A DNA stretch of 64,000 nt from the NCBI GenBank assembly GCA_016185245.1, contig JACPNZ010000031.1, positions 124,001-188,000 on the forward strand. The letters are read 5' to 3'. Below are positions 1 through 64,000 of this stretch, piece by piece. Under the pieces are notes generated by a model that worked only from the letters and a program-made list of their open reading frames with translations, ran no database searches and was not told the origin of the DNA. Origin of the DNA: Hyphomicrobiales bacterium. GTDB taxonomy: Bacteria; Pseudomonadota; Alphaproteobacteria; Rhizobiales; Aestuariivirgaceae. The stretch's first letter is position 1; the number at the start of each line of letters is the position of its first letter. Both the position numbers and the translations under genes were made by a program.

Positions 1-2
1 CC

Positions 3-1478
3 ATGGTCGAGGCCTTTGCCGCCGATCCGCGAGTTACCGCCATTGGCCTTCATATCGAGGGTCTACCCGATGTCGCGAATTTTGCCCGTGCCGCCGCCAT
101 CGCGCGTCAATCTCGAAAGCCCATCGTGGCACTGAAGACCGGACGATCGGCGCAGGGTGCCAAGGTGGCGATGAGCCATACATCGTCGCTGGCCGGCGCC
201 GATGCGCTCTATGACGCGCTGTTCGACCGCTATGGCATCGCCCGGGCCAGGTCTGTGACCGGTTTCGTCGAGATGCTGAAGTTCCTGCACCATGGCGGGC
301 CACTGGCCGGCAACCGTCTCGTGTCGATGAGCTGCTCGGGCGGCGAGGCAGCTCTCGTTTCCGACCTGGCGATGGACCGCAATCTTGCCTTCCCGCCCTT
401 CCCGGCGGCGCAGAAGCCGGTCATCGCCGCCACGCTCAACGAATTTGTCAACATCGACAATCCGCTCGACTATCACACCTTCATCTGGAACCAGGAGGAG
501 AAGCTCATCGCTACCTTCAGCGCCGTGCTGGCGAGCGGTTTCGATGCGGCCATGCTGATCCTCGACACGCCGACCAATCCCAAGATGAATCCGGCGAACT
601 GGAAGAAGACGGCGCGCGCGCTGGTCACGGCGGCGAAGGCAACTGGAGCTCGTGCCGCCGTGGTCTCGTCGCTGCCCGAAGGCATGCCCTACGATCTGGC
701 GGTCGAGCTTTCGGCAAGTGGCGTGGCTCCCATGCTCGGCCTCGATGACGCCATGGCGGCTTTCGAAATGGCGGCGGCGATCGGCGCCAACTGGGCCCGC
801 GTCGACGCCCCAGCCCCCATGTCGGCGGAGTTGAAGCGCGACGGCGTCGACATGGTGCTGACTGAGTTCACAGCCAAGCAGCTTCTGAAGTCGCATGGTC
901 TGCCGGTGCCCGATGGCATCGTCTGCAAGGCCGGGGATGCGGCCGCCGCTGCTGACAAACTCGGCTATCCGGTGACGCTAAAGGTTTCGTCCGCTGCCAT
1001 CGTCCACAAGACGGAAGCGGCTGGTGTTGCCCTCAATCTCAGGACCGCCGATGATGTGCGAGCCGCCGCTGCGCGGATGGTGCGACTTGCGCCCGAGGTT
1101 CTGGTCGAGCGCATGGTAACGGGGGCGGTGGCCGAACTCATTGTCGGCCTCACCCGCGATCCGCAATTCGGCACCGCATTGGCGATCGGCGCCGGCGGTA
1201 TTCTTACCGAGCTACTGAAGGACTCGGTAACGCTGATCCTGCCGACCTCGCGACCCGAGATCGAGCGGGCGCTGAAATCGCTGAAAGTATGGAAGCTGGT
1301 CGAGGGTTTCAGAAACAGGCATGGCGATCAGGTCGCGGTCGTCAGGGCCGTGGAGGCGGTCGCCAGCTTTGCCGCCGCCCATCGCGGCCTGATCGAAGAA
1401 CTCGACGTCAACCCCCTGCTCGCCCTCCCCGATGGCGCCGTCGCCGTCGATGCCCTGATCAAGATGAGGAAGCCATGA
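3..1478 (+). CDS. Acyl-CoA synthetase (NDP-forming), C-terminal part
   Basis: This is the C-terminal ~490 residues of an ADP-forming acetate/acyl-CoA ligase of the succinyl-CoA-synthetase-like superfamily, which makes an acyl-CoA from the acid, CoA and ATP. The first ~270 residues match the ligase-CoA part, including a Ser/Gly-rich SCSGGEAAL stretch. Residues from ~280 to the end form an ATP-grasp_5 domain, with the loop VHKTEAAGV and the terminal ELDVNPLL motif. The reading frame is open to the window edge and the usual N-terminal CoA-binding Rossmann domain (about 200 residues) is missing, so the ATG at position 3 is probably internal and the gene is cut by the window. The stop overlaps the next start (ATGA), so it is co-translated with the crotonase. 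The acyl substrate cannot be read from the sequence. Confidence 0.88.
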   Translation: MVEAFAADPRVTAIGLHIEGLPDVANFARAAAIARQSRKPIVALKTGRSAQGAKVAMSHTSSLAGADALYDALFDRYGIARARSVTGFVEMLKFLHHGGPLAGNRLVSMSCSGGEAALVSDLAMDRNLAFPPFPAAQKPVIAATLNEFVNIDNPLDYHTFIWNQEEKLIATFSAVLASGFDAAMLILDTPTNPKMNPANWKKTARALVTAAKATGARAAVVSSLPEGMPYDLAVELSASGVAPMLGLDDAMAAFEMAAAIGANWARVDAPAPMSAELKRDGVDMVLTEFTAKQLLKSHGLPVPDGIVCKAGDAAAAADKLGYPVTLKVSSAAIVHKTEAAGVALNLRTADDVRAAAARMVRLAPEVLVERMVTGAVAELIVGLTRDPQFGTALAIGAGGILTELLKDSVTLILPTSRPEIERALKSLKVWKLVEGFRNRHGDQVAVVRAVEAVASFAAAHRGLIEELDVNPLLALPDGAVAVDALIKMRKP

Positions 1479-2257
1479 CCTCACCCATCCGCACCACCCG
1501 CCGCGGCCCGGTTCTGGAAGTGACCATCGACCGGCCCAAGGCCAATGCCATCGATGCCGCCACCAGCCGCATCATGGGCGAAACATTCGCAGGCTTCCGC
1601 GATGACCCATTGCTGCGGGTTGCCATCCTGACGGCGGCGGGCGAAAAATTCTTCTGTCCCGGCTGGGACCTCAAGGCAGCGGCGGCGGGTGAAACGCCCG
1701 ACTCGGACTATGGCGTCGGCGGTTTCGGCGGGTTGCAGGAACTCCCCGGCCTCGACAAGCCGGTGATCGCCGCGGTCAACGGCCTTGCTTTCGGCGGCGG
1801 CTTCGAAATCATGATCTCGGCCGACATCATCATTGCGGCGGAGCATGCGACCTTCGCGCTCCCCGAGATCAATTCCGGCACGCTGGCCGACGCCGCCACC
1901 ATCAAGCTGCCGCGCCGCATTCCCTATCATGTGGCAACCGAGATGCTGTTCACCGGAAGGCGCTTTGACGTGGTGGAAGCCAAGCACTGGGGCATTGTCA
2001 ACGAGATCGTGCCGGCGCCCGAGCTGATGACCAGGGCCCGCGCCCTGGCCGATCATCTGGCCGAAGGTCCACCGCTGGTCTTCGCGGCGATCAAGGAAAC
2101 CCTGCGTGAGACCATGCATCTTTCGATTCAGCAGGCCTTCGACATGGTGACCAGGCGTCGCCTCAAATCGGTGGATACGCTCTATTCCAGCGATGACCAA
2201 AAGGAAGGTGCCAAGGCCTTTACCGAAAAACGCAAACCCCAGTGGAAAGGCCGCTAA
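1475..2257 (+). CDS. Enoyl-CoA hydratase/isomerase (crotonase family, CaiD-like)
   Basis: A 260-residue crotonase-fold protein that probably hydrates or isomerises an acyl-CoA. The N-terminal IDRPKANAID is typical. Oxyanion-hole elements are seen at FCPGWDLKA and NGLAFGGGFEI, followed by the LPEINSGTL segment. The GGGFE form and general layout resemble carnitinyl-CoA dehydratase CaiD, but the substrate is not decidable. The ATG overlaps the preceding stop by four bases, pairing the gene with the acyl-CoA synthetase. The open frame extends further upstream, but that extension is Arg-rich shadow of the previous gene, so 1475 is preferred. A thioester-forming ligase and a crotonase in one operon suggest degradation of a carboxylic acid through its CoA ester (inference). 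Confidence 0.88.
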   Translation: MTSPIRTTRRGPVLEVTIDRPKANAIDAATSRIMGETFAGFRDDPLLRVAILTAAGEKFFCPGWDLKAAAAGETPDSDYGVGGFGGLQELPGLDKPVIAAVNGLAFGGGFEIMISADIIIAAEHATFALPEINSGTLADAATIKLPRRIPYHVATEMLFTGRRFDVVEAKHWGIVNEIVPAPELMTRARALADHLAEGPPLVFAAIKETLRETMHLSIQQAFDMVTRRRLKSVDTLYSSDDQKEGAKAFTEKRKPQWKGR

Positions 2258-2278
2258 TCAACCGCTAGTGTCACCGCG

Positions 2279-3169
2279 ATGGTGACTAGGCGCGGATTCT
2301 TCAAGGCGATCGGCAGTCTGCTCGTCGCGGGTGCAGCACTTGCGGGCTATGGTTTCGTGATCGAGCCCGGCTTCCTGTTGCGGACCCAGGTGTATGCCCT
2401 GACACCGCCGCGCTGGCCTAAGGGCCTGAAACTGCGGCTGGTGCTGCTAGCCGATCCTCATTGTGTCGAGCCTTACATGTCACTCAGCCGCTGGCGCGGT
2501 ATCATCGCAGCGGCCAATGAACTGGGTGGCGATATGGTGCTGCTGCTCGGCGACTATGTGCCGACCGTCATCTTCCGCACCGGACTCGTGCCGGTACAGG
2601 ACGTCGCTGGGGAAGCGCGAAGGCTGAATGCGCCGCTTGGCATGTTCAGCATCAACGGCAATCACGACTGGTGGGCCGACCATGCCGCCCAACGTGCCGG
2701 AGCGGGACCGCCCTTCGCCCAGAAGGCTTTCGAGGATGCCGGCATCCCGGTTCTCGCCAATGCGGCGCGCCCGCTGCAGAAGGACGGATTCCGCTTCTGG
2801 CTCACCGGCACCGACAGTATGGTGGCAATCCGCAAGGGCCGCGGACAATTCGAAGGCCGTGACGATCTTCAAGGCACACTGGCGCAGGTGACCGACGATG
2901 CACCGATCATCCATATGGCGCATGAGCCCGACCTATTCGTGCAAATTCCGGATCGCGTGTCGTTGACCCTGTCGGGTCACACCCATGGCGGACAAGTGCG
3001 CCTGTTCGGCTGGTCGCCGGTCACGCCTTCGGCCTATGGCAATCGCTTCGCCTATGGTCATATTGTCGAGGATGAGCGCCATCTGGTGGTCTCCGGCGGC
3101 CTCGGCTGCAGCTTCCTGCCGGTGCGCTTCGGGATGCCGCCGGAAATCACGGTGATCGACCTCGGCTGA
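2279..3169 (+). CDS. Metallophosphoesterase with Tat signal (YaeI/YkuE-like)
   Basis: A 296-residue calcineurin-like phosphoesterase. The N-terminus carries a twin-arginine motif (TRRGFFK) followed by a hydrophobic segment, so export through Tat is expected. The metal-binding blocks appear in order: ADPH (D-x-H), LLGDYV, INGNHDWW and SGHTHGGQ near the C-terminus. This matches the YaeI/YkuE group, some of which act on lipid A precursors or phospholipid headgroups. Which substrate is used here is unknown. It starts 22 bases after the crotonase stop. It ends convergent to the SDR gene, with a 62-base gap in which no clear terminator is visible. Confidence 0.9.
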   Translation: MVTRRGFFKAIGSLLVAGAALAGYGFVIEPGFLLRTQVYALTPPRWPKGLKLRLVLLADPHCVEPYMSLSRWRGIIAAANELGGDMVLLLGDYVPTVIFRTGLVPVQDVAGEARRLNAPLGMFSINGNHDWWADHAAQRAGAGPPFAQKAFEDAGIPVLANAARPLQKDGFRFWLTGTDSMVAIRKGRGQFEGRDDLQGTLAQVTDDAPIIHMAHEPDLFVQIPDRVSLTLSGHTHGGQVRLFGWSPVTPSAYGNRFAYGHIVEDERHLVVSGGLGCSFLPVRFGMPPEITVIDLG

Positions 3170-3231
3170 GGCTGGAGCAATCGGAGAACCCGGTTGCAAG
3201 TGCTGCGCCCTCAAAGCATTGCGGTCGCCAC

Positions 3232-4020
3232 TCATTCCGGGGCAAGGGCCGGATGGCTATCGAACACGCCCACCGGCATCTGCTCGTAATCGATGACAGC
3301 ACCGGTCATCATCTGGGCTGGCTCCGACACTAGGAAGGCGATGAGGCCCGCCACATCCTGCGACGCGATCAGCCGGCCCGCCGGCATGCGCCGGCCCATC
3401 TGCTCCGCCCAATCCTCCGGCATGCCATGGAAGCCGGTCTGCAATTGCTGCTCGCCGTCGGTGTGCACCCAGCCCAGGTTGATGGCGAAGATGCGGATAC
3501 CTTCACGCTTCACCGCATTGGCGGCAGCCCGCGTCAGCGTGTTGAGCGCCGCCTTGGAGGCCGAATAGGTGACGAGATTGGGAGGCCCCCCGTAGGAGAG
3601 CATGCTGGAGACATTGACGATGGTGCCCGATCCCTGACGGCGCATCGGTTTCACCGCCTCCTGCATCATGAACATCGGCGCCTTGACATTGGTCTCGAAC
3701 AACCGGTCGAAGGCCGCGGAAGTGGTGTCATCGAGGCCACAGCGTTCGGTGTTACCGGCAGCGTTGAGCAAGACGTCGAGGCGGCCGAAGCAATCGAGTG
3801 TGGCCGCCACGGCGCGGGCCGCGAGAGTTGGGTCACGAAGATCGCCGACCAGCATCTCAGCCCGGCCGAGGGTGCCAAGTTCGCGTTGAGTCGCCACGAG
3901 TTTTTCGCCATTGCGGTCGACCAGCATGACGCCGGCAAATCCGTCGTTGAGAAACCGCCGGGCCGCCGCCGCTCCCAATCCTTGCGCGCCGCCGGTCACC
4001 AATGCCACCCGTTTGGGCAT
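3232..4020 (-). CDS. Short-chain dehydrogenase/reductase (SDR)
   Basis: A classical SDR of about 262 residues, an NAD(P)-dependent oxidoreductase of unknown substrate. Visible motifs are the nucleotide-binding TGGAQGLGAAA near the N-terminus, NAAG in the middle, the catalytic Ser in NVSSML and the YSASK Tyr/Lys pair. An ATG 33 bases upstream is in frame, but the ATG at 4020 is preceded by a GGGAG Shine-Dalgarno-like sequence at good spacing and gives the usual SDR N-terminus. It lies 34 bases after the SRPBCC gene on the same strand, so the two may be co-transcribed. Confidence 0.9.
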   Translation of the reverse strand: MPKRVALVTGGAQGLGAAAARRFLNDGFAGVMLVDRNGEKLVATQRELGTLGRAEMLVGDLRDPTLAARAVAATLDCFGRLDVLLNAAGNTERCGLDDTTSAAFDRLFETNVKAPMFMMQEAVKPMRRQGSGTIVNVSSMLSYGGPPNLVTYSASKAALNTLTRAAANAVKREGIRIFAINLGWVHTDGEQQLQTGFHGMPEDWAEQMGRRMPAGRLIASQDVAGLIAFLVSEPAQMMTGAVIDYEQMPVGVFDSHPALAPE

Positions 4021-4054
4021 TTCACTCAATCTCCCATGCTCCGCTGCGACCATG

Positions 4055-4612
4055 CTATCCGCCAGCTGCCTGCTGCTCGGCCAGGGCCTTGAGCTTAGCG
4101 AGGCCCTTCTCGAAATCAGCGCCGACGGCGCGGCCGATCATCAACCCCGCCCAGCGATCGAAAATGTTCCCGAGAGGAGAGCTGAAACTCCAGGTGACGC
4201 CTGTCGTCTTGTCGTCCACCGGCGTGAGCTTCAGGGTGGCGCCGGCGGTGCCCATGGGGCCGAACTCGATTTCGGTGGCGATGCTGGGATTCTCGATCAC
4301 CGCCACCACCGTCTGCTTGCCGGAGCCGACAATGGCGTTCTGCGCGACCCAAGTCATCACCTGGCCTGGGCCGCTGTCGGGTCCTGACCAGACATATTGC
4401 GTCGCAGGATCGATGTCGGCCCAGGGCGACCACTCGTTGAAGCGCCGGAGATGCCCGACAATAGCGAAGATCTTGGCGGGTGGCGCCGCCACCACGACGT
4501 TGCGATCGACCACGGCTTCACCCGGCAACAGGTAGGCGCCGCCAACGAAAACCACCACGACCACCACCGCGATCCAGATCAGAACCTTGAGCACCTTGAT
4601 CAGCTTCCGCAT
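4055..4612 (-). CDS. SRPBCC family (polyketide cyclase/dehydrase-like) protein, membrane-anchored
   Basis: A 185-residue protein with one N-terminal hydrophobic segment (about residues 9-29, very Val-rich). After it comes a START/SRPBCC ligand-binding domain, recognised by VVVAAPPAKIFAIVGHLRRFNEWSPW and the later GVTWSFSSPLGN segment. The membrane anchor puts the lipid- or ligand-binding domain in the periplasm or at the membrane face. Proteins of this type often bind hydrophobic ligands without known catalysis, and no enzymatic function is assigned. An AAAGGGAG ribosome-binding site lies just before the ATG at 4612. The gene precedes the SDR on the same strand. Confidence 0.8.
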   Translation of the reverse strand: MRKLIKVLKVLIWIAVVVVVVFVGGAYLLPGEAVVDRNVVVAAPPAKIFAIVGHLRRFNEWSPWADIDPATQYVWSGPDSGPGQVMTWVAQNAIVGSGKQTVVAVIENPSIATEIEFGPMGTAGATLKLTPVDDKTTGVTWSFSSPLGNIFDRWAGLMIGRAVGADFEKGLAKLKALAEQQAAGG

Positions 4613-4707
4613 ACTCCCTTTCCGGCGCCATTGCGATGCCGGAAGCCGCCCGCAAGGCTGGCCTCGGCAGGCGATGGCTCAATTGCTATCAAACTGCCAA
4701 CTTTCTG

Positions 4708-5940
4708 TCATCGGCCGGCGGCGGTAAGCGAAACCGGCCGCCGTGCCTCGGTCCAACGCATGGCGACGAGGCTTAAAGTCGCGAAGACGGCAAATCCCGA
4801 AACCAGGGGTATTACGGTGCCGTCAAAAGCCTGGCCGATGAAGGTGCCGATGGGCAGGCCGATCACCGTCTGGGAGAAGCCGACGGCCGCCGCCCCGACC
4901 CCGGCGATATGGCCGAGGGGCTCCATTGCCAGGGCATTGAGATTGCCGAACAGGATGCCGACACAGAGGAACGAGACAACCAGATAGGTCATGGTTAGCC
5001 ACAGGGGCGGCACACCGCCGAAGCTCAGAACCACCGGCAGGAACAGGATCGCCGCGCCGGCGAGGCCGCCCAGTCCGAGATAGGTCAGGCGCTGCATGCC
5101 GAACCGCTCGACCAGCGCCCCGTTGACGAACAGCGCCACGCCGATCGAGAAGGCCAGGCTCGAGAACAGCAGGACAAAATAGACGCCGGCGCCGTAGGCC
5201 GTCTGGAAAATCTGCTGGGCCGAGCTCAGGTAGCCGAGGAAGGGACCGAACAGGAAGCCGCCGGCCAGGATGTAGCCAAGCGCCACCGGATGGCGCAGCA
5301 CTTCGAGCGTCGCCAAGCTGATGCGCGATAGCGAGAAGGGATGGCGGCGGTCGCGGGCCAGCGTCTCGGGCTGGCGCAGGATGAACCAGGCGACAGCCAT
5401 CCCGGCGAGTGCCAGGTAGAGCAGGAACACCATGCGCCAGCCGGCGACCAGCAAGATGCCTTGCCCGGCCAGGGGCGCCAGGATCGGCACCAGGATGAAC
5501 ACCCCGCCGATAAATGAATAGATCCGCGCCATCGGGGCTCCCTCATAGAGGTCGCGGACCAGTGCCGTCATCACCACCACCGGGATCGAGGCGCCGAAGC
5601 CTTGCAGTAGGCGGGCCGCCAGCATCACCGGGAAGTTCCAGGCCGCCATGCCGATGAGGCTTCCCACCGCAAAGAGCGCGAGGCCCCAGACGATCAGCGG
5701 CCGCCGTCCGAAGGAATCCGACGCAGGACCTCCGCCGATCTGGCCGAAGGCCATGCCGAGAAACATGGCCGAGACGACGAGCTGGGCATCGTTGGCACCG
5801 GTGACACCGAGATCGCGGCCAAGGGCCGGAAGGGCCGGCAGGAGCGAATCGATGCTCAGGGCGTCGAGGGCGGTGATCATGGCCATCAGCGGCACGAATT
5901 CGGCAAGCGCTAGCCGGCGCTGAGGGGCAAGGGTTCTCAC
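4708..5940 (-). CDS. Bcr/CflA-type MFS drug-efflux transporter
   Basis: A 12-TM major facilitator of the Bcr/CflA subfamily (drug/H+ antiport in the inner membrane). The first helix with ALDALSIDSLLPALPALGRDLG and the loop GPASDSFGRRPLI (MFS motif A) are typical. The ATG at 6057 would start translation inside what is, on the other strand, the bluB riboswitch, and its extra ~39 residues look non-coding. A GTG at 5940 gives the normal short N-terminus before TM1, so I place the start there. An ATG at 6003 is the alternative. No Shine-Dalgarno is convincing for any of the three. The exported substrate is unknown. Confidence 0.85.
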   Translation of the reverse strand: MRTLAPQRRLALAEFVPLMAMITALDALSIDSLLPALPALGRDLGVTGANDAQLVVSAMFLGMAFGQIGGGPASDSFGRRPLIVWGLALFAVGSLIGMAAWNFPVMLAARLLQGFGASIPVVVMTALVRDLYEGAPMARIYSFIGGVFILVPILAPLAGQGILLVAGWRMVFLLYLALAGMAVAWFILRQPETLARDRRHPFSLSRISLATLEVLRHPVALGYILAGGFLFGPFLGYLSSAQQIFQTAYGAGVYFVLLFSSLAFSIGVALFVNGALVERFGMQRLTYLGLGGLAGAAILFLPVVLSFGGVPPLWLTMTYLVVSFLCVGILFGNLNALAMEPLGHIAGVGAAAVGFSQTVIGLPIGTFIGQAFDGTVIPLVSGFAVFATLSLVAMRWTEARRPVSLTAAGR

Positions 5941-6039
5941 CGCCGGTGGATAGCCCAGCGGTGCGCGCCGAACAATGGCACGGCCGCCCTGCCCGCCGCG
6001 CATGACTTGCAGAGCGAGGCGGATGCCCCTATCGTTCCT

Positions 6040-6195
6040 CCCGCTTGGTACCGGCATTGCCGGAGAATCGGGAATGCGGTGCGACTCCGCAACGTGCCCA
6101 ACGCTGTAAGGCGGATGGAACAGCTCATGCCACTGGCCGTTCCGGCCGGGAAGGCGCTGTGCCAGTTGAAGCCGAAGTCAGAAGACCGGCCAAGC
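6040..6195 (+). promoter_or_regulatory. Cobalamin (B12) riboswitch upstream of bluB
   Basis: The leader of bluB carries the conserved pieces of an adenosylcobalamin aptamer in order: a GGTACCGGC element near 6047, the CGGGAATGCGGTGCGA block at about 6069-6084, CCGCAAC, the GCCACTG at about 6129, the GGGAAGG at about 6148, GAAGCCGAAGTC, and the B12 box AGTCAGAAGACCGGCC at about 6176-6191. It ends roughly 60 bases before the bluB ATG, so it probably controls translation or read-through of bluB by cobalamin. The match was made by eye to the family consensus. A covariance-model search (Rfam cobalamin family) would confirm the limits. Confidence 0.9.
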
Positions 6196-6253
6196 AAAAT
6201 AGGCGATTCCGCATGGACGGCGGAGGGCGCTGCAGGCCGCATCTGGCAGGGGA

Positions 6254-6943
6254 ATGACGATGCAAGATAAGTCCACCAGTCTCGCCGCAGCGGGACCTTT
6301 CAGCGAATTCGAGCGCCAGGCCGTCTACCGTGCCATCTTCACCCGCCGCGACGTGCGTAGCCAGTTCCTGCCGCGGCCGGTTGCGGCCGCGACCCTCGAA
6401 CGACTGTTGCTCGCCGCCCACCACGCGCCATCCGTCGGTTTCATGCAGCCGTGGAATTTCGTCGTCATTACCGGCAGCGAAGTGAAGGCCGCGATGAAGG
6501 CCGCCTTCGTCAAGGCCAATGCCGAAGCCGAGGCCCAGTTCGGTGACGGCCGCCGCCAGCTCTACAGTGCGCTCAAGCTCGAGGGTATCGGCGAGGCGCC
6601 GGTCAATCTCTGCATCACCTGCGACCGCACTCGCTCCGGACCTGTTGTGCTTGGCCGCACCCATAACCGCGACACCGACATCTACAGCACCGTTTGCGCA
6701 GTCCAGAACCTGTGGCTTGCGGCCCGCGCCGAGGGGCTCGGCGTCGGCTGGGTCAGCATCTTCAATGACGCCGACATCCGTTCCATCCTAAAGCTGCCTG
6801 ACCATGTCGTGCCGGTCGCCTATCTGTGCATCGGCCATGTGGAGGAATTGCATTCAGCACCAGAACTCGAGGTGAAGGGTTGGCGGAAGCGACTCGACAT
6901 GCGATCTCTAGTGTTCTCGAACGCCTGGGGCCGCCGCCGGTAG
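6254..6943 (+). CDS. bluB: 5,6-dimethylbenzimidazole synthase BluB
   Basis: A 229-residue nitroreductase-fold enzyme. BluB uses oxygen to fragment reduced FMN into 5,6-dimethylbenzimidazole, the lower ligand of cobalamin. Supporting features are the FTRRDVRSQFLPRPV N-terminal block, the HHAPSVGFMQPWNF motif characteristic of BluB, LCITCDRTR, and the AEGLGVGWVSIF segment. A GGCAGGGG Shine-Dalgarno sits directly before the ATG at 6254. The cobalamin riboswitch in its leader supports the assignment independently. It is separated by ~43 kb from the other cobalamin genes in this window. Confidence 0.96.
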   Translation: MTMQDKSTSLAAAGPFSEFERQAVYRAIFTRRDVRSQFLPRPVAAATLERLLLAAHHAPSVGFMQPWNFVVITGSEVKAAMKAAFVKANAEAEAQFGDGRRQLYSALKLEGIGEAPVNLCITCDRTRSGPVVLGRTHNRDTDIYSTVCAVQNLWLAARAEGLGVGWVSIFNDADIRSILKLPDHVVPVAYLCIGHVEELHSAPELEVKGWRKRLDMRSLVFSNAWGRRR

Positions 6944-7022
6944 AAGTCAGCCCGGGCAACGAGGTCTTCCATGAGCGCAGGGCCTCCTGTAGAAACGCGG
7001 ACCCGCGATGTGAGGTGCCGCC

Positions 7023-8330
7023 GTGCCGCCAGCCTTCTTCCATGCCGACTTCAAGGCCCGCCCCTTCTGGTGGGAGGCCCATGAGCCGAAGCCGCTGCCC
7101 GAAGTCACCCTGCCCCGCGAAGTGCGAGTGGCGGTCGTCGGCGCCGGCTATGCCGGCCTCAACGCAGCACTTGAACTCGCCCGTGAAGGCATTTCCTGCC
7201 TCGTGCTCGACGCCAACGAACCGGGCTTTGGCGCCTCGACCCGGAACGGCGGCATGGTGTCGGGCGGGGTCAATGTCGGCAAGCGCTACCTTGCCAAACC
7301 GATGAGCGACGAGGAGGCCTCGCCCTATCTCGCCGATGCCGCCGATGCTTTCGGCCTGGTCGAAGATATCATCGCCCGCGAAAACATCGCCTGCGGCTGG
7401 ACCAGGGCCGGCTATTTCGTCGGGGCCTGGTGCAAGAGTCATTATGACGCCATGGCCCACAAAGTCGAGGTGCTCAATCGCTATGCCAGGGCCGAGGCGC
7501 AAGTCATTCCGCCCGACCGGCAGCGCGAGGAAATCGGCTCCGACTACTATCGCGGCGGCATGCTCATCGGCCGCGGCGCCCATCTTCACCCGGCTCTCTA
7601 TTTCAAGGGGCTGCTCGACCTCTGTCTGGCGCGCGGCATTGCTGTCGCCTCGACGACGCCGGTCATCGGCCTCACTCAAAATGGTGCAGGCTGGGAGGTC
7701 ACGACACCGCGCGGCACGATCCGGACGGGTGACGTCATCATTGCCACCAACGGCTATACCGGCGATGTGACTCCGCAGTTCAAGCGCCGGGTGGTGCCGG
7801 TCGGCTCCTACATCATCGCCACCGAGGAACTCGATCCGGCGCTCGCTGCCACCATCAGCCCGAAGAACCGCTCGATTGCCGACACGCGCCGCGTTCTCAC
7901 CTATTATCGCAAGTCGCCCGATGGCCGGCGGCTCATCTTCGGCGGACGCGCCAAGTTCGGCCAAACCGATCCGGTCGAGACCGCACCCGTTCTCTACCGG
8001 TTCATGCTCGACCGCTTCCCGCAGCTCAAAGGCTGCAAGATCACCCACACCTGGACCGGTAACGTCGCCTTCACTCTCGACGAGATGCCGCACATGGGCC
8101 GCTTCGACAATCTGCACTATGCCCTGGGCTGCAACGGCTCAGGGATCGCCATGATGTCCTATCTCGGCCACCAGACGGCGCGCAAGATTGCCGGCAGGGT
8201 CAACCGGGTCTGCGCTTTCGACCGGCCGGAATTCCCCGACCATCCGCTGTACACCGGCAATACCTGGTTCCTGCCGTGGATCGGCCGCTATTTCCGCGCC
8301 CGCGACTGGCTCGACCGACGGGCCGGCTAG
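7023..8330 (+). CDS. FAD-dependent amine/amino-acid oxidoreductase (DadA/PuuB family)
   Basis: A 435-residue DAO-fold flavoprotein. It has an FAD-binding VAVVGAGYAGLNAALELAREG near residue 38 and the motif GFGASTRNGGMVSGG typical of gamma-glutamylputrescine oxidase-like enzymes. The C-terminal block ALGCNGSGIAMMSYLGHQTA binds the flavin. Such proteins oxidise amines or N-substituted amino acids to imines or aldehydes, and the exact substrate is not evident. The start is a GTG preceded by a GAGGTG-like ribosome-binding site. Its stop shares the CTAG tetranucleotide with the stop of the convergent thiolase gene, so no terminator fits between them. Confidence 0.87.
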   Translation: MPPAFFHADFKARPFWWEAHEPKPLPEVTLPREVRVAVVGAGYAGLNAALELAREGISCLVLDANEPGFGASTRNGGMVSGGVNVGKRYLAKPMSDEEASPYLADAADAFGLVEDIIARENIACGWTRAGYFVGAWCKSHYDAMAHKVEVLNRYARAEAQVIPPDRQREEIGSDYYRGGMLIGRGAHLHPALYFKGLLDLCLARGIAVASTTPVIGLTQNGAGWEVTTPRGTIRTGDVIIATNGYTGDVTPQFKRRVVPVGSYIIATEELDPALAATISPKNRSIADTRRVLTYYRKSPDGRRLIFGGRAKFGQTDPVETAPVLYRFMLDRFPQLKGCKITHTWTGNVAFTLDEMPHMGRFDNLHYALGCNGSGIAMMSYLGHQTARKIAGRVNRVCAFDRPEFPDHPLYTGNTWFLPWIGRYFRARDWLDRRAG

Positions 8331-9514
8331 ACAGGCTGCCGCTCGATTGCCACGGCGGTCGCCTCGCCGCCGCCGATGCACAGGGAAGCGATGCCGCGCC
8401 GGGCGCCACGCGCAGCCATGGCGTGGAGCAGCGTCACGATGATGCGGACCCCGCTGGCACCGATCGGATGGCCGAGCGCACAAGCCCCGCCATTGACGTT
8501 GACGATGTCGGCGGGAAGGCCGAGATCGCGCATCGCCACCATGGCGACGACTGCGAAGGCCTCGTTGACCTCGTAAAGCTCGACGCTGCCCGGCGGCCAG
8601 TCGAGCTTGGCCAGCAGCGCCTGCACCGCACCTACGGGTGCCGTGGTGAACTGACCCGGCTCGCGGGCATGGCCGGCATGGCCAGCGATCCGCGCCAAGG
8701 GACGGATGCCACGGCGCTCTGCTTCCGATCGCCGCATCAGCACCAGGGCGGCCGCGCCATCGGAAATCGACGAGGAATTGGCGGCGGTCACCGTGCCGCC
8801 CTCGCGGAAAGCCGGGCGCAACTGCGGAATGCGGGTGGGATCGGCCCGGCCGGGTTGTTCGTCCACGGCAAGGCTCACGCAGCCCTTCACAGCGGGCTCG
8901 TTGACCGTGACAGTTTCGCTCGTGAACGCGCCGGAAGAGATGGCGGCGATGGCGCGCTTGAGCGAGCCCAGCGCATAGGCATCCTGGGCCTGGCGCGAGA
9001 ACTGATAGGCCTGGGCTGTGTCCTCGGCGTAGCTTCCCATCAGGCGTCCGGAATAGGCGTCCTCCAGCCCGTCGGTGAACATGTGGTCCTTGACCTCGCC
9101 ATGGCCCAGGCGCAGGCCGCCGCGAGCCTTGGGCAACAGGTAGGGCACATTGCTCATCGACTCCATGCCGCCGGCCACCACGATCCGGTTGCTGCCGGCG
9201 AGGATGCTGTCATGGCCGAGGATCGCCGCCTTCATGCCCGAGCCGCACACCTTGGAGACGGTGGTGGCCGGAGTTGCCTCGCCCAGACCCGCGGCGAGGG
9301 CTGCCTGACGTGCCGGATTTTGCCCGACACCGGCGCCGAGAACATTCCCCATGAGGACCTCGTCGACCTCATTAAGGCCTGCCTCCGCCAGCGCCGCGAC
9401 AATGGCAATGGCGCCAAGCTTCGGTGCCACAAGACCGGCTAGGGCTCCCTGAAAGCTGCCGATTGGGGTGCGCTTTGCCGCCGCGATGACGATGGGGTCA
9501 AGCTTTTCGCTCAT
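8327..9514 (-). CDS. Acetyl-CoA C-acetyltransferase (thiolase)
   Basis: A ~395-residue type II thiolase, last gene of the leucine-degradation operon. It condenses or cleaves acetoacetyl-CoA. The nucleophilic Cys lies in [10 protein letters not shown] (about residue 88). The catalytic His is in [14 protein letters not shown] and the second Cys in SLCIGGGEA near the C-terminus. The ATG at 9514 overlaps the hydratase stop (ATGA), whereas an ATG nine bases upstream would overlap it more. Here it probably processes the acetoacetyl-CoA end of leucine degradation or ketone-body metabolism (inference). Confidence 0.93.
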
Positions 9515-10293
9515 CTCTGCCATGGCGCGTCCGCCTTTCCGAAGAACGCCGAGATGCCGTCGCGGGCCTCAACACTCTCCCAGCGGTCCGCCAGGGCCTC
9601 GATAGTTTCAGCCTCGCCAATCGCTCCGGCCGCGATCAATCTGAATAATCGCTTGGCATCGGCAATGGCGCCTGGCGCGCAGGCCAGCGCCTGCGCCACG
9701 TGCCTTTCGCTCACCCCGGCGAGTCTATCCGCCTCCGCGACTTCCGAAACCAGGCCGATGCCCTTGCCCTCCTCGGCGCCGAACGCCATCCCGTGCAGCG
9801 CCAGGCGGCGCAGTGCTGCGGCACCAATACGCCGGTGGAGATAGGGCGCGATGGTTGCCGGGATGAGACCGAGCCTGGTTTCGCTCAGCGCAAAGCGCGC
9901 CGCCGGGTTGGCAATCACCACGTCGCAGACGGCGGCAAGGCCAACTCCCCCGCCATAGGCGGCACCGTCGATCACACCGATGACCAACTTGGGAAGTTCG
10001 TCCATCGCCCGCAACATCGCCGCCAGATGCCGTGCCGCCTCCTCACGCTCGCCACGGGAGGCGTCGACCTGCTGCTTCATCCAGCCCAGATCGCCACCGG
10101 CACAGAAGCTCGTGCCGGCGGCGCCAAGTACTACCACCCGCACCGCATCGTCGGCGGCGAGCCGTCCCGCCGCTTCGGTCAGATCACCGATCATCGCGGC
10201 ATCGAGGGCGTTATGCTTCTGCGGCCGGTTGAGAGTGAGCTTGGCAACTCCCCGGCCATCGATTTCCAGCAGAAGCGTTTCGAACTCCCTCAT
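9511..10293 (-). CDS. liuC: Methylglutaconyl-CoA hydratase
   Basis: A 260-residue crotonase that hydrates 3-methylglutaconyl-CoA to HMG-CoA in leucine catabolism. The oxyanion-hole segments are SFCAGGDLGWMK and DGAAYGGGVGLAAVCD. The following ALSETRLGLIPATIAPY stretch is characteristic of the LiuC/AtuE subgroup rather than of general enoyl-CoA hydratases. It sits between HMG-CoA lyase and thiolase genes with four-base overlaps on both sides, which supports the specific assignment. Confidence 0.92.
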   Translation of the reverse strand: MREFETLLLEIDGRGVAKLTLNRPQKHNALDAAMIGDLTEAAGRLAADDAVRVVVLGAAGTSFCAGGDLGWMKQQVDASRGEREEAARHLAAMLRAMDELPKLVIGVIDGAAYGGGVGLAAVCDVVIANPAARFALSETRLGLIPATIAPYLHRRIGAAALRRLALHGMAFGAEEGKGIGLVSEVAEADRLAGVSERHVAQALACAPGAIADAKRLFRLIAAGAIGEAETIEALADRWESVEARDGISAFFGKADAPWQR

Positions 10294-11150
10294 GCGGGCC
10301 GCCCCAGCAGTTGCGCGATCAATGCCGAGGCCTTCTCCAATGCCCCCATGTCGATGCCGGTCTCATAGCCCTCGTCGGAAAGCATCTGCACCACCTTCTC
10401 GGTCGCGACATTGCCCCTGGCGCCCGGCGCGAAGGGGCAGCCTCCGGTGCCGCCGGCGGAGGTATCGAATACCCTTATGCCGAGTTCCAGCGCCTTGCGG
10501 ATGCAGGCCCGGGCCCGGCCATGGGTATCGTGGAAATGTCCGGCAATGACCGCGGCTGGAACCTGGCGTAGCACGGCATCGAGCAGCATTTCCACCTGCT
10601 CGGGCCAGGCCACGCCGATGGTATCGCCCAGCGAGATTTCGCGGCAGCCCATGTCGAGAAGCGCCACGGCGAGGCGGCACACCGCCTCAGGCACGACCGG
10701 CCCCTCATAGGGACAGGCGATGGCGCAGGAGACATAGCCCCGCACCGGCATGCCATCGCGCTCGGCGGCGCGGCAGACGTCACGGTAGCGGACGAGGCTC
10801 TCCTCGATCGAACAATTGATGTTACGGCGGCTGAAACTCTCGCTGGCGGCGGCAAACACCGCAACTTCATTGGCCCGTGCCGTCATGGCGGCTTCGTAAC
10901 CCTTGAGATTTGGCGTCAGGGCGGCGTAGACAACTCCACTCCGTCGCGCGATGCCCGACAGCACATCGCCGCCGTTGGCCATCTGCGGCACCAGGCGGGG
11001 CGAGACGAAGCTCGCCGCCTCGATGTAGCGCACTCCCGTCGCCGACAGGAGATCGATCAGCCGCACCTTGTCTTCGGTGGCGACGAATGCCGCCTCGTTC
11101 TGCAGGCCATCGCGCGGCGCCACCTCGCAGATCGTCACCGGCTCAGCCAT
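10290..11150 (-). CDS. liuE: Hydroxymethylglutaryl-CoA lyase
   Basis: A 286-residue TIM-barrel lyase that splits HMG-CoA into acetyl-CoA and acetoacetate, the last step of leucine breakdown. The N-terminal [13 protein letters not shown] contains the substrate/metal-binding Arg-Asp pair. The HFHDTHGRA segment supplies metal-binding His residues. [13 protein letters not shown] contains the catalytic Cys. It overlaps both neighbours by a few bases (liuD and liuC), indicating one polycistronic mRNA with translational coupling. Confidence 0.95.
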
Positions 11151-13122
11151 TGCCGTTCCCTATTGTGGCAACGGCCGTGCCTTCGGCGATCTGCGTACCT
11201 TCGGCGGCGTGAATCTCGAGGACGCGCCCATCGCGTTCCGCCTTGAGCGGAAACTCCATCTTCATGGCTTCGACGATCGCCACCATATCGCCGCGCCGAA
11301 CTTCTTCCCCCGCCTTGATGCAAAGCTTGCGGATCAACCCTGGAACCGGCGAGACGACCAGGCCGCCGCCCTCTTCTGTTGTCGAGACGACCTGGCTGGC
11401 GAGTCCGAACTCATAGGGTGTACCGTTAAGCGCCACGGAAATCATGTCGTCATGGCGGAAAAAGGCCGCCCTGACGATACGATCGCCGCAGTCGAGGCGG
11501 ACAGCGGAGTGGTCGAACTCAAGAACCGCGACACGAAGCATCCTGTCTCCGGACGTGACCTCGAAAAGATTGCCCGACCGCATCAGACCGAACGCCCGCG
11601 TCTTGCCGTCAATGAGGAAGCTCGCGTGATGGGCCTCGCCGGGCCACAGACGGAACCCGGTCAAGGTGTCGAAGGGCGATTGGCTGCGCGGCGGTGCCAA
11701 GTATCCGCCCTCTAGCAGCAAGGCCACGGCAACGGCTTCCAGCGCCGGATCGAGTGCGGCCAGCAGACCGGCGATGTCGCGCTCGATCAGTCCCGTGTCC
11801 ACTTCGCCGGCAAGCACTGCCGGATGCCGGACAAGGTTATGCAGAAACGCCAGATTGGTGCGGCAGCCCGCAATCTGGCTTGCGGCAAGCACCCGCGCCA
11901 GACGCTCGAAGGCTTGGTCCCGCGACGGCGCTCCAACGATGAGCTTGCCGAGCATCGGATCGTAATGGGGCGTGACCATGTCTCCCGTTCGAACGCCGCA
12001 ATCGATACGAAGGTTCGGATCCTCGGGAAATTTCAGATGAAGAATTCGCCCGGTCTGCGGCCGGAAATCACGCGCCGGGTCTTCGGCATAGAGCCGGGCT
12101 TCGACGGCATGGCCCGACATCGCCACATCGGCCTGGCGGACCGGCAGGGTCTCGCCGCAGGCCGCCCGCAGTTGCAGTTCCACGAGGTCCAGCCCAGTGA
12201 TCATCTCGGTCACCGGATGCTCGACTTGCAGGCGTGTATTCATTTCCATGAAGTAGAAGCGGTCGGGCCGCAGGCCGACGTTGACGTCGGCGATGAATTC
12301 GACGGTCCCTGCCCCGACATAGCCGACTGCCTTTGCCGCAGAGATGGCGGCAGCGCACATCCGCTCCCGCATCTCCGGGGTCATGCCGGGTGCCGGAGTC
12401 TCTTCGATCACCTTCTGGTGCCGCCGTTGCAGCGAGCAATCGCGCTCGAACAGATGAATGACGTTACCGTGGGCGTCCGCCATCACCTGGATTTCGATGT
12501 GCCGCGCCTTGGTCAGATATTTTTCGATGAGCACCCGGCCGTCGCCGAAGGCAGAGACGGCCTCGCGTTTCGCCCTCTCCAGTTCGCCAGTAAAGTCCGC
12601 CGCCCGCTCGACTCGCCGCATGCCCTTGCCGCCGCCGCCCGCCACCGGCTTGATCAGTACCGGCCAGCCGACGCGCTGAGCTTCCGCTGCAAGCCGTGCT
12701 GGCTGCTGGTCCTCCTCATGATAGCCCGGCAGCAGCGGCACGCCCGCTTTCTGCATCAGGCGCTTGGCCTCGTCCTTCAATCCCATGGCGCGGATCGCGG
12801 CGGCGGGCGGGCCGACGAAAATGAGCCCGGCCCGCACCACGGCTTCGGCAAAATCCGGGTTTTCCGCCAGGAATCCGTAGCCCGGATGGACGGCCTCGGC
12901 GCCGCATTTGCGGGCCACGACGATGATGGCGTCCCGATCGAGATAGCTCTCCGCCGCCGGCGGCGGCCCGATGCGGAAGGCTTCGTCGGCCACCGCCGTA
13001 TGCATTGCTTCGGCATCGGCATCGGAGTAAACGGCGGCCGTTCGAATGCCAAGGCGCCTTGCCGTTCGCGCAATGCGCACGGCGATTTCTCCCCGGTTGG
13101 CGATGAGAAGTTTCTTGAACAT
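11143..13122 (-). CDS. liuD: Methylcrotonoyl-CoA carboxylase, biotin-carboxylase/BCCP subunit
   Basis: A 659-residue biotin-containing alpha subunit of an acyl-CoA carboxylase. From the N-terminus it has biotin carboxylase ([17 protein letters not shown] start, ATP-binding [13 protein letters not shown], catalytic [14 protein letters not shown]), a linker or BT domain, and a C-terminal biotinyl domain with VEAMKMEFP, the Lys being the biotin site. The ORF extends much further upstream but only as antisense-like Arg/Gly-rich shadow. The ATG at 13122, two bases after the liuB stop, gives the family N-terminus. The partner subunit and operon identify the substrate as 3-methylcrotonyl-CoA. Confidence 0.94.
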
Positions 13123-13124
13123 CG

Positions 13125-14725
<1,601 letters not shown>

Positions 14726-14729
<4 letters not shown>

Positions 14730-15895
14730 CGCTCGGCCGTCTCGTCGTAGAGCTCGCGGCCGATCAGCATGCGGCGGATTTCCGAGGTGCCGGCGCCGAT
14801 CTCGTAAAGCTTGGCATCGCGCAGGAGCCGGGCCACCGGAAAGTCGTTGGTGTAGCCGTTGCCGCCCAGCGCCTGGATGGCATCGAGCGCCATCAGCGTC
14901 GCCTTCTCGGCGGCGTAGAGAATGCAGCCGGCGGCGTCCTTGCGGGTCGTCTCGCCCCGGTCGCAGGCCGCCGCCACCGCATAGACATAGGCGCGGCAGG
15001 CATTGAAGGTCGTGTACATGTCGGCGAGTTTGGCCTGCATCAATTGAAACTGGCCGATCGGCTGGCCGAACTGCTTGCGCTCATGCACATAGGGAACGAC
15101 GCTGTCGAGACAGGCCGCCATGATGCCGAGCGGTCCCGCCGCCAGCACCACCCGCTCGAAATCCAGCCCCGACATCAGCACCCGCACCCCTTCGCCTTCT
15201 TCCCTGAGCCGGTTCTCGAAGGGCACCTCGCAATCCTCGAACACCAGCTCGCAGGTGTTGGAGCCGCGCATGCCGAGCTTGTCGAGCTTGGGCGAAGTCG
15301 AAAATCCCTTCATGCCGCGCTCGACCAGAAACGCCGTGATGCCGCGCGGGCCCGCCTCCGGATCGGTCTTCCCATAGACGACGAGCACCGATGCGTCGGG
15401 CCCGTTGGTGATCCACATCTTGCGGCCGTTCAGCACATAGCGGTCGTTGCGGCGCTCGGCCCTGAGCTTCATCGAGACGACATCGGAGCCCGACTCCGGC
15501 TCCGACATGGCAAGTGCTCCGACATGCTCACCGGAAATGAGCTTGGGCAACACCCGGCGCTTCTGTTCCTCGTTGCCATTCCGGTAGATCTGGTTGACGC
15601 AGATATTGGAATGAGCGGCATAGGAAAGCGCCACCGAGGCCGAGGCGCGGCTCAACTCCTCGACCACCATGCAGTGCGCCAGGTAGCCGAGGCCAGCACC
15701 GCCATAATCCTCGCTTACGGTGATGCCGAGAATGCCGAGTTCGCCCATCTCCTTCCACAGATGCGAGGGAAACTCGTTGTTGCGATCGACCTCGGCGGCG
15801 ATCGGCGCCACCCGATCGGCAGCGAAGCGCCGGACGCTCTCCCGCAGGGCATCGATGTCGGGGCCGAGGGCGAAGTTGAGGCCGCCTTGATACAT
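14726..15895 (-). CDS. liuA: Isovaleryl-CoA dehydrogenase
   Basis: A 389-residue FAD-dependent acyl-CoA dehydrogenase, first gene of the liu operon, converting isovaleryl-CoA to 3-methylcrotonyl-CoA. Recognisable parts are [37 protein letters not shown], the FAD-binding [10 protein letters not shown], the [12 protein letters not shown] segment with the Glu used as base in this subfamily, and [13 protein letters not shown] near the C-terminus. The ATG at 15895 gives the normal [12 protein letters not shown]-terminus, and the ORF upstream of it is not family-like. The 103-base gap to the divergent bkdA1 must hold both promoters. Confidence 0.95.
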
Positions 15896-15968
15896 GCTCC
15901 GGTCTCCGCCGCACTGTGCGACGCCAGTCATGATACGCCGATTGCCGGCCCGATCAATTCGGGAGTAA

Positions 15969-18271
<2,303 letters not shown>

Positions 18272-18276
18272 CGGCG

Positions 18277-19479
18277 ATGGCCCGCTTCGTCTTCAAGCTT
18301 CCCGATGTGGGCGAGGGCATCGCCGAGGCCGAGATCGTCAAGTGGCATGTCAATGTCGGCGAGGCAATCCGGGAAGAACAGCCGCTGGTCGATATCATGA
18401 CCGACAAGGCTACCGTCGAGATCGCCGCACCGGTCAGCGGAACCCTCAGCGCCCGGACCGGCGAGGAAGGCAGCCGGCTCGCCGTCGGCGCCGAACTGGC
18501 GGTGATCGAGACGGCAGGAGAGGCACCGTCACGGCCGGTGGTAGGCGGGACTGCGAACATTGAATCCGTGCCGCGTCCACAGCCTTCCGCCAAAGCAAGC
18601 GGCAAGGCCCTTGCCGCACCCGCCGTGCGAGCCCGCGCCACGTCGCTGTCAATCGATCTCGCCTCTGTTAGTGGCAGCGGCCCCGGCGGGCGGATCGAGC
18701 ATGCCGACCTCGACCGCCCGCTGCAGGCGAAGGACGCCAAGGCACCGCCCGCGCCTCCTCTGGCGCCATTGGAGGATGGGGCTGAAGATATCAAGATCTT
18801 CGGCTTGCGCCGGCGCATCGCCGAACGCATGCAGGACGCCAAGCGCCGCGTACCGCATTTCGCCTATGTCGAAGAGGTCGACGTTCAGGAACTGGAGAAT
18901 TTACGCGCCGCGCTCAACAGCAAGCGCGACTCCAAGCCTCACCTGACGGTGTTGCCGTTTTTGATCCGCGCCATCGTTGCCGCCATTGCCCGACATCCCT
19001 TCGTCAATTGTCACTTCGACGATGCCAATGGGATAATTCGCCGCTTCAAATCGGTGCATGCCGGTATCGCTACCCAGACTGAGCGCGGATTGCTGGTGCC
19101 GGTCATTCATCATGTCGAGGCGATGAACGTCTGGCAACTCGCCGCGGAAATTGCCCGGCTCAGCGAGGCGGCGCGGGCCGGCAAATCGGAGCGCCGCGAC
19201 CTGACCGGCTCGACCATCACCGTTACCAGTCTCGGCGCCCTGGGCGGGCTCATGGCGACGCCCATCATCAATCCGCCCGAGGTGGCAATCGTCGGCGTCA
19301 ACCGGATCGCCGAGCGGGCCACGGTGATCGACCACGACATCGTGGTGCGCAAGATGATGAACCTGTCGTCGTCCTTCGACCATCGCATCGTCGACGGGCA
19401 TCAGGCGGCAGCCTTCATTGCCGAAGTTCGCGCCAGGCTGCAGCACCCGCTGGACCTGGTTACCGGCGACACCGCATGA
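18277..19479 (+). CDS. bkdB: Branched-chain 2-oxoacid dehydrogenase E2 (dihydrolipoamide acyltransferase)
   Basis: About 400 residues in three parts. A lipoyl domain (residues 1-76) carries the lipoylated Lys in IMTDKATVEI (about K44). A peripheral E3/E1-binding domain lies around residues 108-140, with SGSGPGGRIEHADL. The C-terminal acyltransferase core (from ~175) has the active-site DHRIVDGHQAA. An in-frame GTG at 18268 overlaps the bkdA2 stop (GTGA) and is an equally possible start. No E3 (lpd) gene follows; the next gene is on the opposite strand and unrelated. E3 must come from elsewhere. Confidence 0.94.
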   Translation: MARFVFKLPDVGEGIAEAEIVKWHVNVGEAIREEQPLVDIMTDKATVEIAAPVSGTLSARTGEEGSRLAVGAELAVIETAGEAPSRPVVGGTANIESVPRPQPSAKASGKALAAPAVRARATSLSIDLASVSGSGPGGRIEHADLDRPLQAKDAKAPPAPPLAPLEDGAEDIKIFGLRRRIAERMQDAKRRVPHFAYVEEVDVQELENLRAALNSKRDSKPHLTVLPFLIRAIVAAIARHPFVNCHFDDANGIIRRFKSVHAGIATQTERGLLVPVIHHVEAMNVWQLAAEIARLSEAARAGKSERRDLTGSTITVTSLGALGGLMATPIINPPEVAIVGVNRIAERATVIDHDIVVRKMMNLSSSFDHRIVDGHQAAAFIAEVRARLQHPLDLVTGDTA

Positions 19480-19509
19480 GACACTGTTGCGCCGGGCGTT
19501 CGCAGACTT

Positions 19510-21513
19510 TCACTTCCCGGCTGCCAGCAGTGCGGGCATTAGCCTCTGCCGCCAGCTATTCACTTCCGCAACCCTCAGCTCATCCCCGATCTCGACGCTG
19601 TTACCAGCGCTTTCGGCAGGTTCCGCACGCGGCCCCGAAAGCAATCCTCGCACCCGAACCGCCGACCGGCCGAGCGCCAGCAAACGGTCCAGCGCCCCGG
19701 CAGCTTCGTTCGCATCGCCGATTTGCAAGCTCCGCGTCAGGTCATACACTGCATCAAACCACGGCGTAACCAGGCAGCGCCGCACCGGCAAAACAGCTGG
19801 CCATTTCTCTACAAGTTCAGCAAAATTGACCTCAATGTCGTTCAGCCGCTCCTCGCTTATCGTGCCGCTTGCACCGCCCGCTGCCAATTCGGCCCCTGCC
19901 ATACCGGGTTCGACCGCCCGTTGTGCCGTCATGCCAGCTGCGACCGCCCCGCTGCCGCTCCCACCCAGCGCGGCCTCAAGGATCGCCCGTCGTTCGCCAT
20001 CGGCTGCCTGCGCCAGTTCCGCCGCGCGCTTGGCACTTTGACTGGTTCTGATGAATATGTATCCAAACAACACCGGTTCGCCAAACAGACTTCCGTAGTC
20101 TTGCGGCAGTTGAATGCCCCGTAACAGCGGCTGCAAGCCCGAAAGCCTGGCAAGTGCTACCATTTCCATATCGTTCCAGTAGCTAATGAAGCCAGACGTC
20201 GCCAGCCCCCAACGCCGCAACTCGTTCCGCAGGTATCGGCAGAATCGCTCGACCGCAACCTCACGCCGCTTGTGGACCAACATTCGAAATCCATCGAGAA
20301 TCGGAGCAAGCTCGTTTTGCGCTCCGACGATGATCGCTCTATTGTCCTTGATGACCCTCGTCATCTCCGCCATCACGTCTCTTATTTTCATGTAGTTAAT
20401 GGCATTTACGCAAATGATGTTGTCGACGCTTGCGTCGCCCAGCTGCATCGCGGCGGCGTCCTGAAGAGCGAATTTGATCCTTCCGTCGATATGATCCTGA
20501 CTCTGCCTCTGCATGAATTCGACAAACAACTTGTTCTTATCTATGGATATAGCCCGAACGTTCCCTGCCACACCGAGAGCCGCCAACGCCCAGTTCCCGA
20601 TGCCGCCGCCGATGTCCAGCACTATGCTGTTGTTGCCCGGCTCGGCCGCCGCGCCGATCCCGTGGCGGCGCAGAAACTGCGTCGTCGACGTCGTGCCGGC
20701 CTTGAGCTTTTCAAAATAGTACTCAAAATCCCCCGGTGAAACGCAGGTCCTGAGGGTGTCATCAACCTTCGCCGACAGATACACCCGCCTGACAAAAGCC
20801 AAAGCGTCGCCGGCGTTCGCAATCGCCTTAAGATCTTTCCCACGCGCGCTCTGATAGCTTACCAAATCGCGAGCCCCGAGATTTTCATAGTGTTTTTGTT
20901 TCAGCATATCTAGAACGCGAGCGAATTCCGTAAAACAGTTATCGGTCCAGTATGCAGGATGGACCTGGATGACCGCGACGGACGGATTGGAGCGGCGATC
21001 GAACACTCGCTTAAAATATCCGAATTCGACTGGCCTGAAGTATTGAGTTCCGATTTCCGGCGTGAGGAGATGTTTGCGAGCAATGTTGGCCGGGCTCTCG
21101 TTCAACGAATCGACAAAATAGAACGTATCGAATTCGTCAGTCTGCGCGATATCCGCCGCGCAGTTGGCGTTGATCGCGTTGTAGGGAGCCCCGAACACTT
21201 TCGGCCGTACGCTTGTCGTGTCCTCAATTACTTTTTGCGCCAGCAGGATATCGGCAACCCGTTCTTGGGGCGACATTTGGTTGAGGTCTCGATGCCTGAA
21301 AGAGTGGTTCCAGAATTCGACAGACATCGTCTCGCTGAGATATCTTGCCAAGTATCTCGACTGCGCGTTGCGACTGTAATCCGAACCGACGATCCCGATG
21401 CTCGGCAGAAAGGCGTGTTCCACGCAAACATCGACAAATTTACGCCAGTTGTCGATCAGCGGACCGCGGCCGAAGTCATCGGCTTTTATGATGGCCATCT
21501 TGAAGTCAAACAT
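19510..21513 (-). CDS. Polysaccharide-deacetylase-like / SAM-methyltransferase fusion protein
   Basis: A 667-residue two-domain protein that I cannot match to a named family as a whole. Residues ~1-225 look like a NodB/YdjC-type deacetylase fold: ADDFG at 11-15 (metal Asp pair), H70-x3-H74 in WNHSFRHRD, FGAPY at 108-111 and a late VHPAYW with H185. Residues ~293-480 are a class I SAM-dependent methyltransferase with VLDIGGGIGNWA (298-309), an acidic ISID strand end, and CVNAINYM. Residues ~520-560 are Ala/Gly-rich linker, then a helical tail. No signal peptide is seen. A GAGGTAG ribosome-binding site precedes the ATG at 21513. Base composition is visibly more A+T-rich (especially 20,850-21,500) than neighbouring genes, suggesting transfer. 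A role in modifying a cell-surface sugar is inference. Confidence 0.72.
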   Translation of the reverse strand: MFDFKMAIIKADDFGRGPLIDNWRKFVDVCVEHAFLPSIGIVGSDYSRNAQSRYLARYLSETMSVEFWNHSFRHRDLNQMSPQERVADILLAQKVIEDTTSVRPKVFGAPYNAINANCAADIAQTDEFDTFYFVDSLNESPANIARKHLLTPEIGTQYFRPVEFGYFKRVFDRRSNPSVAVIQVHPAYWTDNCFTEFARVLDMLKQKHYENLGARDLVSYQSARGKDLKAIANAGDALAFVRRVYLSAKVDDTLRTCVSPGDFEYYFEKLKAGTTSTTQFLRRHGIGAAAEPGNNSIVLDIGGGIGNWALAALGVAGNVRAISIDKNKLFVEFMQRQSQDHIDGRIKFALQDAAAMQLGDASVDNIICVNAINYMKIRDVMAEMTRVIKDNRAIIVGAQNELAPILDGFRMLVHKRREVAVERFCRYLRNELRRWGLATSGFISYWNDMEMVALARLSGLQPLLRGIQLPQDYGSLFGEPVLFGYIFIRTSQSAKRAAELAQAADGERRAILEAALGGSGSGAVAAGMTAQRAVEPGMAGAELAAGGASGTISEERLNDIEVNFAELVEKWPAVLPVRRCLVTPWFDAVYDLTRSLQIGDANEAAGALDRLLALGRSAVRVRGLLSGPRAEPAESAGNSVEIGDELRVAEVNSWRQRLMPALLAAGK

Positions 21514-22070
21514 ACGAATCTACCTCACGAGTCATTGAACCGGCTCCGCTCGCCGGCACAGGCCTGATCGTGATGACGGCAACCTTCCGCATCAATCTGC
21601 CTTGTGGCGCGAGCCGACGGATACCCGGCGCTCATCGAAGCTGCTGAGTGGTTGGGCGAGGATCAGTCATTTGCTGACACTCTCCTGTTGGCCGGTTGGT
21701 GCGTTTGACTCTGACGGCATGGTCATTCGGGTCCGCATATATCCTGGCGTTGGTTCAAGCGTAACCGCTTTTGACGGCATTCGCGCATTTCAAATGTTTA
21801 ACCTGATTCCTGGAGCGCAGCTCGCTTACAGGGGCGTTTCGAAATCTTCGTAACCGGCCGATGGGAGGTGTGCAGTTTTCGCTTTGCTTGCAAACGCTTG
21901 CTTTTTTAATTCAAATACCTGGCGGTTTTGACGCTAGTTACGGTCCTATTTTAGCTAAGCGGGTTACCTGGTATTTAGTACCATCGGCATCATTAATTGA
22001 TCGTAACTTTGTCTCGTGGCACGGTTTCATCGTTCGTTAATCAACGCGGCGGAAAGCCAGGAGGAACCAG
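21514..22070. other. A+T-richer intergenic region between divergent genes
   Basis: This 557-base gap lies between the divergent deacetylase-methyltransferase gene and the Gly-rich protein gene. No convincing gene is present. An 83-codon ORF (21602-21853) has no ribosome-binding site, no recognisable motif and no coding-like composition. The part from about 21,880 to 22,040 is clearly A+T-rich, with runs such as TTGCTTTTTTAATTC, and must carry the promoter of the Gly-rich gene. No strong inverted repeat was identified by eye. Confidence 0.6.
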
Positions 22071-22481
22071 ATGGATTCTAAGAAATTGTTATCGATTCTT
22101 GGCGTGGCCGGCGTTGTCGTCCATGTCGCGGGGGGTACCACATCCCTGGCCAAAGCCACATCCTCGCCGGACGCGCTCCAGCAGATCCTGCAAACCAGTC
22201 CGACCAGCGACGACGCTTCGGCAGCCTTTCAGATGCTGGCCGAACGGGCCAGCGGCAAGAGTGGCGGCGGTAAGGGCAAGAGCGGCGGCGAAGGTGGCGG
22301 CAAGGGCAAGAGCGGCGGCGAAGGTGGCGGCAAGGGCGGTAACGAAGGCCATGGCGGCGGTAACAACGGCGGCGGTGGCAACCATGGCGGCGGAGACGAT
22401 GGCGACAATGGCGGTGGCGATGGCACCGACGACGGTGGCGATCACGGAAATGGTAACGGCGGCGGCCATTACGAGGGCTGA
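22071..22481 (+). CDS. Small Gly-rich repeat protein, probably secreted
   Basis: A 136-residue protein with no recognised family. A short basic N-terminus (MDSKK) and a hydrophobic stretch (LLSILGVAGVVVHVAGG, residues 6-22) suggest a signal peptide. A short helical segment (DALQQILQTSPTSDDASAAFQMLAERASG) follows. From ~61 to the end it is almost only Gly, Asp, Asn, Lys, Glu and His, starting with a decapeptide GGGKGKSGGE repeated and then diverging to GGDDGDNGGG-type sequence. A perfect AGGAGG Shine-Dalgarno lies seven bases before the ATG, implying strong translation. Acidic Gly/Asp-rich tails can bind cations, but this is speculation. Confidence 0.7.
   Translation: MDSKKLLSILGVAGVVVHVAGGTTSLAKATSSPDALQQILQTSPTSDDASAAFQMLAERASGKSGGGKGKSGGEGGGKGKSGGEGGGKGGNEGHGGGNNGGGGNHGGGDDGDNGGGDGTDDGGDHGNGNGGGHYEG
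22271..22340 (+). repeat. 30-base tandem repeat inside the Gly-rich gene
   Basis: Two nearly identical 30-base units (22271-22300 and 22301-22330, differing only at their first base) are followed by the first bases of a third that then diverges. They encode the decapeptide KGKSGGEGGG. Copy number could vary between strains by slippage without disturbing the frame. Confidence 0.85.
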
Positions 22482-22678
22482 GACCGCAAGACCGAACATC
22501 GCGCTCAACTGAAGCAACAGCGAGTGATCGGCCGTCAGCAACCGCGCCCCGGTGGCGAGATGGCCGCACTCATCCCGCCCTTCACATCCGTCCCGCAACA
22601 TTTCGGAACCAGCAGCTGGCCGGCCGCAGCATCGCGGACTGCGTACGGCTGGCCGAATCAAGCCAGCCAGGAAACAGC

Positions 22679-25600
22679 ATGAACAGTTTCGACGTCGTAA
22701 TGATCGGCGACTTCCGCTTTCCCGGCGGAACCTCGGTGGCCACCGCCCATGAGATCCGGGCGCTGGCCGCAGCGGGCCTGTCGGTCGGCCTGTTACAGAC
22801 CAATGCCGACATCCTCCGCCAGCGACGTCCCATGCACACTCTGATCCAGGGCTGCCTCGACCGTCGCGAAGCTAACGTCATCGCCGCCGAAAGAACGGAG
22901 ATCGAGGCGCGCCTCGGCATCCTGCACAATCCGATGGTGTTCAACCGGCTGCCCGCCGGGCTGCCCCGCCTGCGCTTCGGCCAAGCCATCCTGGTGGCGC
23001 ATCAGGCCCACACGGACCGCAACGGCCTGCCCTATTACGATGCTGACGGTGTCAACGCGGTAGTCAAGGGGGTCGCCGGAGACTCCGTCCGTTGGGCCCC
23101 CATTTCGCCGGTGGTTCGCCGTAACCTGAAAAACACAGCCCCCGCCGCCGCCCTACACGATCAGGACTGGCACAACATCGTCTTTGCCGAGGAATGGAGC
23201 ATCGGCCGCGGCAAACCGCTCAAATCCATTCCGGTGATCGGCCGTCACGGCCGGGCCGACAAGGACAAGTGGCCGGCATCGCGTAGCGACATTCTCGCCG
23301 TCTATCCGGACGATCCGGCAATCGAGGTCAGGTTGCTCGGCACCGGCGACTACCTGAAGCGGGTTGTGGGCGAGTATCCGGCCAACTGGACGGCCTATCG
23401 CTTCGGCCAGATGGAACCGCAGCAGTTCCTCAAGACCGTCGACTTCTTCCTCTATTATCACCATCCCGACCTGGTCGAGGCTTTCGGCCGGACGGTCCTC
23501 GAGGCCTGCGCCAGTGGGGCAGTGGCGATCCTGCCGCCGCATTTCGAGGAGACCTTCGGCGAGATGGCTTTCTACCGGCCGGCCGCCGAGGCGGTCGAAA
23601 CCGCCTGTCGGCTGCATGGCGACTGGCGGCGTTACGGCAAGCAGTCGCAGCTCGCCAGCCGGCTCGTCGACGAGCACTACAGCCCCGCCCGCCATGTCGC
23701 CTTCATCGAGCGACTGCTCGGCAAAACGCGCCCGCGCAGCCGGCCCAAGGCAGTTTCCACCCGACAAACAAAAAACACCGACAGGGGCCAATCCATGAAG
23801 ACCGTCGCCAGCTTTCACCTCGCCGACCCCGCCTATGACGTCACCATCGTCGCCGACATGCGCGCGGCGGGCGACGTCGCCTTGCGGATTTCCCACGAGA
23901 TTCGCATTCAGCACCTGAATGGTTTTCGCACAGCTCTGCTGCACATGCCGTCGGGACGCATCAAGGCCACTTCGGTACGTGGCGAAATCAACGCCTGCGT
24001 GCGCGAAAGCATGGCCGATGTCTTGACCGCGACCGACCAGATTTCCTCGAAGCTGGTGGTCATCCACGCGCCGGAGACCGCCCTTGAGCCCCTGCCCGAG
24101 CGGCTGCCGGGAATCTCCACCGAGCGTGTCGTGGTGGTGGCCAGTCGGGCCCCGGACGCGAGCTACAATGTGCAACGCAAGCATCGTCTGCTGGCCCTTG
24201 CCTTCCGGGTCCAGCCGGTATGGGCACCGGTGTCGCCGCAGGTACGCGATGCCCTGCTCAAGGCCTGGCCGGAAATTCCGCTGGAGGCCGAGGACTGGAG
24301 CGTGTCGCTGGCTCCCAAGCAATGGGCCGAGCGGGTGCTGACCTGGGACCGGCCGGTCGTCGGCCGGATCGATTCGGAATTACCGCTCGAAGCCGCCAAG
24401 ACCGACAAGCCGGAACCGAATCCCCAGCCGCTGCCGCATTTTCCCGGTTGCTACCTGCGCCTCCTGCAGCACCAGCCGGTCGTCGACGATCCGCCGAGTA
24501 CCATCCTCGACCGGTTGTCGATCGAGGAACAGGCGGTGGGACGCTTCCTCGCCAGCCTGGATTTCCTGCACGTCGATCCGGACGAAACGAAGCCCCTTGC
24601 CCATTGCACCATCGCCGAGGCACTGCAGCGCGGCGTGCTTGCGTTGGTCAAGCCGGAGCTTTCCCGCGAATTCGGGGCAGGCGCCATTGCCTGCGCCGGT
24701 GCCGCCAAGGCCGAGGAGATAGTGAAGGCACTCTCCCGCGATCCGGCCGAACGCGCCAGGCTGTCGCGCGATGCAGCGCGCAATGCGAGCTCGCGCTTTG
24801 CCGCAGCCATCCATGCCGAGCGAATTGCCAGGCTTACCGGTGCGATCCCGACGCCGCGCCTGCCTTCGGGTACGAAACGTCAGCGCATTGCCTTCGTCAC
24901 TTCGAACGGCGTGGGGCTCGGCCACCTCACTCGGCTTCTTTGCATCGCCCGGCGTCTGCCTCCGACCATCGATCCGATCTTTGTTACCATGAGCCAGGCC
25001 TTCGGCATCGTGAAGGACTTCGGCTTCCCGGTCGAATACATCCCCTTCACCAGCCACAGCGAGATGAGCGGCGTGGTCGACTGGAACAGCTGGTTTCGCT
25101 TGCATATCGAGCAGATCTTCGATGCATACGGCATCACCGGTACGGTCTTCGACGGCGGCGCCCCCTATGCCGGCCTGGTGCGGGCGATTGCTGCGCGGCC
25201 CGACTTCTTCAGCGTCTGGGTGCGCCGCGGCATGTGGCGGGCGAGCCGGGCCAACGACAATCTGCTGAAACGGCAGAAGCACTTCGATCTGGTGCTGGAA
25301 CCTCGCGATGTAGCCGGCGCCCGCGACAACGGACCCACCTCGCAGCACGCCGGCCGATCCGCCCATGTCGATCCGATCCGCCTTCTCGACGAGGAAGAAC
25401 TTCTCGACCGCCGCGCCGCCGCCAAGGCGATCGGCATCGATCCCCGCCGCCCCGCCGTGCTGGTGCAATTGGGATCGGGAACCACCAGCGAGATCGTCAG
25501 TCAAACGAGCGAGATTATCCGGGCCTGCGCCAGGTTTCCGAAGCTTCAAGTGGTGATTGCCGAGTGGGCCATCGGGGCGGTGTCGTTCGACGTCTGGCCC

Positions 25601-26062
25601 GATGTCAAGGTGCTGCGCGGCTTTCCGCTCAGCCGTTACTTCCGCGCCTTCGACTTCACCATCTCGGCGGTCGGCTACAATTCGTTCAACGAGATCATCT
25701 CCTTCGGCCTGCCGGCGATCTTCCTGGCCAACGAGAACCCGATCATGGACGACCAGGCGGGTCGTGCCGCCTATGCCGTCGAGCAGGGCGCCGCCTTCCT
25801 GACCTCGCCCGAGGAATTGAAGAACCTGCATGTGCTGATCGAGGCGCTCCTCGACGAGCGGGCCCGCTCGATCATCAAGGTCAACTGCGCCCGCATCGCC
25901 CAGCCCAATGGGGCGCAAGCCGCAGCCGACATCATCGCCCGTCTCGCCGGCGCGCCTAGCCACGAGGTCGAAGCGGCACCCGTTCGGCAGCCCAGCGCAA
26001 CCCGCAAGCCGGGGCGGCGAAAAACTTCCACTTCCGGCAAGCGTATCCTGGAAAGGGCCTAA
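22679..26062 (+). CDS. Triple-module glycosyltransferase (1127 aa)
   Basis: A very large cytoplasmic-type protein with three glycosyltransferase-like modules. Module 1 (residues ~1-350) resembles GT-B family 4: DVVMIGDFRFPGGTS at the start and a C-terminal site with HHPDLVEAFGRTVLEACASG. Module 2 (~373-725) has a related but degenerate layout (VTIVADMRAAGDVALRISHEI; FHLADPAYD) with no clear donor-site motif. Module 3 (~733-1090) is GT28/MurG-like: SNGVGLGHLTRLL at its N-terminus and SAVGYNSFNEIISFGLPAIFL at the donor site. The junction at residue 373 (position 23795) is an ATG preceded by CAGGGGCC, as if two genes had fused. The ATG at 22679 follows CCAGGAAACAGC. It is followed one base later by the 234-aa gene and then ugd, so polysaccharide synthesis is the likely setting. 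Sugar specificities are unknown. Confidence 0.8.
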   Translation: MNSFDVVMIGDFRFPGGTSVATAHEIRALAAAGLSVGLLQTNADILRQRRPMHTLIQGCLDRREANVIAAERTEIEARLGILHNPMVFNRLPAGLPRLRFGQAILVAHQAHTDRNGLPYYDADGVNAVVKGVAGDSVRWAPISPVVRRNLKNTAPAAALHDQDWHNIVFAEEWSIGRGKPLKSIPVIGRHGRADKDKWPASRSDILAVYPDDPAIEVRLLGTGDYLKRVVGEYPANWTAYRFGQMEPQQFLKTVDFFLYYHHPDLVEAFGRTVLEACASGAVAILPPHFEETFGEMAFYRPAAEAVETACRLHGDWRRYGKQSQLASRLVDEHYSPARHVAFIERLLGKTRPRSRPKAVSTRQTKNTDRGQSMKTVASFHLADPAYDVTIVADMRAAGDVALRISHEIRIQHLNGFRTALLHMPSGRIKATSVRGEINACVRESMADVLTATDQISSKLVVIHAPETALEPLPERLPGISTERVVVVASRAPDASYNVQRKHRLLALAFRVQPVWAPVSPQVRDALLKAWPEIPLEAEDWSVSLAPKQWAERVLTWDRPVVGRIDSELPLEAAKTDKPEPNPQPLPHFPGCYLRLLQHQPVVDDPPSTILDRLSIEEQAVGRFLASLDFLHVDPDETKPLAHCTIAEALQRGVLALVKPELSREFGAGAIACAGAAKAEEIVKALSRDPAERARLSRDAARNASSRFAAAIHAERIARLTGAIPTPRLPSGTKRQRIAFVTSNGVGLGHLTRLLCIARRLPPTIDPIFVTMSQAFGIVKDFGFPVEYIPFTSHSEMSGVVDWNSWFRLHIEQIFDAYGITGTVFDGGAPYAGLVRAIAARPDFFSVWVRRGMWRASRANDNLLKRQKHFDLVLEPRDVAGARDNGPTSQHAGRSAHVDPIRLLDEEELLDRRAAAKAIGIDPRRPAVLVQLGSGTTSEIVSQTSEIIRACARFPKLQVVIAEWAIGAVSFDVWPDVKVLRGFPLSRYFRAFDFTISAVGYNSFNEIISFGLPAIFLANENPIMDDQAGRAAYAVEQGAAFLTSPEELKNLHVLIEALLDERARSIIKVNCARIAQPNGAQAAADIIARLAGAPSHEVEAAPVRQPSATRKPGRRKTSTSGKRILERA

Positions 26063-26063
26063 G

Positions 26064-26768
26064 ATGCTCAACACCCCCGAAGCACTGCAATATGAGATCG
26101 GCCGGCTGCGCGACATCGTCGAACGCCAGTATCTCGAACTGGCCTGGCAGCAGAGCGAACTACGCAGCCGCGGCGGCAAGGCCAAGGTAGTCAGGTTCGG
26201 GGCCGGCGATCTCGCCCGGACCAATCTCGCCGGCAACGCGGCATTGCTTCGCGATACAGCCCGCCAGCCGTCGCCCGAGGCCTGGCCGACCGGACCGACG
26301 CCGGCTAGTCCGCTGATCGCCAATTGCGGCTTCGCCAGCTACACCTCGGGCCGTGCCGATCTGGCTGCGATCGGTATTTCGGTTTGCGGTCTCGACGAAG
26401 CAAGCGTCGAGCATGTCGTCGGCATGGTCGAGGAGCGGCTGCGCAAGGTGCGGAACTTTCGACCGGTTTTTCTGATGGACGTGACCCGTACCGAGATCTT
26501 CCGGCGACGGGGGCTTGCCTACGAATATGTGCCGCCGGCCGATGGCAAGGACAAGCGCCAGGAAGCCCGTCTTGCCGCCTTCAATGCCCGCCGGGTCGAG
26601 TTCCTCAAGCGCAAATGGGGCTTCACCGAGATCATCAATTTCGGCGCCAAGGTGCTGGGCCAGGCGGGGGCCACGGGCAGCCTTGGCATGCTCAATTCGA
26701 CCGTTGAGCGCATCGCCGACCGGACGGCCCAGGCCCGCCTCAAGCATCAGACAGCGCAGGCATCATAA
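26064..26768 (+). CDS. Unrecognised 234-aa protein coupled to the glycosyltransferase
   Basis: I do not recognise this family. Residues ~5-37 (EALQYEIGRLRDIVERQYLEL...) form a probable short coiled coil. A Pro-rich linker follows, then a compact C-terminal domain from ~85 with NCGFASYTSGRADLAAIG, a FRPVFLMDVTRTEIFRRRG segment and EYVPP, ending in a basic helix. The ATG at 26064 starts one base after the glycosyltransferase stop codon, so translation is coupled. The open frame extends upstream, but only as a shadow of the glycosyltransferase. Ugd follows 18 bases later. A regulator, scaffold or sugar-binding accessory of the glycosyltransferase is possible, but nothing in the sequence decides this. 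Confidence 0.75.
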   Translation: MLNTPEALQYEIGRLRDIVERQYLELAWQQSELRSRGGKAKVVRFGAGDLARTNLAGNAALLRDTARQPSPEAWPTGPTPASPLIANCGFASYTSGRADLAAIGISVCGLDEASVEHVVGMVEERLRKVRNFRPVFLMDVTRTEIFRRRGLAYEYVPPADGKDKRQEARLAAFNARRVEFLKRKWGFTEIINFGAKVLGQAGATGSLGMLNSTVERIADRTAQARLKHQTAQAS

Positions 26769-26786
26769 GCGAAAGGACAGGCAGCC

Positions 26787-28271
26787 ATGCGAATCGCGAT
26801 CATCGGCTCGGGCTATGTCGGCCTCGTATCCGGCGCCTGTTTCGCCGATCTTGGCCATAGCGTCACCTGCATCGATAGCGATACCCGCAAGATTGAGAGC
26901 TTGCGGACCGGCGTGTCGCCCTTCTACGAGCCGGGCCTGGAGGTTCTGGTCCATCACAATGTCGAGGCGGGCCGCCTCGCCTTCGCCACCACCATTGCCG
27001 GCAATGTGGCCGGTGCCGATGCGGTGTTCATCGCGGTGGGAACCCCTGGCCGGCGCGGCGACGGCCATGCCGACCTCTCGGCGGTCTTCGCCGCCACCCG
27101 TGAAATCGCCCGGCATGCGCAGGGCTTTACCGTGATCGTCACCAAATCGACGGTACCGGTCGGCACCAGCGACGACATCGAAAGGGTGATCCGCGAGGAG
27201 AATCCGGCCGCCGATATCGCCGTCGTTTCAAACCCCGAATTCCTGCGCGAGGGCTCGGCGATTTCCGATTTCCGCCACCCCGACCGCATCGTCGTGGGTT
27301 TTTCCGACGAACGGGCGGGCGCGGTGATGACCGACATCTACAGGCCCCTGACCCGTGACCGGGCCCTGCTTCTGTCGACCGGACGGCGCGCCGCCGAACT
27401 GATCAAATATGCCGCCAACGCCTTCCTGGCGCTGAAGATTACCTTCATCAACGAAATCGCCGATCTGTGCGAGGAAGCCGGCGCCGACGTCCAGGACATC
27501 GCCCGCGGCATCGGCCTCGACAAGCGTATCGGCACGCATTTCCTGCAGGCCGGACCGGGCTTCGGCGGCTCGTGCTTTCCGAAAGACACGCTTGCCCTGG
27601 TCAAGACCGCCCAAGACTATGGCCGGCCACTCCGCCTTATCGAAACGACGGTTGCCATCAACGAGCAGCGAAAGCGCGGCATGGCCCGCAAGATCGCCAC
27701 TGCCTGCGGCGGCTCGGTGCGCGGCAAGACAGTGGCGATTCTCGGCCTTACCTTCAAGCCCAACACCGACGACATGCGGGGGGCGCCCTCGCTCGATATC
27801 ATCCGCGCCCTGCAGGACCAGGGGGCGGCGATCAGGGCCTTCGATCCGGTCGGCATGGAGGCGGCCCGGCCGCTCCTCAACGATGTGGCCTATGCGACCG
27901 ATCCCTACGATGCGGCCCGGGGCGCCCACGCTTTGGTTATCGTCACCGAGTGGAGCGACTTCCAGGATCTCGACTTCCCGCGGCTCAAAAGTTTGATGGA
28001 AACGCCGGTGCTGGTCGATCTCCGCAATGTCTATCGCCCCGAGGATGTGCGCCGCCACGGCTTCCTGGTCAGTGCTGTCGGCAGGCCTGCGCCCTATCGT
28101 GGCCTCGGCTTCGTGCCGCGCCTCGAATGGACGGATGCCTGGCGGCATTTCGACGAAAGCCCGCGTTGGCAGGCTGTGGCGCTGGGCGGCACCGCCGCCG
28201 AGGTAACGGTCCCGTCCGAGCGCCGGGCGCTCAGGGGCAAGGATCACTCGTCAAGAGCTCCAGCTGCCTAA
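26787..28271 (+). CDS. ugd: UDP-glucose 6-dehydrogenase
   Basis: A 494-residue NAD-dependent four-electron dehydrogenase making UDP-glucuronate for capsule, exopolysaccharide or LPS. The N-terminal Rossmann motif is IIGSGYVGLVSGACFADLGH. The substrate-site Cys is in GPGFGGSCFPKDT. The C-terminal domain has LTFKPNTDDMRGAPSLDII. It is about 50 residues longer than a typical ~435-450 aa Ugd: the normal end near DVRRHGF is followed by an extension containing YRGLGFVPRLEWTDAWRHFDE. AAAGGAC precedes the ATG. The last ~41 bases overlap the convergent eipB gene. It supplies a donor sugar to the adjacent glycosyltransferase (inference). Confidence 0.95.
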   Translation: MRIAIIGSGYVGLVSGACFADLGHSVTCIDSDTRKIESLRTGVSPFYEPGLEVLVHHNVEAGRLAFATTIAGNVAGADAVFIAVGTPGRRGDGHADLSAVFAATREIARHAQGFTVIVTKSTVPVGTSDDIERVIREENPAADIAVVSNPEFLREGSAISDFRHPDRIVVGFSDERAGAVMTDIYRPLTRDRALLLSTGRRAAELIKYAANAFLALKITFINEIADLCEEAGADVQDIARGIGLDKRIGTHFLQAGPGFGGSCFPKDTLALVKTAQDYGRPLRLIETTVAINEQRKRGMARKIATACGGSVRGKTVAILGLTFKPNTDDMRGAPSLDIIRALQDQGAAIRAFDPVGMEAARPLLNDVAYATDPYDAARGAHALVIVTEWSDFQDLDFPRLKSLMETPVLVDLRNVYRPEDVRRHGFLVSAVGRPAPYRGLGFVPRLEWTDAWRHFDESPRWQAVALGGTAAEVTVPSERRALRGKDHSSRAPAA

Positions 28272-29040
28272 GCTCGCCGTTCAGGACGAAGTTGCCATAG
28301 TCGAGCACCAGACCGGTCGCCACGCCGTTCTGGTAGAGGTCGAAGGTGACCTGGTAGGACGGCGTGTCGGAATTGCCGGCGAGCGAATAATAGCTGATTG
28401 ACATGGGCCACGACGGCAGGTCCTTGAGGAGCCTAGCCTGGCCGTTGCCGGTATCCCGGGCATTGGCGCCTGCCTCCTTCTTCTTGCCGATGAAGGTGAT
28501 GGCCCGATAGCTGTTGGCGCCGTCGGAACCGTCATAGACCACACTGGTATCTCGGTCTCCTCCCGATGCCGCCAGATCCATCAGGTGCAGCTGGTGTTGC
28601 ATCGGAAATAGGGCGCCGGCAGGAACCGTAAAGGGCTTGCCGTCACCGCTTTGCAAAGTGCCGGCGGTCTCGGCGTCGGTCGCCTTGCGTTCGACGCTGA
28701 TGCGAGTCTCGCCCTGCGGCTTATTGTTGAGGAATTCTCGCTGGCTGTATTGTAGCTCGAGGGCGTCGCCACTCTCGAAGGCGGTCGACTGGGTGTCGAC
28801 GGTGCGGCTGTCGCCTTCCGAAGGGGCAAAGCGGTTGACCATGCGAAAATTGACCGTCCAGCCGGCGCAGGCCGAGCCCTGTACCTCGAAGGCCAGCCGC
28901 CCCTCGGCGCTGGACAGCGAAGCACCGTCCGAGGTGCGGGCGAGCTTCAGGTCATAAATGACGCGGTGGGCGGCAATGGTGGCCGCATCCGCCGCCGGTA
29001 TGGTGGCGATCCACAGGGCGGCCAGTGCCAATGTTCTCAT
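28231..29040 (-). CDS. eipB: Envelope integrity protein EipB (DUF1849)
   Basis: A ~269-residue periplasmic protein of the DUF1849/EipB family, which in Brucella is a beta-spiral protein needed for cell-envelope integrity. It begins with a cleavable signal peptide (MRTLALAALWIATIPAADA). It then has the family's AAHRVIYDLKLA, the first Cys in GSACAGW, and a second Cys near the very C-terminus (SDPCP). The pair forms the conserved disulfide in characterised EipB. The open frame extends upstream of 29040, but the signal peptide fixes the start. EipB is restricted to Hyphomicrobiales, which supports the taxonomic call. Its 3' end overlaps ugd by 41 bases. Confidence 0.9.
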   Translation of the reverse strand: MRTLALAALWIATIPAADAATIAAHRVIYDLKLARTSDGASLSSAEGRLAFEVQGSACAGWTVNFRMVNRFAPSEGDSRTVDTQSTAFESGDALELQYSQREFLNNKPQGETRISVERKATDAETAGTLQSGDGKPFTVPAGALFPMQHQLHLMDLAASGGDRDTSVVYDGSDGANSYRAITFIGKKKEAGANARDTGNGQARLLKDLPSWPMSISYYSLAGNSDTPSYQVTFDLYQNGVATGLVLDYGNFVLNGELRQLELLTSDPCP

Positions 29041-29124
29041 GGGGCTTGAAACTCCGGTTGCGGGATGGTCCATTACCGCCAGACTCGACCAAACTTCCTC
29101 ACAAGAGATTAAGGCATTGTTCAG

Positions 29125-30108
29125 ATGACGACAACCGGAGCACAACGGCTGCGCCTCTTAGCGACGCGGCGGATGATGCCCGACGTGGAAGCCCGCCTTG
29201 CCGCCAGTTTCGATGTCACCCTGAACCCGACCGACACGCCCCTGACCCGGGTTGAGGTTCTGGCCAGGACGAGTGGCATCGATGCCATCCTCACCTGTTC
29301 CCTCGACAAGTTCGGGCCGGACTATGTGGGCGAATTGCCGGCGTCGGTGAGGATCATCGCCACCCATTCGGTGGGCTACGAGCATATCGACATCGGGCTG
29401 GCCAAGGCGCGCCGCATCGCCGTTACCAATACACCGGACGTCCTCACCGAGGCGACCGCCGATCTGACGTTGCTCCTCATATTGGGGGCGGCGCGCGGCG
29501 CCTCCTGGGGCGACCGTATGGTGCGGGAGAACCGCTGGGGCGAACCCTCGCTGATTTCGCCCCTGGGCTTCGATGTGTCGGGGCGCCGCTTCGGCATCCT
29601 CGGCATGGGACGGATCGGCCAGGCGGTGGCCCGCCGCGCCAGGGGTTTCGGCATGGCGCTGCACTATCACTCGCGCCGGCCGGTGGCCGATGGGCTGGCG
29701 CACGGCGCCACCTATCATGGGCGCTTTGCCGATATGTTGCCCCATTGCGATTTTCTGTCGATTAACTGTACATCGACCCCCGAGACGCGGGGCATCGTCA
29801 ATGCCGCCAATCTGGCGCTCATGCCCTGGGGCGCCATTCTGGTGAATTCGTCGCGAGGCGACATTGTCGATGACGACTCCGTCATCGGGGCCCTGCAATC
29901 GGGGCAACTTGCGGCGGCCGGTCTCGACGTGTTCAAGGGCGAGCCCAACATCGACCCGCGCTACCGCAGCCTCGATAACGTGTTCCTGCTGCCCCATCTC
30001 GGCAGCGCCACGCCAGCGACGCGCAGCGCCATGGGCCATCGTGCCATCGACAATATCGAAGCCTTCTTCCGGGGCGAACGTCCCCGCGACCTTCTGACAG
30101 GAGATTGA
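29125..30108 (+). CDS. D-isomer-specific 2-hydroxyacid dehydrogenase
   Basis: A 327-residue NAD(P)-dependent dehydrogenase of the glyoxylate/hydroxypyruvate reductase group. It shows the Rossmann motif GILGMGRIGQAVARRARGFG (about residues 156-175), the substrate Arg in LVNSSRGDIVDD, and the catalytic His in LLPHLGSATP. The fold is complete and of normal length. The start lies 84 bases from the divergent eipB. A RidA gene begins one base after its stop, so glyoxylate or hydroxypyruvate reduction and enamine removal may be linked functionally. Confidence 0.92.
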   Translation: MTTTGAQRLRLLATRRMMPDVEARLAASFDVTLNPTDTPLTRVEVLARTSGIDAILTCSLDKFGPDYVGELPASVRIIATHSVGYEHIDIGLAKARRIAVTNTPDVLTEATADLTLLLILGAARGASWGDRMVRENRWGEPSLISPLGFDVSGRRFGILGMGRIGQAVARRARGFGMALHYHSRRPVADGLAHGATYHGRFADMLPHCDFLSINCTSTPETRGIVNAANLALMPWGAILVNSSRGDIVDDDSVIGALQSGQLAAAGLDVFKGEPNIDPRYRSLDNVFLLPHLGSATPATRSAMGHRAIDNIEAFFRGERPRDLLTGD

Positions 30109-30109
30109 C

Positions 30110-30574
30110 ATGGGAAAGATCGACCAGCGCCTCGTGGAACTCGGCATCGCCGTGCCCAAGCCCGCCGTGCCGGTGGCAAACTACGTAGGCTTCGTGCGCA
30201 CCGGCAACCTCGTCTTCACCGCCGGCCAGGTGACGCTCGCCGACGGCAAATTGCACTACCAGGGCAAGGTCGGAGCCGAGATTTCGCTAGAAGACGCCAA
30301 CCGCGGCGCCAGACTGTGCGCCATCAATATCCTCTCCCAGCTTCGTGAAGCTTGCGGCGGCGACCTCGACCGGGTGCAGCGCATCGTCAAGCTGGTGGGC
30401 TTCGTCAATGCTATACCCTCCTTCACTGACCACCCGAAGGTCGTCAACGGCGCTTCCGACCTGATGGTCGAGGTGTTCGGCGACCGCGGCAAACACGCCC
30501 GCTCGGCGGTAGGTTCGGGCTCGCTGCCGCTCAATGTTGCGGTCGAGGTCGAGGCCATTGCCGAAATCGCCTGA
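30110..30574 (+). CDS. RidA family enamine/imine deaminase
   Basis: A 154-residue YjgF/YER057c/UK114-fold protein. RidA proteins hydrolyse reactive enamines and imines released by PLP enzymes. The motif FVRTGNLVFTAGQVTLADGK at about residues 22-41 and GDLDRVQRIVKLVGFVN are typical. It belongs to the longer (~150 aa) YjgH/TdcF-like subgroup common in alphaproteobacteria. CAGGAGATTGAC before the ATG is a good ribosome-binding site. It lies between a hydroxyacid dehydrogenase and a glycerophosphodiesterase gene, all within a few bases. Confidence 0.92.
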   Translation: MGKIDQRLVELGIAVPKPAVPVANYVGFVRTGNLVFTAGQVTLADGKLHYQGKVGAEISLEDANRGARLCAINILSQLREACGGDLDRVQRIVKLVGFVNAIPSFTDHPKVVNGASDLMVEVFGDRGKHARSAVGSGSLPLNVAVEVEAIAEIA

Positions 30575-30578
30575 GCCG

Positions 30579-31337
30579 ATGCGTTTTACCCCCGAGATCC
30601 GCGCTCTCGACTGGCTGGTGGCGCGGCCTATTGCCCACCGGGGCCTGCACGACCGCGCCCGTGGCATCATCGAGAACACCGCCTCGGCCTTCGACGGCGC
30701 AATGGCCGGCGGCTATGCCATCGAATGCGACCTGCAGATCACCTGCGATAGCGAGGCGATGGTCTTTCATGACGACACGCTCGACCGGCTGACCGCTGAA
30801 AGAGGATCTCTCAAGGGCCGCACCTCGGCGGACTTGAAGGCCATCCCGATCAGCAACTCGTCCGACCGCATGCAGACGCTGGCTGAGCTTCTCGCCCAGG
30901 TTGGGGGTGCGGTGCCGCTGGTGATCGAGATCAAGTCGCACTGGGACGGCGAGGACGCACTGATTCGCCGCGCCCTCAAAGTGCTCGAATCCTATCGCGG
31001 GCCTTACGGGCTCATGTCCTTCGATCCCGATGTGATTGCGGCAGTGCGTCGGTATTCGCCCGACACCGTGCGCGGCATCGTCGCCGACCGCACCATCGAT
31101 CCCGACGATCACGGCCTGTCGCTGGCGCGAAGACTGGAACTCCGCACCCTGTCGCACCTGCCCCGGACTGCGCCCCATTTCATCTCCTTTTATTTCCGCG
31201 ACCTGCCGTTCACACCGGTGACAGAATATCGCCGCACCGGATGCCCGGTCATCTCCTGGACCATCCGCTCGCCCGCCGAAGCGGAGCTTGCTCGCCGTTA
31301 CAGCGACCAGGTGACTTTCGAGGGGTTTGCCGCCTGA
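30579..31337 (+). CDS. Glycerophosphodiester phosphodiesterase
   Basis: A 252-residue GDPD TIM-barrel phosphodiesterase that would release glycerol-3-phosphate from deacylated phospholipids. The catalytic pair is in PIAHRGLHD (His) and FHDDTLDRLT (His). Metal ligands are in ENTASAF and ECDLQITCD. VIEIKSHW supplies a further Glu/Lys. No signal peptide is seen, so it should be cytoplasmic. It begins five bases after the ridA stop and its TGA abuts the next ATG directly. Confidence 0.92.
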   Translation: MRFTPEIRALDWLVARPIAHRGLHDRARGIIENTASAFDGAMAGGYAIECDLQITCDSEAMVFHDDTLDRLTAERGSLKGRTSADLKAIPISNSSDRMQTLAELLAQVGGAVPLVIEIKSHWDGEDALIRRALKVLESYRGPYGLMSFDPDVIAAVRRYSPDTVRGIVADRTIDPDDHGLSLARRLELRTLSHLPRTAPHFISFYFRDLPFTPVTEYRRTGCPVISWTIRSPAEAELARRYSDQVTFEGFAA

Positions 31338-32480
31338 ATGCGGCGGGTCCTTGCCAGCCTTCGCGATATCTCCTCCGGCGATTGGGACCGGCTCGCCAAT
31401 CCGCCAGGAAGCGAGTTCAATCCGCTGGTCTCGTACGCATTCTTTTCGGCACTGGAGGAGTCGGGTTCGGCCACCGCCAAGACCGGCTGGACGCCCCGCC
31501 ACCTGGCGTTCGCCGATCCATCTGGCGCCATAGTGGGCCTCGCCCCCTGCTACCGCAAGAGCCACTCCTACGGCGAATATGTCTTCGACCACGCCTGGGC
31601 CGATGCCTACAACCGCGCCGGCGGACGTTATTACCCCAAGCTGCAGGTGGCGGTACCCTTCGCGCCGGTGCCGGGCCCCAGGCTCTTCGCCCCGACGGCG
31701 GAGCTACGCGCCGAACTGTCTCGCAACCTTGTCGATCTGTGTACGGAGGAACAGGCCTCGTCCGTCCATATCACCTTCCTGCCCGAGCCTGACTGGCAGG
31801 CGATCGGCGGCGGACCTTGGCTGCGGCGCACCGATATCCAGTTTCATTGGCACAATCCCGGCTACGCAACCTTCGACGACTTTCTCGCCAGCCTTGCCGC
31901 CGCCAAGCGCAAGAACATCCGCAAGGAGCGCGCCGCGATTGCCGCCGAAGGAGTCAGCTTCCAATGCCTCACCGGCGAGGCGATCACCGAGGCCCACTGG
32001 GACGCCTTCTTCCGGTTCTACATGGACACAGGTTCGCGCAAATGGGGCCAGCCCTATCTCAACCGCCGGTTCTTCAGCCTGATCGGCGAAAGCCTCAGCC
32101 GCCATATCCTGCTGGTCATCGCCAGCCGTGGCCGCCGGATGATCGCTGGAGCCCTCAACTTCATCGGCAGCGAGGCGCTCTATGGCCGCAACTGGGGGGC
32201 ACTCGAACCCCTGCCCTTCCTGCATTTCGAGGCCTGTTATTATCAGGCAATCGAGTTTGCCATCGACCACAAACTCACTCGCGTCGAGGCCGGCGCCCAG
32301 GGCGGTCACAAGCTTGCTCGCGGCTATCTTCCCTGCAAGACTTATAGCCTGCATTATCTCGCCCACAAGGGGCTGGCCCGCGCCGTCGCCGACTATCTCG
32401 CCGCCGAGCGGCTGGGAGTGGACGAGGAAGCGGCGGCCCTTGCCGGCCATTCGCCGTTCCGCCGGGAACAAGACTTCTGA
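31338..32480 (+). CDS. GNAT/FemAB-like acetyltransferase (DUF482)
   Basis: A 380-residue protein of the DUF482 (COG3146) family, annotated elsewhere as a FemAB-like or peptidoglycan-related GNAT enzyme of uncertain biochemistry. Typical pieces are FNPLVSYAFFSALEESGS at about 28-45, CYRKSHSYGEYVFDHAWADAY, SLAAAKRKNIRKERA and the C-terminal VEAGAQGGHKLARGYLP. Aminoacyl or acyl transfer has been proposed for the fold, but no substrate is established. The start codon follows the GDPD stop without a gap. Confidence 0.88.
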   Translation: MRRVLASLRDISSGDWDRLANPPGSEFNPLVSYAFFSALEESGSATAKTGWTPRHLAFADPSGAIVGLAPCYRKSHSYGEYVFDHAWADAYNRAGGRYYPKLQVAVPFAPVPGPRLFAPTAELRAELSRNLVDLCTEEQASSVHITFLPEPDWQAIGGGPWLRRTDIQFHWHNPGYATFDDFLASLAAAKRKNIRKERAAIAAEGVSFQCLTGEAITEAHWDAFFRFYMDTGSRKWGQPYLNRRFFSLIGESLSRHILLVIASRGRRMIAGALNFIGSEALYGRNWGALEPLPFLHFEACYYQAIEFAIDHKLTRVEAGAQGGHKLARGYLPCKTYSLHYLAHKGLARAVADYLAAERLGVDEEAAALAGHSPFRREQDF

Positions 32481-32492
32481 GAGGAAGCAACC

Positions 32493-32915
32493 ATGACGAC
32501 CTACGATCCCTCCAATATCTTCGCCAAGATCCTGCGCGGTGAAATTCCTTGCCACCGGGTCTATGAGGACGCGCACGTGCTGGCCTTCATGGACGTGATG
32601 CCCCAGGCCGACGGCCACCTGCTGGTCGTTCCCAAGGCGCCGTCACGCAACCTGCTTGACGCCGATCCGGCGATATTCGGCCCCCTGATGGCGGCGGTGC
32701 AGAAACTCGCTCGCGCCGCAAAGCAGGCCTTCGGCGCCGACGGTGTGCTCATCAAGCAATTCAACGAGCCGGCCGCCGGCCAGACGGTTTTTCACCTGCA
32801 TGTCCACGTGCTGCCGCGCCACGTGGGCATGGAGCTTCGCCCACACAGCGGCAAAATGGCCGATCACGCGGTACTGGCCCGCCATGCCGAGATGATCCGG
32901 GCCGCCCTCGGCTGA
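32493..32915 (+). CDS. HIT family nucleotide-binding protein
   Basis: A 140-residue histidine-triad protein of the HINT branch, which hydrolyses nucleotide phosphoramidates or acts on nucleotidyl conjugates. It has IFAKILRGEIPCHRVYED at the N-terminus and the triad HLHVHVLPRH at about residues 98-107. It is preceded by GAGAGGAAG and lies 12 bases after the GNAT gene. It is the last gene of the plus-strand operon and converges on fabZ with a 51-base gap. Confidence 0.94.
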   Translation: MTTYDPSNIFAKILRGEIPCHRVYEDAHVLAFMDVMPQADGHLLVVPKAPSRNLLDADPAIFGPLMAAVQKLARAAKQAFGADGVLIKQFNEPAAGQTVFHLHVHVLPRHVGMELRPHSGKMADHAVLARHAEMIRAALG

Positions 32916-32966
32916 GATTGCCGGCTATTCCTTCCTGACCGAAATTTAACTGTGGTGGTGGGGCTA

Positions 32967-33443
32967 TTATTCGCCGCGTTCGTTCATCAGCATGGCGCCG
33001 ATTTCGGCCTCGGCCACCTTCTTGCCGTCGACATGGGCTTCGCACCAGTATTTCCATACCGGTGCCCGCTTGTTGCCGAGCTTGACATGGAAGTGCACCG
33101 TATCGCCCGGCACCACAGGCTTGCGGAAACGGGCCTTGTCGATCGACATGAAGAACACCAGCTTGCCGGCGTGAGCATCGCCCAGGTGAGCTAGCACCAC
33201 CGCCCCTGCCGTCTGGGCCATGGCCTCGATCAGCAGCACCCCCGGCATCACCGGCCGGCCCGGGAAGTGGCCCTGGAAGAATGGCTCGTTGACGGTGACG
33301 TTCTTGATGCCGGTACCGCTCTCCTCGCCGTCGAGATCGACCAGCTTGTCGATCAGCAGAAACGGATAGCGATGCGGCAGGAGCTTCATGATCCTGGCTA
33401 TATCCGCCGTCTTCAACGTCCTGCCTTCGCTGTCTGCGGCCAT
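32967..33443 (-). CDS. fabZ: 3-hydroxyacyl-[ACP] dehydratase FabZ
   Basis: A 158-residue hot-dog dehydratase of type II fatty-acid synthesis. [13 protein letters not shown] carries the catalytic His (about residue 26). [20 protein letters not shown] carries the catalytic Glu region. A GGAGGG ribosome-binding site before the ATG at 33443 decides the start; the longer frame to 33545 lacks one. In most alphaproteobacteria fabZ lies between lpxD and lpxA. Here neither neighbour is present: a 184-base non-coding gap with a palindrome lies upstream and a convergent operon lies downstream. Confidence 0.96.
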
Positions 33444-33526
33444 CGCCAACCCTCCAAATGCAACGGACGGCCTCTTGACCGTCCGCCCCATTGTACTGTG
33501 CCCCGCGATTTCGTCTAGCGCAACGG

Positions 33527-33553
33527 ACCCGCAAGTGGAATCCACTTGCGGGT
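33527..33553. repeat. 27-base near-perfect palindrome between bamA and fabZ
   Basis: Two 13-base arms (ACCCGCAAGTGGA and its complement) are separated by a single A. About 40 bases further on, a second inverted repeat (CCCCAAAGT...ACTTTTGGG, 33594-33617) follows an AGCACCGGAT segment. The arrangement resembles the dispersed palindromic repeats with AAGTGGATTCCACTT cores found in Rhizobiales genomes. It occupies the gap where lpxD is usually found and could also act as a terminator or mRNA-stabilising hairpin between bamA and fabZ. Confidence 0.75.
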
Positions 33554-33627
33554 GAAAAGTTGCGCCAGCTCATATGCTTGAGCACCGGATTGCCCCAAAG
33601 TAGTAGCCACTTTTGGGTCCGGATACT

Positions 33628-35982
33628 CTAGAAGCGCGTGCCCACCGAGAACCGGAACCATTCGGTGTCGTCGTACTTCGCCTTCATCAGCGGATAGCTG
33701 AAATCGAAACGCAACGGTCCGAACGGCGACTGCCAGACGATGCCGGCTCCGACCGAGGCACGGAAGGCCATGGTGTCGAAGACCGTGCAGTCCTTAGGTG
33801 CCGTCGCGCCGCATTTTCCGGTGCCCTTGGCGACCGACTTGTAGGGCGAGCCGAACACCGTGCCGAAATCGGAGAATACCGCGCCGCCGATGCCCCACTC
33901 TTCCGGAAGCCCCAACGGGAAGCTCATTTCGATCGTGCCAATGGCATAATTGGTGCCGCCGATCGAATACCTATTGCCGTCGTTGCCGATCTGGTGCGGG
34001 CCGACGCCCGACAGGGCAAAGCCGCGGAACGTATCGCCGCCCTTGTAGAAGAGATCCTGCACGGAGATGTTATTGCCCCCGAGCGGCTGCAGGTGGCCGG
34101 CGTTGCCCTCGAACTTCAGCACCACCGAGTCCTCGTAGACCGGAACGAAGTACCAGCCGTGCCCTTCGACACTGGCAAGTCGCACGCTGCCGCCGAGGCC
34201 CGCGATCTCGCCATCGAGTTCGCCGCGGAACCCGTTGGTGGGTTTGACCGGGCTGTCGAGGTTGTCCCAGATATAGGCGGCGGAGATTGAGGACTTGACC
34301 GAACTTCCGCCGCTGGCGATGACCGCGGGGGCGGCCCTGCTGGCGTCGACCCCGTCAATCCTGCGCCAGGCGAGGCCGTACCTAAAATTGACGCTCGAAT
34401 ATTCGTCGAGCTCGAAGCCGGTGCGCAAAGCCCCGCCGACCTGCTTGCTCTTGTAGCCCGACGTGCGGGTATTATCGGTAGCGATGGCGAAGGCGTCGAC
34501 GCCAGCCGAAATCGGCAGGCCGAGGAAATAGGGATCGGTGAAGCTGAAATCCACCTGCTGGCGTACGAAGCTCAGTGAGGTGTTGAGTCTGAGGTCATCG
34601 CCCTTGCCGAGGAAGTTGCGTTCCTCGAGCGACACCGAGCCGATCACCGCCTCGGTGGTGGAATAGCCGACCGAGAAGCTGATCGAACCGGTCGTTTTTT
34701 CCTGAACCGCCACCACCAGCACGATCTTGTCGGGGGCGGAACCCGGGTCCTCGCGGAAATCGATCTTGTCGAAGAAGTCGAGGGCCGTCAGGCGCCGCCG
34801 GGCCCGGTCGATCAATACCCGATTGAAAGCGTCGCCCTCGAACAATTTGAGCTCCCGGCGGATTACCTGGTCCTCGGTGCGGATATTGCCGACAATGTCG
34901 ATGCGCTCGATGTAGGTGCGCGGGCCTTCGCTGATATTGTAGGTGATATTGAGGGTGCTCTGGCCCGGATTGCGGTCGATCTGCGGATCGACCTTGGCGA
35001 AGACGAAGCCCTGCCGCGAGGCCTCCAGCGTCAGGTTTTCCACCGTCTTGTCGACTAGGCTCGCATCATAGGGGTCGCCAACCCCGGTCTTGACACCGGA
35101 CTTAAGCCCGCTGGGATCGAGCGACACGTTGCCGGTGTTCACGGCGACGTCGGCCACCTTGTAGCGCGGCCCTTCCTCGATCGTGTAGGTGATGATGAAA
35201 TTCTGGCCGTCGGGCGTGAGCCGTGCATCGGCGGCGGGCACCCGTACGTCGGCGAAACCGTTCTTGAGATAGTAGCGGCGCAATAGCTCCTTGTCGTATT
35301 CGACCCGGTCGGCATCATAGGTATCGTTGCGCTGGAAGAACTTCCACCAGCTGTGTTCGGCGGTGCCGATCACCCCCTTCAAGTCGCTTTCGCCGAAGGC
35401 GGTGTTGCCGATGAAGTTAATGCTGGTGACCGTGGTTTCGACACCCTCGGTGATGGCGAACACCAGGTCGACCCGGTTTTCCGGTTGGCGAATGATCTGC
35501 GGCGCCACCTTCACCGAGTAGTAGCCACTGCGCCGGTAGAGCGCGATGATGCGGTTCACGTCGCTCTGCACCTTGGAGCGGGTGAACATGGTGCGTTCCT
35601 TGAGTTCGACCTCCTTGGCGAGATCGCTGTCCTTGATCTGCGAATTGCCCTCGAAGTTGACCCGGTTGATCATGGGGTTTTCCACCACCCTAACAACCAG
35701 GTCATTGCCGCGGCGGACGATCTGCACGTCGGAGAACAGGCCGGTCTGGAACAGGGCCTTGACCGATTCATCGATCTTCAGCGCATCGAAGGACTGACCG
35801 GCCGAGACCTGCATGTAGGACAAGACCGTGTCGACTTCGACCCGCTGGTTGCCCTCGACGATGACCCGGGAGATGACCTGGGCGGCATGGGCCTGCGTCG
35901 CCACACCCGAGGGCCCGGCCACGGGCAGGAGCGTGGACAGAAAAAACGCCAATACTCCTACGATTACAAACCGATACCGCAT
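33628..35982 (-). CDS. bamA: Outer-membrane assembly factor BamA
   Basis: A 784-residue Omp85 protein that inserts beta-barrel proteins in the outer membrane. A signal peptide (RFVIVGVLAFFLSTLLPVAG, cleavage near AHA-AQ) is followed by five POTRA domains (about residues 35-430, beginning SRVIVEGNQRVE). A C-terminal 16-strand barrel follows, ending in the classical final strand DTEWFRFSVGTRF with terminal Phe. GFRGELDGEIAGLGG and FRFDFSYPL-type strands are recognisable. An in-frame TTG precedes the ATG at 35982, which I prefer. It is co-oriented with rseP upstream. Confidence 0.97.
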   Translation of the reverse strand: MRYRFVIVGVLAFFLSTLLPVAGPSGVATQAHAAQVISRVIVEGNQRVEVDTVLSYMQVSAGQSFDALKIDESVKALFQTGLFSDVQIVRRGNDLVVRVVENPMINRVNFEGNSQIKDSDLAKEVELKERTMFTRSKVQSDVNRIIALYRRSGYYSVKVAPQIIRQPENRVDLVFAITEGVETTVTSINFIGNTAFGESDLKGVIGTAEHSWWKFFQRNDTYDADRVEYDKELLRRYYLKNGFADVRVPAADARLTPDGQNFIITYTIEEGPRYKVADVAVNTGNVSLDPSGLKSGVKTGVGDPYDASLVDKTVENLTLEASRQGFVFAKVDPQIDRNPGQSTLNITYNISEGPRTYIERIDIVGNIRTEDQVIRRELKLFEGDAFNRVLIDRARRRLTALDFFDKIDFREDPGSAPDKIVLVVAVQEKTTGSISFSVGYSTTEAVIGSVSLEERNFLGKGDDLRLNTSLSFVRQQVDFSFTDPYFLGLPISAGVDAFAIATDNTRTSGYKSKQVGGALRTGFELDEYSSVNFRYGLAWRRIDGVDASRAAPAVIASGGSSVKSSISAAYIWDNLDSPVKPTNGFRGELDGEIAGLGGSVRLASVEGHGWYFVPVYEDSVVLKFEGNAGHLQPLGGNNISVQDLFYKGGDTFRGFALSGVGPHQIGNDGNRYSIGGTNYAIGTIEMSFPLGLPEEWGIGGAVFSDFGTVFGSPYKSVAKGTGKCGATAPKDCTVFDTMAFRASVGAGIVWQSPFGPLRFDFSYPLMKAKYDDTEWFRFSVGTRF

Positions 35983-36089
35983 CAAGAGGTCAATCTTCCC
36001 TAGCCAAACCGTCCCACCAGAATCCCCGCCGCCGTGTGCCGTTTTATCCGCTTTCCCCTTGATTGCAAATGAATTTGCCCCCTCGGGGA

Positions 36090-37238
36090 TCAGCCACCGA
36101 TGGCCATGGCGATAAGCCGGATGACGTCATTCCAGGTGCCCACCACCATCAGCATGATCACCAGCGAAAATCCGATGCGGAAACCCCACTCTTGGGCATT
36201 GGGGCCGAGCGGCTTGCCACGCAGGGCCTCGATACCATAGTAAACTAGGTGCCCACCATCCAGCATAGGGATTGGGAAGAGGTTAATAAGTCCGATACTC
36301 ACCGACAAAAAGGCGATCACGGAAATGAACTGGAAAATGCCCACCGAGGCGGCGTCGCCGGCTGCCTTGGCCATGGCGATGGGCCCGCCGAGCTGATCGG
36401 CTTTCTCATTACCGGTCACCAGCTTGCCGAGATAATCGAAGGTCATGGATACGATAAACCAGGTGCGCTCGACGCCCTTCTGAAGGGCCTTGCCCGGCGA
36501 ATAGCGCTGGTAAGTAACGTCGCCCTGGGGATCGTGCTCGACGCCAAGGCGGCCGATCCGGATTTTGCCGCCGAAACCATCCGGTTCCTCGCGGAGTTCA
36601 GGGGTTATCGCAAGTGTCAGCCGCTCGCTACCGCGCTCGATCACCACGGACATCGGCTCGCCGGCCCGGGTGACAATGGCTTCCTGCAGATCGGAAAAAT
36701 ACTCGATCGCGCGGCCGTCAACCGACAAGATCAGGTCGCCCGGCTTGAGGCCGGCCTTCTCGGCAGCGCTTCCGGCCTGTACCCGGTCGACCCGGGGTTC
36801 GCTGACCGGCACTCCGACGATAGCGAAGGCGGCGGTGAAGATGGCGATGGCGAGGAGGAAATTGGCGACCGGTCCGGCGGCCACCACGGCGGCCCGCTGC
36901 CACACCGGCTTGCCGTGAAAGTCGCCGGGCTCGCGTGGGCCGCCGGCGGCGGGTGCGGCGCCCGGCAGGCTTGCCGGATTGGCGTCACCGAGGAATTTGA
37001 CGTAGCCACCAAGCGGGATCCATGAAATCTTCCAGCGCGTTCCGTGGCGATCGTACCAGCCGGCGATCTCCTTGCCGAAGCCGATGGAAAAGGCCTCGAT
37101 CTTCACCCCGCACCAGCGCGCCACCAGAAAATGGCCAAGCTCGTGGATGAATACGATCACCATGAGCGCCACCAGGAACGGCAGAGCATAGAACACCGCG
37201 GTGGTCCCGGGCAGAATGAGCAACGCTGACAAATTCAT
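36090..37238 (-). CDS. rseP: RIP metalloprotease RseP (site-2 protease)
   Basis: A 382-residue M50 intramembrane protease of the inner membrane. The first membrane segment carries the zinc site FIHELGHFLVARWCG. A PDZ domain lies around 125-210 (AEKAGLKPGDLILSVDGRAIE). The C-terminal segment has the third zinc ligand in NLFPIPMLDGGHL. The ATG at 37238 with an ACAGGA ribosome-binding site gives the normal N-terminus, and the longer frame to 37340 looks non-coding. dxr, normally between cdsA and rseP, is absent: only about 150 bases separate the two genes. Confidence 0.95.
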   Translation of the reverse strand: MNLSALLILPGTTAVFYALPFLVALMVIVFIHELGHFLVARWCGVKIEAFSIGFGKEIAGWYDRHGTRWKISWIPLGGYVKFLGDANPASLPGAAPAAGGPREPGDFHGKPVWQRAAVVAAGPVANFLLAIAIFTAAFAIVGVPVSEPRVDRVQAGSAAEKAGLKPGDLILSVDGRAIEYFSDLQEAIVTRAGEPMSVVIERGSERLTLAITPELREEPDGFGGKIRIGRLGVEHDPQGDVTYQRYSPGKALQKGVERTWFIVSMTFDYLGKLVTGNEKADQLGGPIAMAKAAGDAASVGIFQFISVIAFLSVSIGLINLFPIPMLDGGHLVYYGIEALRGKPLGPNAQEWGFRIGFSLVIMLMVVGTWNDVIRLIAMAIGG

Positions 37239-37390
37239 GGTCCTGTTCCCGTTCGGCGGCGGCGAGACCGAAATGGTTCCCGAACCTGCGCCATCCCCTG
37301 CTCCGCAAGGCCCGTGCCAATGCGTGACGAATTTTATCAATTGTTAACCACAAGACCGGGGCATTGCGACATTATTTCGGCAAATCATGG

Positions 37391-38227
37391 TTACCAAGCG
37401 AGAAGCCCGGCGCCTGTGGCGGCAATGCCACCGTGCAAAAGCCCGATGAGTGCGCCGACGGTGGCCACCGCGACGAGGCCGTCGACTCGGTCGATGATGC
37501 CGCCGTGACCCGGAATGATACGGCCGGAATCCTTCACCCCGTAATGACGCTTGAGCGCCGACTTGAACAGGTCGCCGGCCTGCTCGACGATCGCCAGGAG
37601 GCCGGCCAGGATTGCCAGTCCGGTCACGCTGCCAATTCCGGTCACCAGGGCGAAGATGGCCGCCGCGACAGCGCTTCCCAGGATCGCCCCGCCGAGACCC
37701 GCCCAGGTCTTTTTGGGCGAGATGACGGGCGCAAGCTTCGGCCCGCCGATGATGCGGCCGGAGAAATAGGCCAGCGTATCGGCGGCCCAGACGATCGCCA
37801 GGAGCCACATGATCGCCGCGGCACCTTGAGCGGGATCGGAATGCAGCAGAACCAGCGCCACCGCCGGTAAGCTCACATAGGGCACGCCGAGATAGCGCCA
37901 CATGATATGGCTCCGATCGCTGGCGGAGGCCCGCCAGGCGGACAGCGCGGTGAGCGCGGCAATGGCGAGGATTGCCGAACCGGGCGGCAGAAATGCCCCG
38001 CTCAAGGCGCCGGCGGCATGGAGGGCGAACTGCAGCGGATCGCCGGCATGGGCGATCGCCGTCCACTCCTGGGCCATCAATACGGCGAGCAGCGCCACCA
38101 TCAGGGTGAACCACGCCCCGCCCACCCAGACATCGACGAGGACGGCCGGGATCAGGACGGCGGCGGAAAGTGCGCGTATCCCGAGGTCGCTCCACTTTGC
38201 CGGCTGCGTTTCGCCCGGAGCGGCCAT
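37391..38227 (-). CDS. cdsA: Phosphatidate cytidylyltransferase CdsA
   Basis: A 278-residue multi-helix inner-membrane enzyme making CDP-diacylglycerol. The C-terminal signature is present in pieces: SPKKTWAGLGGAILGS and later KRHYGVKDSGRIIPGHGGIIDRVDG. The start ATG overlaps the uppS stop by one base (TGATG), so the genes are coupled. The upstream extension of the frame is a uppS shadow. The terminal helix ends LHGGIAATGAGLLAW. Confidence 0.95.
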   Translation of the reverse strand: MAAPGETQPAKWSDLGIRALSAAVLIPAVLVDVWVGGAWFTLMVALLAVLMAQEWTAIAHAGDPLQFALHAAGALSGAFLPPGSAILAIAALTALSAWRASASDRSHIMWRYLGVPYVSLPAVALVLLHSDPAQGAAAIMWLLAIVWAADTLAYFSGRIIGGPKLAPVISPKKTWAGLGGAILGSAVAAAIFALVTGIGSVTGLAILAGLLAIVEQAGDLFKSALKRHYGVKDSGRIIPGHGGIIDRVDGLVAVATVGALIGLLHGGIAATGAGLLAW

Positions 38228-38961
38228 CAGGCTGATTGCGCCTTGATGCCGCCGAAGCGGCGCTCGCGCGACTGGTACTCGGCGATCGCCCGGCGCAGGA
38301 CCTCGGCGCTGAAGTCGGGCCAATATTCCGGCACGAAGACAAATTCGGTGTAGGCGCACTGCCACAGCAGGTAATTGGACAGCCGCTGCTCGCCGCCGGT
38401 ACGGATCAACAGATCGGGATCGGGAATACCGCCGGTATCGAGATGGTTGGCGAGCACCGCCGGGGTGATGTCGGAGACCGCGATCTTGCCCTCGGCCACC
38501 TTGCGGGCCACCGTCTGGGCCGCCCGGGTGATTTCCTGGCGGCTGCCGTAGTTGAAGGCGACGACGAGGCGGAGACCGGTGTTGTCGCAGGTCATAATCT
38601 CGGCTTCCTCGAGCTGGGCGACGATGCCGGGATCGAGACCGTCACGCTCGCCGATGACGCTGATCCTGACGCCAGCCTGGTGCAGGTCGGCCACGTCCTT
38701 GCGGATGAAGCGGCGCAAAAGGTCGAGGAGGAAGGTTACCTCGGCCACCGGCCTGGACCAGTTTTCCGAGCTGAAGGAGTAGATGGTGAGATATTCGACG
38801 CCGAGTTCGGCGGCGGCGCGCACCGCCCGGCGCAGCGCCTCGACGCCTTGCTTGTGGCCAGCCGAGCGCGGCAGGCCGCGGGCCGCCGCCCAGCGCCCGT
38901 TACCGTCCATGATGACCGCCACATGGCGGGGAACACCGTTGGGATTTGCAAGGTCGGCCAT
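38227..38961 (-). CDS. uppS: Undecaprenyl (isoprenyl) diphosphate synthase
   Basis: A 244-residue cis-prenyltransferase producing the lipid carrier for peptidoglycan and surface polysaccharides. [25 protein letters not shown] holds the catalytic Asp. [23 protein letters not shown] and [19 protein letters not shown] are the other conserved blocks, all intact. It lies 15 bases after frr and overlaps cdsA. Confidence 0.97.
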
Positions 38962-38976
38962 GGACAGTGCCGGGCC

Positions 38977-39543
38977 TCAGACCTGCATGATCTCGGCTTC
39001 CTTGCCCTTCAGCGCCGCGTCGATTTCCTTGATCGTATCGTCGGTCATCTTCTGGACTTCGTCGGCCTTCTTCTTGTGGTCGTCCTCGCTGATCATGTGC
39101 TCCTTCTCGAGGACCTTCAGCTGATCCATGCCGTCGCGCCGGACGTTGCGCACCGCGATCCGGGCCTTTTCGGCATACTGATGGGCGACTTTCACCAGTT
39201 CCTTGCGGCGATCTTGTGTCAGGTCTGGCATGCGCAGCCGGATCACCTGGCCCTCGGTCTGCGGATTGAGGCCGAGGTTGGAGGCATGAATCGCCTTCTC
39301 GACGGCGATCACCAGGCCCTTGTCCCAGACGTTGATCTGCAAGAGGCGGGCCTCCGGCACGGTAACCGAGGCCACCTGGGTGAGCGGCATGCTGGCGCCA
39401 TAGGCATCGACATGAATGGGCTCGAGCAGGCTAGCCGAGGCGCGCCCGGTTCGCAGGCCGCCGAAATCGTGCTTCAGAACATCGACTGCGCCATGCATGC
39501 GGCGCTTGATTTCCTGACCGTTGTAGGGAGCGGGCTGGGCCAT
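38977..39543 (-). CDS. frr: Ribosome recycling factor
   Basis: A 188-residue two-domain protein that splits post-termination ribosomes with EF-G. Family blocks are [48 protein letters not shown] and [18 protein letters not shown] start at 39564 is possible, but the ATG at 39543 gives the usual length and comes four bases after the pyrH stop. It is part of the pyrH-frr-uppS-cdsA-rseP-bamA-fabZ series. Confidence 0.97.
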
Positions 39544-39547
39544 CGGA

Positions 39548-40267
39548 TCAGTCCTTGGTGACAATCGTGAAACGGCCTTTGCCGTGCAGGGCTTCGGCCA
39601 CGGCGGCAGGCTTGCGGATCGAGAACACCACTACCGGAATACCGTTATCCCGCGCAAGGGCGATGGCCGCCGGGTCCATGATCCTGAGGTCGCGGGCCAG
39701 GATTTCGGTGAATGAGATGCGCTCGAAGCGCTGGGCCGTGGGCTCGGTCTTGGGATCGGCCGAGTAGACCCCGTCGACGCTGGTGCCCTTGAACAGGGCC
39801 TCGCAGCGCAGTTCCGCCGCCCTAAGTGCCGCCCCCGTATCGGTGGTGAAGAAGGGCAGCCCCGTACCCGCCGCACAGATGAGAATGCGCCTCTGCTCCA
39901 GATGGTGGATGCCCTTGGAGGCGGAATAGGTTTCGCACACCGTCGGCATGGCGATGGCCGAGAGAACGCGCGCATCGGCGCCTTTGGAACGCAGCACGCT
40001 CTGCATGGCGAGTGCATTCATCACCGTCGCCATGATGCCCATGTGGTCGGCGGCGACCCGGTCCATGCCCTTGGTCGCCCCGGCCAGCCCGCGGAAAATG
40101 TTGCCGCCGCCGATCACCAGGGCGATCTCGGCGCCCAGTGCGGCGCAGGCCATGATCTCATCGGCCACCCGGCCGACGGTCGCCAGATCGATGCCATAGG
40201 GCTCCGCCCCCATCAGCACCTGGCCGGAAACCTTGAGCAGGATGCGCTTGAACTTGAGTGCTGTCAT
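39548..40267 (-). CDS. pyrH: UMP kinase
   Basis: A 239-residue bacterial amino-acid-kinase-fold UMP kinase. The N-terminal [14 protein letters not shown] and GGGNIFRG bind phosphate. [18 protein letters not shown] is the allosteric/UMP region, and [15 protein letters not shown] lies in the C-terminal half. The start overlaps by four bases (ATGA) the stop of a 75-codon ORF on the same strand that may or may not be real. rpsB-tsf, the usual upstream partners, are not present here. A non-coding stretch lies upstream instead. Confidence 0.96.
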
Positions 40268-40342
40268 GGAAGTCCCGAGCCCAGAAGAAAATTCGGTTCG
40301 GCACTGTAAACGGCGGCGGCCGATTCGTCTTGCATTGGCAAC

Positions 40343-40488
40343 CTATGCCGTAAGCCCCAGGCTCTCGCGCACCCGCTCGACCCCTTTTTGGCGATACCCC
40401 CGGCAGCGGGGCGGTCGTGGGTGGTCAGCCATTCCCGATCGGCAAGCATGATGTTCTCCAGTGTTGGCAGGTTGGGGATTTTGGGCAT
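40343..40488 (-). pseudogene. Possible frameshifted small CDS upstream of pyrH
   Basis: An ATG at 40488, preceded by GGCGGAGCT, opens MPKIPNLPTLENIMLADREW followed by LTTHDRPAAGG, which has coding-like composition. In the same frame it then becomes Ser/Arg-rich and runs to 40264. With one base inserted in the G5 run near 40,400 the frame instead continues as YRQKGVERVRESLGLTA and stops at 40343, which looks more protein-like. Either the gene is frameshifted, the assembly has a homopolymer error, or this is a leader ORF coupled to pyrH. Function is unknown. Confidence 0.35.
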
Positions 40489-40862
40489 AGCTCCGCCCTT
40501 GCTGGCGCCGGTTACTCCGGCCGCCGGGGAAAGAGGGCTCCACCTCAAGGGCGGAGGGGAGGCGCAGGCAGCGCTTCACCGCAGGGTAGTGGTAGGAACA
40601 AGCGGTTCTTCACCCCGCCTGCGCCGCGGATTTTGACCATTGCCCACACCCGACTTACGGAAGTTCCAGACTTTATCACATGAACCTCAATCCGGGGAGT
40701 GTGAGCGGTCCCTGGTTAGGAAAGCGTCCGTCGCTTTCCACTTCAGGCCCCGCATCTTCTTCCCCGGTCTTTGACGGCTCGCGAACCGCCCCTCCATGGG
40801 AAGGCGACGGTGGGACTATATACCATAGGAAAACAGTGTCAAGAGAAAAACGAGGGCGAGCA

Positions 40863-40890
40863 GCGAATAGTGAGTGGAGAGTAGGGAAGG
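40863..40890 (+). repeat. Degenerate heptanucleotide repeat, copy 1
   Basis: Four consecutive heptads (GCGAATA, GTGAGTG, GAGAGTA, GGGAAGG) fit a degenerate GNGARTA unit and are followed by GGGCCCT. The same heptad pattern followed by GGGCCCT recurs between nadK and the RND gene at 58072, suggesting a genome-wide intergenic element. Confidence 0.55.
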
Positions 40891-40922
40891 GCCCTCCTTC
40901 AAGCACCACCATCGCCGACGGC

Positions 40923-41945
40923 CTACTCCTCGTCCGCCGCCACGCCCTTGGAGCCGAAGAAGGCTTCCGGGAAGTTGAGGCCGACATCGCGGGTGCCGCT
41001 GTCGGCCGCCTTGTCCCAGATCTTCATGAACTGGGCCTTGCTGTCGGCGAAGTTCTTCAGGCGCTCGCCCCGGTCGGCCGGATACATGAATTCGATGGTC
41101 GATCGGTCGGTGGGCGAGATCGTATTGTTGGAGGATTGGATATAGCAGCTGCTGTCCTTGCCCTTCAGATAATATTCCGCCGGAAAGTAATAGAGCATGA
41201 CCGACTGGGGATCGAAGTCGGTGGCCATCAGCTTCAGGTCATCGCCGGCATAGGGCGCCATGTTGAACTTGATGGTGGCCTCGTCCCAGTTGTTGGGCGG
41301 GCCTTCGAGATACTTGACGATATAGTCCCAGTTGAACTGGTTGGAGCAGTCCGACAAGGGGCTCTGGTGCTCGTGCAGGAAACCCAGCGCATGGCCGAAC
41401 TCGTGCAGGATGACGCCCTGCACTTCCGGCTTGTCGAAGGCAGCCATGTCGGTGGCCTTGTCGAAACCTTCGAGATTGAGGGTTGCCTCTTCCTGCTTGG
41501 CGTAGACCACGCCATTCTGGCCGAGCAACGACCAGTAGCCGGGCTTTTCGTAGGCCACCCGGATCTGGCTCTCGCGCCCGTTGGGATCGCAGCGGCGCGG
41601 GCTTCCAGCCTTGCCAAAATCGAGCTTGATGCTCATCTTCGCATCGTCGGTCCAGGCGGTGGCGACTTCGGCTACTTTCGAATTTATCTCGTCACTGCCG
41701 GCCATGAAGCAGACGCGCAGCTTGGCGTAGGTCGGCGGCCACTGCACCAGCTTACTGTAGATGCCTTTCGCCTCGTCGGAATCGTCCATCCTGGCGAGCG
41801 ACTTCATCGCCGCCATCATACGCTTGGAATAGGCAACCGGCAGCCCACCCTTGCCCGAAGGATCGTGGGCCGATGCACTGCCGGACAAGGCCAGTGCGGC
41901 AAGAGCCGTGCTGCAGAGAAGAGTGGTGAGTTTCAACGCCATCAT
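40923..41945 (-). CDS. Secreted astacin-like zinc metalloprotease (M12 family)
   Basis: A 340-residue exported protease. The signal peptide is ALKLTTLLCSTALAALALSG with a likely cleavage after SASA. The catalytic core has the metzincin motif HEFGHALGFLHEHQSP (HExxHxxGxxH; about residues 180-195), and a downstream SVMLYYF provides the Met-turn Met. Several Cys (CFMAG, RRCDP, DCSN, SSCY) could pair in the periplasm or outside. A GGAGAG ribosome-binding site supports the first of two adjacent ATGs (41945). A longer frame to 42230 is an antisense shadow. The substrate is unknown, and no dedicated secretion system is adjacent. Confidence 0.85.
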   Translation of the reverse strand: MMALKLTTLLCSTALAALALSGSASAHDPSGKGGLPVAYSKRMMAAMKSLARMDDSDEAKGIYSKLVQWPPTYAKLRVCFMAGSDEINSKVAEVATAWTDDAKMSIKLDFGKAGSPRRCDPNGRESQIRVAYEKPGYWSLLGQNGVVYAKQEEATLNLEGFDKATDMAAFDKPEVQGVILHEFGHALGFLHEHQSPLSDCSNQFNWDYIVKYLEGPPNNWDEATIKFNMAPYAGDDLKLMATDFDPQSVMLYYFPAEYYLKGKDSSCYIQSSNNTISPTDRSTIEFMYPADRGERLKNFADSKAQFMKIWDKAADSGTRDVGLNFPEAFFGSKGVAADEE

Positions 41946-42110
41946 GGGTGGCTCTCCGGTGGACCAAGTATTGGGGGTGGCCAAAGCTAACATACCTGCG
42001 GCGGCCGGCAAGGGCCAGGCTGGCCGGCGGCGCTTGCCTTCGCGACAACGCCGGCAAACATGCGAAAGTGATTTGGCAGCGGGCCGGCGGTAGGGCAACT
42101 TGGCGCCATC

Positions 42111-42350
42111 ATGGACCGCGACCGGATCGCCGCCTGCCTGCCGCCGAGGCTGCATTCCTTCAGCCGGATGATCCTCGACTACTACCTGGCCGGCCACATG
42201 CCGACGGCGGAATTCCGCCGCTGGTTTCACATGCCCAATTCCGACTACCTGCCGGTGAGCGACTGCATCGCCCAGCTCGTCGATCCCGACTACATACCCG
42301 AGGCCCGCCTTCCCGCCAGCGTCACCTTGATCACTCCGAAGCCCATTTGA
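42111..42350 (+). CDS. Small hypothetical protein (79 aa)
   Basis: A 79-residue ORF with coding-like composition: MDRDRIAACLPPRLHSFSRM, a helical ILDYYLAGHMPTAEFRRWFH, and a C-terminal DYIPEARLPASVTLITP. No signal peptide, membrane segment or recognised domain is seen. It lies 31 bases upstream of cysK on the same strand, so it may be co-transcribed with it. The ribosome-binding site is weak. Confidence 0.55.
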   Translation: MDRDRIAACLPPRLHSFSRMILDYYLAGHMPTAEFRRWFHMPNSDYLPVSDCIAQLVDPDYIPEARLPASVTLITPKPI

Positions 42351-42381
42351 CGGGCGCCTTCGCCTCGGGCATTCCTAGGCC

Positions 42382-43407
42382 ATGGATATCAAGCAAGACG
42401 TCGTCGCGGCCATCGGCAATACCCCGCTGATCAAGCTTCGCCGGGCCTCCGAGATGACCGGCTGCACCATCCTCGGCAAGGCCGAATTCATGAATCCCGG
42501 CCAGTCGGTGAAGGACCGCGCCGCCCTGTTCATCATTCGCGATGCGATCGCCAAAGGCGAGCTCAAACCCGGCGGCACTATTGTTGAAGGCACGGCGGGG
42601 AACACCGGCATCGGCCTTGCCGTGGTCGCCAACGCCATGGGTTTCCGTACGGTGATCGTCATTCCGGTCACTCAGAGCCAGGAGAAGAAGGACGCGCTCC
42701 GCCAGCTCGGCGCCGAGCTGGTCGAAGTTCCCGCCGTGCCCTACCGGAACCCCAATAATTACGTGAAATATTCCGGCCGCCTGGCCAAGGCCATGGGTGC
42801 GGTCTGGGCCAACCAGTTCGACAATGTGGCGAACCGCCAGGCCCATATCGAGACAACCGCGCCGGAAATCTGGGCCCAGACCGACGGCAAGGTCGATGCC
42901 TTCGTTTCGGCGGTGGGTTCCGGTGGCACCCTCGCCGGCGTTGGCATGGGGCTCAAGGCCAGGAACAGACACGTCAAGGCGGTTCTGGCCGACCCGATGG
43001 GCGCGGCACTCTACAATTTTTACAAGCACGGCGAACTCAAGGCCGAGGGCTCGTCGATCACCGAAGGCATCGGCCAGGGCCGCATTACCGCCAATCTTGA
43101 GGGAGCCGTTATTGACGAGGCCTTCCAGATTCCCGACAGCGAAGCTATTCCCATCGCTTTCGATCTCATTGAATACGAAGGCCTGTGCATGGGCGGCTCG
43201 ACCGGCATCAATGTCGCCGGCGCCATCCGCATGGCGAGGCTGATGGGGCCCGGACACACCATCGTCACGGTGCTCTGCGACTACGCCACGCGCTATGCTT
43301 CGAAACTGTTCAATCCGGCGTTTCTGCGCGAGAAGAACCTGCCGGTGCCGAAGTGGCTCGAGGCGACGCCCAAGGTGCCGACGGTGTTCGAAGAGGTGTC
43401 CGTTTGA
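42382..43407 (+). CDS. cysK: Cysteine synthase A (O-acetylserine sulfhydrylase)
   Basis: A 341-residue fold-type II PLP enzyme that makes cysteine from O-acetylserine and sulfide. IGNTPLIKLRRASE is the N-terminal signature. The PLP Lys is in NPGQSVKDRAALF (about K41), and the phosphate-binding loop is EGTAGNTGIGLAVVA. It is ~30 residues longer than enteric CysK, with the C-terminal block ATRYASKLFNPAFLREK seen in an alphaproteobacterial subgroup. Its stop overlaps the TTG start of the AlaX gene. Confidence 0.92.
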   Translation: MDIKQDVVAAIGNTPLIKLRRASEMTGCTILGKAEFMNPGQSVKDRAALFIIRDAIAKGELKPGGTIVEGTAGNTGIGLAVVANAMGFRTVIVIPVTQSQEKKDALRQLGAELVEVPAVPYRNPNNYVKYSGRLAKAMGAVWANQFDNVANRQAHIETTAPEIWAQTDGKVDAFVSAVGSGGTLAGVGMGLKARNRHVKAVLADPMGAALYNFYKHGELKAEGSSITEGIGQGRITANLEGAVIDEAFQIPDSEAIPIAFDLIEYEGLCMGGSTGINVAGAIRMARLMGPGHTIVTVLCDYATRYASKLFNPAFLREKNLPVPKWLEATPKVPTVFEEVSV

Positions 43408-44120
43408 CCGCGCTTCTCTTCCGCGACGATGCGTTTCTCAAATCCTGCGAGGCCACGGTCGTCGGTCACAGCGAGCGCGGCGGCATCGTGCTCGACCGCA
43501 CGGTGTTCTATGCCACCGCCGGCGGCCAGCCGGGCGACAGGGGTGTGGTGCTGCATGATGGCCAGGAAACCGCCATCGCTACCACGGTCTATGGCGAGGC
43601 GAAGAACGTGGTGCATGTGCCGGCGGCGGCGGGTTCATTGCCACCAGTGGGTGCCAGGGTGACGGCGCGCCTCGACTGGGCCACGCGCTACCGCAACATG
43701 CGGGCTCATACGCTGATGCATCTGCTGTGCGCCTCGGTGCCCCATGCCGTTACCGGCGGGGCCATTTCCGAGGATGGCGGCCGCATCGACTTCGATATCC
43801 CGGAAGGTCAGATTCCCGACAGGCAGGAGCTCAGTGAACGGATCAATCGTCTGATCGCCGAGGATCATGCGGTGACCTTCCGCTGGATCACCGACGCCGA
43901 GATGGAGCAAAACCAGCATTTGATCCGTACCATGTCGGTGAAGCCGCCGATGGGAACGGGACAAGTGCGCCTCGTCATGATCGGCCCCGAGGGCAAGATC
44001 GACCTGCAGCCCTGCGGCGGGACCCATGTGCGCTCGACCGCCGAAATCGGTCCCGTGGCGGTGGCCAAGATCGAGAACAAGGGCAAGATCAACCGCCGCA
44101 TCCGCCTGGTGTTCGCATGA
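43404..44120 (+). CDS. Alanyl-tRNA editing protein (AlaX-type deacylase)
   Basis: A 238-residue freestanding editing domain related to the second half of AlaRS. It hydrolyses mis-charged Ser- or Gly-tRNA(Ala). The first zinc pair is in RAHTLMHLLCA (HxxxH). The second is in LQPCGGTHVRSTAEIG (CxxxH). The N-terminal FYATAGGQPGDRG is the typical glycine-rich block. The likely start is TTG at 43404, overlapping the cysK stop and preceded by GAAGAGG; no ATG fits. It overlaps the sulfurtransferase start by four bases. Confidence 0.9.
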   Translation: MTALLFRDDAFLKSCEATVVGHSERGGIVLDRTVFYATAGGQPGDRGVVLHDGQETAIATTVYGEAKNVVHVPAAAGSLPPVGARVTARLDWATRYRNMRAHTLMHLLCASVPHAVTGGAISEDGGRIDFDIPEGQIPDRQELSERINRLIAEDHAVTFRWITDAEMEQNQHLIRTMSVKPPMGTGQVRLVMIGPEGKIDLQPCGGTHVRSTAEIGPVAVAKIENKGKINRRIRLVFA

Positions 44121-44965
44121 GCGACGATATCGTTTCAACCGGCTGGCTGGCCCGGCATCTCGACTCACCCGACATCGCCATTCTCGATGCCTCCTGGCAC
44201 TTGCCGTCGGCCAGGCGCGATGCGCCCAAGGAATTTGCCGAAGGTCATATTCCGGGCGCCCAGTTTTTCGATATCGACGAACTTTCCGACACTGCAAACC
44301 CGCTCCCCCACATGCTGCCGAGCCCGGAGAAATTCTCCTCGCGCATGCGTAAGATGGGGGTGGGCGACGGCAAGCGGGTGATCGTCTACGACACTCAAGG
44401 CCTCTATTCGGCGGCGCGCGCCTGGTGGATGTTCAAGGTCTTCGGCCACGACGATGTGACGGTCCTCGACGGCGGCTTGCCCAAATGGAAGGCCGAGGGA
44501 AGGCCGCTCGCCGATGGGGCGGCGGCAAAGCCCCAGGAGCGCCATTTCACGGCGCGTTACCGTTCGATGCTGGTGCGCGACAAGACGGAAGTCGCCGCCG
44601 CCCTCAAATCGGCGCGCGAGCAGCTGGCCGACGCTCGGGGGCCGGCAAGGTTCCGCGGCGAAGAGCCGGAACCGCGCGCCGGCGTCCGGGCCGGCCACAT
44701 GCCGGGTGCGCGCAATGTCCACTATGCGTCGCTGCTCAAGCCTGACGGTACCCTCAAGTCAGCCGAAGATGTCGCCGCCATATTCAAGGCCGCGGGAATC
44801 GATCTCGCCCGGCCGGTCATCACCAGCTGCGGCTCCGGGGTTACCGCGGCCATCGTCAACCTCGGGCTGACGCTCGCCGGGGCACGGGCGCACGCCCTTT
44901 ACGACGGCTCCTGGGCCGAATGGGGTGCGGATGCGGATTTGTCCGTGGTGACGGGGCCGGCTTAG
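44117..44965 (+). CDS. sseA: 3-mercaptopyruvate/thiosulfate sulfurtransferase
   Basis: A 282-residue two-domain rhodanese. The inactive N-domain has ILDASWHLPSARRDAPKEF and AEGHIPGAQFFDIDEL. The C-domain carries the persulfide Cys in TSCGSGVTAA, the six-residue active loop typical of mercaptopyruvate sulfurtransferase (SseA). GHMPGARNVHY is the second rhodanese box. It forms a sulfur/editing operon with cysK and alaX. Its stop overlaps the stop region of the Doc remnant on the other strand. Confidence 0.93.
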   Translation: MSDDIVSTGWLARHLDSPDIAILDASWHLPSARRDAPKEFAEGHIPGAQFFDIDELSDTANPLPHMLPSPEKFSSRMRKMGVGDGKRVIVYDTQGLYSAARAWWMFKVFGHDDVTVLDGGLPKWKAEGRPLADGAAAKPQERHFTARYRSMLVRDKTEVAAALKSAREQLADARGPARFRGEEPEPRAGVRAGHMPGARNVHYASLLKPDGTLKSAEDVAAIFKAAGIDLARPVITSCGSGVTAAIVNLGLTLAGARAHALYDGSWAEWGADADLSVVTGPA

Positions 44966-45216
44966 TCTTTTGCGGTGACCCGCAACCATTCGGCGAAGTC
45001 ACCTTCACTGAATTCGCCTGCCGCCAGACCGTAAACCATGGTTACGATTGCGACTTCGTCGAAGTCCGCCACGATTCCATTGAGCGCCAGAAAAACCGCG
45101 GCGGCGAGCATTCCGCTGCGCTTGTTGCCGTCGACGAAGGGATGGTTCTTGACGACGCCGGCGCAATAGGCGGCCTTCGCGGCATCGCCGAACGTGGCAG
45201 CCCTGCCAGGCGCCGG
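44962..45216 (-). pseudogene. Doc/Fic-type toxin remnant, C-terminal part only
   Basis: Reading the minus strand between the aapP stop and 44962 gives an ~84-residue open frame without a start: AATFGDAAKAAYCAGVVKNH, then PFVDGNKRSGMLAAAVFLAL and NGIVADF, ending EGDFAEWLRVTAKD and a TAA. NHPFVDGNKR is the Fic/Doc active-site motif of death-on-curing toxins (His and the GNKR loop intact). The N-terminal half and any antitoxin gene are missing, and no ATG/GTG upstream in frame remains. The fragment follows the aapP TGA codon in the same frame. It is probably the residue of a deleted toxin-antitoxin pair. Confidence 0.75.
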
Positions 45217-45984
45217 TCAGTGCAGAATCTGGCTGAGGAACAGCCGGGTGCGCTCGCTCTTGGGATTGGAGAAGAACTCGGCCGGCGCGTTCTGCTCGAC
45301 GATCTGGCCCTGGTCCATGAAGATCACCCGGTTGGCGACCTGGCGGGCAAAGCCCATCTCGTGGGTGACGCACAGCATGGTCATGCCCGATTGCGCCAGA
45401 TCGACCATGACCTCGAGAACTTCCTTGATCATTTCCGGATCGAGTGCGGAGGTGGGCTCGTCGAACAGCATGAGCTTGGGGTTCATGCACAGGGCGCGAG
45501 CGATCGCCACCCGCTGCTGCTGGCCGCCCGACAGCTGGCCGGGATATTTCAGCGCCTGTTCGGGAATCTTAACCCGGGTCAGAAGCTTCATCGCCAGCTC
45601 GTCGGCATCCTTCTTGGGCAGCTTGCGCACCCAGATGGGCGCCAGCGTGCAGTTCTCCAAAACCGTCAAATGCGGGAACAGGTTGAAGTGCTGGAACACC
45701 ATGCCGACCTCGCGGCGCACTTCGTCGATCTTCTTCAGATCGTTGGTGAGCGGAATGCCGTCGACCACGATGTCGCCCTTCTGGTGCTCCTCCAGCCGGT
45801 TGATGCAGCGGATGAGCGTCGACTTGCCCGACCCCGACGGACCGCAGATGACGATGCGCTCGCCCTTGTAGACGGTGAGATTGATGTCGCGCAGCACGTG
45901 AAACTCGCCATACCACTTGTTCATGGCGCTGATCTGGATGGCGATCTCGTTCTCCGCCGGCGACTGGACTGCGGCCTGGGCCAT
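45217..45984 (-). CDS. aapP: General L-amino-acid ABC transporter, ATP-binding protein
   Basis: A 255-residue polar-amino-acid-family ATPase that powers AapQM. Walker A is [10 protein letters not shown], the signature is [15 protein letters not shown], Walker B is [11 protein letters not shown], and the H-loop is CVTHEMG. The N-terminus has the AapP-like [16 protein letters not shown]. It ends at 45217 with TGA, after which the same frame continues into the Doc remnant. It lies three bases after aapM. Confidence 0.95.
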
Positions 45985-45987
45985 GGC

Positions 45988-47490
45988 TTACCTCTTGTGT
46001 CCGGTATGGAGCCGGCGCTCCGTATAGATCGAATAGCGCGACATGCCGAAGCAGAACACCCAGTACATCAGCGCCACGGTGAGATAGCCGGTGGGTGCCG
46101 AACTCGCCGTCGCCCAGGCCGAATCGCGCAAGCTTGCCTGCAGGATGCCGAGCAAGTCGAAGAGGCCGATGATCAGCAACAGCGTCGTGTCCTTGAACAG
46201 GCTGATGAAATTGCCGACGATGTTGGGAATGGAGACCTTGAGGGCCTGGGGCAGGACGATCTTGTTCATCATCTGCCAGAAAGAAAGCCCGACAGCCATG
46301 GCGCCCTCATACTGTCCTTTCGGTATGGACTGCAGACCGCCACGCACCACCTCCGCCATGTAGGCGGACGAAAACATCGCAACCCCGATCAGCGCCCTGA
46401 GCAGCTTGTCGAAACTGGTGCCCGGCGGCAAGAACAGCGGCAGCATGACGCTCGACATGAACAGCACGGTGATCAACGGAACGCCGCGAATGATCTCGAT
46501 GTAGATGACCGACAGCATTCGGACGATCGGCATCCGCGAGCGGCGACCCAGGGCCAGGACGATGCCGACCGGAAGGGACACGACGATGCCGGTGATCGAA
46601 ACGACCAGCGTCACGGTCAGTCCGCCCCATTGCGGAGTCTCGACCGGCAACAGTCCGAAATCGAAATCGAGAAGCAGCATGGCCAGCAGGATGCCGGCCA
46701 GCCCAACCGCCCAACCGGCGGCCGCCACAAAGCCGCCGCGCGGCGCCCGCCTTACTGCCGTTCCGATCGAGAGCGCGCCGGAACCCAGGAGCAGCAAGCC
46801 GGTCAGGATCGATATGAGCGAATTCGACGTGCCGCCGATGGTCGTCTGCAACGGACCGGTCAGAAAGGAGGCGAACCACAGTCCCACGGCCGCTCCCGCC
46901 AGTCCAAGTCCCGCCTTGTTGCAGGCAATGCCTTCCTCAAGGCCGAAGGCGGCGAGCGGCACGATGACCGCGGCCAGCAACATGAGTGAAATTACCAGGG
47001 CATATGTTGCCAGGTCGAAATTGAAATTGCCGCCGGTGAGCAGGACCAGGGTAACGAGCGGAAACGCCAGGAACAGCAGCGCGACATTCCAGTTCTTGTA
47101 AGGTGCCGAAGGTATGAGCATCGGGGCGAGCAGCGCGGCACCCGCCACGAAACACACATTGACCCGCCAACGCTGATCGATGGGATAGAAGCCGTAGACC
47201 CATTGCCCCATCTTGGCGGCGACCATGGGCCAGCACGCCCCCGAGTTTTCGCCGAGACAAGCTTGCCGGTCGGCGCCGGACCACACCGCCCGCAGGAAAG
47301 CGAAGTCGAAGATCGACGAGAGGACCCACAGGGCCAGGGCACCGAAGAGGATTGTTACGAGACTGCTGCCGATCGATGGAAACAGGTTCTGGCGAAGCCA
47401 GCCTTGCAGGCCCGTCATGCTGGCCGGTGGCGGCAGCCGGGGCGCATCTTCCTGGCGAAGATATGCAACGCTCGATGGGGTCAAGGCCAT
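45988..47490 (-). CDS. aapM: General L-amino-acid ABC transporter permease AapM
   Basis: An inner-membrane permease of 500 residues. The C-terminal ~220 residues are a HisM-type permease domain with the EAA-like loop SKPKGQ equivalent at IPKGQYEGAMAVGLSFWQMM followed by LPQALKVSIPNI. The N-terminal half has the periplasmic ADRQACLGENSGACWPMV segment typical of AapM. It then has extra hydrophobic helices (about residues 110-290), making it clearly longer than the usual ~380-430-aa AapM. It is tightly packed between aapQ and aapP. Confidence 0.92.
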   Translation of the reverse strand: MALTPSSVAYLRQEDAPRLPPPASMTGLQGWLRQNLFPSIGSSLVTILFGALALWVLSSIFDFAFLRAVWSGADRQACLGENSGACWPMVAAKMGQWVYGFYPIDQRWRVNVCFVAGAALLAPMLIPSAPYKNWNVALLFLAFPLVTLVLLTGGNFNFDLATYALVISLMLLAAVIVPLAAFGLEEGIACNKAGLGLAGAAVGLWFASFLTGPLQTTIGGTSNSLISILTGLLLLGSGALSIGTAVRRAPRGGFVAAAGWAVGLAGILLAMLLLDFDFGLLPVETPQWGGLTVTLVVSITGIVVSLPVGIVLALGRRSRMPIVRMLSVIYIEIIRGVPLITVLFMSSVMLPLFLPPGTSFDKLLRALIGVAMFSSAYMAEVVRGGLQSIPKGQYEGAMAVGLSFWQMMNKIVLPQALKVSIPNIVGNFISLFKDTTLLLIIGLFDLLGILQASLRDSAWATASSAPTGYLTVALMYWVFCFGMSRYSIYTERRLHTGHKR

Positions 47491-47494
47491 GGCC

Positions 47495-48679
47495 TCACCG
47501 CTCCACCAGTTTCATGCGGGCGTTGAACCAGTTCATCAGCAGCGAAGTGAAGAGGCTGAGCGACAGGTAGACGAACATCCACAGGCTGACGATTTCGATC
47601 GCCTTGCCGGTCTGGTTGAGCACCGTTCCTCCCGCCGCCACCAGATCGGGGTAGCCGATGGCCACCGCCAGAGAGGAATTCTTGGTCAAGCTGAGGTAGG
47701 TGCTGGCCAGCGGCGGAATGACCACCCGCATGGCCTGGGGCACGGTCACCAGGCGGAGCGTGGCGCCGGCGCGAAGCCCGAGCGCATGGGCGGCCTCGGT
47801 CTGACCGTGGCTGACCGAAAGGACGCCGGCGCGAACCGCTTCGGCGATATAGGTGGCGGTGTAAAGCGACAGGGCGAGAAACAACGCCATGAATTCGGGA
47901 AGCACGGCGACGCCGCCCGAGAAATTGAAGCCCGCCAGCGCCGGGTATTCCCAGTCGACCGGGAATCCCTCGATCGCCAGGCCGAGCAGCGGCAGGACAA
48001 CGATCAGTGCCAGCGCTGTCCAAACAACCGGAAACGGCTGGCCGGTTGCCGATTGCCGTGCCCGGGCCCAGCGCGCGATGACGATCGATCCGACGATTGC
48101 CGCCAGCAGCGCCACCAGTCCCAGCCAGGCGCCATCGCCGAACATCGGTTTGGGCATCATCAGCCCCTTCTTCGACAGGAAAAACCAGCCGAACAGGCTG
48201 TAAGCCTGGTGTGCATCGGGCAGGGGCTGGCGGACGGCGCTGTAGAAAACGAAAATCCACAACAGCAGGGGCACATTGCGGAAGATTTCGATGTAAACGG
48301 TGGCGATGCGCGAGGCCAGCCAATTCTTCGACAGCCGCATGATGCCCACGACGAATCCGACAATCGTCGCGGCGATGATCGCCAGGAACGCGATCAGCAC
48401 GGTATTGAGGAACCCGACATAGAGCGCCGTGCCGTAGTTCGACGCGCTGGTATAGGGCACCAGCGTCTGAATGATGTCGAAGCCCGCCGTGCGCGACAGA
48501 AAGGCGAAGCCGAAATCCTTGTTCAGCCGCTGCAAATTGAGAATGGTATTATGGACGATCTCGTAGGCAACCAGCACCAGCACGACCACCAGCACGGCTT
48601 GAAAGAATAGGGCCCGCAGTTTGGGATCGTTCCAGATGGAAACCTTTGCGACGTTACGAGTACCGCTCGCGATCGTCAT
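47495..48679 (-). CDS. aapQ: General L-amino-acid ABC transporter permease AapQ
   Basis: A 394-residue permease partner. An N-terminal helix is followed by a large periplasmic insertion and the C-terminal HisM-like domain with FLALSLYTATYIAEAVRAG and SHGQTEAAHALGLRAGATLR (EAA loop). QTLVPYTSASNYGTALYVGF and EIFRNVPLLLWIFVFY are characteristic of AapQ. It is separated from aapJ by 120 bases containing a stable hairpin. Confidence 0.94.
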   Translation of the reverse strand: MTIASGTRNVAKVSIWNDPKLRALFFQAVLVVVLVLVAYEIVHNTILNLQRLNKDFGFAFLSRTAGFDIIQTLVPYTSASNYGTALYVGFLNTVLIAFLAIIAATIVGFVVGIMRLSKNWLASRIATVYIEIFRNVPLLLWIFVFYSAVRQPLPDAHQAYSLFGWFFLSKKGLMMPKPMFGDGAWLGLVALLAAIVGSIVIARWARARQSATGQPFPVVWTALALIVVLPLLGLAIEGFPVDWEYPALAGFNFSGGVAVLPEFMALFLALSLYTATYIAEAVRAGVLSVSHGQTEAAHALGLRAGATLRLVTVPQAMRVVIPPLASTYLSLTKNSSLAVAIGYPDLVAAGGTVLNQTGKAIEIVSLWMFVYLSLSLFTSLLMNWFNARMKLVER

Positions 48680-48762
48680 CCTCGCTCACCCTTGCCTTCG
48701 CGGGCATCCTGCCCCTCCCCTGGGAGCGCAAGCCAGCGGATCCTATTCCGGAGGAAACGAAA

Positions 48763-48789
48763 GGGAGCCCGGCGCTGTGCCGGACTCCC
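48763..48789 (-). terminator. Hairpin between aapJ and aapQ (terminator/attenuator)
   Basis: On the minus strand, GGGAGTCCGGC and GCCGGGCTCCC form an 11-bp stem (one G-U pair) with a five-base loop, followed by TTTCGTTTCC. It lies 10 bases downstream of the aapJ stop codon. Such hairpins after binding-protein genes commonly terminate part of transcription or protect the upstream mRNA, giving more AapJ than permease. Confidence 0.72.
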
Positions 48790-48799
48790 GAATTTCGTG

Positions 48800-49837
48800 T
48801 CAGCGGATCGGCGGGGCGTATTGCAAGCCGCCGTCCTTCCACAGGGCGTTCTTGCCGCGAGCGATCTTCAAGGGCGTGTTGGTGCCGACGTTGCGCTCGA
48901 AGATTTCGCCGTAATTGCCGACGCCCTTGACGATCTGCACGATCCATTCCTCGTTAAGCCCGATGCCGGTGCCGAAACCGGCGGCCGAGCCGTCGGCGTT
49001 CTTGACGCCCAAGACGCGCTGCATCTCGGGGTTCGTCGACTTGGTCATTTCATCGACATTGGCCTGGGTGATGCCGAGTTCCTCCGCCGTCAGCAGCGCG
49101 AAATAGGTCCACTTGACGACATTGAACCAGCCATCGTCGCCCTGGCGCACCACCGGGCCCAGTGGTTCCTTGGAGATGATTTCCGGAAGAATGATGTGAT
49201 CGCTCGGATTTTTCAGGGCCAGGCGCTCGGCATAGAGACCGGACTGGTCGGTGGTGAAGATATCGCAGCGGCCTTCATCGTAAGCTTGGCGGACCTGGTT
49301 GGCGTCCTCGATGGCCACAACTTGATACTTCATGTTGTTAGCCTTGAAATAGTCGGCAAGGTTAAGTTCGGTAGTCGTGCCCGTATTGGTACACACGGTA
49401 GCGCCGTCCAATTGCTTGGCGCTGGTGATGTTCATCGACTTCCTGACCATGAAGCCTTGGCCGTCATAATAGGTAACGCCGGCCCATTTCAGGCCGAGTG
49501 AAGTATCGCGGCTCATGGTCCAGGTCGAGTTGCGCGACAGCAGGTCGACCTCGCCGGATTGCAGTGCAGTAAAGCGCTCCTTGGCGGAGAGCGGCGAGAA
49601 TTTCACCTTTGTCGGGTCATTGAAGATCGCGGCAGCGACGGCTCGGCAGAAATCGACGTCGAGGCCGGTCCAGTTGTTCTGGGCGTCGGGCAGCGAAAAG
49701 CCGGCAAGGCCTTGGCTTACGCCGCATTGGACGAAGCCCTTCTTCTTCACGTCGTCAAGCGTGCCGGCCTGTGCGGCGCCGACGGCGAAGGCACCGACAG
49801 CGGCGCCCATGACCCAGGCAAGAACTTTGCTTTTCAT
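48800..49837 (-). CDS. aapJ: General L-amino-acid ABC transporter, periplasmic binding protein
   Basis: A 345-residue type II solute-binding protein. The signal peptide is SKVLAWVMGAAVGAFAVGAA with cleavage after AQA. The mature start GTLDDVKKKGFVQCGVSQGL and WTGLDVDFCRAVAAAIFND are typical of AapJ, with a Cys pair. It binds a broad range of polar amino acids. It is the first gene of the aapJQMP operon; its promoter must lie in the ~180-base gap upstream (49838-50019), in which I see an A+T-rich AATTTTTTATTG but no obvious operator. Confidence 0.95.
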   Translation of the reverse strand: MKSKVLAWVMGAAVGAFAVGAAQAGTLDDVKKKGFVQCGVSQGLAGFSLPDAQNNWTGLDVDFCRAVAAAIFNDPTKVKFSPLSAKERFTALQSGEVDLLSRNSTWTMSRDTSLGLKWAGVTYYDGQGFMVRKSMNITSAKQLDGATVCTNTGTTTELNLADYFKANNMKYQVVAIEDANQVRQAYDEGRCDIFTTDQSGLYAERLALKNPSDHIILPEIISKEPLGPVVRQGDDGWFNVVKWTYFALLTAEELGITQANVDEMTKSTNPEMQRVLGVKNADGSAAGFGTGIGLNEEWIVQIVKGVGNYGEIFERNVGTNTPLKIARGKNALWKDGGLQYAPPIR

Positions 49838-50019
49838 GATTGTCCTTCTTTCTCAACTATGCGGCCCGGCAGGCGAGAAAGAGCGCCGGCGAAATTTTCC
49901 GCACGGCTTTTCGTTGCCCCCTGGTCCGGACGCTGGTTCGCGTGTGTTTCTCCCTTAGGGGGCGAATTTTTTATTGTGCCGCCCCGCTCGCGGTACACAA
50001 GCCGGAAACCGCGTGAGGG

Positions 50020-50763
50020 TCAAGGCCCAAGCATCCGGCGAAGTGCCGGAACCAGCCCCTCCAGCGCACCAATCGACGGAGCCTCCGGCTTGGCCGGCCT
50101 TGCTACCATCACCACGGGAATTTTTCTTTCACGCGCGGCAATCAGCTTGGCGCGGGTTTCATCGCCGCCGGCGTTCTTGGTCACCAGTATTCCGATGCGA
50201 TGTTCGGCCATCAGCGTGCGTTCCTGCTCGAGGCTGAAGGGCGGACGGGCGCGAATGAGGCTCCAGCCCTCCGGCAGATCCTCGGCCGGGGCCTCGATCA
50301 TGCGGGCGAGCCCGGTGAGATCGGGGCGCGCCAGAAATCCTCCAATCTCCTTGCGGCCCACCGTCAGCATGACCCGCGCATTCGGCGGCACGGCGGCAAC
50401 CGCCTGCCCCATGGTGGGAACCTCGATCCAGAAGTCGCCCGCTTCGGGCCGCCAGGGCGGGCGCTCGTAACGCAAATATGGAATCCGGCGTGCCATCGCC
50501 GCGCCGTGGGCGTGATGCGAAATCCTCGCAGCGAAGGGATGGGTGGCATCGACGATTGCGGCGATCCGCTCAGCCGCAAGGAAGGCGGCAATGCCCGCCG
50601 TTCCGCCGAAACCGCCCCGGCGCACATCGCCCGGTGGCAGCAAGGGTGCGGAGGTCACGCCGGCGAGCGAGGTGGTGACGGCAAAGCCCGCTTCGATGAG
50701 CGCTTGCGCAATGTGCCGGGCCCCAGCCGTGCCGCCGAAGAGGAGGATGCGCTCAGCCGGCAT
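50020..50763 (-). CDS. cobK: Precorrin-6A reductase
   Basis: A 247-residue NADPH-dependent reductase of corrin-ring synthesis. ILLFGGTAGARHIAQALIEAG, IVDATHPFAARISHHAHGAA and RYERPPWRP are CobK/CbiJ signatures. VTKNAGGDETRAKLIAARE is the C-terminal block. It overlaps cbiD by 11 bases on the same strand, so the two are translated together. Confidence 0.95.
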   Translation of the reverse strand: MPAERILLFGGTAGARHIAQALIEAGFAVTTSLAGVTSAPLLPPGDVRRGGFGGTAGIAAFLAAERIAAIVDATHPFAARISHHAHGAAMARRIPYLRYERPPWRPEAGDFWIEVPTMGQAVAAVPPNARVMLTVGRKEIGGFLARPDLTGLARMIEAPAEDLPEGWSLIRARPPFSLEQERTLMAEHRIGILVTKNAGGDETRAKLIAARERKIPVVMVARPAKPEAPSIGALEGLVPALRRMLGP

Positions 50764-51799
50764 GGCCGACGATCCGCCCGTCGCGGGTTACGATCATCAC
50801 ATCCGCCGCAATGAGACTGCCGCGCAGCACCTGCCGCACCTGCGCCACTGCGGCCGTGGCGACGCGTGAAGCAAGCGGCGCAGCCGCCGCCATCTCAAGA
50901 ACCTGCTGGGCGGTATTGGCGGCACGCACAGCATCTCGCGGCAGTTCCGGAACAAGGCCCGCCAGCCATTCCATATCGACCTGGCTTCGACCCGAATGCA
51001 AGTCGAGCGCCCCCTGCCCCAGCTTGACGATCTTGCCGAAGCCCCCGCCGATGGTCACCCGCGCCACCGGATGATCGCGCAGATATTTGAGAAGTCCGCC
51101 GGCGAAATCGCCCATGTCGAGCATCGCCTCGAGCGGCAGGCCGTAATGGGCTCTGACCGCATCTTCCGACGTGGACCCGGTGCAGCCCGCCACATGGGAA
51201 AGCCCCATGGCGCGGGCGACATCGACGCCGCGCTGGATCGAGGCGATCCAGGCCGAACAAGAAAACGGGTGTACGATGCCGGTGGTGCCGAGAATGGAGA
51301 GGCCGCCGAGGATGCCGAGGCGCGGGTTCCATGTGCGTTTCGCAAGCTCCTCGCCGCCGGGAATGGAAATCTCGATCTCGACGTCGCCGCCGCCCTGCTC
51401 GGCAATCGCCTGGCGCATCATGGCGCGTGGGCTGGGATTGATGGCGGGCTCGCCCACCGCAACCGGAAGCCCGGCGCGGGTCACCGTGCCCACCCCCTCG
51501 CCGGCCTTGAAGGTAACCCCCGATCCCACCCGCCTGACGGTTGCCATGACCAGACAGCCATGGGTCACGTCCGGGTCGTCGCCCGCGTCCTTGACGATAC
51601 CGGCCCGGGCCCAGCCTTCGCCAAGGCCTTCGAGCGCCAGAGGAAAAGATGGGGTCTCGCCCTTGGGGAGGGTGATCGTTACCGGATCGGGAAAATTCCC
51701 GGTACGCAATGCCGCAAACGCCGCCTTCACCGCCGCCGTTGCGCATGCGCCGGTGGTCCAGCCACGCCTTAACTGGCCCTCGGGCTTCTCTTGTCGCAT
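50753..51799 (-). CDS. cbiD: Cobalt-precorrin-5B C1-methyltransferase CbiD
   Basis: A 348-residue SAM-dependent methyltransferase of the CbiD family. LRRGWTTGACATAAVKAAF is the family N-terminus. ILGGLSILGTTGIVHPFSC and GGGFGKIVKLGQGALDLHSG are the main conserved blocks. The ATG at 51799 was chosen because the upstream frame is a cobA shadow; it lies 22 bases from the divergent cobA start. CbiD belongs to the cobalt-early pathway, but it also occurs in Rhizobiales clusters that otherwise carry aerobic-type genes. Confidence 0.93.
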   Translation of the reverse strand: MRQEKPEGQLRRGWTTGACATAAVKAAFAALRTGNFPDPVTITLPKGETPSFPLALEGLGEGWARAGIVKDAGDDPDVTHGCLVMATVRRVGSGVTFKAGEGVGTVTRAGLPVAVGEPAINPSPRAMMRQAIAEQGGGDVEIEISIPGGEELAKRTWNPRLGILGGLSILGTTGIVHPFSCSAWIASIQRGVDVARAMGLSHVAGCTGSTSEDAVRAHYGLPLEAMLDMGDFAGGLLKYLRDHPVARVTIGGGFGKIVKLGQGALDLHSGRSQVDMEWLAGLVPELPRDAVRAANTAQQVLEMAAAAPLASRVATAAVAQVRQVLRGSLIAADVMIVTRDGRIVGHAG

Positions 51800-51821
51800 C
51801 TCCCGACTGTATAAGGACCCG

Positions 51822-52679
51822 ATGACCCGCGGACCAACAAAAACGGCCGAAGACGGCCGAGAGGCGAAGGGCTTCGCCCGCCTCGACGCCGAGGCGTTTC
51901 CCGCCTTCGAGCCGGGAGCCGTGTGGCTGGTGGGGGCGGGACCCGGCGCTCCCGGCCTCATGTCGCTGCTCTGCTACCATGCCATGCAGGCTTGCGACGT
52001 GGTGGTCTACGATGCGCTGGTGAACCCCGACATCCTGCGTTGGGTAAGAGCAGACGTCGAACTCGAATATGCGGGCAAGCGCGGCGGCAGGCCGTCGCCC
52101 ACCCAGCGTGACATCTCGCTCCGCCTGATCGAACTGGCGCGAGCCGGCAAGCGGGTCTTACGCCTCAAGGGCGGCGATCCGTTCATGTTCGGCCGGGGCG
52201 GCGAGGAATGCCAGCACCTGGCCCAGGCGGGTGTCGTCTTCCGCATCGTGCCCGGCATAACCGCCGGCGTCGGCGGCCTCGCCTATGCCGGCATTCCGGC
52301 GACCCACCGCGACACCAATCATGCGGTCATGTTCCTCACCGGCCATGACGCCTCGGGGAAGATGCCGGCCAACGTCAACTGGGCAGCCGTCGCCACCGCC
52401 TCGCCGGTGATCGTCATGTACATGGCGGTGAAGAATTTGGCCGAGATCGCTGCGGCCCTGATGGCCGGCGGGCGGCCCACCGGCGATCCCGTCACCATCA
52501 TCTCCAACGCCTCGCTGCCGCAGCAGCTGGTGCAGACAACCACACTCGCCGCCGCCGGCGCCTTCGTACGCGAGCATGATCCCCCCACACCGGCCATCGT
52601 CGTCGTCGGTCCCGCCGCCGACTGGCGGAGCCTGCTTGACTGGTACGGGCCGGACCTCCGGGAGAACCGGATTGGCTAG
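51822..52679 (+). CDS. cobA: Uroporphyrinogen-III C-methyltransferase (SUMT)
   Basis: A 285-residue SUMT adding two methyl groups to uroporphyrinogen III to give precorrin-2. VWLVGAGPGAPGLMSLL, VVYDALV, RLKGGDPFMFGRGGEE and VPGITAGVGGLAYAGIPATHRD are the SAM-binding hallmarks. It has an N-terminal leader of ~35 residues before the core. The ATG at 51822 is 22 bases from the divergent cbiD, so a compact bidirectional promoter is needed. The TTG start of cobB overlaps its stop. Confidence 0.95.
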   Translation: MTRGPTKTAEDGREAKGFARLDAEAFPAFEPGAVWLVGAGPGAPGLMSLLCYHAMQACDVVVYDALVNPDILRWVRADVELEYAGKRGGRPSPTQRDISLRLIELARAGKRVLRLKGGDPFMFGRGGEECQHLAQAGVVFRIVPGITAGVGGLAYAGIPATHRDTNHAVMFLTGHDASGKMPANVNWAAVATASPVIVMYMAVKNLAEIAAALMAGGRPTGDPVTIISNASLPQQLVQTTTLAAAGAFVREHDPPTPAIVVVGPAADWRSLLDWYGPDLRENRIG

Positions 52680-53949
52680 GGCCCTGGTAATCGCGGCTCC
52701 CGCCTCGGGCAGCGGCAAGACGATCGTGACGCTCGGCCTCATTCGGGCCTTCCGCCGCCGGGGGCTCAAGGTCGCCGCCGCCAAGGTCGGTCCCGACTAC
52801 ATCGACCCGCGCTTTCATGAGGCGGCGAGCGGCCGGCCCTGCTTCAACCTCGATTGCTGGGCCATGGCGCCGGAGGTGATCGGCGGACTTCTCGCCGACC
52901 TGGCGCGCGATGCGGATCTGGTGATCATCGAAGGTGTGATGGGCCTGTTCGATGGTCCCCAGGGAGCCAGCGGCTCGACCGCCGACCTGGCCGAGGCCCT
53001 GGGCCTGTCGGTGCTCCTGGTGATCGATGCCCGCCACCAGTCCCAGTCGGTTGCCGCCCTCTATCACGGCTTTGCCAGCTACCGGCCGGGGCTTGCGGTT
53101 GCCGGCGCGATGTTGACCCGGGTGATGAGCGACCGGCATGCCGAACACCTCGCCCTGGCGTTGGGAAAGGTCCAGCTGGGCAGCCTCCGCCACGATCCGG
53201 CACTGGCCCTGCCATCGCGCCATTTGGGCTTGATTCAGGCCCAGGAAAATCAACATCTTGAGACGCTTCTTGAAACTGCTGCCTCAGCGGTGGAACGGTT
53301 CTGCGATCTCGACCGCATTGCCGCCTTGGCTGGCGACGTTGAGAGCGCTCCGTGGCCCCAGCCAGCCCTGCCGCCGCTTGGGCAACGGATCGCGGTGGCC
53401 GACGATCGGGCCTTCGGTTTTGCCTATCCGCATCTCCTGCATCACTGGCGCCGGGCGGGGGCCGAAATCCTGCCCTTCTCGCCCTTGGCCGATGAGCCAC
53501 CCGACGCCAAGGCCGACGCAATCTTCCTGCCCGGCGGCTATCCGGAACTCCATGCCGCGCGGCTTGCCGCCAACCGGCACTTTTTCGATGGACTGCGGGC
53601 CGCCAGGGGCCTCGTCTATGGCGAGTGCGGCGGCTTCATGGTGCTGGGCGAGGCGCTGATCGACGCCGACGGCTGGAGCCATGCCATGGCGGGGCTGCTG
53701 CCGCTGACGACCAGCTTCGCCAAACGCTCCCTGCATCTCGGCTACCGCCAGCTCGAGCCCATGCGGGGCAGTCCCTGGACCAGGACGCTGCGTGGGCACG
53801 AATTCCATTATTCGACCATTGCGGCCGAAGGCCGCGCCGATCGCCTCTTCACGGCCCGCAATGCCGCCGGTCATCCGCTACCGCCGATGGGATTGCGGCG
53901 CGGCCGGGTGATGGGGTCCTACGCCCATGTCATTGCCGAGGCGCCATGA
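52672..53949 (+). CDS. cobB: Hydrogenobyrinic (cobyrinic) acid a,c-diamide synthase
   Basis: A 425-residue glutamine-dependent amidotransferase. The N-terminal P-loop is IAAPASGSGKTIVTLGLIRA, and KVGPDYIDPRFHEAASGRPC is typical of CobB/CbiA. The C-terminal class I glutaminase has its Cys in VYGECGGFMVLGEALID and its His in RGHEFHYS. The start is an unusual TTG at 52672 preceded by CGGGAGAACC, overlapping the cobA stop by eight bases. No ATG fits the family N-terminus. Confidence 0.94.
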   Translation: MARALVIAAPASGSGKTIVTLGLIRAFRRRGLKVAAAKVGPDYIDPRFHEAASGRPCFNLDCWAMAPEVIGGLLADLARDADLVIIEGVMGLFDGPQGASGSTADLAEALGLSVLLVIDARHQSQSVAALYHGFASYRPGLAVAGAMLTRVMSDRHAEHLALALGKVQLGSLRHDPALALPSRHLGLIQAQENQHLETLLETAASAVERFCDLDRIAALAGDVESAPWPQPALPPLGQRIAVADDRAFGFAYPHLLHHWRRAGAEILPFSPLADEPPDAKADAIFLPGGYPELHAARLAANRHFFDGLRAARGLVYGECGGFMVLGEALIDADGWSHAMAGLLPLTTSFAKRSLHLGYRQLEPMRGSPWTRTLRGHEFHYSTIAAEGRADRLFTARNAAGHPLPPMGLRRGRVMGSYAHVIAEAP

Positions 53950-55412
53950 CCGCCCGGACGATCATGCTGATGGGAACGGGCTCCGACGTCGGCAAGTCAC
54001 TGCTCGCGGCGGGGCTGGCGCGCGCCTTCGCCGACCGGGGACTGAAGGTGCGCCCGTTCAAGCCCCAGAACATGTCGAACAATGCGGCGGTGACGGTCGA
54101 CGGCGGCGAGATCGGCCGGGCCCAGGCGCTGCAGGCGAGAGCCGCCCGGGTGCCTGCCTCGGTGCACATGAATCCGGTGCTCCTGAAGCCTGAAAGCACC
54201 ACCGGCGCCCAAGTGATCGTCCAGGGCAAGCGGCTGGCCACCATGACGGCGCGCGATTATTTCCGCGAGCGGCTCCGGTTCCTGCCGGCCATCCTCAACA
54301 GCTACCGCCGCCTTGCCGCCGAGGCCGATCTGGTCATCGTCGAAGGGGCCGGAAGTCCCGGCGAAATCAACCTGCGCGGCGGCGATCTGGCCAACATGGG
54401 ATTCGCCGCAGCGGCGGACGTGCCAGCGCTCCTCATCGGCGACATCCACCGCGGCGGTGTCATCGCCGCGATTGCCGGCACTTTCCTGATCTTGCCGGAG
54501 GAAGACCGCAGGAGACTGAAAGGGTTCATCATCAACAAGTTCCATGGCGATGTTGAACTCTTCGCCGAAGGCCGGCGCTTTCTCGAAACCGCGACGGCGA
54601 CGCCCTGTCTCGGCATTGTGCCGCATTTCGCGGCTGCCGCCAGGCTTCCGGCCGAAGATGCCGTGGCACTCGAACAATCTTTGGCAAGTGGCTCGGGCAA
54701 CATGCTGATTGCGGTTCTGCGCCTGCCACGCATCGCCAACTTCGACGACCTCGATCCGTTGCGGCTGGAACCGGGTGTTACAGTGCGCCTCGTCAATTTC
54801 GGCGAGCCCATACCGGCCGGTGCCCGGCTGGTTGTCATCCCCGGCTCGAAGTCCACCATGGCGGACCTTGCGGCCATCAGGCGCGAGGGCTGGCATATCG
54901 ATCTTGCGGCGCACGTCCGGCGCGGCGGCCAGGTGCTGGGCCTGTGCGGCGGCTACCAGATGCTGGGCCGCCTGATCCACGATCCGGAGGGCCTCGAGGG
55001 GCCGGCGGGGACGGTCGAAGGGCTCGGGCTGCTGGATGTCGAGACGACCCTCCTTCCCGACAAGACATTGACGGAGGTCTCCGCCACCCATGCCGCCAGC
55101 GGCGAGAGGGTGACCGGCTATGAAATCCATCTGGGCAGGACCGCTGGACCCGATTGCGCCAGGCCCTTTGCCATAATCGATGGCGTGCCCGACGGGGCGA
55201 CCAGCGCCGACGGACGCATTGCCGGAACCTATATTCATGGCTGCTTCGGCAGCGACGGTTTCCGCCGGGCCTTTCTGGCAGGTCTCGGCGTCGAAGGAAG
55301 TGAGCTGCGCTACGCGCAGGCGGTGGAGGATGCCCTCGACGCGCTGGCCCGTCATCTCGAGGCCCATCTCGATCTTGACCGGATACTGGCCCTGGCGGAG
55401 ACGGTTCCATGA
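53946..55412 (+). CDS. cobQ: Cobyric acid synthase
   Basis: A 488-residue glutamine amidotransferase that amidates four side chains of adenosylcobyrinic diamide. MLMGTGSDVGKSLLAAGLAR is the nucleotide site. FKPQNMSNNAAVT and NPVLLKPES follow. The glutaminase Cys lies in VLGLCGGYQMLGR and the His in GTYIHGCFGSDGFRRAFL. The ATG overlaps the cobB stop (ATGA) and the end overlaps cbiB in the same way. Confidence 0.96.
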   Translation: MTARTIMLMGTGSDVGKSLLAAGLARAFADRGLKVRPFKPQNMSNNAAVTVDGGEIGRAQALQARAARVPASVHMNPVLLKPESTTGAQVIVQGKRLATMTARDYFRERLRFLPAILNSYRRLAAEADLVIVEGAGSPGEINLRGGDLANMGFAAAADVPALLIGDIHRGGVIAAIAGTFLILPEEDRRRLKGFIINKFHGDVELFAEGRRFLETATATPCLGIVPHFAAAARLPAEDAVALEQSLASGSGNMLIAVLRLPRIANFDDLDPLRLEPGVTVRLVNFGEPIPAGARLVVIPGSKSTMADLAAIRREGWHIDLAAHVRRGGQVLGLCGGYQMLGRLIHDPEGLEGPAGTVEGLGLLDVETTLLPDKTLTEVSATHAASGERVTGYEIHLGRTAGPDCARPFAIIDGVPDGATSADGRIAGTYIHGCFGSDGFRRAFLAGLGVEGSELRYAQAVEDALDALARHLEAHLDLDRILALAETVP

Positions 55413-56362
55413 TCTGGCCCTTGCCGGCCTTCGGCGTGGCAGCACTCACCCTTGGGATCGAACGGATGGTCGGCTATCCGAATTCCGTCCATGCCGCCAT
55501 CGGCCATCCAGTCGAATGGATGGGACGGTTGATCGACTGGCTCGACCTCAAGCTCAACTGGCCCGGTACCGGCGAGAGCGAAGGCCGCGCGCGGGGCGCC
55601 GTGGCCCTCGCCCTCCTCCTCATCGCCGTGTTCATTCCGGCCTGGCTGGTCGCCCGGATGCTCCATGGCTTGCCGCTGGGCTTCCTGATCGAGCCGGTGC
55701 TGGCGACGGCGTTCATTGCCCAGCGCTCACTTAAGGAACATGTGGCGGCGGTGGCGGCGGGGCTTCGCACCTCTCTCGAGGATGGCCGCAGCGCCGTCAG
55801 CCATATCGTCGGCCGCGATCCAAACGGTCTCGACGGGCACGGTGTTGCCCGGGCGGCGTTGGAAAGCCTGGCCGAGAACAGTTCCGACGGCATCGTGGCG
55901 CCGGTTCTCTGGTATGGGCTCCTCGGGTTTCCGGGGATCGTCCTCTACAAGGCGATCAACACGGCCGACTCGATGATCGGCCACCGAACCGAACGCTATC
56001 TTCATTTCGGCTGGGCCGCCGCCAGGCTCGACGATCTGGTGAACCTCCCCGCCTCGCGCCTGACGGGGCTGCTGTTTGCCGCCGCCTCGGGCCGCTTCGG
56101 CGAGGTGGTTGCGGTGACGCGGCGCGACGGGCCCTTGCACCAGTCGCCCAATGCCGGCTGGCCCGAAGCAGCGCTTGCCGCCAGCCTCGGTCGGCGTTTG
56201 GGCGGCCCGCGATCCTATGGTGGCGAAACACTCGATCTCGCCTGGATGGGCGACGGGCGAAGCGACTTGACGGCAGAGGATATCGAGGCGGGCCTCAGGC
56301 TCTACGGCCACGCCCTGACGCTGCTGTTTGCCCTGATGCTGGCCGCCGCCTTGGTGCTTTGA
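55409..56362 (+). CDS. cbiB: Adenosylcobinamide-phosphate synthase
   Basis: A 317-residue multi-spanning inner-membrane protein of the CbiB/CobD family, joining aminopropanol phosphate to cobyric acid. GYPNSVHAAIGHPVEWMG, IVGRDPNGLDGHGVARAALE and LAENSSDGIVAPVLWYGLLG are hallmark segments. KAINTADSMIGHRTERYLHFG continues the signature. Its last ~68 bases overlap the convergent cobU gene. No threonine-phosphate decarboxylase (CobC/CobD) gene is adjacent. Confidence 0.95.
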   Translation: MIWPLPAFGVAALTLGIERMVGYPNSVHAAIGHPVEWMGRLIDWLDLKLNWPGTGESEGRARGAVALALLLIAVFIPAWLVARMLHGLPLGFLIEPVLATAFIAQRSLKEHVAAVAAGLRTSLEDGRSAVSHIVGRDPNGLDGHGVARAALESLAENSSDGIVAPVLWYGLLGFPGIVLYKAINTADSMIGHRTERYLHFGWAAARLDDLVNLPASRLTGLLFAAASGRFGEVVAVTRRDGPLHQSPNAGWPEAALAASLGRRLGGPRSYGGETLDLAWMGDGRSDLTAEDIEAGLRLYGHALTLLFALMLAAALVL

Positions 56363-56855
56363 GCGTCAGCGGCAGGCCGGCGGCGATGAAGACCACCTCG
56401 TCGGCCAGTTCGGCTAAGCGCTGGTTGGCGAAGCCCTGCAGGTCGCGGAACGAGCGCGCCATCTCGTTCTCGGGCACGATGCCGAGGCCCACCTCGTTCG
56501 AAACGATGACGATATGGGCCCTGGCTGCGGAAAGGGCCGCGCACAGGTCGCTCACCGCTTCGTCCGCATCCCGGCCATAGTGGAGAAGATTGCCGAGCCA
56601 CAGGGTCAGGCAGTCGACGAGGATAAAGGGAGCCTTGCACGCGGCAATCGCTCCGGCGAGATCGATGGGCGCTTCGAGCGTGGTCCAGCCGTCGCCGCGA
56701 TCGCCGCGATGCTTGGCGATCCGTGCCTGCATCTCCTCGTCGATGGCTTCGGCCGTGGCAATATAGGCTTTCGCGCCACGATGTCGGGCAGCGAGGCTTT
56801 CGGCGTGGCGGCTCTTGCCCGAACGCGCTCCGCCCAGCACCAGGGTGACACTCAT
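56295..56855 (-). CDS. cobU: Adenosylcobinamide kinase / cobinamide-phosphate guanylyltransferase
   Basis: A 186-residue bifunctional enzyme (also called CobP) phosphorylating adenosylcobinamide and adding GMP. The P-loop is LVLGGARSGKSRHAE. IATAEAIDEEMQARIAKHR holds the kinase His. LVDCLTLWLGNLL and IVSNEVGLGIVPENEMARSF complete the signature. The upstream frame is shadow. The ATG overlaps the DUF1636 stop by four bases, and its 3' end overlaps cbiB by 68 bases on the opposite strand. Confidence 0.95.
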   Translation of the reverse strand: MSVTLVLGGARSGKSRHAESLAARHRGAKAYIATAEAIDEEMQARIAKHRGDRGDGWTTLEAPIDLAGAIAACKAPFILVDCLTLWLGNLLHYGRDADEAVSDLCAALSAARAHIVIVSNEVGLGIVPENEMARSFRDLQGFANQRLAELADEVVFIAAGLPLTLKAPRRRPASGQTAASGRGRRA

Positions 56856-57223
56856 CGCGGCACCGGCGGAATGCGGGCGATGAAGTGTCCCCGCATGGCA
56901 TCGGGCCAGGTTTTGAACGGCACTTCGCCGGTCTCGGTGGCCCCATGCAGTTCGAACCAGTCGAGGATGGCTTCGGCCTGGGCTCGGGTCGGCACATGAT
57001 TGCCGGTGAAATAGCTGAGACGGGCGGTATCGCGCAGGATGACGCTGCAATGGCGCTTGCAGTTCCACAGGCAGGCCTGAGTCTGAAGCTCGAGGTTCGA
57101 GCTGCGCGCTGCCAAGGCCTCGCGCATGTGGGCAATCAGCGTCTCGCCGCCGGTTGCGCCATCGGGGCCGCATTTCTCGGCGGCCGAATAGCGGCAGGTC
57201 GTGCACATGACCAGAGAGCGCAT
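56852..57223 (-). CDS. DUF1636 metal-binding protein of the cobalamin cluster
   Basis: A 123-residue DUF1636 protein, a small thioredoxin-fold-ferredoxin-like family found beside cobalamin genes. Its Cys residues (CTTCRY near the N-terminus, KCGPDG, and [12 protein letters not shown] at about residues 50-61) look like a metal or Fe-S site. A role in cobalt handling or electron transfer is proposed for the family but unproven. The ATG at 57223 removes a 15-residue upstream extension. Its stop overlaps the cobU start. Confidence 0.85.
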
Positions 57224-57244
57224 GGGACTTTCGGGGGTTGCTAA

Positions 57245-57275
57245 GGGGCCTGCCTTCAATGTAGGCAAAGGCCCC
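57245..57275. promoter_or_regulatory. Inverted repeat between DUF1636-cobU and nadK
   Basis: GGGGCCTGCCT and AGGCAAAGGCCCC face each other around an ATTG-like centre (7-base outer stem plus a 4-5-base inner stem). The element lies in the 76-base divergent gap between the DUF1636 gene and nadK, so it could be an operator or a 5' hairpin for either transcript. No known regulator consensus was matched. Confidence 0.4.
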
Positions 57276-57299
57276 GCCTGTCAACGCGACGAAACCGGC

Positions 57300-58067
57300 A
57301 TGAAATTCAACGCAATCGCCTTCCTCGCCTCGGAGGCGCCCGAAGCCCGCAAGGCGCTCTCGCGCCTGGTCCGACGGCATGGCAACGCCGAGCCGGAAAA
57401 GGCCGACGTGGTGGTGGCCTTGGGCGGCGACGGCCACATGCTGCAAACACTCCACCGCCTGGTCTCGACCGGCATTCCCATTTACGGCATGAACCGCGGC
57501 TCGGTCGGCTTTCTCCTCAACGACTACCAGGACAATCACCTGATCGAACGCCTGAAGGCGGCGGAGATGACCACCATCCATCCCCTGCGCATGACCGCCA
57601 CCGACGCCGCCGGCAAGACCCACCGGGGGCTCGCCTTCAACGAGGTGTCGCTGTTGCGCCAGCGCTACCAGGCGGCCAAGCTCGGCATCGCGGTCGACGG
57701 CAAGACGCGCATGGAGGAGCTCATCTGCGACGGGCTGCTGGTGTCGACCCCGGCGGGGTCCACCGCCTATAATCTCTCCGCCCACGGACCGATCCTGCCG
57801 ATCAATTCGCCACTCCTGGCGTTGACGCCGATCAGTGCCTTCCGGCCGCGCGGCTGGCGCGGCGCCATCCTGCCGCATCAGGCCCGCGTCACCATTACCG
57901 TGCTGGAACCCGAGAAGCGCCCGGTGGCGGCGGTCGCCGATCATGTCGAGGTGCGCGACGTGCGCCTGGTCGAGGTCGCCGAGGATCGCAAGCGCTCGGC
58001 CAAGATCCTGTTCGATCCCGGCCACAGCCTGGCCGAACGGGTGCTGCGCGAGCAGTTCCGGCTCTAG
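57300..58067 (+). CDS. nadK: NAD kinase
   Basis: A 255-residue NAD+ kinase, the only route to NADP+. [17 protein letters not shown] contains the catalytic [19 protein letters not shown] and FNEVSLLRQ follow. [22 protein letters not shown] is the conserved nucleotide loop, with the C-terminal [18 protein letters not shown]. The ATG at 57300 is the family start; the longer frame begins in the inverted repeat region. It converges on the RND gene with a 30-base gap. Confidence 0.95.
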
Positions 58068-58071
58068 GTGG

Positions 58072-58092
58072 GCGAATAGCGAGTAGTTAAGA
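58072..58092 (+). repeat. Degenerate heptanucleotide repeat, copy 2
   Basis: GCGAATA, GCGAGTA and GTTAAGA in tandem are followed by GGGCCCT, the same pattern as at 40863. CGAATAG (58073-58079) and CTATTCG (58098-58104) form a weak inverted repeat around it that could serve as a shared terminator between nadK and the RND gene. Confidence 0.5.
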
Positions 58093-58097
58093 GGGCC

Positions 58098-61000
58098 CTA
58101 TTCGGCGGCTTCGCTCATCGGCGGCAGGGATTGCGGCCGGTGAAGGTCGACGACCGAGCCCGTCTCGTCCCTCGCTCCCGGCTTGCGCCGGTCGCGGGCG
58201 ACGAAGGAATAGATCGCCGGGGTGATGAACAGGGTGAACACGGTGCCGATCGCCATGCCGGCGGCGATGACGACGCCGATGTCGAAGCGGCTCTTGGCGC
58301 CGGCACCATTGGCGAGCAACAGCGGCACCACGCCGATCACCATGGAGGCGGTGGTCATCAGGATGGGCCGCAAGCGGATGGCGGCGGCCTCCTTGATCGC
58401 GGTGTTCTTGTCGAGGCCCTTGGTCTCCTGCAGCTTGTTGGCAAACTCGACCATCAGGATACCGTGCTTGGCGATGAGGCCGATCAAGGTCACCAGACCG
58501 ATCTGGGTGTAGATGTTGATCGTTCCCGAGCCCAAATTCACCGGCGTGTTGCCCTGGAACATGCCGATGATATTGCCGAGGCTCCACAGCACGAAGAGCG
58601 CGCCAAATACCGTTGCCGGCAATCCGATCAGGATAACGAAGGGATCGCGGAAGCTCTCGAACTGGGCGGCCAGCACCAGATAGATCAAAAGCAGCGCGAA
58701 GGCGAAGGTCATCGCCAGGGTGTTGCCTTCCTGGACGAACTGGCGGCTCTCTCCCTGGAAGTCGTAGGACATGCCCTGGGGCATGATCTCATCGGCCTTA
58801 AGTTTGAGGAAGTCGATGGCCTCGCCGATCGTACGGCCGGGAAACGGCACGCCCTGCAGCTTGGCCGAGTTGAGCTGCTGGAAGGTCGCCAGGCCGTTGG
58901 GCTGCACCGTCTGGCCGAGGCTGACAAAGGACGCGAGCGGCACCATGGTGCCATCGCCGGCCCGCACCCGGTATTTCAGGATCTGCTCGGCCGACTGACG
59001 CTCGGTGCGCGGCACCTGGGGGATCACCTCGTAGGAGCGGCCCTGCGAGGTGAAGCGGTTGACATAGTTGCCGCCGAGCAAGGTGGCGAGGGTGGCGCCG
59101 ACATCCTGCATGGTGACGCCAAGCTGATTGGCGCGGTCCTTGTCGACGATCATCTCGACCTGCGGTGTGGAGAAGCGCAAGTCGGTATTGGTGAAGATGA
59201 ACAGGCCGCTCTTGGTCGCCTCGGCCTTGAGCTTGTCGAGCACTTCGGCGAGGCGGGTATAATCGCCCGGATAGGTGAGCACGAATTCGACCGGCAGTTC
59301 GCCCGCCCCCACGGGAATTGCGGAAGGGGCGGTGGCAAAGACATTGACGCCGGAGACGGCTTTGAACTTCGCCTGCAATTCGCCCATCACCGACGTGTCG
59401 GACCGCGACCGATCGCCCCAGGGCTTGAGAATGAGCCCCATGAAGGCCGAGTGCGTCGTCGGGAAGCCGTTGATGGCGAACAGATTCTGCTTTTCCGGAA
59501 CCTTCAGGAATGTGTTGGTCAGATTATCGGTGTAGCTCGTCAGGTAGTCGAGGTTGGTATGTTCAGGGGCGTTGACGAAGGCGAAGATGACGCCCTGGTC
59601 TTCAGCCGGAGCGAGCTGGCGGCCGATCGCCTCATAGAGAATGCCGGAGAGAACGACGGTCAGTGCGGCAATCCAGGCGAAGACGGCGCGCTGCCTTATG
59701 GTGCCGTCGAGGCGCCGGCGATAGAAGCGCTGCAGGCTGCCGAAGACGCGCTCGACCAGCCGGCCGAACCAGCTCTCCTTGTCGTGCTCCTTCAAGAGCT
59801 TCGAGGTCATCATCGGCGACAGGGTGAGTGCGATGATGCCGGAGACGATGACCGCGCCGGCCAGCGTAAAGGCGAATTCGCGGAACAAGGCCCCGGTCAG
59901 CCCGGTGGTGAAGCCGATCGGCGCATAGACGGCGGCGAGCGTGATGGTCATGGCGATGACCGGCCCGGTGATCTCGCGCGCGCCCGTCATGGCCGCAGCG
60001 AACGGCTTCATGCCGTCCTCGATGTGGCGATGGATGTTCTCGACCACGACGATGGCGTCGTCGACGACCAGGCCAATGGCCAGGACCAGGGCGAGAAGCG
60101 TCAGCAGATTGATCGAATAGCCGAGCGCCAGCAGCACCAGGGCAACACCGATCAGCGACAGCGGGATGGTGACGACCGGAATGAGGGTCGAACGCAAATT
60201 TCCGAGGAACAGGAAGATCACCACGATAACGATGAGTGCCGCCTCGGCGAGCGTCTTGCCGACCTCGAAGATCGAGGCATTGATGAATTCGGTGGCGTCA
60301 TAGGCGATCTTGCTGGAGAGGCCTTGCGGCAGGGTGCGCTGGACTTCGGGCATGGCGGCGCGCACCTTGGCGATCACGGTGAGCGGATTGGCGTCGGGGG
60401 TGGCGGTAATCCCCATGAACACCGCCTTGACCCCGTCGAAGGCCGAAGTCGAATTGTAGTCCTGGGGGCCGAGGTCGACCTTGGCCACGTCGCCCAGGCG
60501 AATGACCGTCTGTCCGCGGGTCGCCACCACCAGCCTGGCGAAATCCACCGGCGTTTCGAGGGAGGTCTGGGCATTGATGTTCTGCTGGGTGAAGGCGCCC
60601 TTCACTTCGCCCGCCGCCGTGGTGAAATTGTTGGCGGCAAGGGCGGAGCGGACGTCAAGCGGGGTGACACCGAGAGAAGCCATCCTGTCGGGGTCGAGCC
60701 AGACCCGCATGGCGAAGGTCGAACCACCGAGAATCTCGGCGCCGGCAACGCCGTTGATCGCCTGCAGCTTGGGCTTCACCACCCGGTCGAGATAGTCGCT
60801 GATCTGCGGCCGCGACATCTGATCGCTCTTGAAACTGATGTACATCAAGGCAAAGCCCGCGCCGGTGGTGCGCTTGACCACCGGATCGTTCGACTGGGCG
60901 GGAAGCTGGCTCTTCACCTCGTTGACCTTGGAGAGAACGTCGGAGAGCGCCCGGTCGGCATTGGCGTCGAGCCTGAGCTTCATGGTGATGGTCGAGATGT

Positions 61001-61259
61001 TCTGCACCGAATTGGACGAGATCGTGTCGACACCCTCGGTCGAGGCCACCGCCTGTTGCAAGGGCGTGGTGATGAAGCCTTTGATCTGGTCGGCATTGGC
61101 GCCGGGGTAGGAGGTGGTGACGGTGATGGTGGTGTCGGACACCGCCGGGAACTGGCGGATCGGCAGGCGGTAGACCGACTGCAGGCCGGCGAGCAGGATC
61201 AGCAGGCTGACGACGGTCGCCAGCACCGGCCGCTTGACGAAGATGTCGGTGAAATGCAT
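58098..61259 (-). CDS. RND efflux pump inner-membrane transporter (AcrB/MexF-like)
   Basis: A 1053-residue resistance-nodulation-division proton antiporter. The N-terminus FVKRPVLATVVSLLILLAGL is TM1, followed by the large porter domain starting with a TTSYPGANADQIKGFITTPL motif. TM4 carries the proton-relay Asp pair in LVVDDAIVVVENIHRH. The second half repeats the layout, ending GLIAKHGILMVEFANKLQ and RPILMTTASMVIGVVP. It sits 11 bases downstream of the adaptor gene. No TolC-like gene is in the window. Substrates are unknown. Confidence 0.95.
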   Translation of the reverse strand: MHFTDIFVKRPVLATVVSLLILLAGLQSVYRLPIRQFPAVSDTTITVTTSYPGANADQIKGFITTPLQQAVASTEGVDTISSNSVQNISTITMKLRLDANADRALSDVLSKVNEVKSQLPAQSNDPVVKRTTGAGFALMYISFKSDQMSRPQISDYLDRVVKPKLQAINGVAGAEILGGSTFAMRVWLDPDRMASLGVTPLDVRSALAANNFTTAAGEVKGAFTQQNINAQTSLETPVDFARLVVATRGQTVIRLGDVAKVDLGPQDYNSTSAFDGVKAVFMGITATPDANPLTVIAKVRAAMPEVQRTLPQGLSSKIAYDATEFINASIFEVGKTLAEAALIVIVVIFLFLGNLRSTLIPVVTIPLSLIGVALVLLALGYSINLLTLLALVLAIGLVVDDAIVVVENIHRHIEDGMKPFAAAMTGAREITGPVIAMTITLAAVYAPIGFTTGLTGALFREFAFTLAGAVIVSGIIALTLSPMMTSKLLKEHDKESWFGRLVERVFGSLQRFYRRRLDGTIRQRAVFAWIAALTVVLSGILYEAIGRQLAPAEDQGVIFAFVNAPEHTNLDYLTSYTDNLTNTFLKVPEKQNLFAINGFPTTHSAFMGLILKPWGDRSRSDTSVMGELQAKFKAVSGVNVFATAPSAIPVGAGELPVEFVLTYPGDYTRLAEVLDKLKAEATKSGLFIFTNTDLRFSTPQVEMIVDKDRANQLGVTMQDVGATLATLLGGNYVNRFTSQGRSYEVIPQVPRTERQSAEQILKYRVRAGDGTMVPLASFVSLGQTVQPNGLATFQQLNSAKLQGVPFPGRTIGEAIDFLKLKADEIMPQGMSYDFQGESRQFVQEGNTLAMTFAFALLLIYLVLAAQFESFRDPFVILIGLPATVFGALFVLWSLGNIIGMFQGNTPVNLGSGTINIYTQIGLVTLIGLIAKHGILMVEFANKLQETKGLDKNTAIKEAAAIRLRPILMTTASMVIGVVPLLLANGAGAKSRFDIGVVIAAGMAIGTVFTLFITPAIYSFVARDRRKPGARDETGSVVDLHRPQSLPPMSEAAE

Positions 61260-61270
61260 TTGGCCCTGCC

Positions 61271-62413
61271 CTACTGAATGACTGTCGTGTCGTTGGCCTT
61301 GAGGGCGATGGAATTGTTGACCACCACCTTGCTGCCCTGGTCGACCTTGTTCTGGCCGGCGGTTACCACCTGGTCGCCGGGCTTCAATCCGTCGACGATC
61401 TCGACGCGGCCGTCGCGGACGGCACCCGCCTTGACGAAGCGGCGCTCGATGGCGAGCTCCTCGGGCTTGGCCTTGGCGTCAAACTTGGCGGCCGGCACGA
61501 CCACCAGGACGTTGTCGCCGTAGAGCGAGAAGGTGACCGCCGTTTGCGGCACCGTCACCACCTGCTGGGGGGCGCCGGCATCGACCACCACATTGGCATA
61601 CATGCCGGGCAGCAGCCGGCCGTCGGCATTGGCAAGCTTGGCCCGCACCGTGAGGGTGCGGCTGGTGTTCGACAGCCTGGCGTCGGTGGTCAGGATTTCG
61701 CCGGCGAAGCTTTCTTCCGGCCAGGCGTTGAAGCTCGCGGTCGTCTTCTGGCCGACGCGGATGCGGCCATAGTCGGCCTCGGTCACGGTGAAGTCGGCGT
61801 AGATCGGATCGATCTTCTGCAGCCAGACGATCTTCTGGCCGGGCGCCAGGTAGCTGCCGACCGAGATCGTCCGCAGGTCGACCCGGCCGTCCCACGGCGC
61901 GTAGATGAGCTTCTGAGCGATCACCGCCTTGGTGCGGTCGACGTTGGCGGCGAGGCTGTCGCGCTGGCTCCGAAGCTGGTCGATTTCGGTCTGGGGCGCC
62001 AGCCCCTTGTCGGCGAGGCCCTGCTTGCGGTCGAGGTCCGACTGGGCATTGGCAAGCTGAGCCTGGAAGCTCCTGAGGTCGGCCTCGTCGGTTGCCGTAT
62101 CGAGCTTCACCAGGAGGTCACCCTTCTTCACCGCCTGGCCCGAATCGAAATGGACCTCCCTGACGATTCCTCCCACTTCCGGCGTGATGTCGATGCCATC
62201 GACGGCGGTCAGCGTGCCGATGCCGGCGATCTGCGGCTGCCAGGTGTCGGTGCGGGTCGATTCGGCCGAAACCGTTTCCGGCGGCCGGGGGGCGGTCGCA
62301 ATCGACGTCGCGATCATAGCGGGGAGCGCCTTGAACGACCAGTAATAGATGCCCCCACCCAGTCCGCCGAGAATGACGGTGGCGAGAAGCAAGTAGAATA
62401 CGCGACGGATCAT
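61271..62413 (-). CDS. RND efflux periplasmic adaptor (membrane fusion protein)
   Basis: A 380-residue HlyD/AcrA-type adaptor. One N-terminal anchor helix (FYLLLATVILGGLGGGIYYW) is followed by the lipoyl-like GIGTLTAVDGIDITPEVGGI and VREVHFDSGQAVKKGDLLVK, an alpha-hairpin (residues ~105-165, coiled-coil), and the second lipoyl half APWDGRVDLRTISVGSYLAPGQ. A beta-barrel and membrane-proximal domain complete it. The ATG at 62413 follows a GAGGAGAG ribosome-binding site; an in-frame TTG six bases upstream is less likely. It is co-transcribed with the RND pump and padR. Confidence 0.93.
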   Translation of the reverse strand: MIRRVFYLLLATVILGGLGGGIYYWSFKALPAMIATSIATAPRPPETVSAESTRTDTWQPQIAGIGTLTAVDGIDITPEVGGIVREVHFDSGQAVKKGDLLVKLDTATDEADLRSFQAQLANAQSDLDRKQGLADKGLAPQTEIDQLRSQRDSLAANVDRTKAVIAQKLIYAPWDGRVDLRTISVGSYLAPGQKIVWLQKIDPIYADFTVTEADYGRIRVGQKTTASFNAWPEESFAGEILTTDARLSNTSRTLTVRAKLANADGRLLPGMYANVVVDAGAPQQVVTVPQTAVTFSLYGDNVLVVVPAAKFDAKAKPEELAIERRFVKAGAVRDGRVEIVDGLKPGDQVVTAGQNKVDQGSKVVVNNSIALKANDTTVIQ

Positions 62414-62431
62414 CGGCAAACTCTCCTCAAT

Positions 62432-62968
62432 CTATTCGGCGGCCGCGACGCGGGGGCCGCCCGCCAGTTCGGCGCGCTTATGTTCCAGATAATTGACAGA
62501 TGCCGTCAGCACCACATGGCCGTATTGGGCGACGAAAGCAGCCCCCGCCAAAGGCTGTTCGGCCGAGGCGCATTCGGCAATCTTGGCGAGATCGCCGCGC
62601 AGGTCGGCGATCTGCTTGTCGATCGCCGCCAGCATGGCGTCGGGGCTGATGAACTGCTGCAGCAGCATCTGAAACAGGAATTCCGACTTGTACTTGTCCT
62701 TGACCGGGATGACGGCGATGGCCTTGGCGAGCGCCCGGCGGCCGGCCTCGGTGATGGCATAGACCTTCTTGTCGGGGCGGCCGGTCTGCTCCTCGGCCCG
62801 CACCGTCAGCAGGCCTTCGGCCAGAAGCTGGGTCAAGGCCGGATAGATCGCGCCGAAGCTTGCCTCGATGAAGTGGCTGAACAGCCCCTCCTCGATTTCC
62901 TTCTTGATCTCGTAGCCGCTGGCCTCCCCCATGGTGAGGACGCCAAGGCACAGGGTTCTGACGTTCAT
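62432..62968 (-). CDS. PadR family transcriptional regulator of the efflux operon
   Basis: A 178-residue winged-helix regulator. LTMGEASGYEIKKEIEEGLF and FGAIYPALTQLLAEGLL form the PadR DNA-binding domain. KKVYAITEAGRRALAKAI is the wing. The C-terminal Vir_act_alpha_C part is helical. It is the first gene of an operon with the adaptor and RND genes, so it probably represses the pump in response to a phenolic or other hydrophobic ligand (inference from family). Confidence 0.92.
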   Translation of the reverse strand: MNVRTLCLGVLTMGEASGYEIKKEIEEGLFSHFIEASFGAIYPALTQLLAEGLLTVRAEEQTGRPDKKVYAITEAGRRALAKAIAVIPVKDKYKSEFLFQMLLQQFISPDAMLAAIDKQIADLRGDLAKIAECASAEQPLAGAAFVAQYGHVVLTASVNYLEHKRAELAGGPRVAAAE

Positions 62969-63045
62969 TTCGCTACCGTCGTATTCCAGTTCGATATATG
63001 CCGGGCGGATATAGGAAGGTATCCGGCAGAGTCAAATCAAAAACT

Positions 63046-63061
63046 TTGATCGATTGATCAA
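63046..63061. promoter_or_regulatory. Palindrome TTGATCGATTGATCAA upstream of padR
   Basis: A 16-base sequence with 6-base arms (TTGATC/GATCAA) around GATT lies 78 bases upstream of the padR ATG in the 243-base divergent gap to livH. Nearer to padR, a looser ATATATG...GGATATAGG pattern (about 62994-63015) may be another operator. Either could bind the PadR protein. This is a guess from position and symmetry. Confidence 0.4.
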
Positions 63062-63211
63062 TTTTCGCCGGCATGGCTAGGGGATCGGCGGAGAAAGCTA
63101 TGATTTCCGTCACATACGCGCGTCGCTTGTCTATCCGTTGAGGCCAGTCTAAGACAAAAGCCACAGGCGGCCGGACTCAAGAACCGCCGGAGGACGACAG
63201 GGAGGGGGCGC

Positions 63212-64000
63212 ATGGAGTATTTTCTCCAGCAGCTCATAAACGGCGTGACACTCGGCTCGATCTACGGCCTGATCGCCATCGGCTACACCATGGTCTACGG
63301 CATCATCGGCATGATCAATTTCGCCCATGGCGATGTGTTCATGGTCGGCGGCTTTGCCGCCGTCATCGCCATCATTGCGATCGGCGTGACCGGCAACGGC
63401 GCCATTGCCTTCACCATCTTGGCGCTGCTCTTGGTCGTCATCATCGCCATGATCATCGCGTCGGCCTACAACTGGACGATCGAGCGGGTGGCCTACCGGC
63501 CGCTACGCGGCTCGTTCCGCCTCGCCCCGCTGATCTCGGCCATCGGCATGTCGATCGTGCTGCAGGAATTCGTGCGCGTCGCCCAGGGCGGCAGGCCCAA
63601 GCCGCTGCAGCCCATCGTCGAGGGTGGCGTCGTGCTAATGCGCCGTGCCGTCAGTGAGGGCGAATTCGTGGTGCAACTCTCCTACATGCAGATGCTGATC
63701 GTCATCACCACGCTGGTGCTGATGGTGATCTTCACCGCCCTCATCACCCGCACTTCGCTTGGCCGGGCCCAGCGCTCCTGCGAACAGGACATGAAGATGG
63801 CCGCGCTGCTTGGCATCGACGTCGACCGGACGATTTCGATTACCTTCGTGATGGGGGCGGCACTCGCCGCCGTCGCCGGCCTGATGTTCTTCCTCTATTA
63901 CGGCGTCACCGATTTCTTTGTCGGCTTCAATGCCGGGGTCAAGGCCTTCACCGCGGCGGTCTTGGGCGGCATCGGCTCGCTTCCCGGCGCCATGCTGGGG
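63212..64000 (+). CDS. livH: Branched-chain amino-acid ABC transporter permease LivH (partial at right edge)
   Basis: The frame is open from an ATG at 63212 to the end of the window (263 codons), so the gene is truncated by the window. A GGAGGGGG ribosome-binding site lies before the start. The protein begins MEYFLQQLINGVTLGSIYGL and continues AIGYTMVYGIIGMINFAHGD, a hallmark of LivH. It has the loop RTSLGRAQRSCEQDMKMAAL, LGIDVDRTISITF, and AAVLGGIGSLPGAMLG at the edge. A partner LivM and binding protein are expected just beyond 64000. Uptake of Leu, Ile and Val would feed the bkd/liu genes in this window. Confidence 0.95.
   Translation, partial: MEYFLQQLINGVTLGSIYGLIAIGYTMVYGIIGMINFAHGDVFMVGGFAAVIAIIAIGVTGNGAIAFTILALLLVVIIAMIIASAYNWTIERVAYRPLRGSFRLAPLISAIGMSIVLQEFVRVAQGGRPKPLQPIVEGGVVLMRRAVSEGEFVVQLSYMQMLIVITTLVLMVIFTALITRTSLGRAQRSCEQDMKMAALLGIDVDRTISITFVMGAALAAVAGLMFFLYYGVTDFFVGFNAGVKAFTAAVLGGIGSLPGAMLG

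Follow-up and report, generated by a model that had tools for sequence, protein, structure and literature searches.

A fused protein in which GT4-like and GT28/MurG-like glycosyltransferase modules flank an apparently degenerate relative of the first

Introduction

Among the described systems closest to the protein analyzed here, the GtfB component of GtfA-GtfB is not known to be catalytic, and PssD-PssE is of the GT28 type. GtfA-GtfB (Gtf1-Gtf2), which acts in the glycosylation of serine-rich repeat proteins, is reported to join a glycosyltransferase (GT) with a chaperone-like partner (PMC5063993, PMC6291802), the PssD-PssE glucuronosyltransferase of Rhizobium leguminosarum to be a GT in two halves (PMC7589315, PMC9961541), and the mannosyltransferase WbdA of K. 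pneumoniae O5 to carry three GT modules in a single chain (PMC11231755).

Here, we analyze a 1127-residue protein encoded in a 64,000-nucleotide stretch of a Hyphomicrobiales genome (the window), with modules termed M1, M2 and M3 and an adjacent gene, ACC. Like WbdA, it has several GT modules per chain; WbdA, however, has one module per linkage, whereas in the window protein M2 is, by motif, without a catalytic pair and M3 is GT28-like. GtfA-GtfB may be regarded as an analogy, in that a GT works with a GT-like helper, but it consists of two proteins, with a protein acceptor and no GT28 part. PssD-PssE, with its half-domains encoded as separate genes, would be an analogue for ACC and for the use of UDP-GlcA; in contrast, M3 is complete in the window protein and ACC is an additional half.

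Two groups of homologs are also among the closest systems. Plasmid-borne proteins from Rhizobium, Sinorhizobium, Shinella and Paracoccus, designated 'glycosyltransferase' where annotated, are homologous over M1 and M3 at about 30% identity but have no M2, and mostly lie near a caspase-family gene that was not found near M2-bearing genes. M2-M3 two-module proteins share their M2 and M3 clades with the window protein and have an ACC domain nearby but, unlike it, no active GT4-like module ahead. In the literature searched, whose coverage excludes most subscription journals, we found neither an account of the M1-M2-M3 layout nor anything relevant on fused pseudo-glycosyltransferases.

Results

A three-module protein with two types of donor site

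The reading frame is real and open throughout (Table 1), and its protein has a match count of 1 in its own genome. The sole other M1-M2-M3 protein that we found is encoded at 5966-9277 of locus L026 (genome G403), in a different family from the window. Kyte-Doolittle averages over 19-residue windows peak at 1.26, and since no stretch is strongly hydrophobic, the 1127-residue protein is probably cytosolic or peripheral. The full-length AF2 prediction proved unusable (pLDDT 31), so that the assignments of M1 and M3 rest on sequence.

Both glutamates of the EX7E pair, which we take to be the GT4 motif, are present in M1 (E267, 23477-23479; E275, 23501-23503). Against Pfam Glycos_transf_1, M1 scores 12.6 bits, under the curated cut-off of 26.4, and its GT4 label is therefore based on the motif and on its family, five of whose six members match Glycos_transf_1 at E <= 0.1 (best 1.9e-5). 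M3 passes the cut-off of 22 bits for PF04101, the GT28 C-terminal domain, both within the whole protein (22.9 bits) and alone (24.1 bits), and it matches the MurG structure 7d1i (E 8.2e-6). Identity as MurG proper was rejected, the TIGR01133 equivalog score being 17.5 bits against a cut-off of 250.25. The motifs GVGLGH, GYNSFNE and MDDQ are intact in M3, and among 31 M3 rows the loop His is present in all, the donor-side Glu in 29 (Asp in two) and the xDxQ Gln in 30; we presume that these loop and donor-site residues have their usual roles.

The initial annotation had described three modules with donor sites of two types at the ends, which M1 and M3 bear out as GT4-like and GT28/MurG-like; the modules themselves fall into only two types, since M2 is homologous to M1. 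The parts are known, and it is their arrangement that seems new: intact-looking GT modules flank a related module whose catalytic site has apparently been lost.

Table 1. Features of the three-module gene and its surroundings (positions in the window; L026 is the second three-module protein)
Feature	Position	Strand	Basis or description
Three-module glycosyltransferase ORF	22679..26062	+	1127 aa, stop included
M1, residues 1-350, GT4-like	22679..23728	+	EX7E pair, aligned columns; 59.6% identical to L026 M1
Linker M1/M2, residues 351-384	23729..23830	+	4/34 aligned residues identical in L026
In-frame ATG, residue 373	23795..23797	+	SD-like CAGGGGCC at 23782-23789
M2, residues 385-726, pseudo-GT4-like	23831..24856	+	M1 homology, EX7E pair absent, predicted fold
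M3, residues 736-1090, GT28/MurG-like	24884..25948	+	PF04101, motifs, MurG structure match
M3 GVGLGH, residues 744-749	24908-24925	+	N-terminal GxGxGH loop
M3 E1005	25691-25693	+	Donor-side Glu
M3 Q1026	25754-25756	+	Gln of xDxQ
Partner gene ACC	26064..26768	+	234 aa; domain related to N-terminal half of M3
Ugd (UDP-glucose 6-dehydrogenase) type gene	26787..28271	+	TIGR03026 460 bits vs cut-off 189.8
Small Gly-rich protein	22071..22481	+	136 aa, hydrophobic N-terminus, upstream of GT
Polysaccharide deacetylase-methyltransferase fusion	19510..21513	-	667 aa; PF01522 + PF13649

M2 is maintained without the usual catalytic pair

By sequence comparison, M2 is a diverged homologue of M1 (E 3.8e-15, 25% identity over 358 aa; 6.3e-41 by hhalign). 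Of 36 N-type modules, 22 have the EX7E Glu pair, scored on aligned columns and not by regular expression; all nine M2-clade modules lack it, which agrees with the degenerate appearance that the initial annotation had ascribed to the middle module. Among the 27 non-M2 N-type modules, the pair is also absent from L002, in which the second Glu is replaced by K, and from L031, L068, L069 and L071. Single positions persist in M2: the second Glu is kept in the window and L026, the first position is Glu in L083 and L084 without the second, and L030 has E at the first position, again without the second, in one alignment only. Matches to a strict EX7E regular expression in L041 and L069 were discarded as contradicted by the alignment. 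The GRH of the donor-side stretch is likewise missing from all nine M2 modules.

The predicted M2 structure (pLDDT 61) matches GT4 GT-B structures, and M2 would seem to have a GT-B fold, which may be partly borrowed from the model's alignment of three rows, two of them M1-type. Six M2 rows used as a profile against the PDB returned no GT (best 6d23, E 0.25), and a Pfam search of M2 returned no family. The initial annotation had expected its reading to fail if homologs shared the fused junction and the middle module had no GT fold; the M1/M2 junction is indeed fused in both three-module homologs, whereas M2 seems, in the model, to be GT-B.

Between the window protein and L026, M1 and M3 are 59.6% and 62.7% identical, M2 36.5% and the linker 11.8%, and it is the difference between the last two that indicates that M2 has been kept as a domain. 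The acceptor and donor halves of M2 are 45.7% and 25.2% identical in this pair, compared with 58.3% and 62.0% for the halves of M1. When all pairs are compared, conservation is higher in the acceptor half for 28 of 36 M2 pairs and for 25 of 171 M1-type pairs, pairs that are not independent; the latter derive from 19 rows, after exclusion of eight non-M2 rows (the four degenerate ones, L005 and L009 with a short N-end, L072 and L077). For selected closer pairs the counts are three of four for M2, with the donor half better conserved in the fourth, and two of seven for M1-type modules. The ratio of N-module to M3 differences in sister pairs is 1.25-1.76 for five M2 pairs and 0.97-1.52 for six M1 pairs, ranges that overlap.

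As judged from these alignments, the donor half of M2 has decayed more than the acceptor half, and M2 is maintained as a domain, though not as the usual GT4 kind of enzyme. The greater decay of the donor half makes a non-catalytic acceptor or scaffold part plausible, and the scaffold role suggested in the initial annotation would fit a possible non-catalytic helper that is still kept as a domain.

Relatives and evolutionary history

Searching genome contigs identified one relative, L002, with M1 fused straight to M3, and a plasmid collection contained 52 records with matches, of which 12 loci were read. At a threshold of E <= 1e-25, the M3 profile matched 13 of 397 genomes in the order, 5 of 385 in the class, 6 of 398 in the phylum, 4 of 28 in the family of G403 and 2 of 69 in the window's own family; these draws overlap, and the window's genome is counted in all except the family of G403. 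The other 36 genomes of the window's genus gave no match with the M3 profile, and G409 and G076 have partial M3 matches.

We read 34 M3 places with their flanks, comprising 20 two-module proteins with a non-M2 N-module (degenerate in L031, L068, L069 and L071), seven M2-M3 proteins from six genomes (L027-L030, L041, L083 and L084), two three-module proteins and five others. M3 has no recognized N-module, or is cut at the contig end, in L042, L070, L072, L074 and L086. L003/L042 (G059) was dismissed as a stand-alone M3 because the contig ends there, and L072 (Pelagibacterium), with an M1 gene and an X-M3 gene 388 bases apart, is a loose parallel only, as X matches neither M1 nor M2.

In a 30-row N-module tree without six long-branch or degenerate rows (L072, L077, L068, L069, L031 and L071), the nine M2 modules group together as a clade (100/99), and a 33-row tree that keeps these six and precedes the inclusion of L083-L085 likewise places seven M2 rows in a clade (99/97). 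A clade uniting the M1 and M2 modules of the two three-module proteins is rejected by an AU test (p 5.1e-5), and with it a recent local duplication of M1 into M2. In the M3 tree (34 rows, without L070), the M2-M3 and M1-M2-M3 proteins group together with the cut L042 (89/98), and within this group the two three-module proteins pair with the M2-M3 protein L041 (97/90). Two architecture changes suffice on this tree, in a count that skips rows without an N-module and treats the four degenerate rows as M1-M3. L041 is not the sister of the three-module proteins in the N-module tree, so that the two trees partly disagree. On these sequences, a single addition of M1 ahead of an M2-M3 protein would be the simplest history.

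The M1/M2 junction

An ATG with a ribosome-binding-like sequence at 23795, and a module boundary near residue 373, had both been pointed out in the initial annotation, correctly so: the ATG is in frame, CAGGGGCC lies upstream, and M2 is the first recognized module in the seven M2-M3 proteins. The ATG stands 13 residues ahead of the M2 core, and by our reading three of those seven proteins (L084, L030 and L027) start 15-19 residues ahead of theirs, the other four having less clear starts. Its anti-SD pairing (-5.7 kcal/mol) exceeds that at the ORF's own start (-4.3 kcal/mol) and ranks second of 13 in-frame ATGs past the first codon, behind M296 within M1, and sixth of 53 in-frame ATG/GTG/TTG codons; pairing at least as strong occurs at 8.7% of all ORF positions. 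The GC dip ahead of the ATG is one of 19 equally low in the ORF with a 36-base window, and in the lowest 4% (128/3336) with a 48-base window. L026 has Val (GTC) at the position of residue 373.

Within the fetched flanks of the seven M2-M3 genes (1.4 to about 9 kb, some contigs being short), the search for split homologs that the initial annotation had proposed revealed no separate M1 gene. Genome-wide, there is no second M1 match in G213 or G441, and G236 has two weak further matches (E 4.9e-4 and 0.008).

Gene neighborhood

A single base separates the GT stop from the ATG of ACC, and hhalign relates the ACC domain to the N-terminal half of M3 (E 1e-5, probability 82). Of 34 M3 places, 24 have an ACC domain (>= 36 bits) in their fetched flank, including all nine M2-bearing ones; seven of these rows went into building the model. 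The Ugd-type gene is in the same gene run as both three-module genes (window and L026) and is immediately ahead of the stand-alone M3 genes L074 and L086; with 7 of the 38 places scanned, M1-only included, it is not confined to three-module loci. In L028, L083 and L084, ACC is fused with an alginate lyase, and a heparinase II/III gene precedes ACC and the GT in L006 and L007. Together, the Ugd and lyase neighbors suggest a uronate-containing glycan. The initial annotation had proposed that such a protein could build a repeating unit alone; there is no priming transferase, flippase or polymerase among the five annotated genes at 19.5-28.3 kb.

This block is likely of accessory origin, judging from its absence in the genus. 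An empty site was not found in the relatives checked, where the DNA to its left and that to its right are on separate contigs; three of four left-hand stretches stop no more than about 1 kb from the E2 gene, and only L087 and L088 extend about 8 kb beyond DUF3108, without the block's genes. GC content at 20001-22000, which is mostly the deacetylase-methyltransferase gene, is 0.538, compared with ~0.65 in the adjacent blocks. The small Gly-rich protein matches no family above cut-off, and L027, L030 and L041 also encode small secreted-looking proteins close to their GT genes.

Of the 20 two-module non-M2 genes, 16 (L005-L009, L031, L033-L039, L067, L071 and L085) have a caspase-family (Peptidase C14) gene in their fetched flank, as does none of the nine M2-bearing genes, and L009 has type VI secretion genes as well; the literature search returned nothing relevant on a link between caspases and glycosyltransferases. 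In L027 (1-3858 and 7622-10924), WbsX-type and RgpF-type glycosyltransferase genes lie near the M2-M3 genes, as do RgpF-type genes in L029 (4492-7608) and L030 (11317-14265), the M2-M3 genes concerned belonging to G403, G236 and G213.

Discussion

The best explanation of these data, and one that we hold to be fairly probable, is that an active GT4-like M1, a pseudo-GT4 M2 and an active GT28-like M3 make up the protein, M1 having been added to an older M2-M3 protein; it is based directly on module homology, on which motifs the modules have or lack, on positions in the trees and on neighboring genes. The N-module of the older protein would already have been without the usual catalytic pair when an active M1-type module was joined ahead of it. 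M1 and M3 would then each transfer a sugar onto a common acceptor, and one or both of them, M3 being the better candidate, might use UDP-GlcA or a sugar derived from it, while M2 and ACC may serve to hold the acceptor, or the two active modules, or to position them.

We weighed this against readings that are not mutually exclusive, some of which have the same anatomy, so that the likelihoods given here are not to be added up. The initial annotation had proposed that a stop codon was lost between two adjacent genes, leaving 23795 as a fossil or still used start. The in-frame ATG does lie about where M2-M3 proteins start, with an SD-like pairing that beats that of the ORF's own start; yet the ATG is missing from L026, a protein from another family that has the same fusion, with M1 and M3 about 60% identical and an unalike linker, the SD-like match is ordinary for this ORF, the GC dip is not outstanding, and both three-module proteins are fused, with no M1 gene in the fetched flanks of the seven M2-M3 genes and no good second M1 match in G236, G213 or G441. 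We consider this origin very improbable. Hardly better placed is a protein in which all three modules are active, M2 through another catalytic arrangement, and which makes a trisaccharide: M2 is kept as a domain, and three GT modules per chain are known from WbdA (PMC11231755), but neither the EX7E pair nor GRH occurs in any M2 module and the donor half decays, making such an enzyme unlikely.

A tandem duplication of greater age is harder to set aside, and we regard it as possible, if doubtful. An M1-M3 ancestor would have copied its first module, the second copy would have decayed to M2, and the M2-M3 lineages would have lost M1. M1 and M2 are homologous, and a clade of all M2 with the three-module M1 is compatible with the AU test (p 0.43; p 0.40 in a second test); against this, the best N-module tree puts the window M1 outside the M2 clade, and the M3 tree would call for two or more losses of M1 among M2-M3 lineages (L041; L027-L030 with L083/L084), as opposed to a single gain.

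A further reading, which we put forward tentatively, is that a pseudo-GT that has given up its donor site but kept its acceptor domain might hold the acceptor, within one chain, for two active GTs that belong to different families. At least two lineages, represented by the M2 clade, L031/L071 and L068/L069, have lost the EX7E pair from an N-module while the GT28-like module fused to it is intact, and a dead N-module would thus be a recurrent working design. If this is true, the window protein would show such a design being given a new, active GT4-like module. The natural series M1-M3, M2-M3 and M1-M2-M3 lets the role of a pseudo-glycosyltransferase be tested comparatively. The protein also draws attention to a scarcely described family in which fused glycosyltransferases are accompanied by a half-domain partner and whose named members are mostly Alphaproteobacteria.

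Further module arrangements were observed among the loci read. A second M3-type module, which in Shinella stands behind a methyltransferase domain, follows the M1-M3 gene in L006 (11220-13100) and L008 (11869-13089). In L075 (5525-8077) and L077 (5606-8173), a GT2 domain is followed by an M1-type module, and a nucleotide sugar dehydrogenase gene adjoins.
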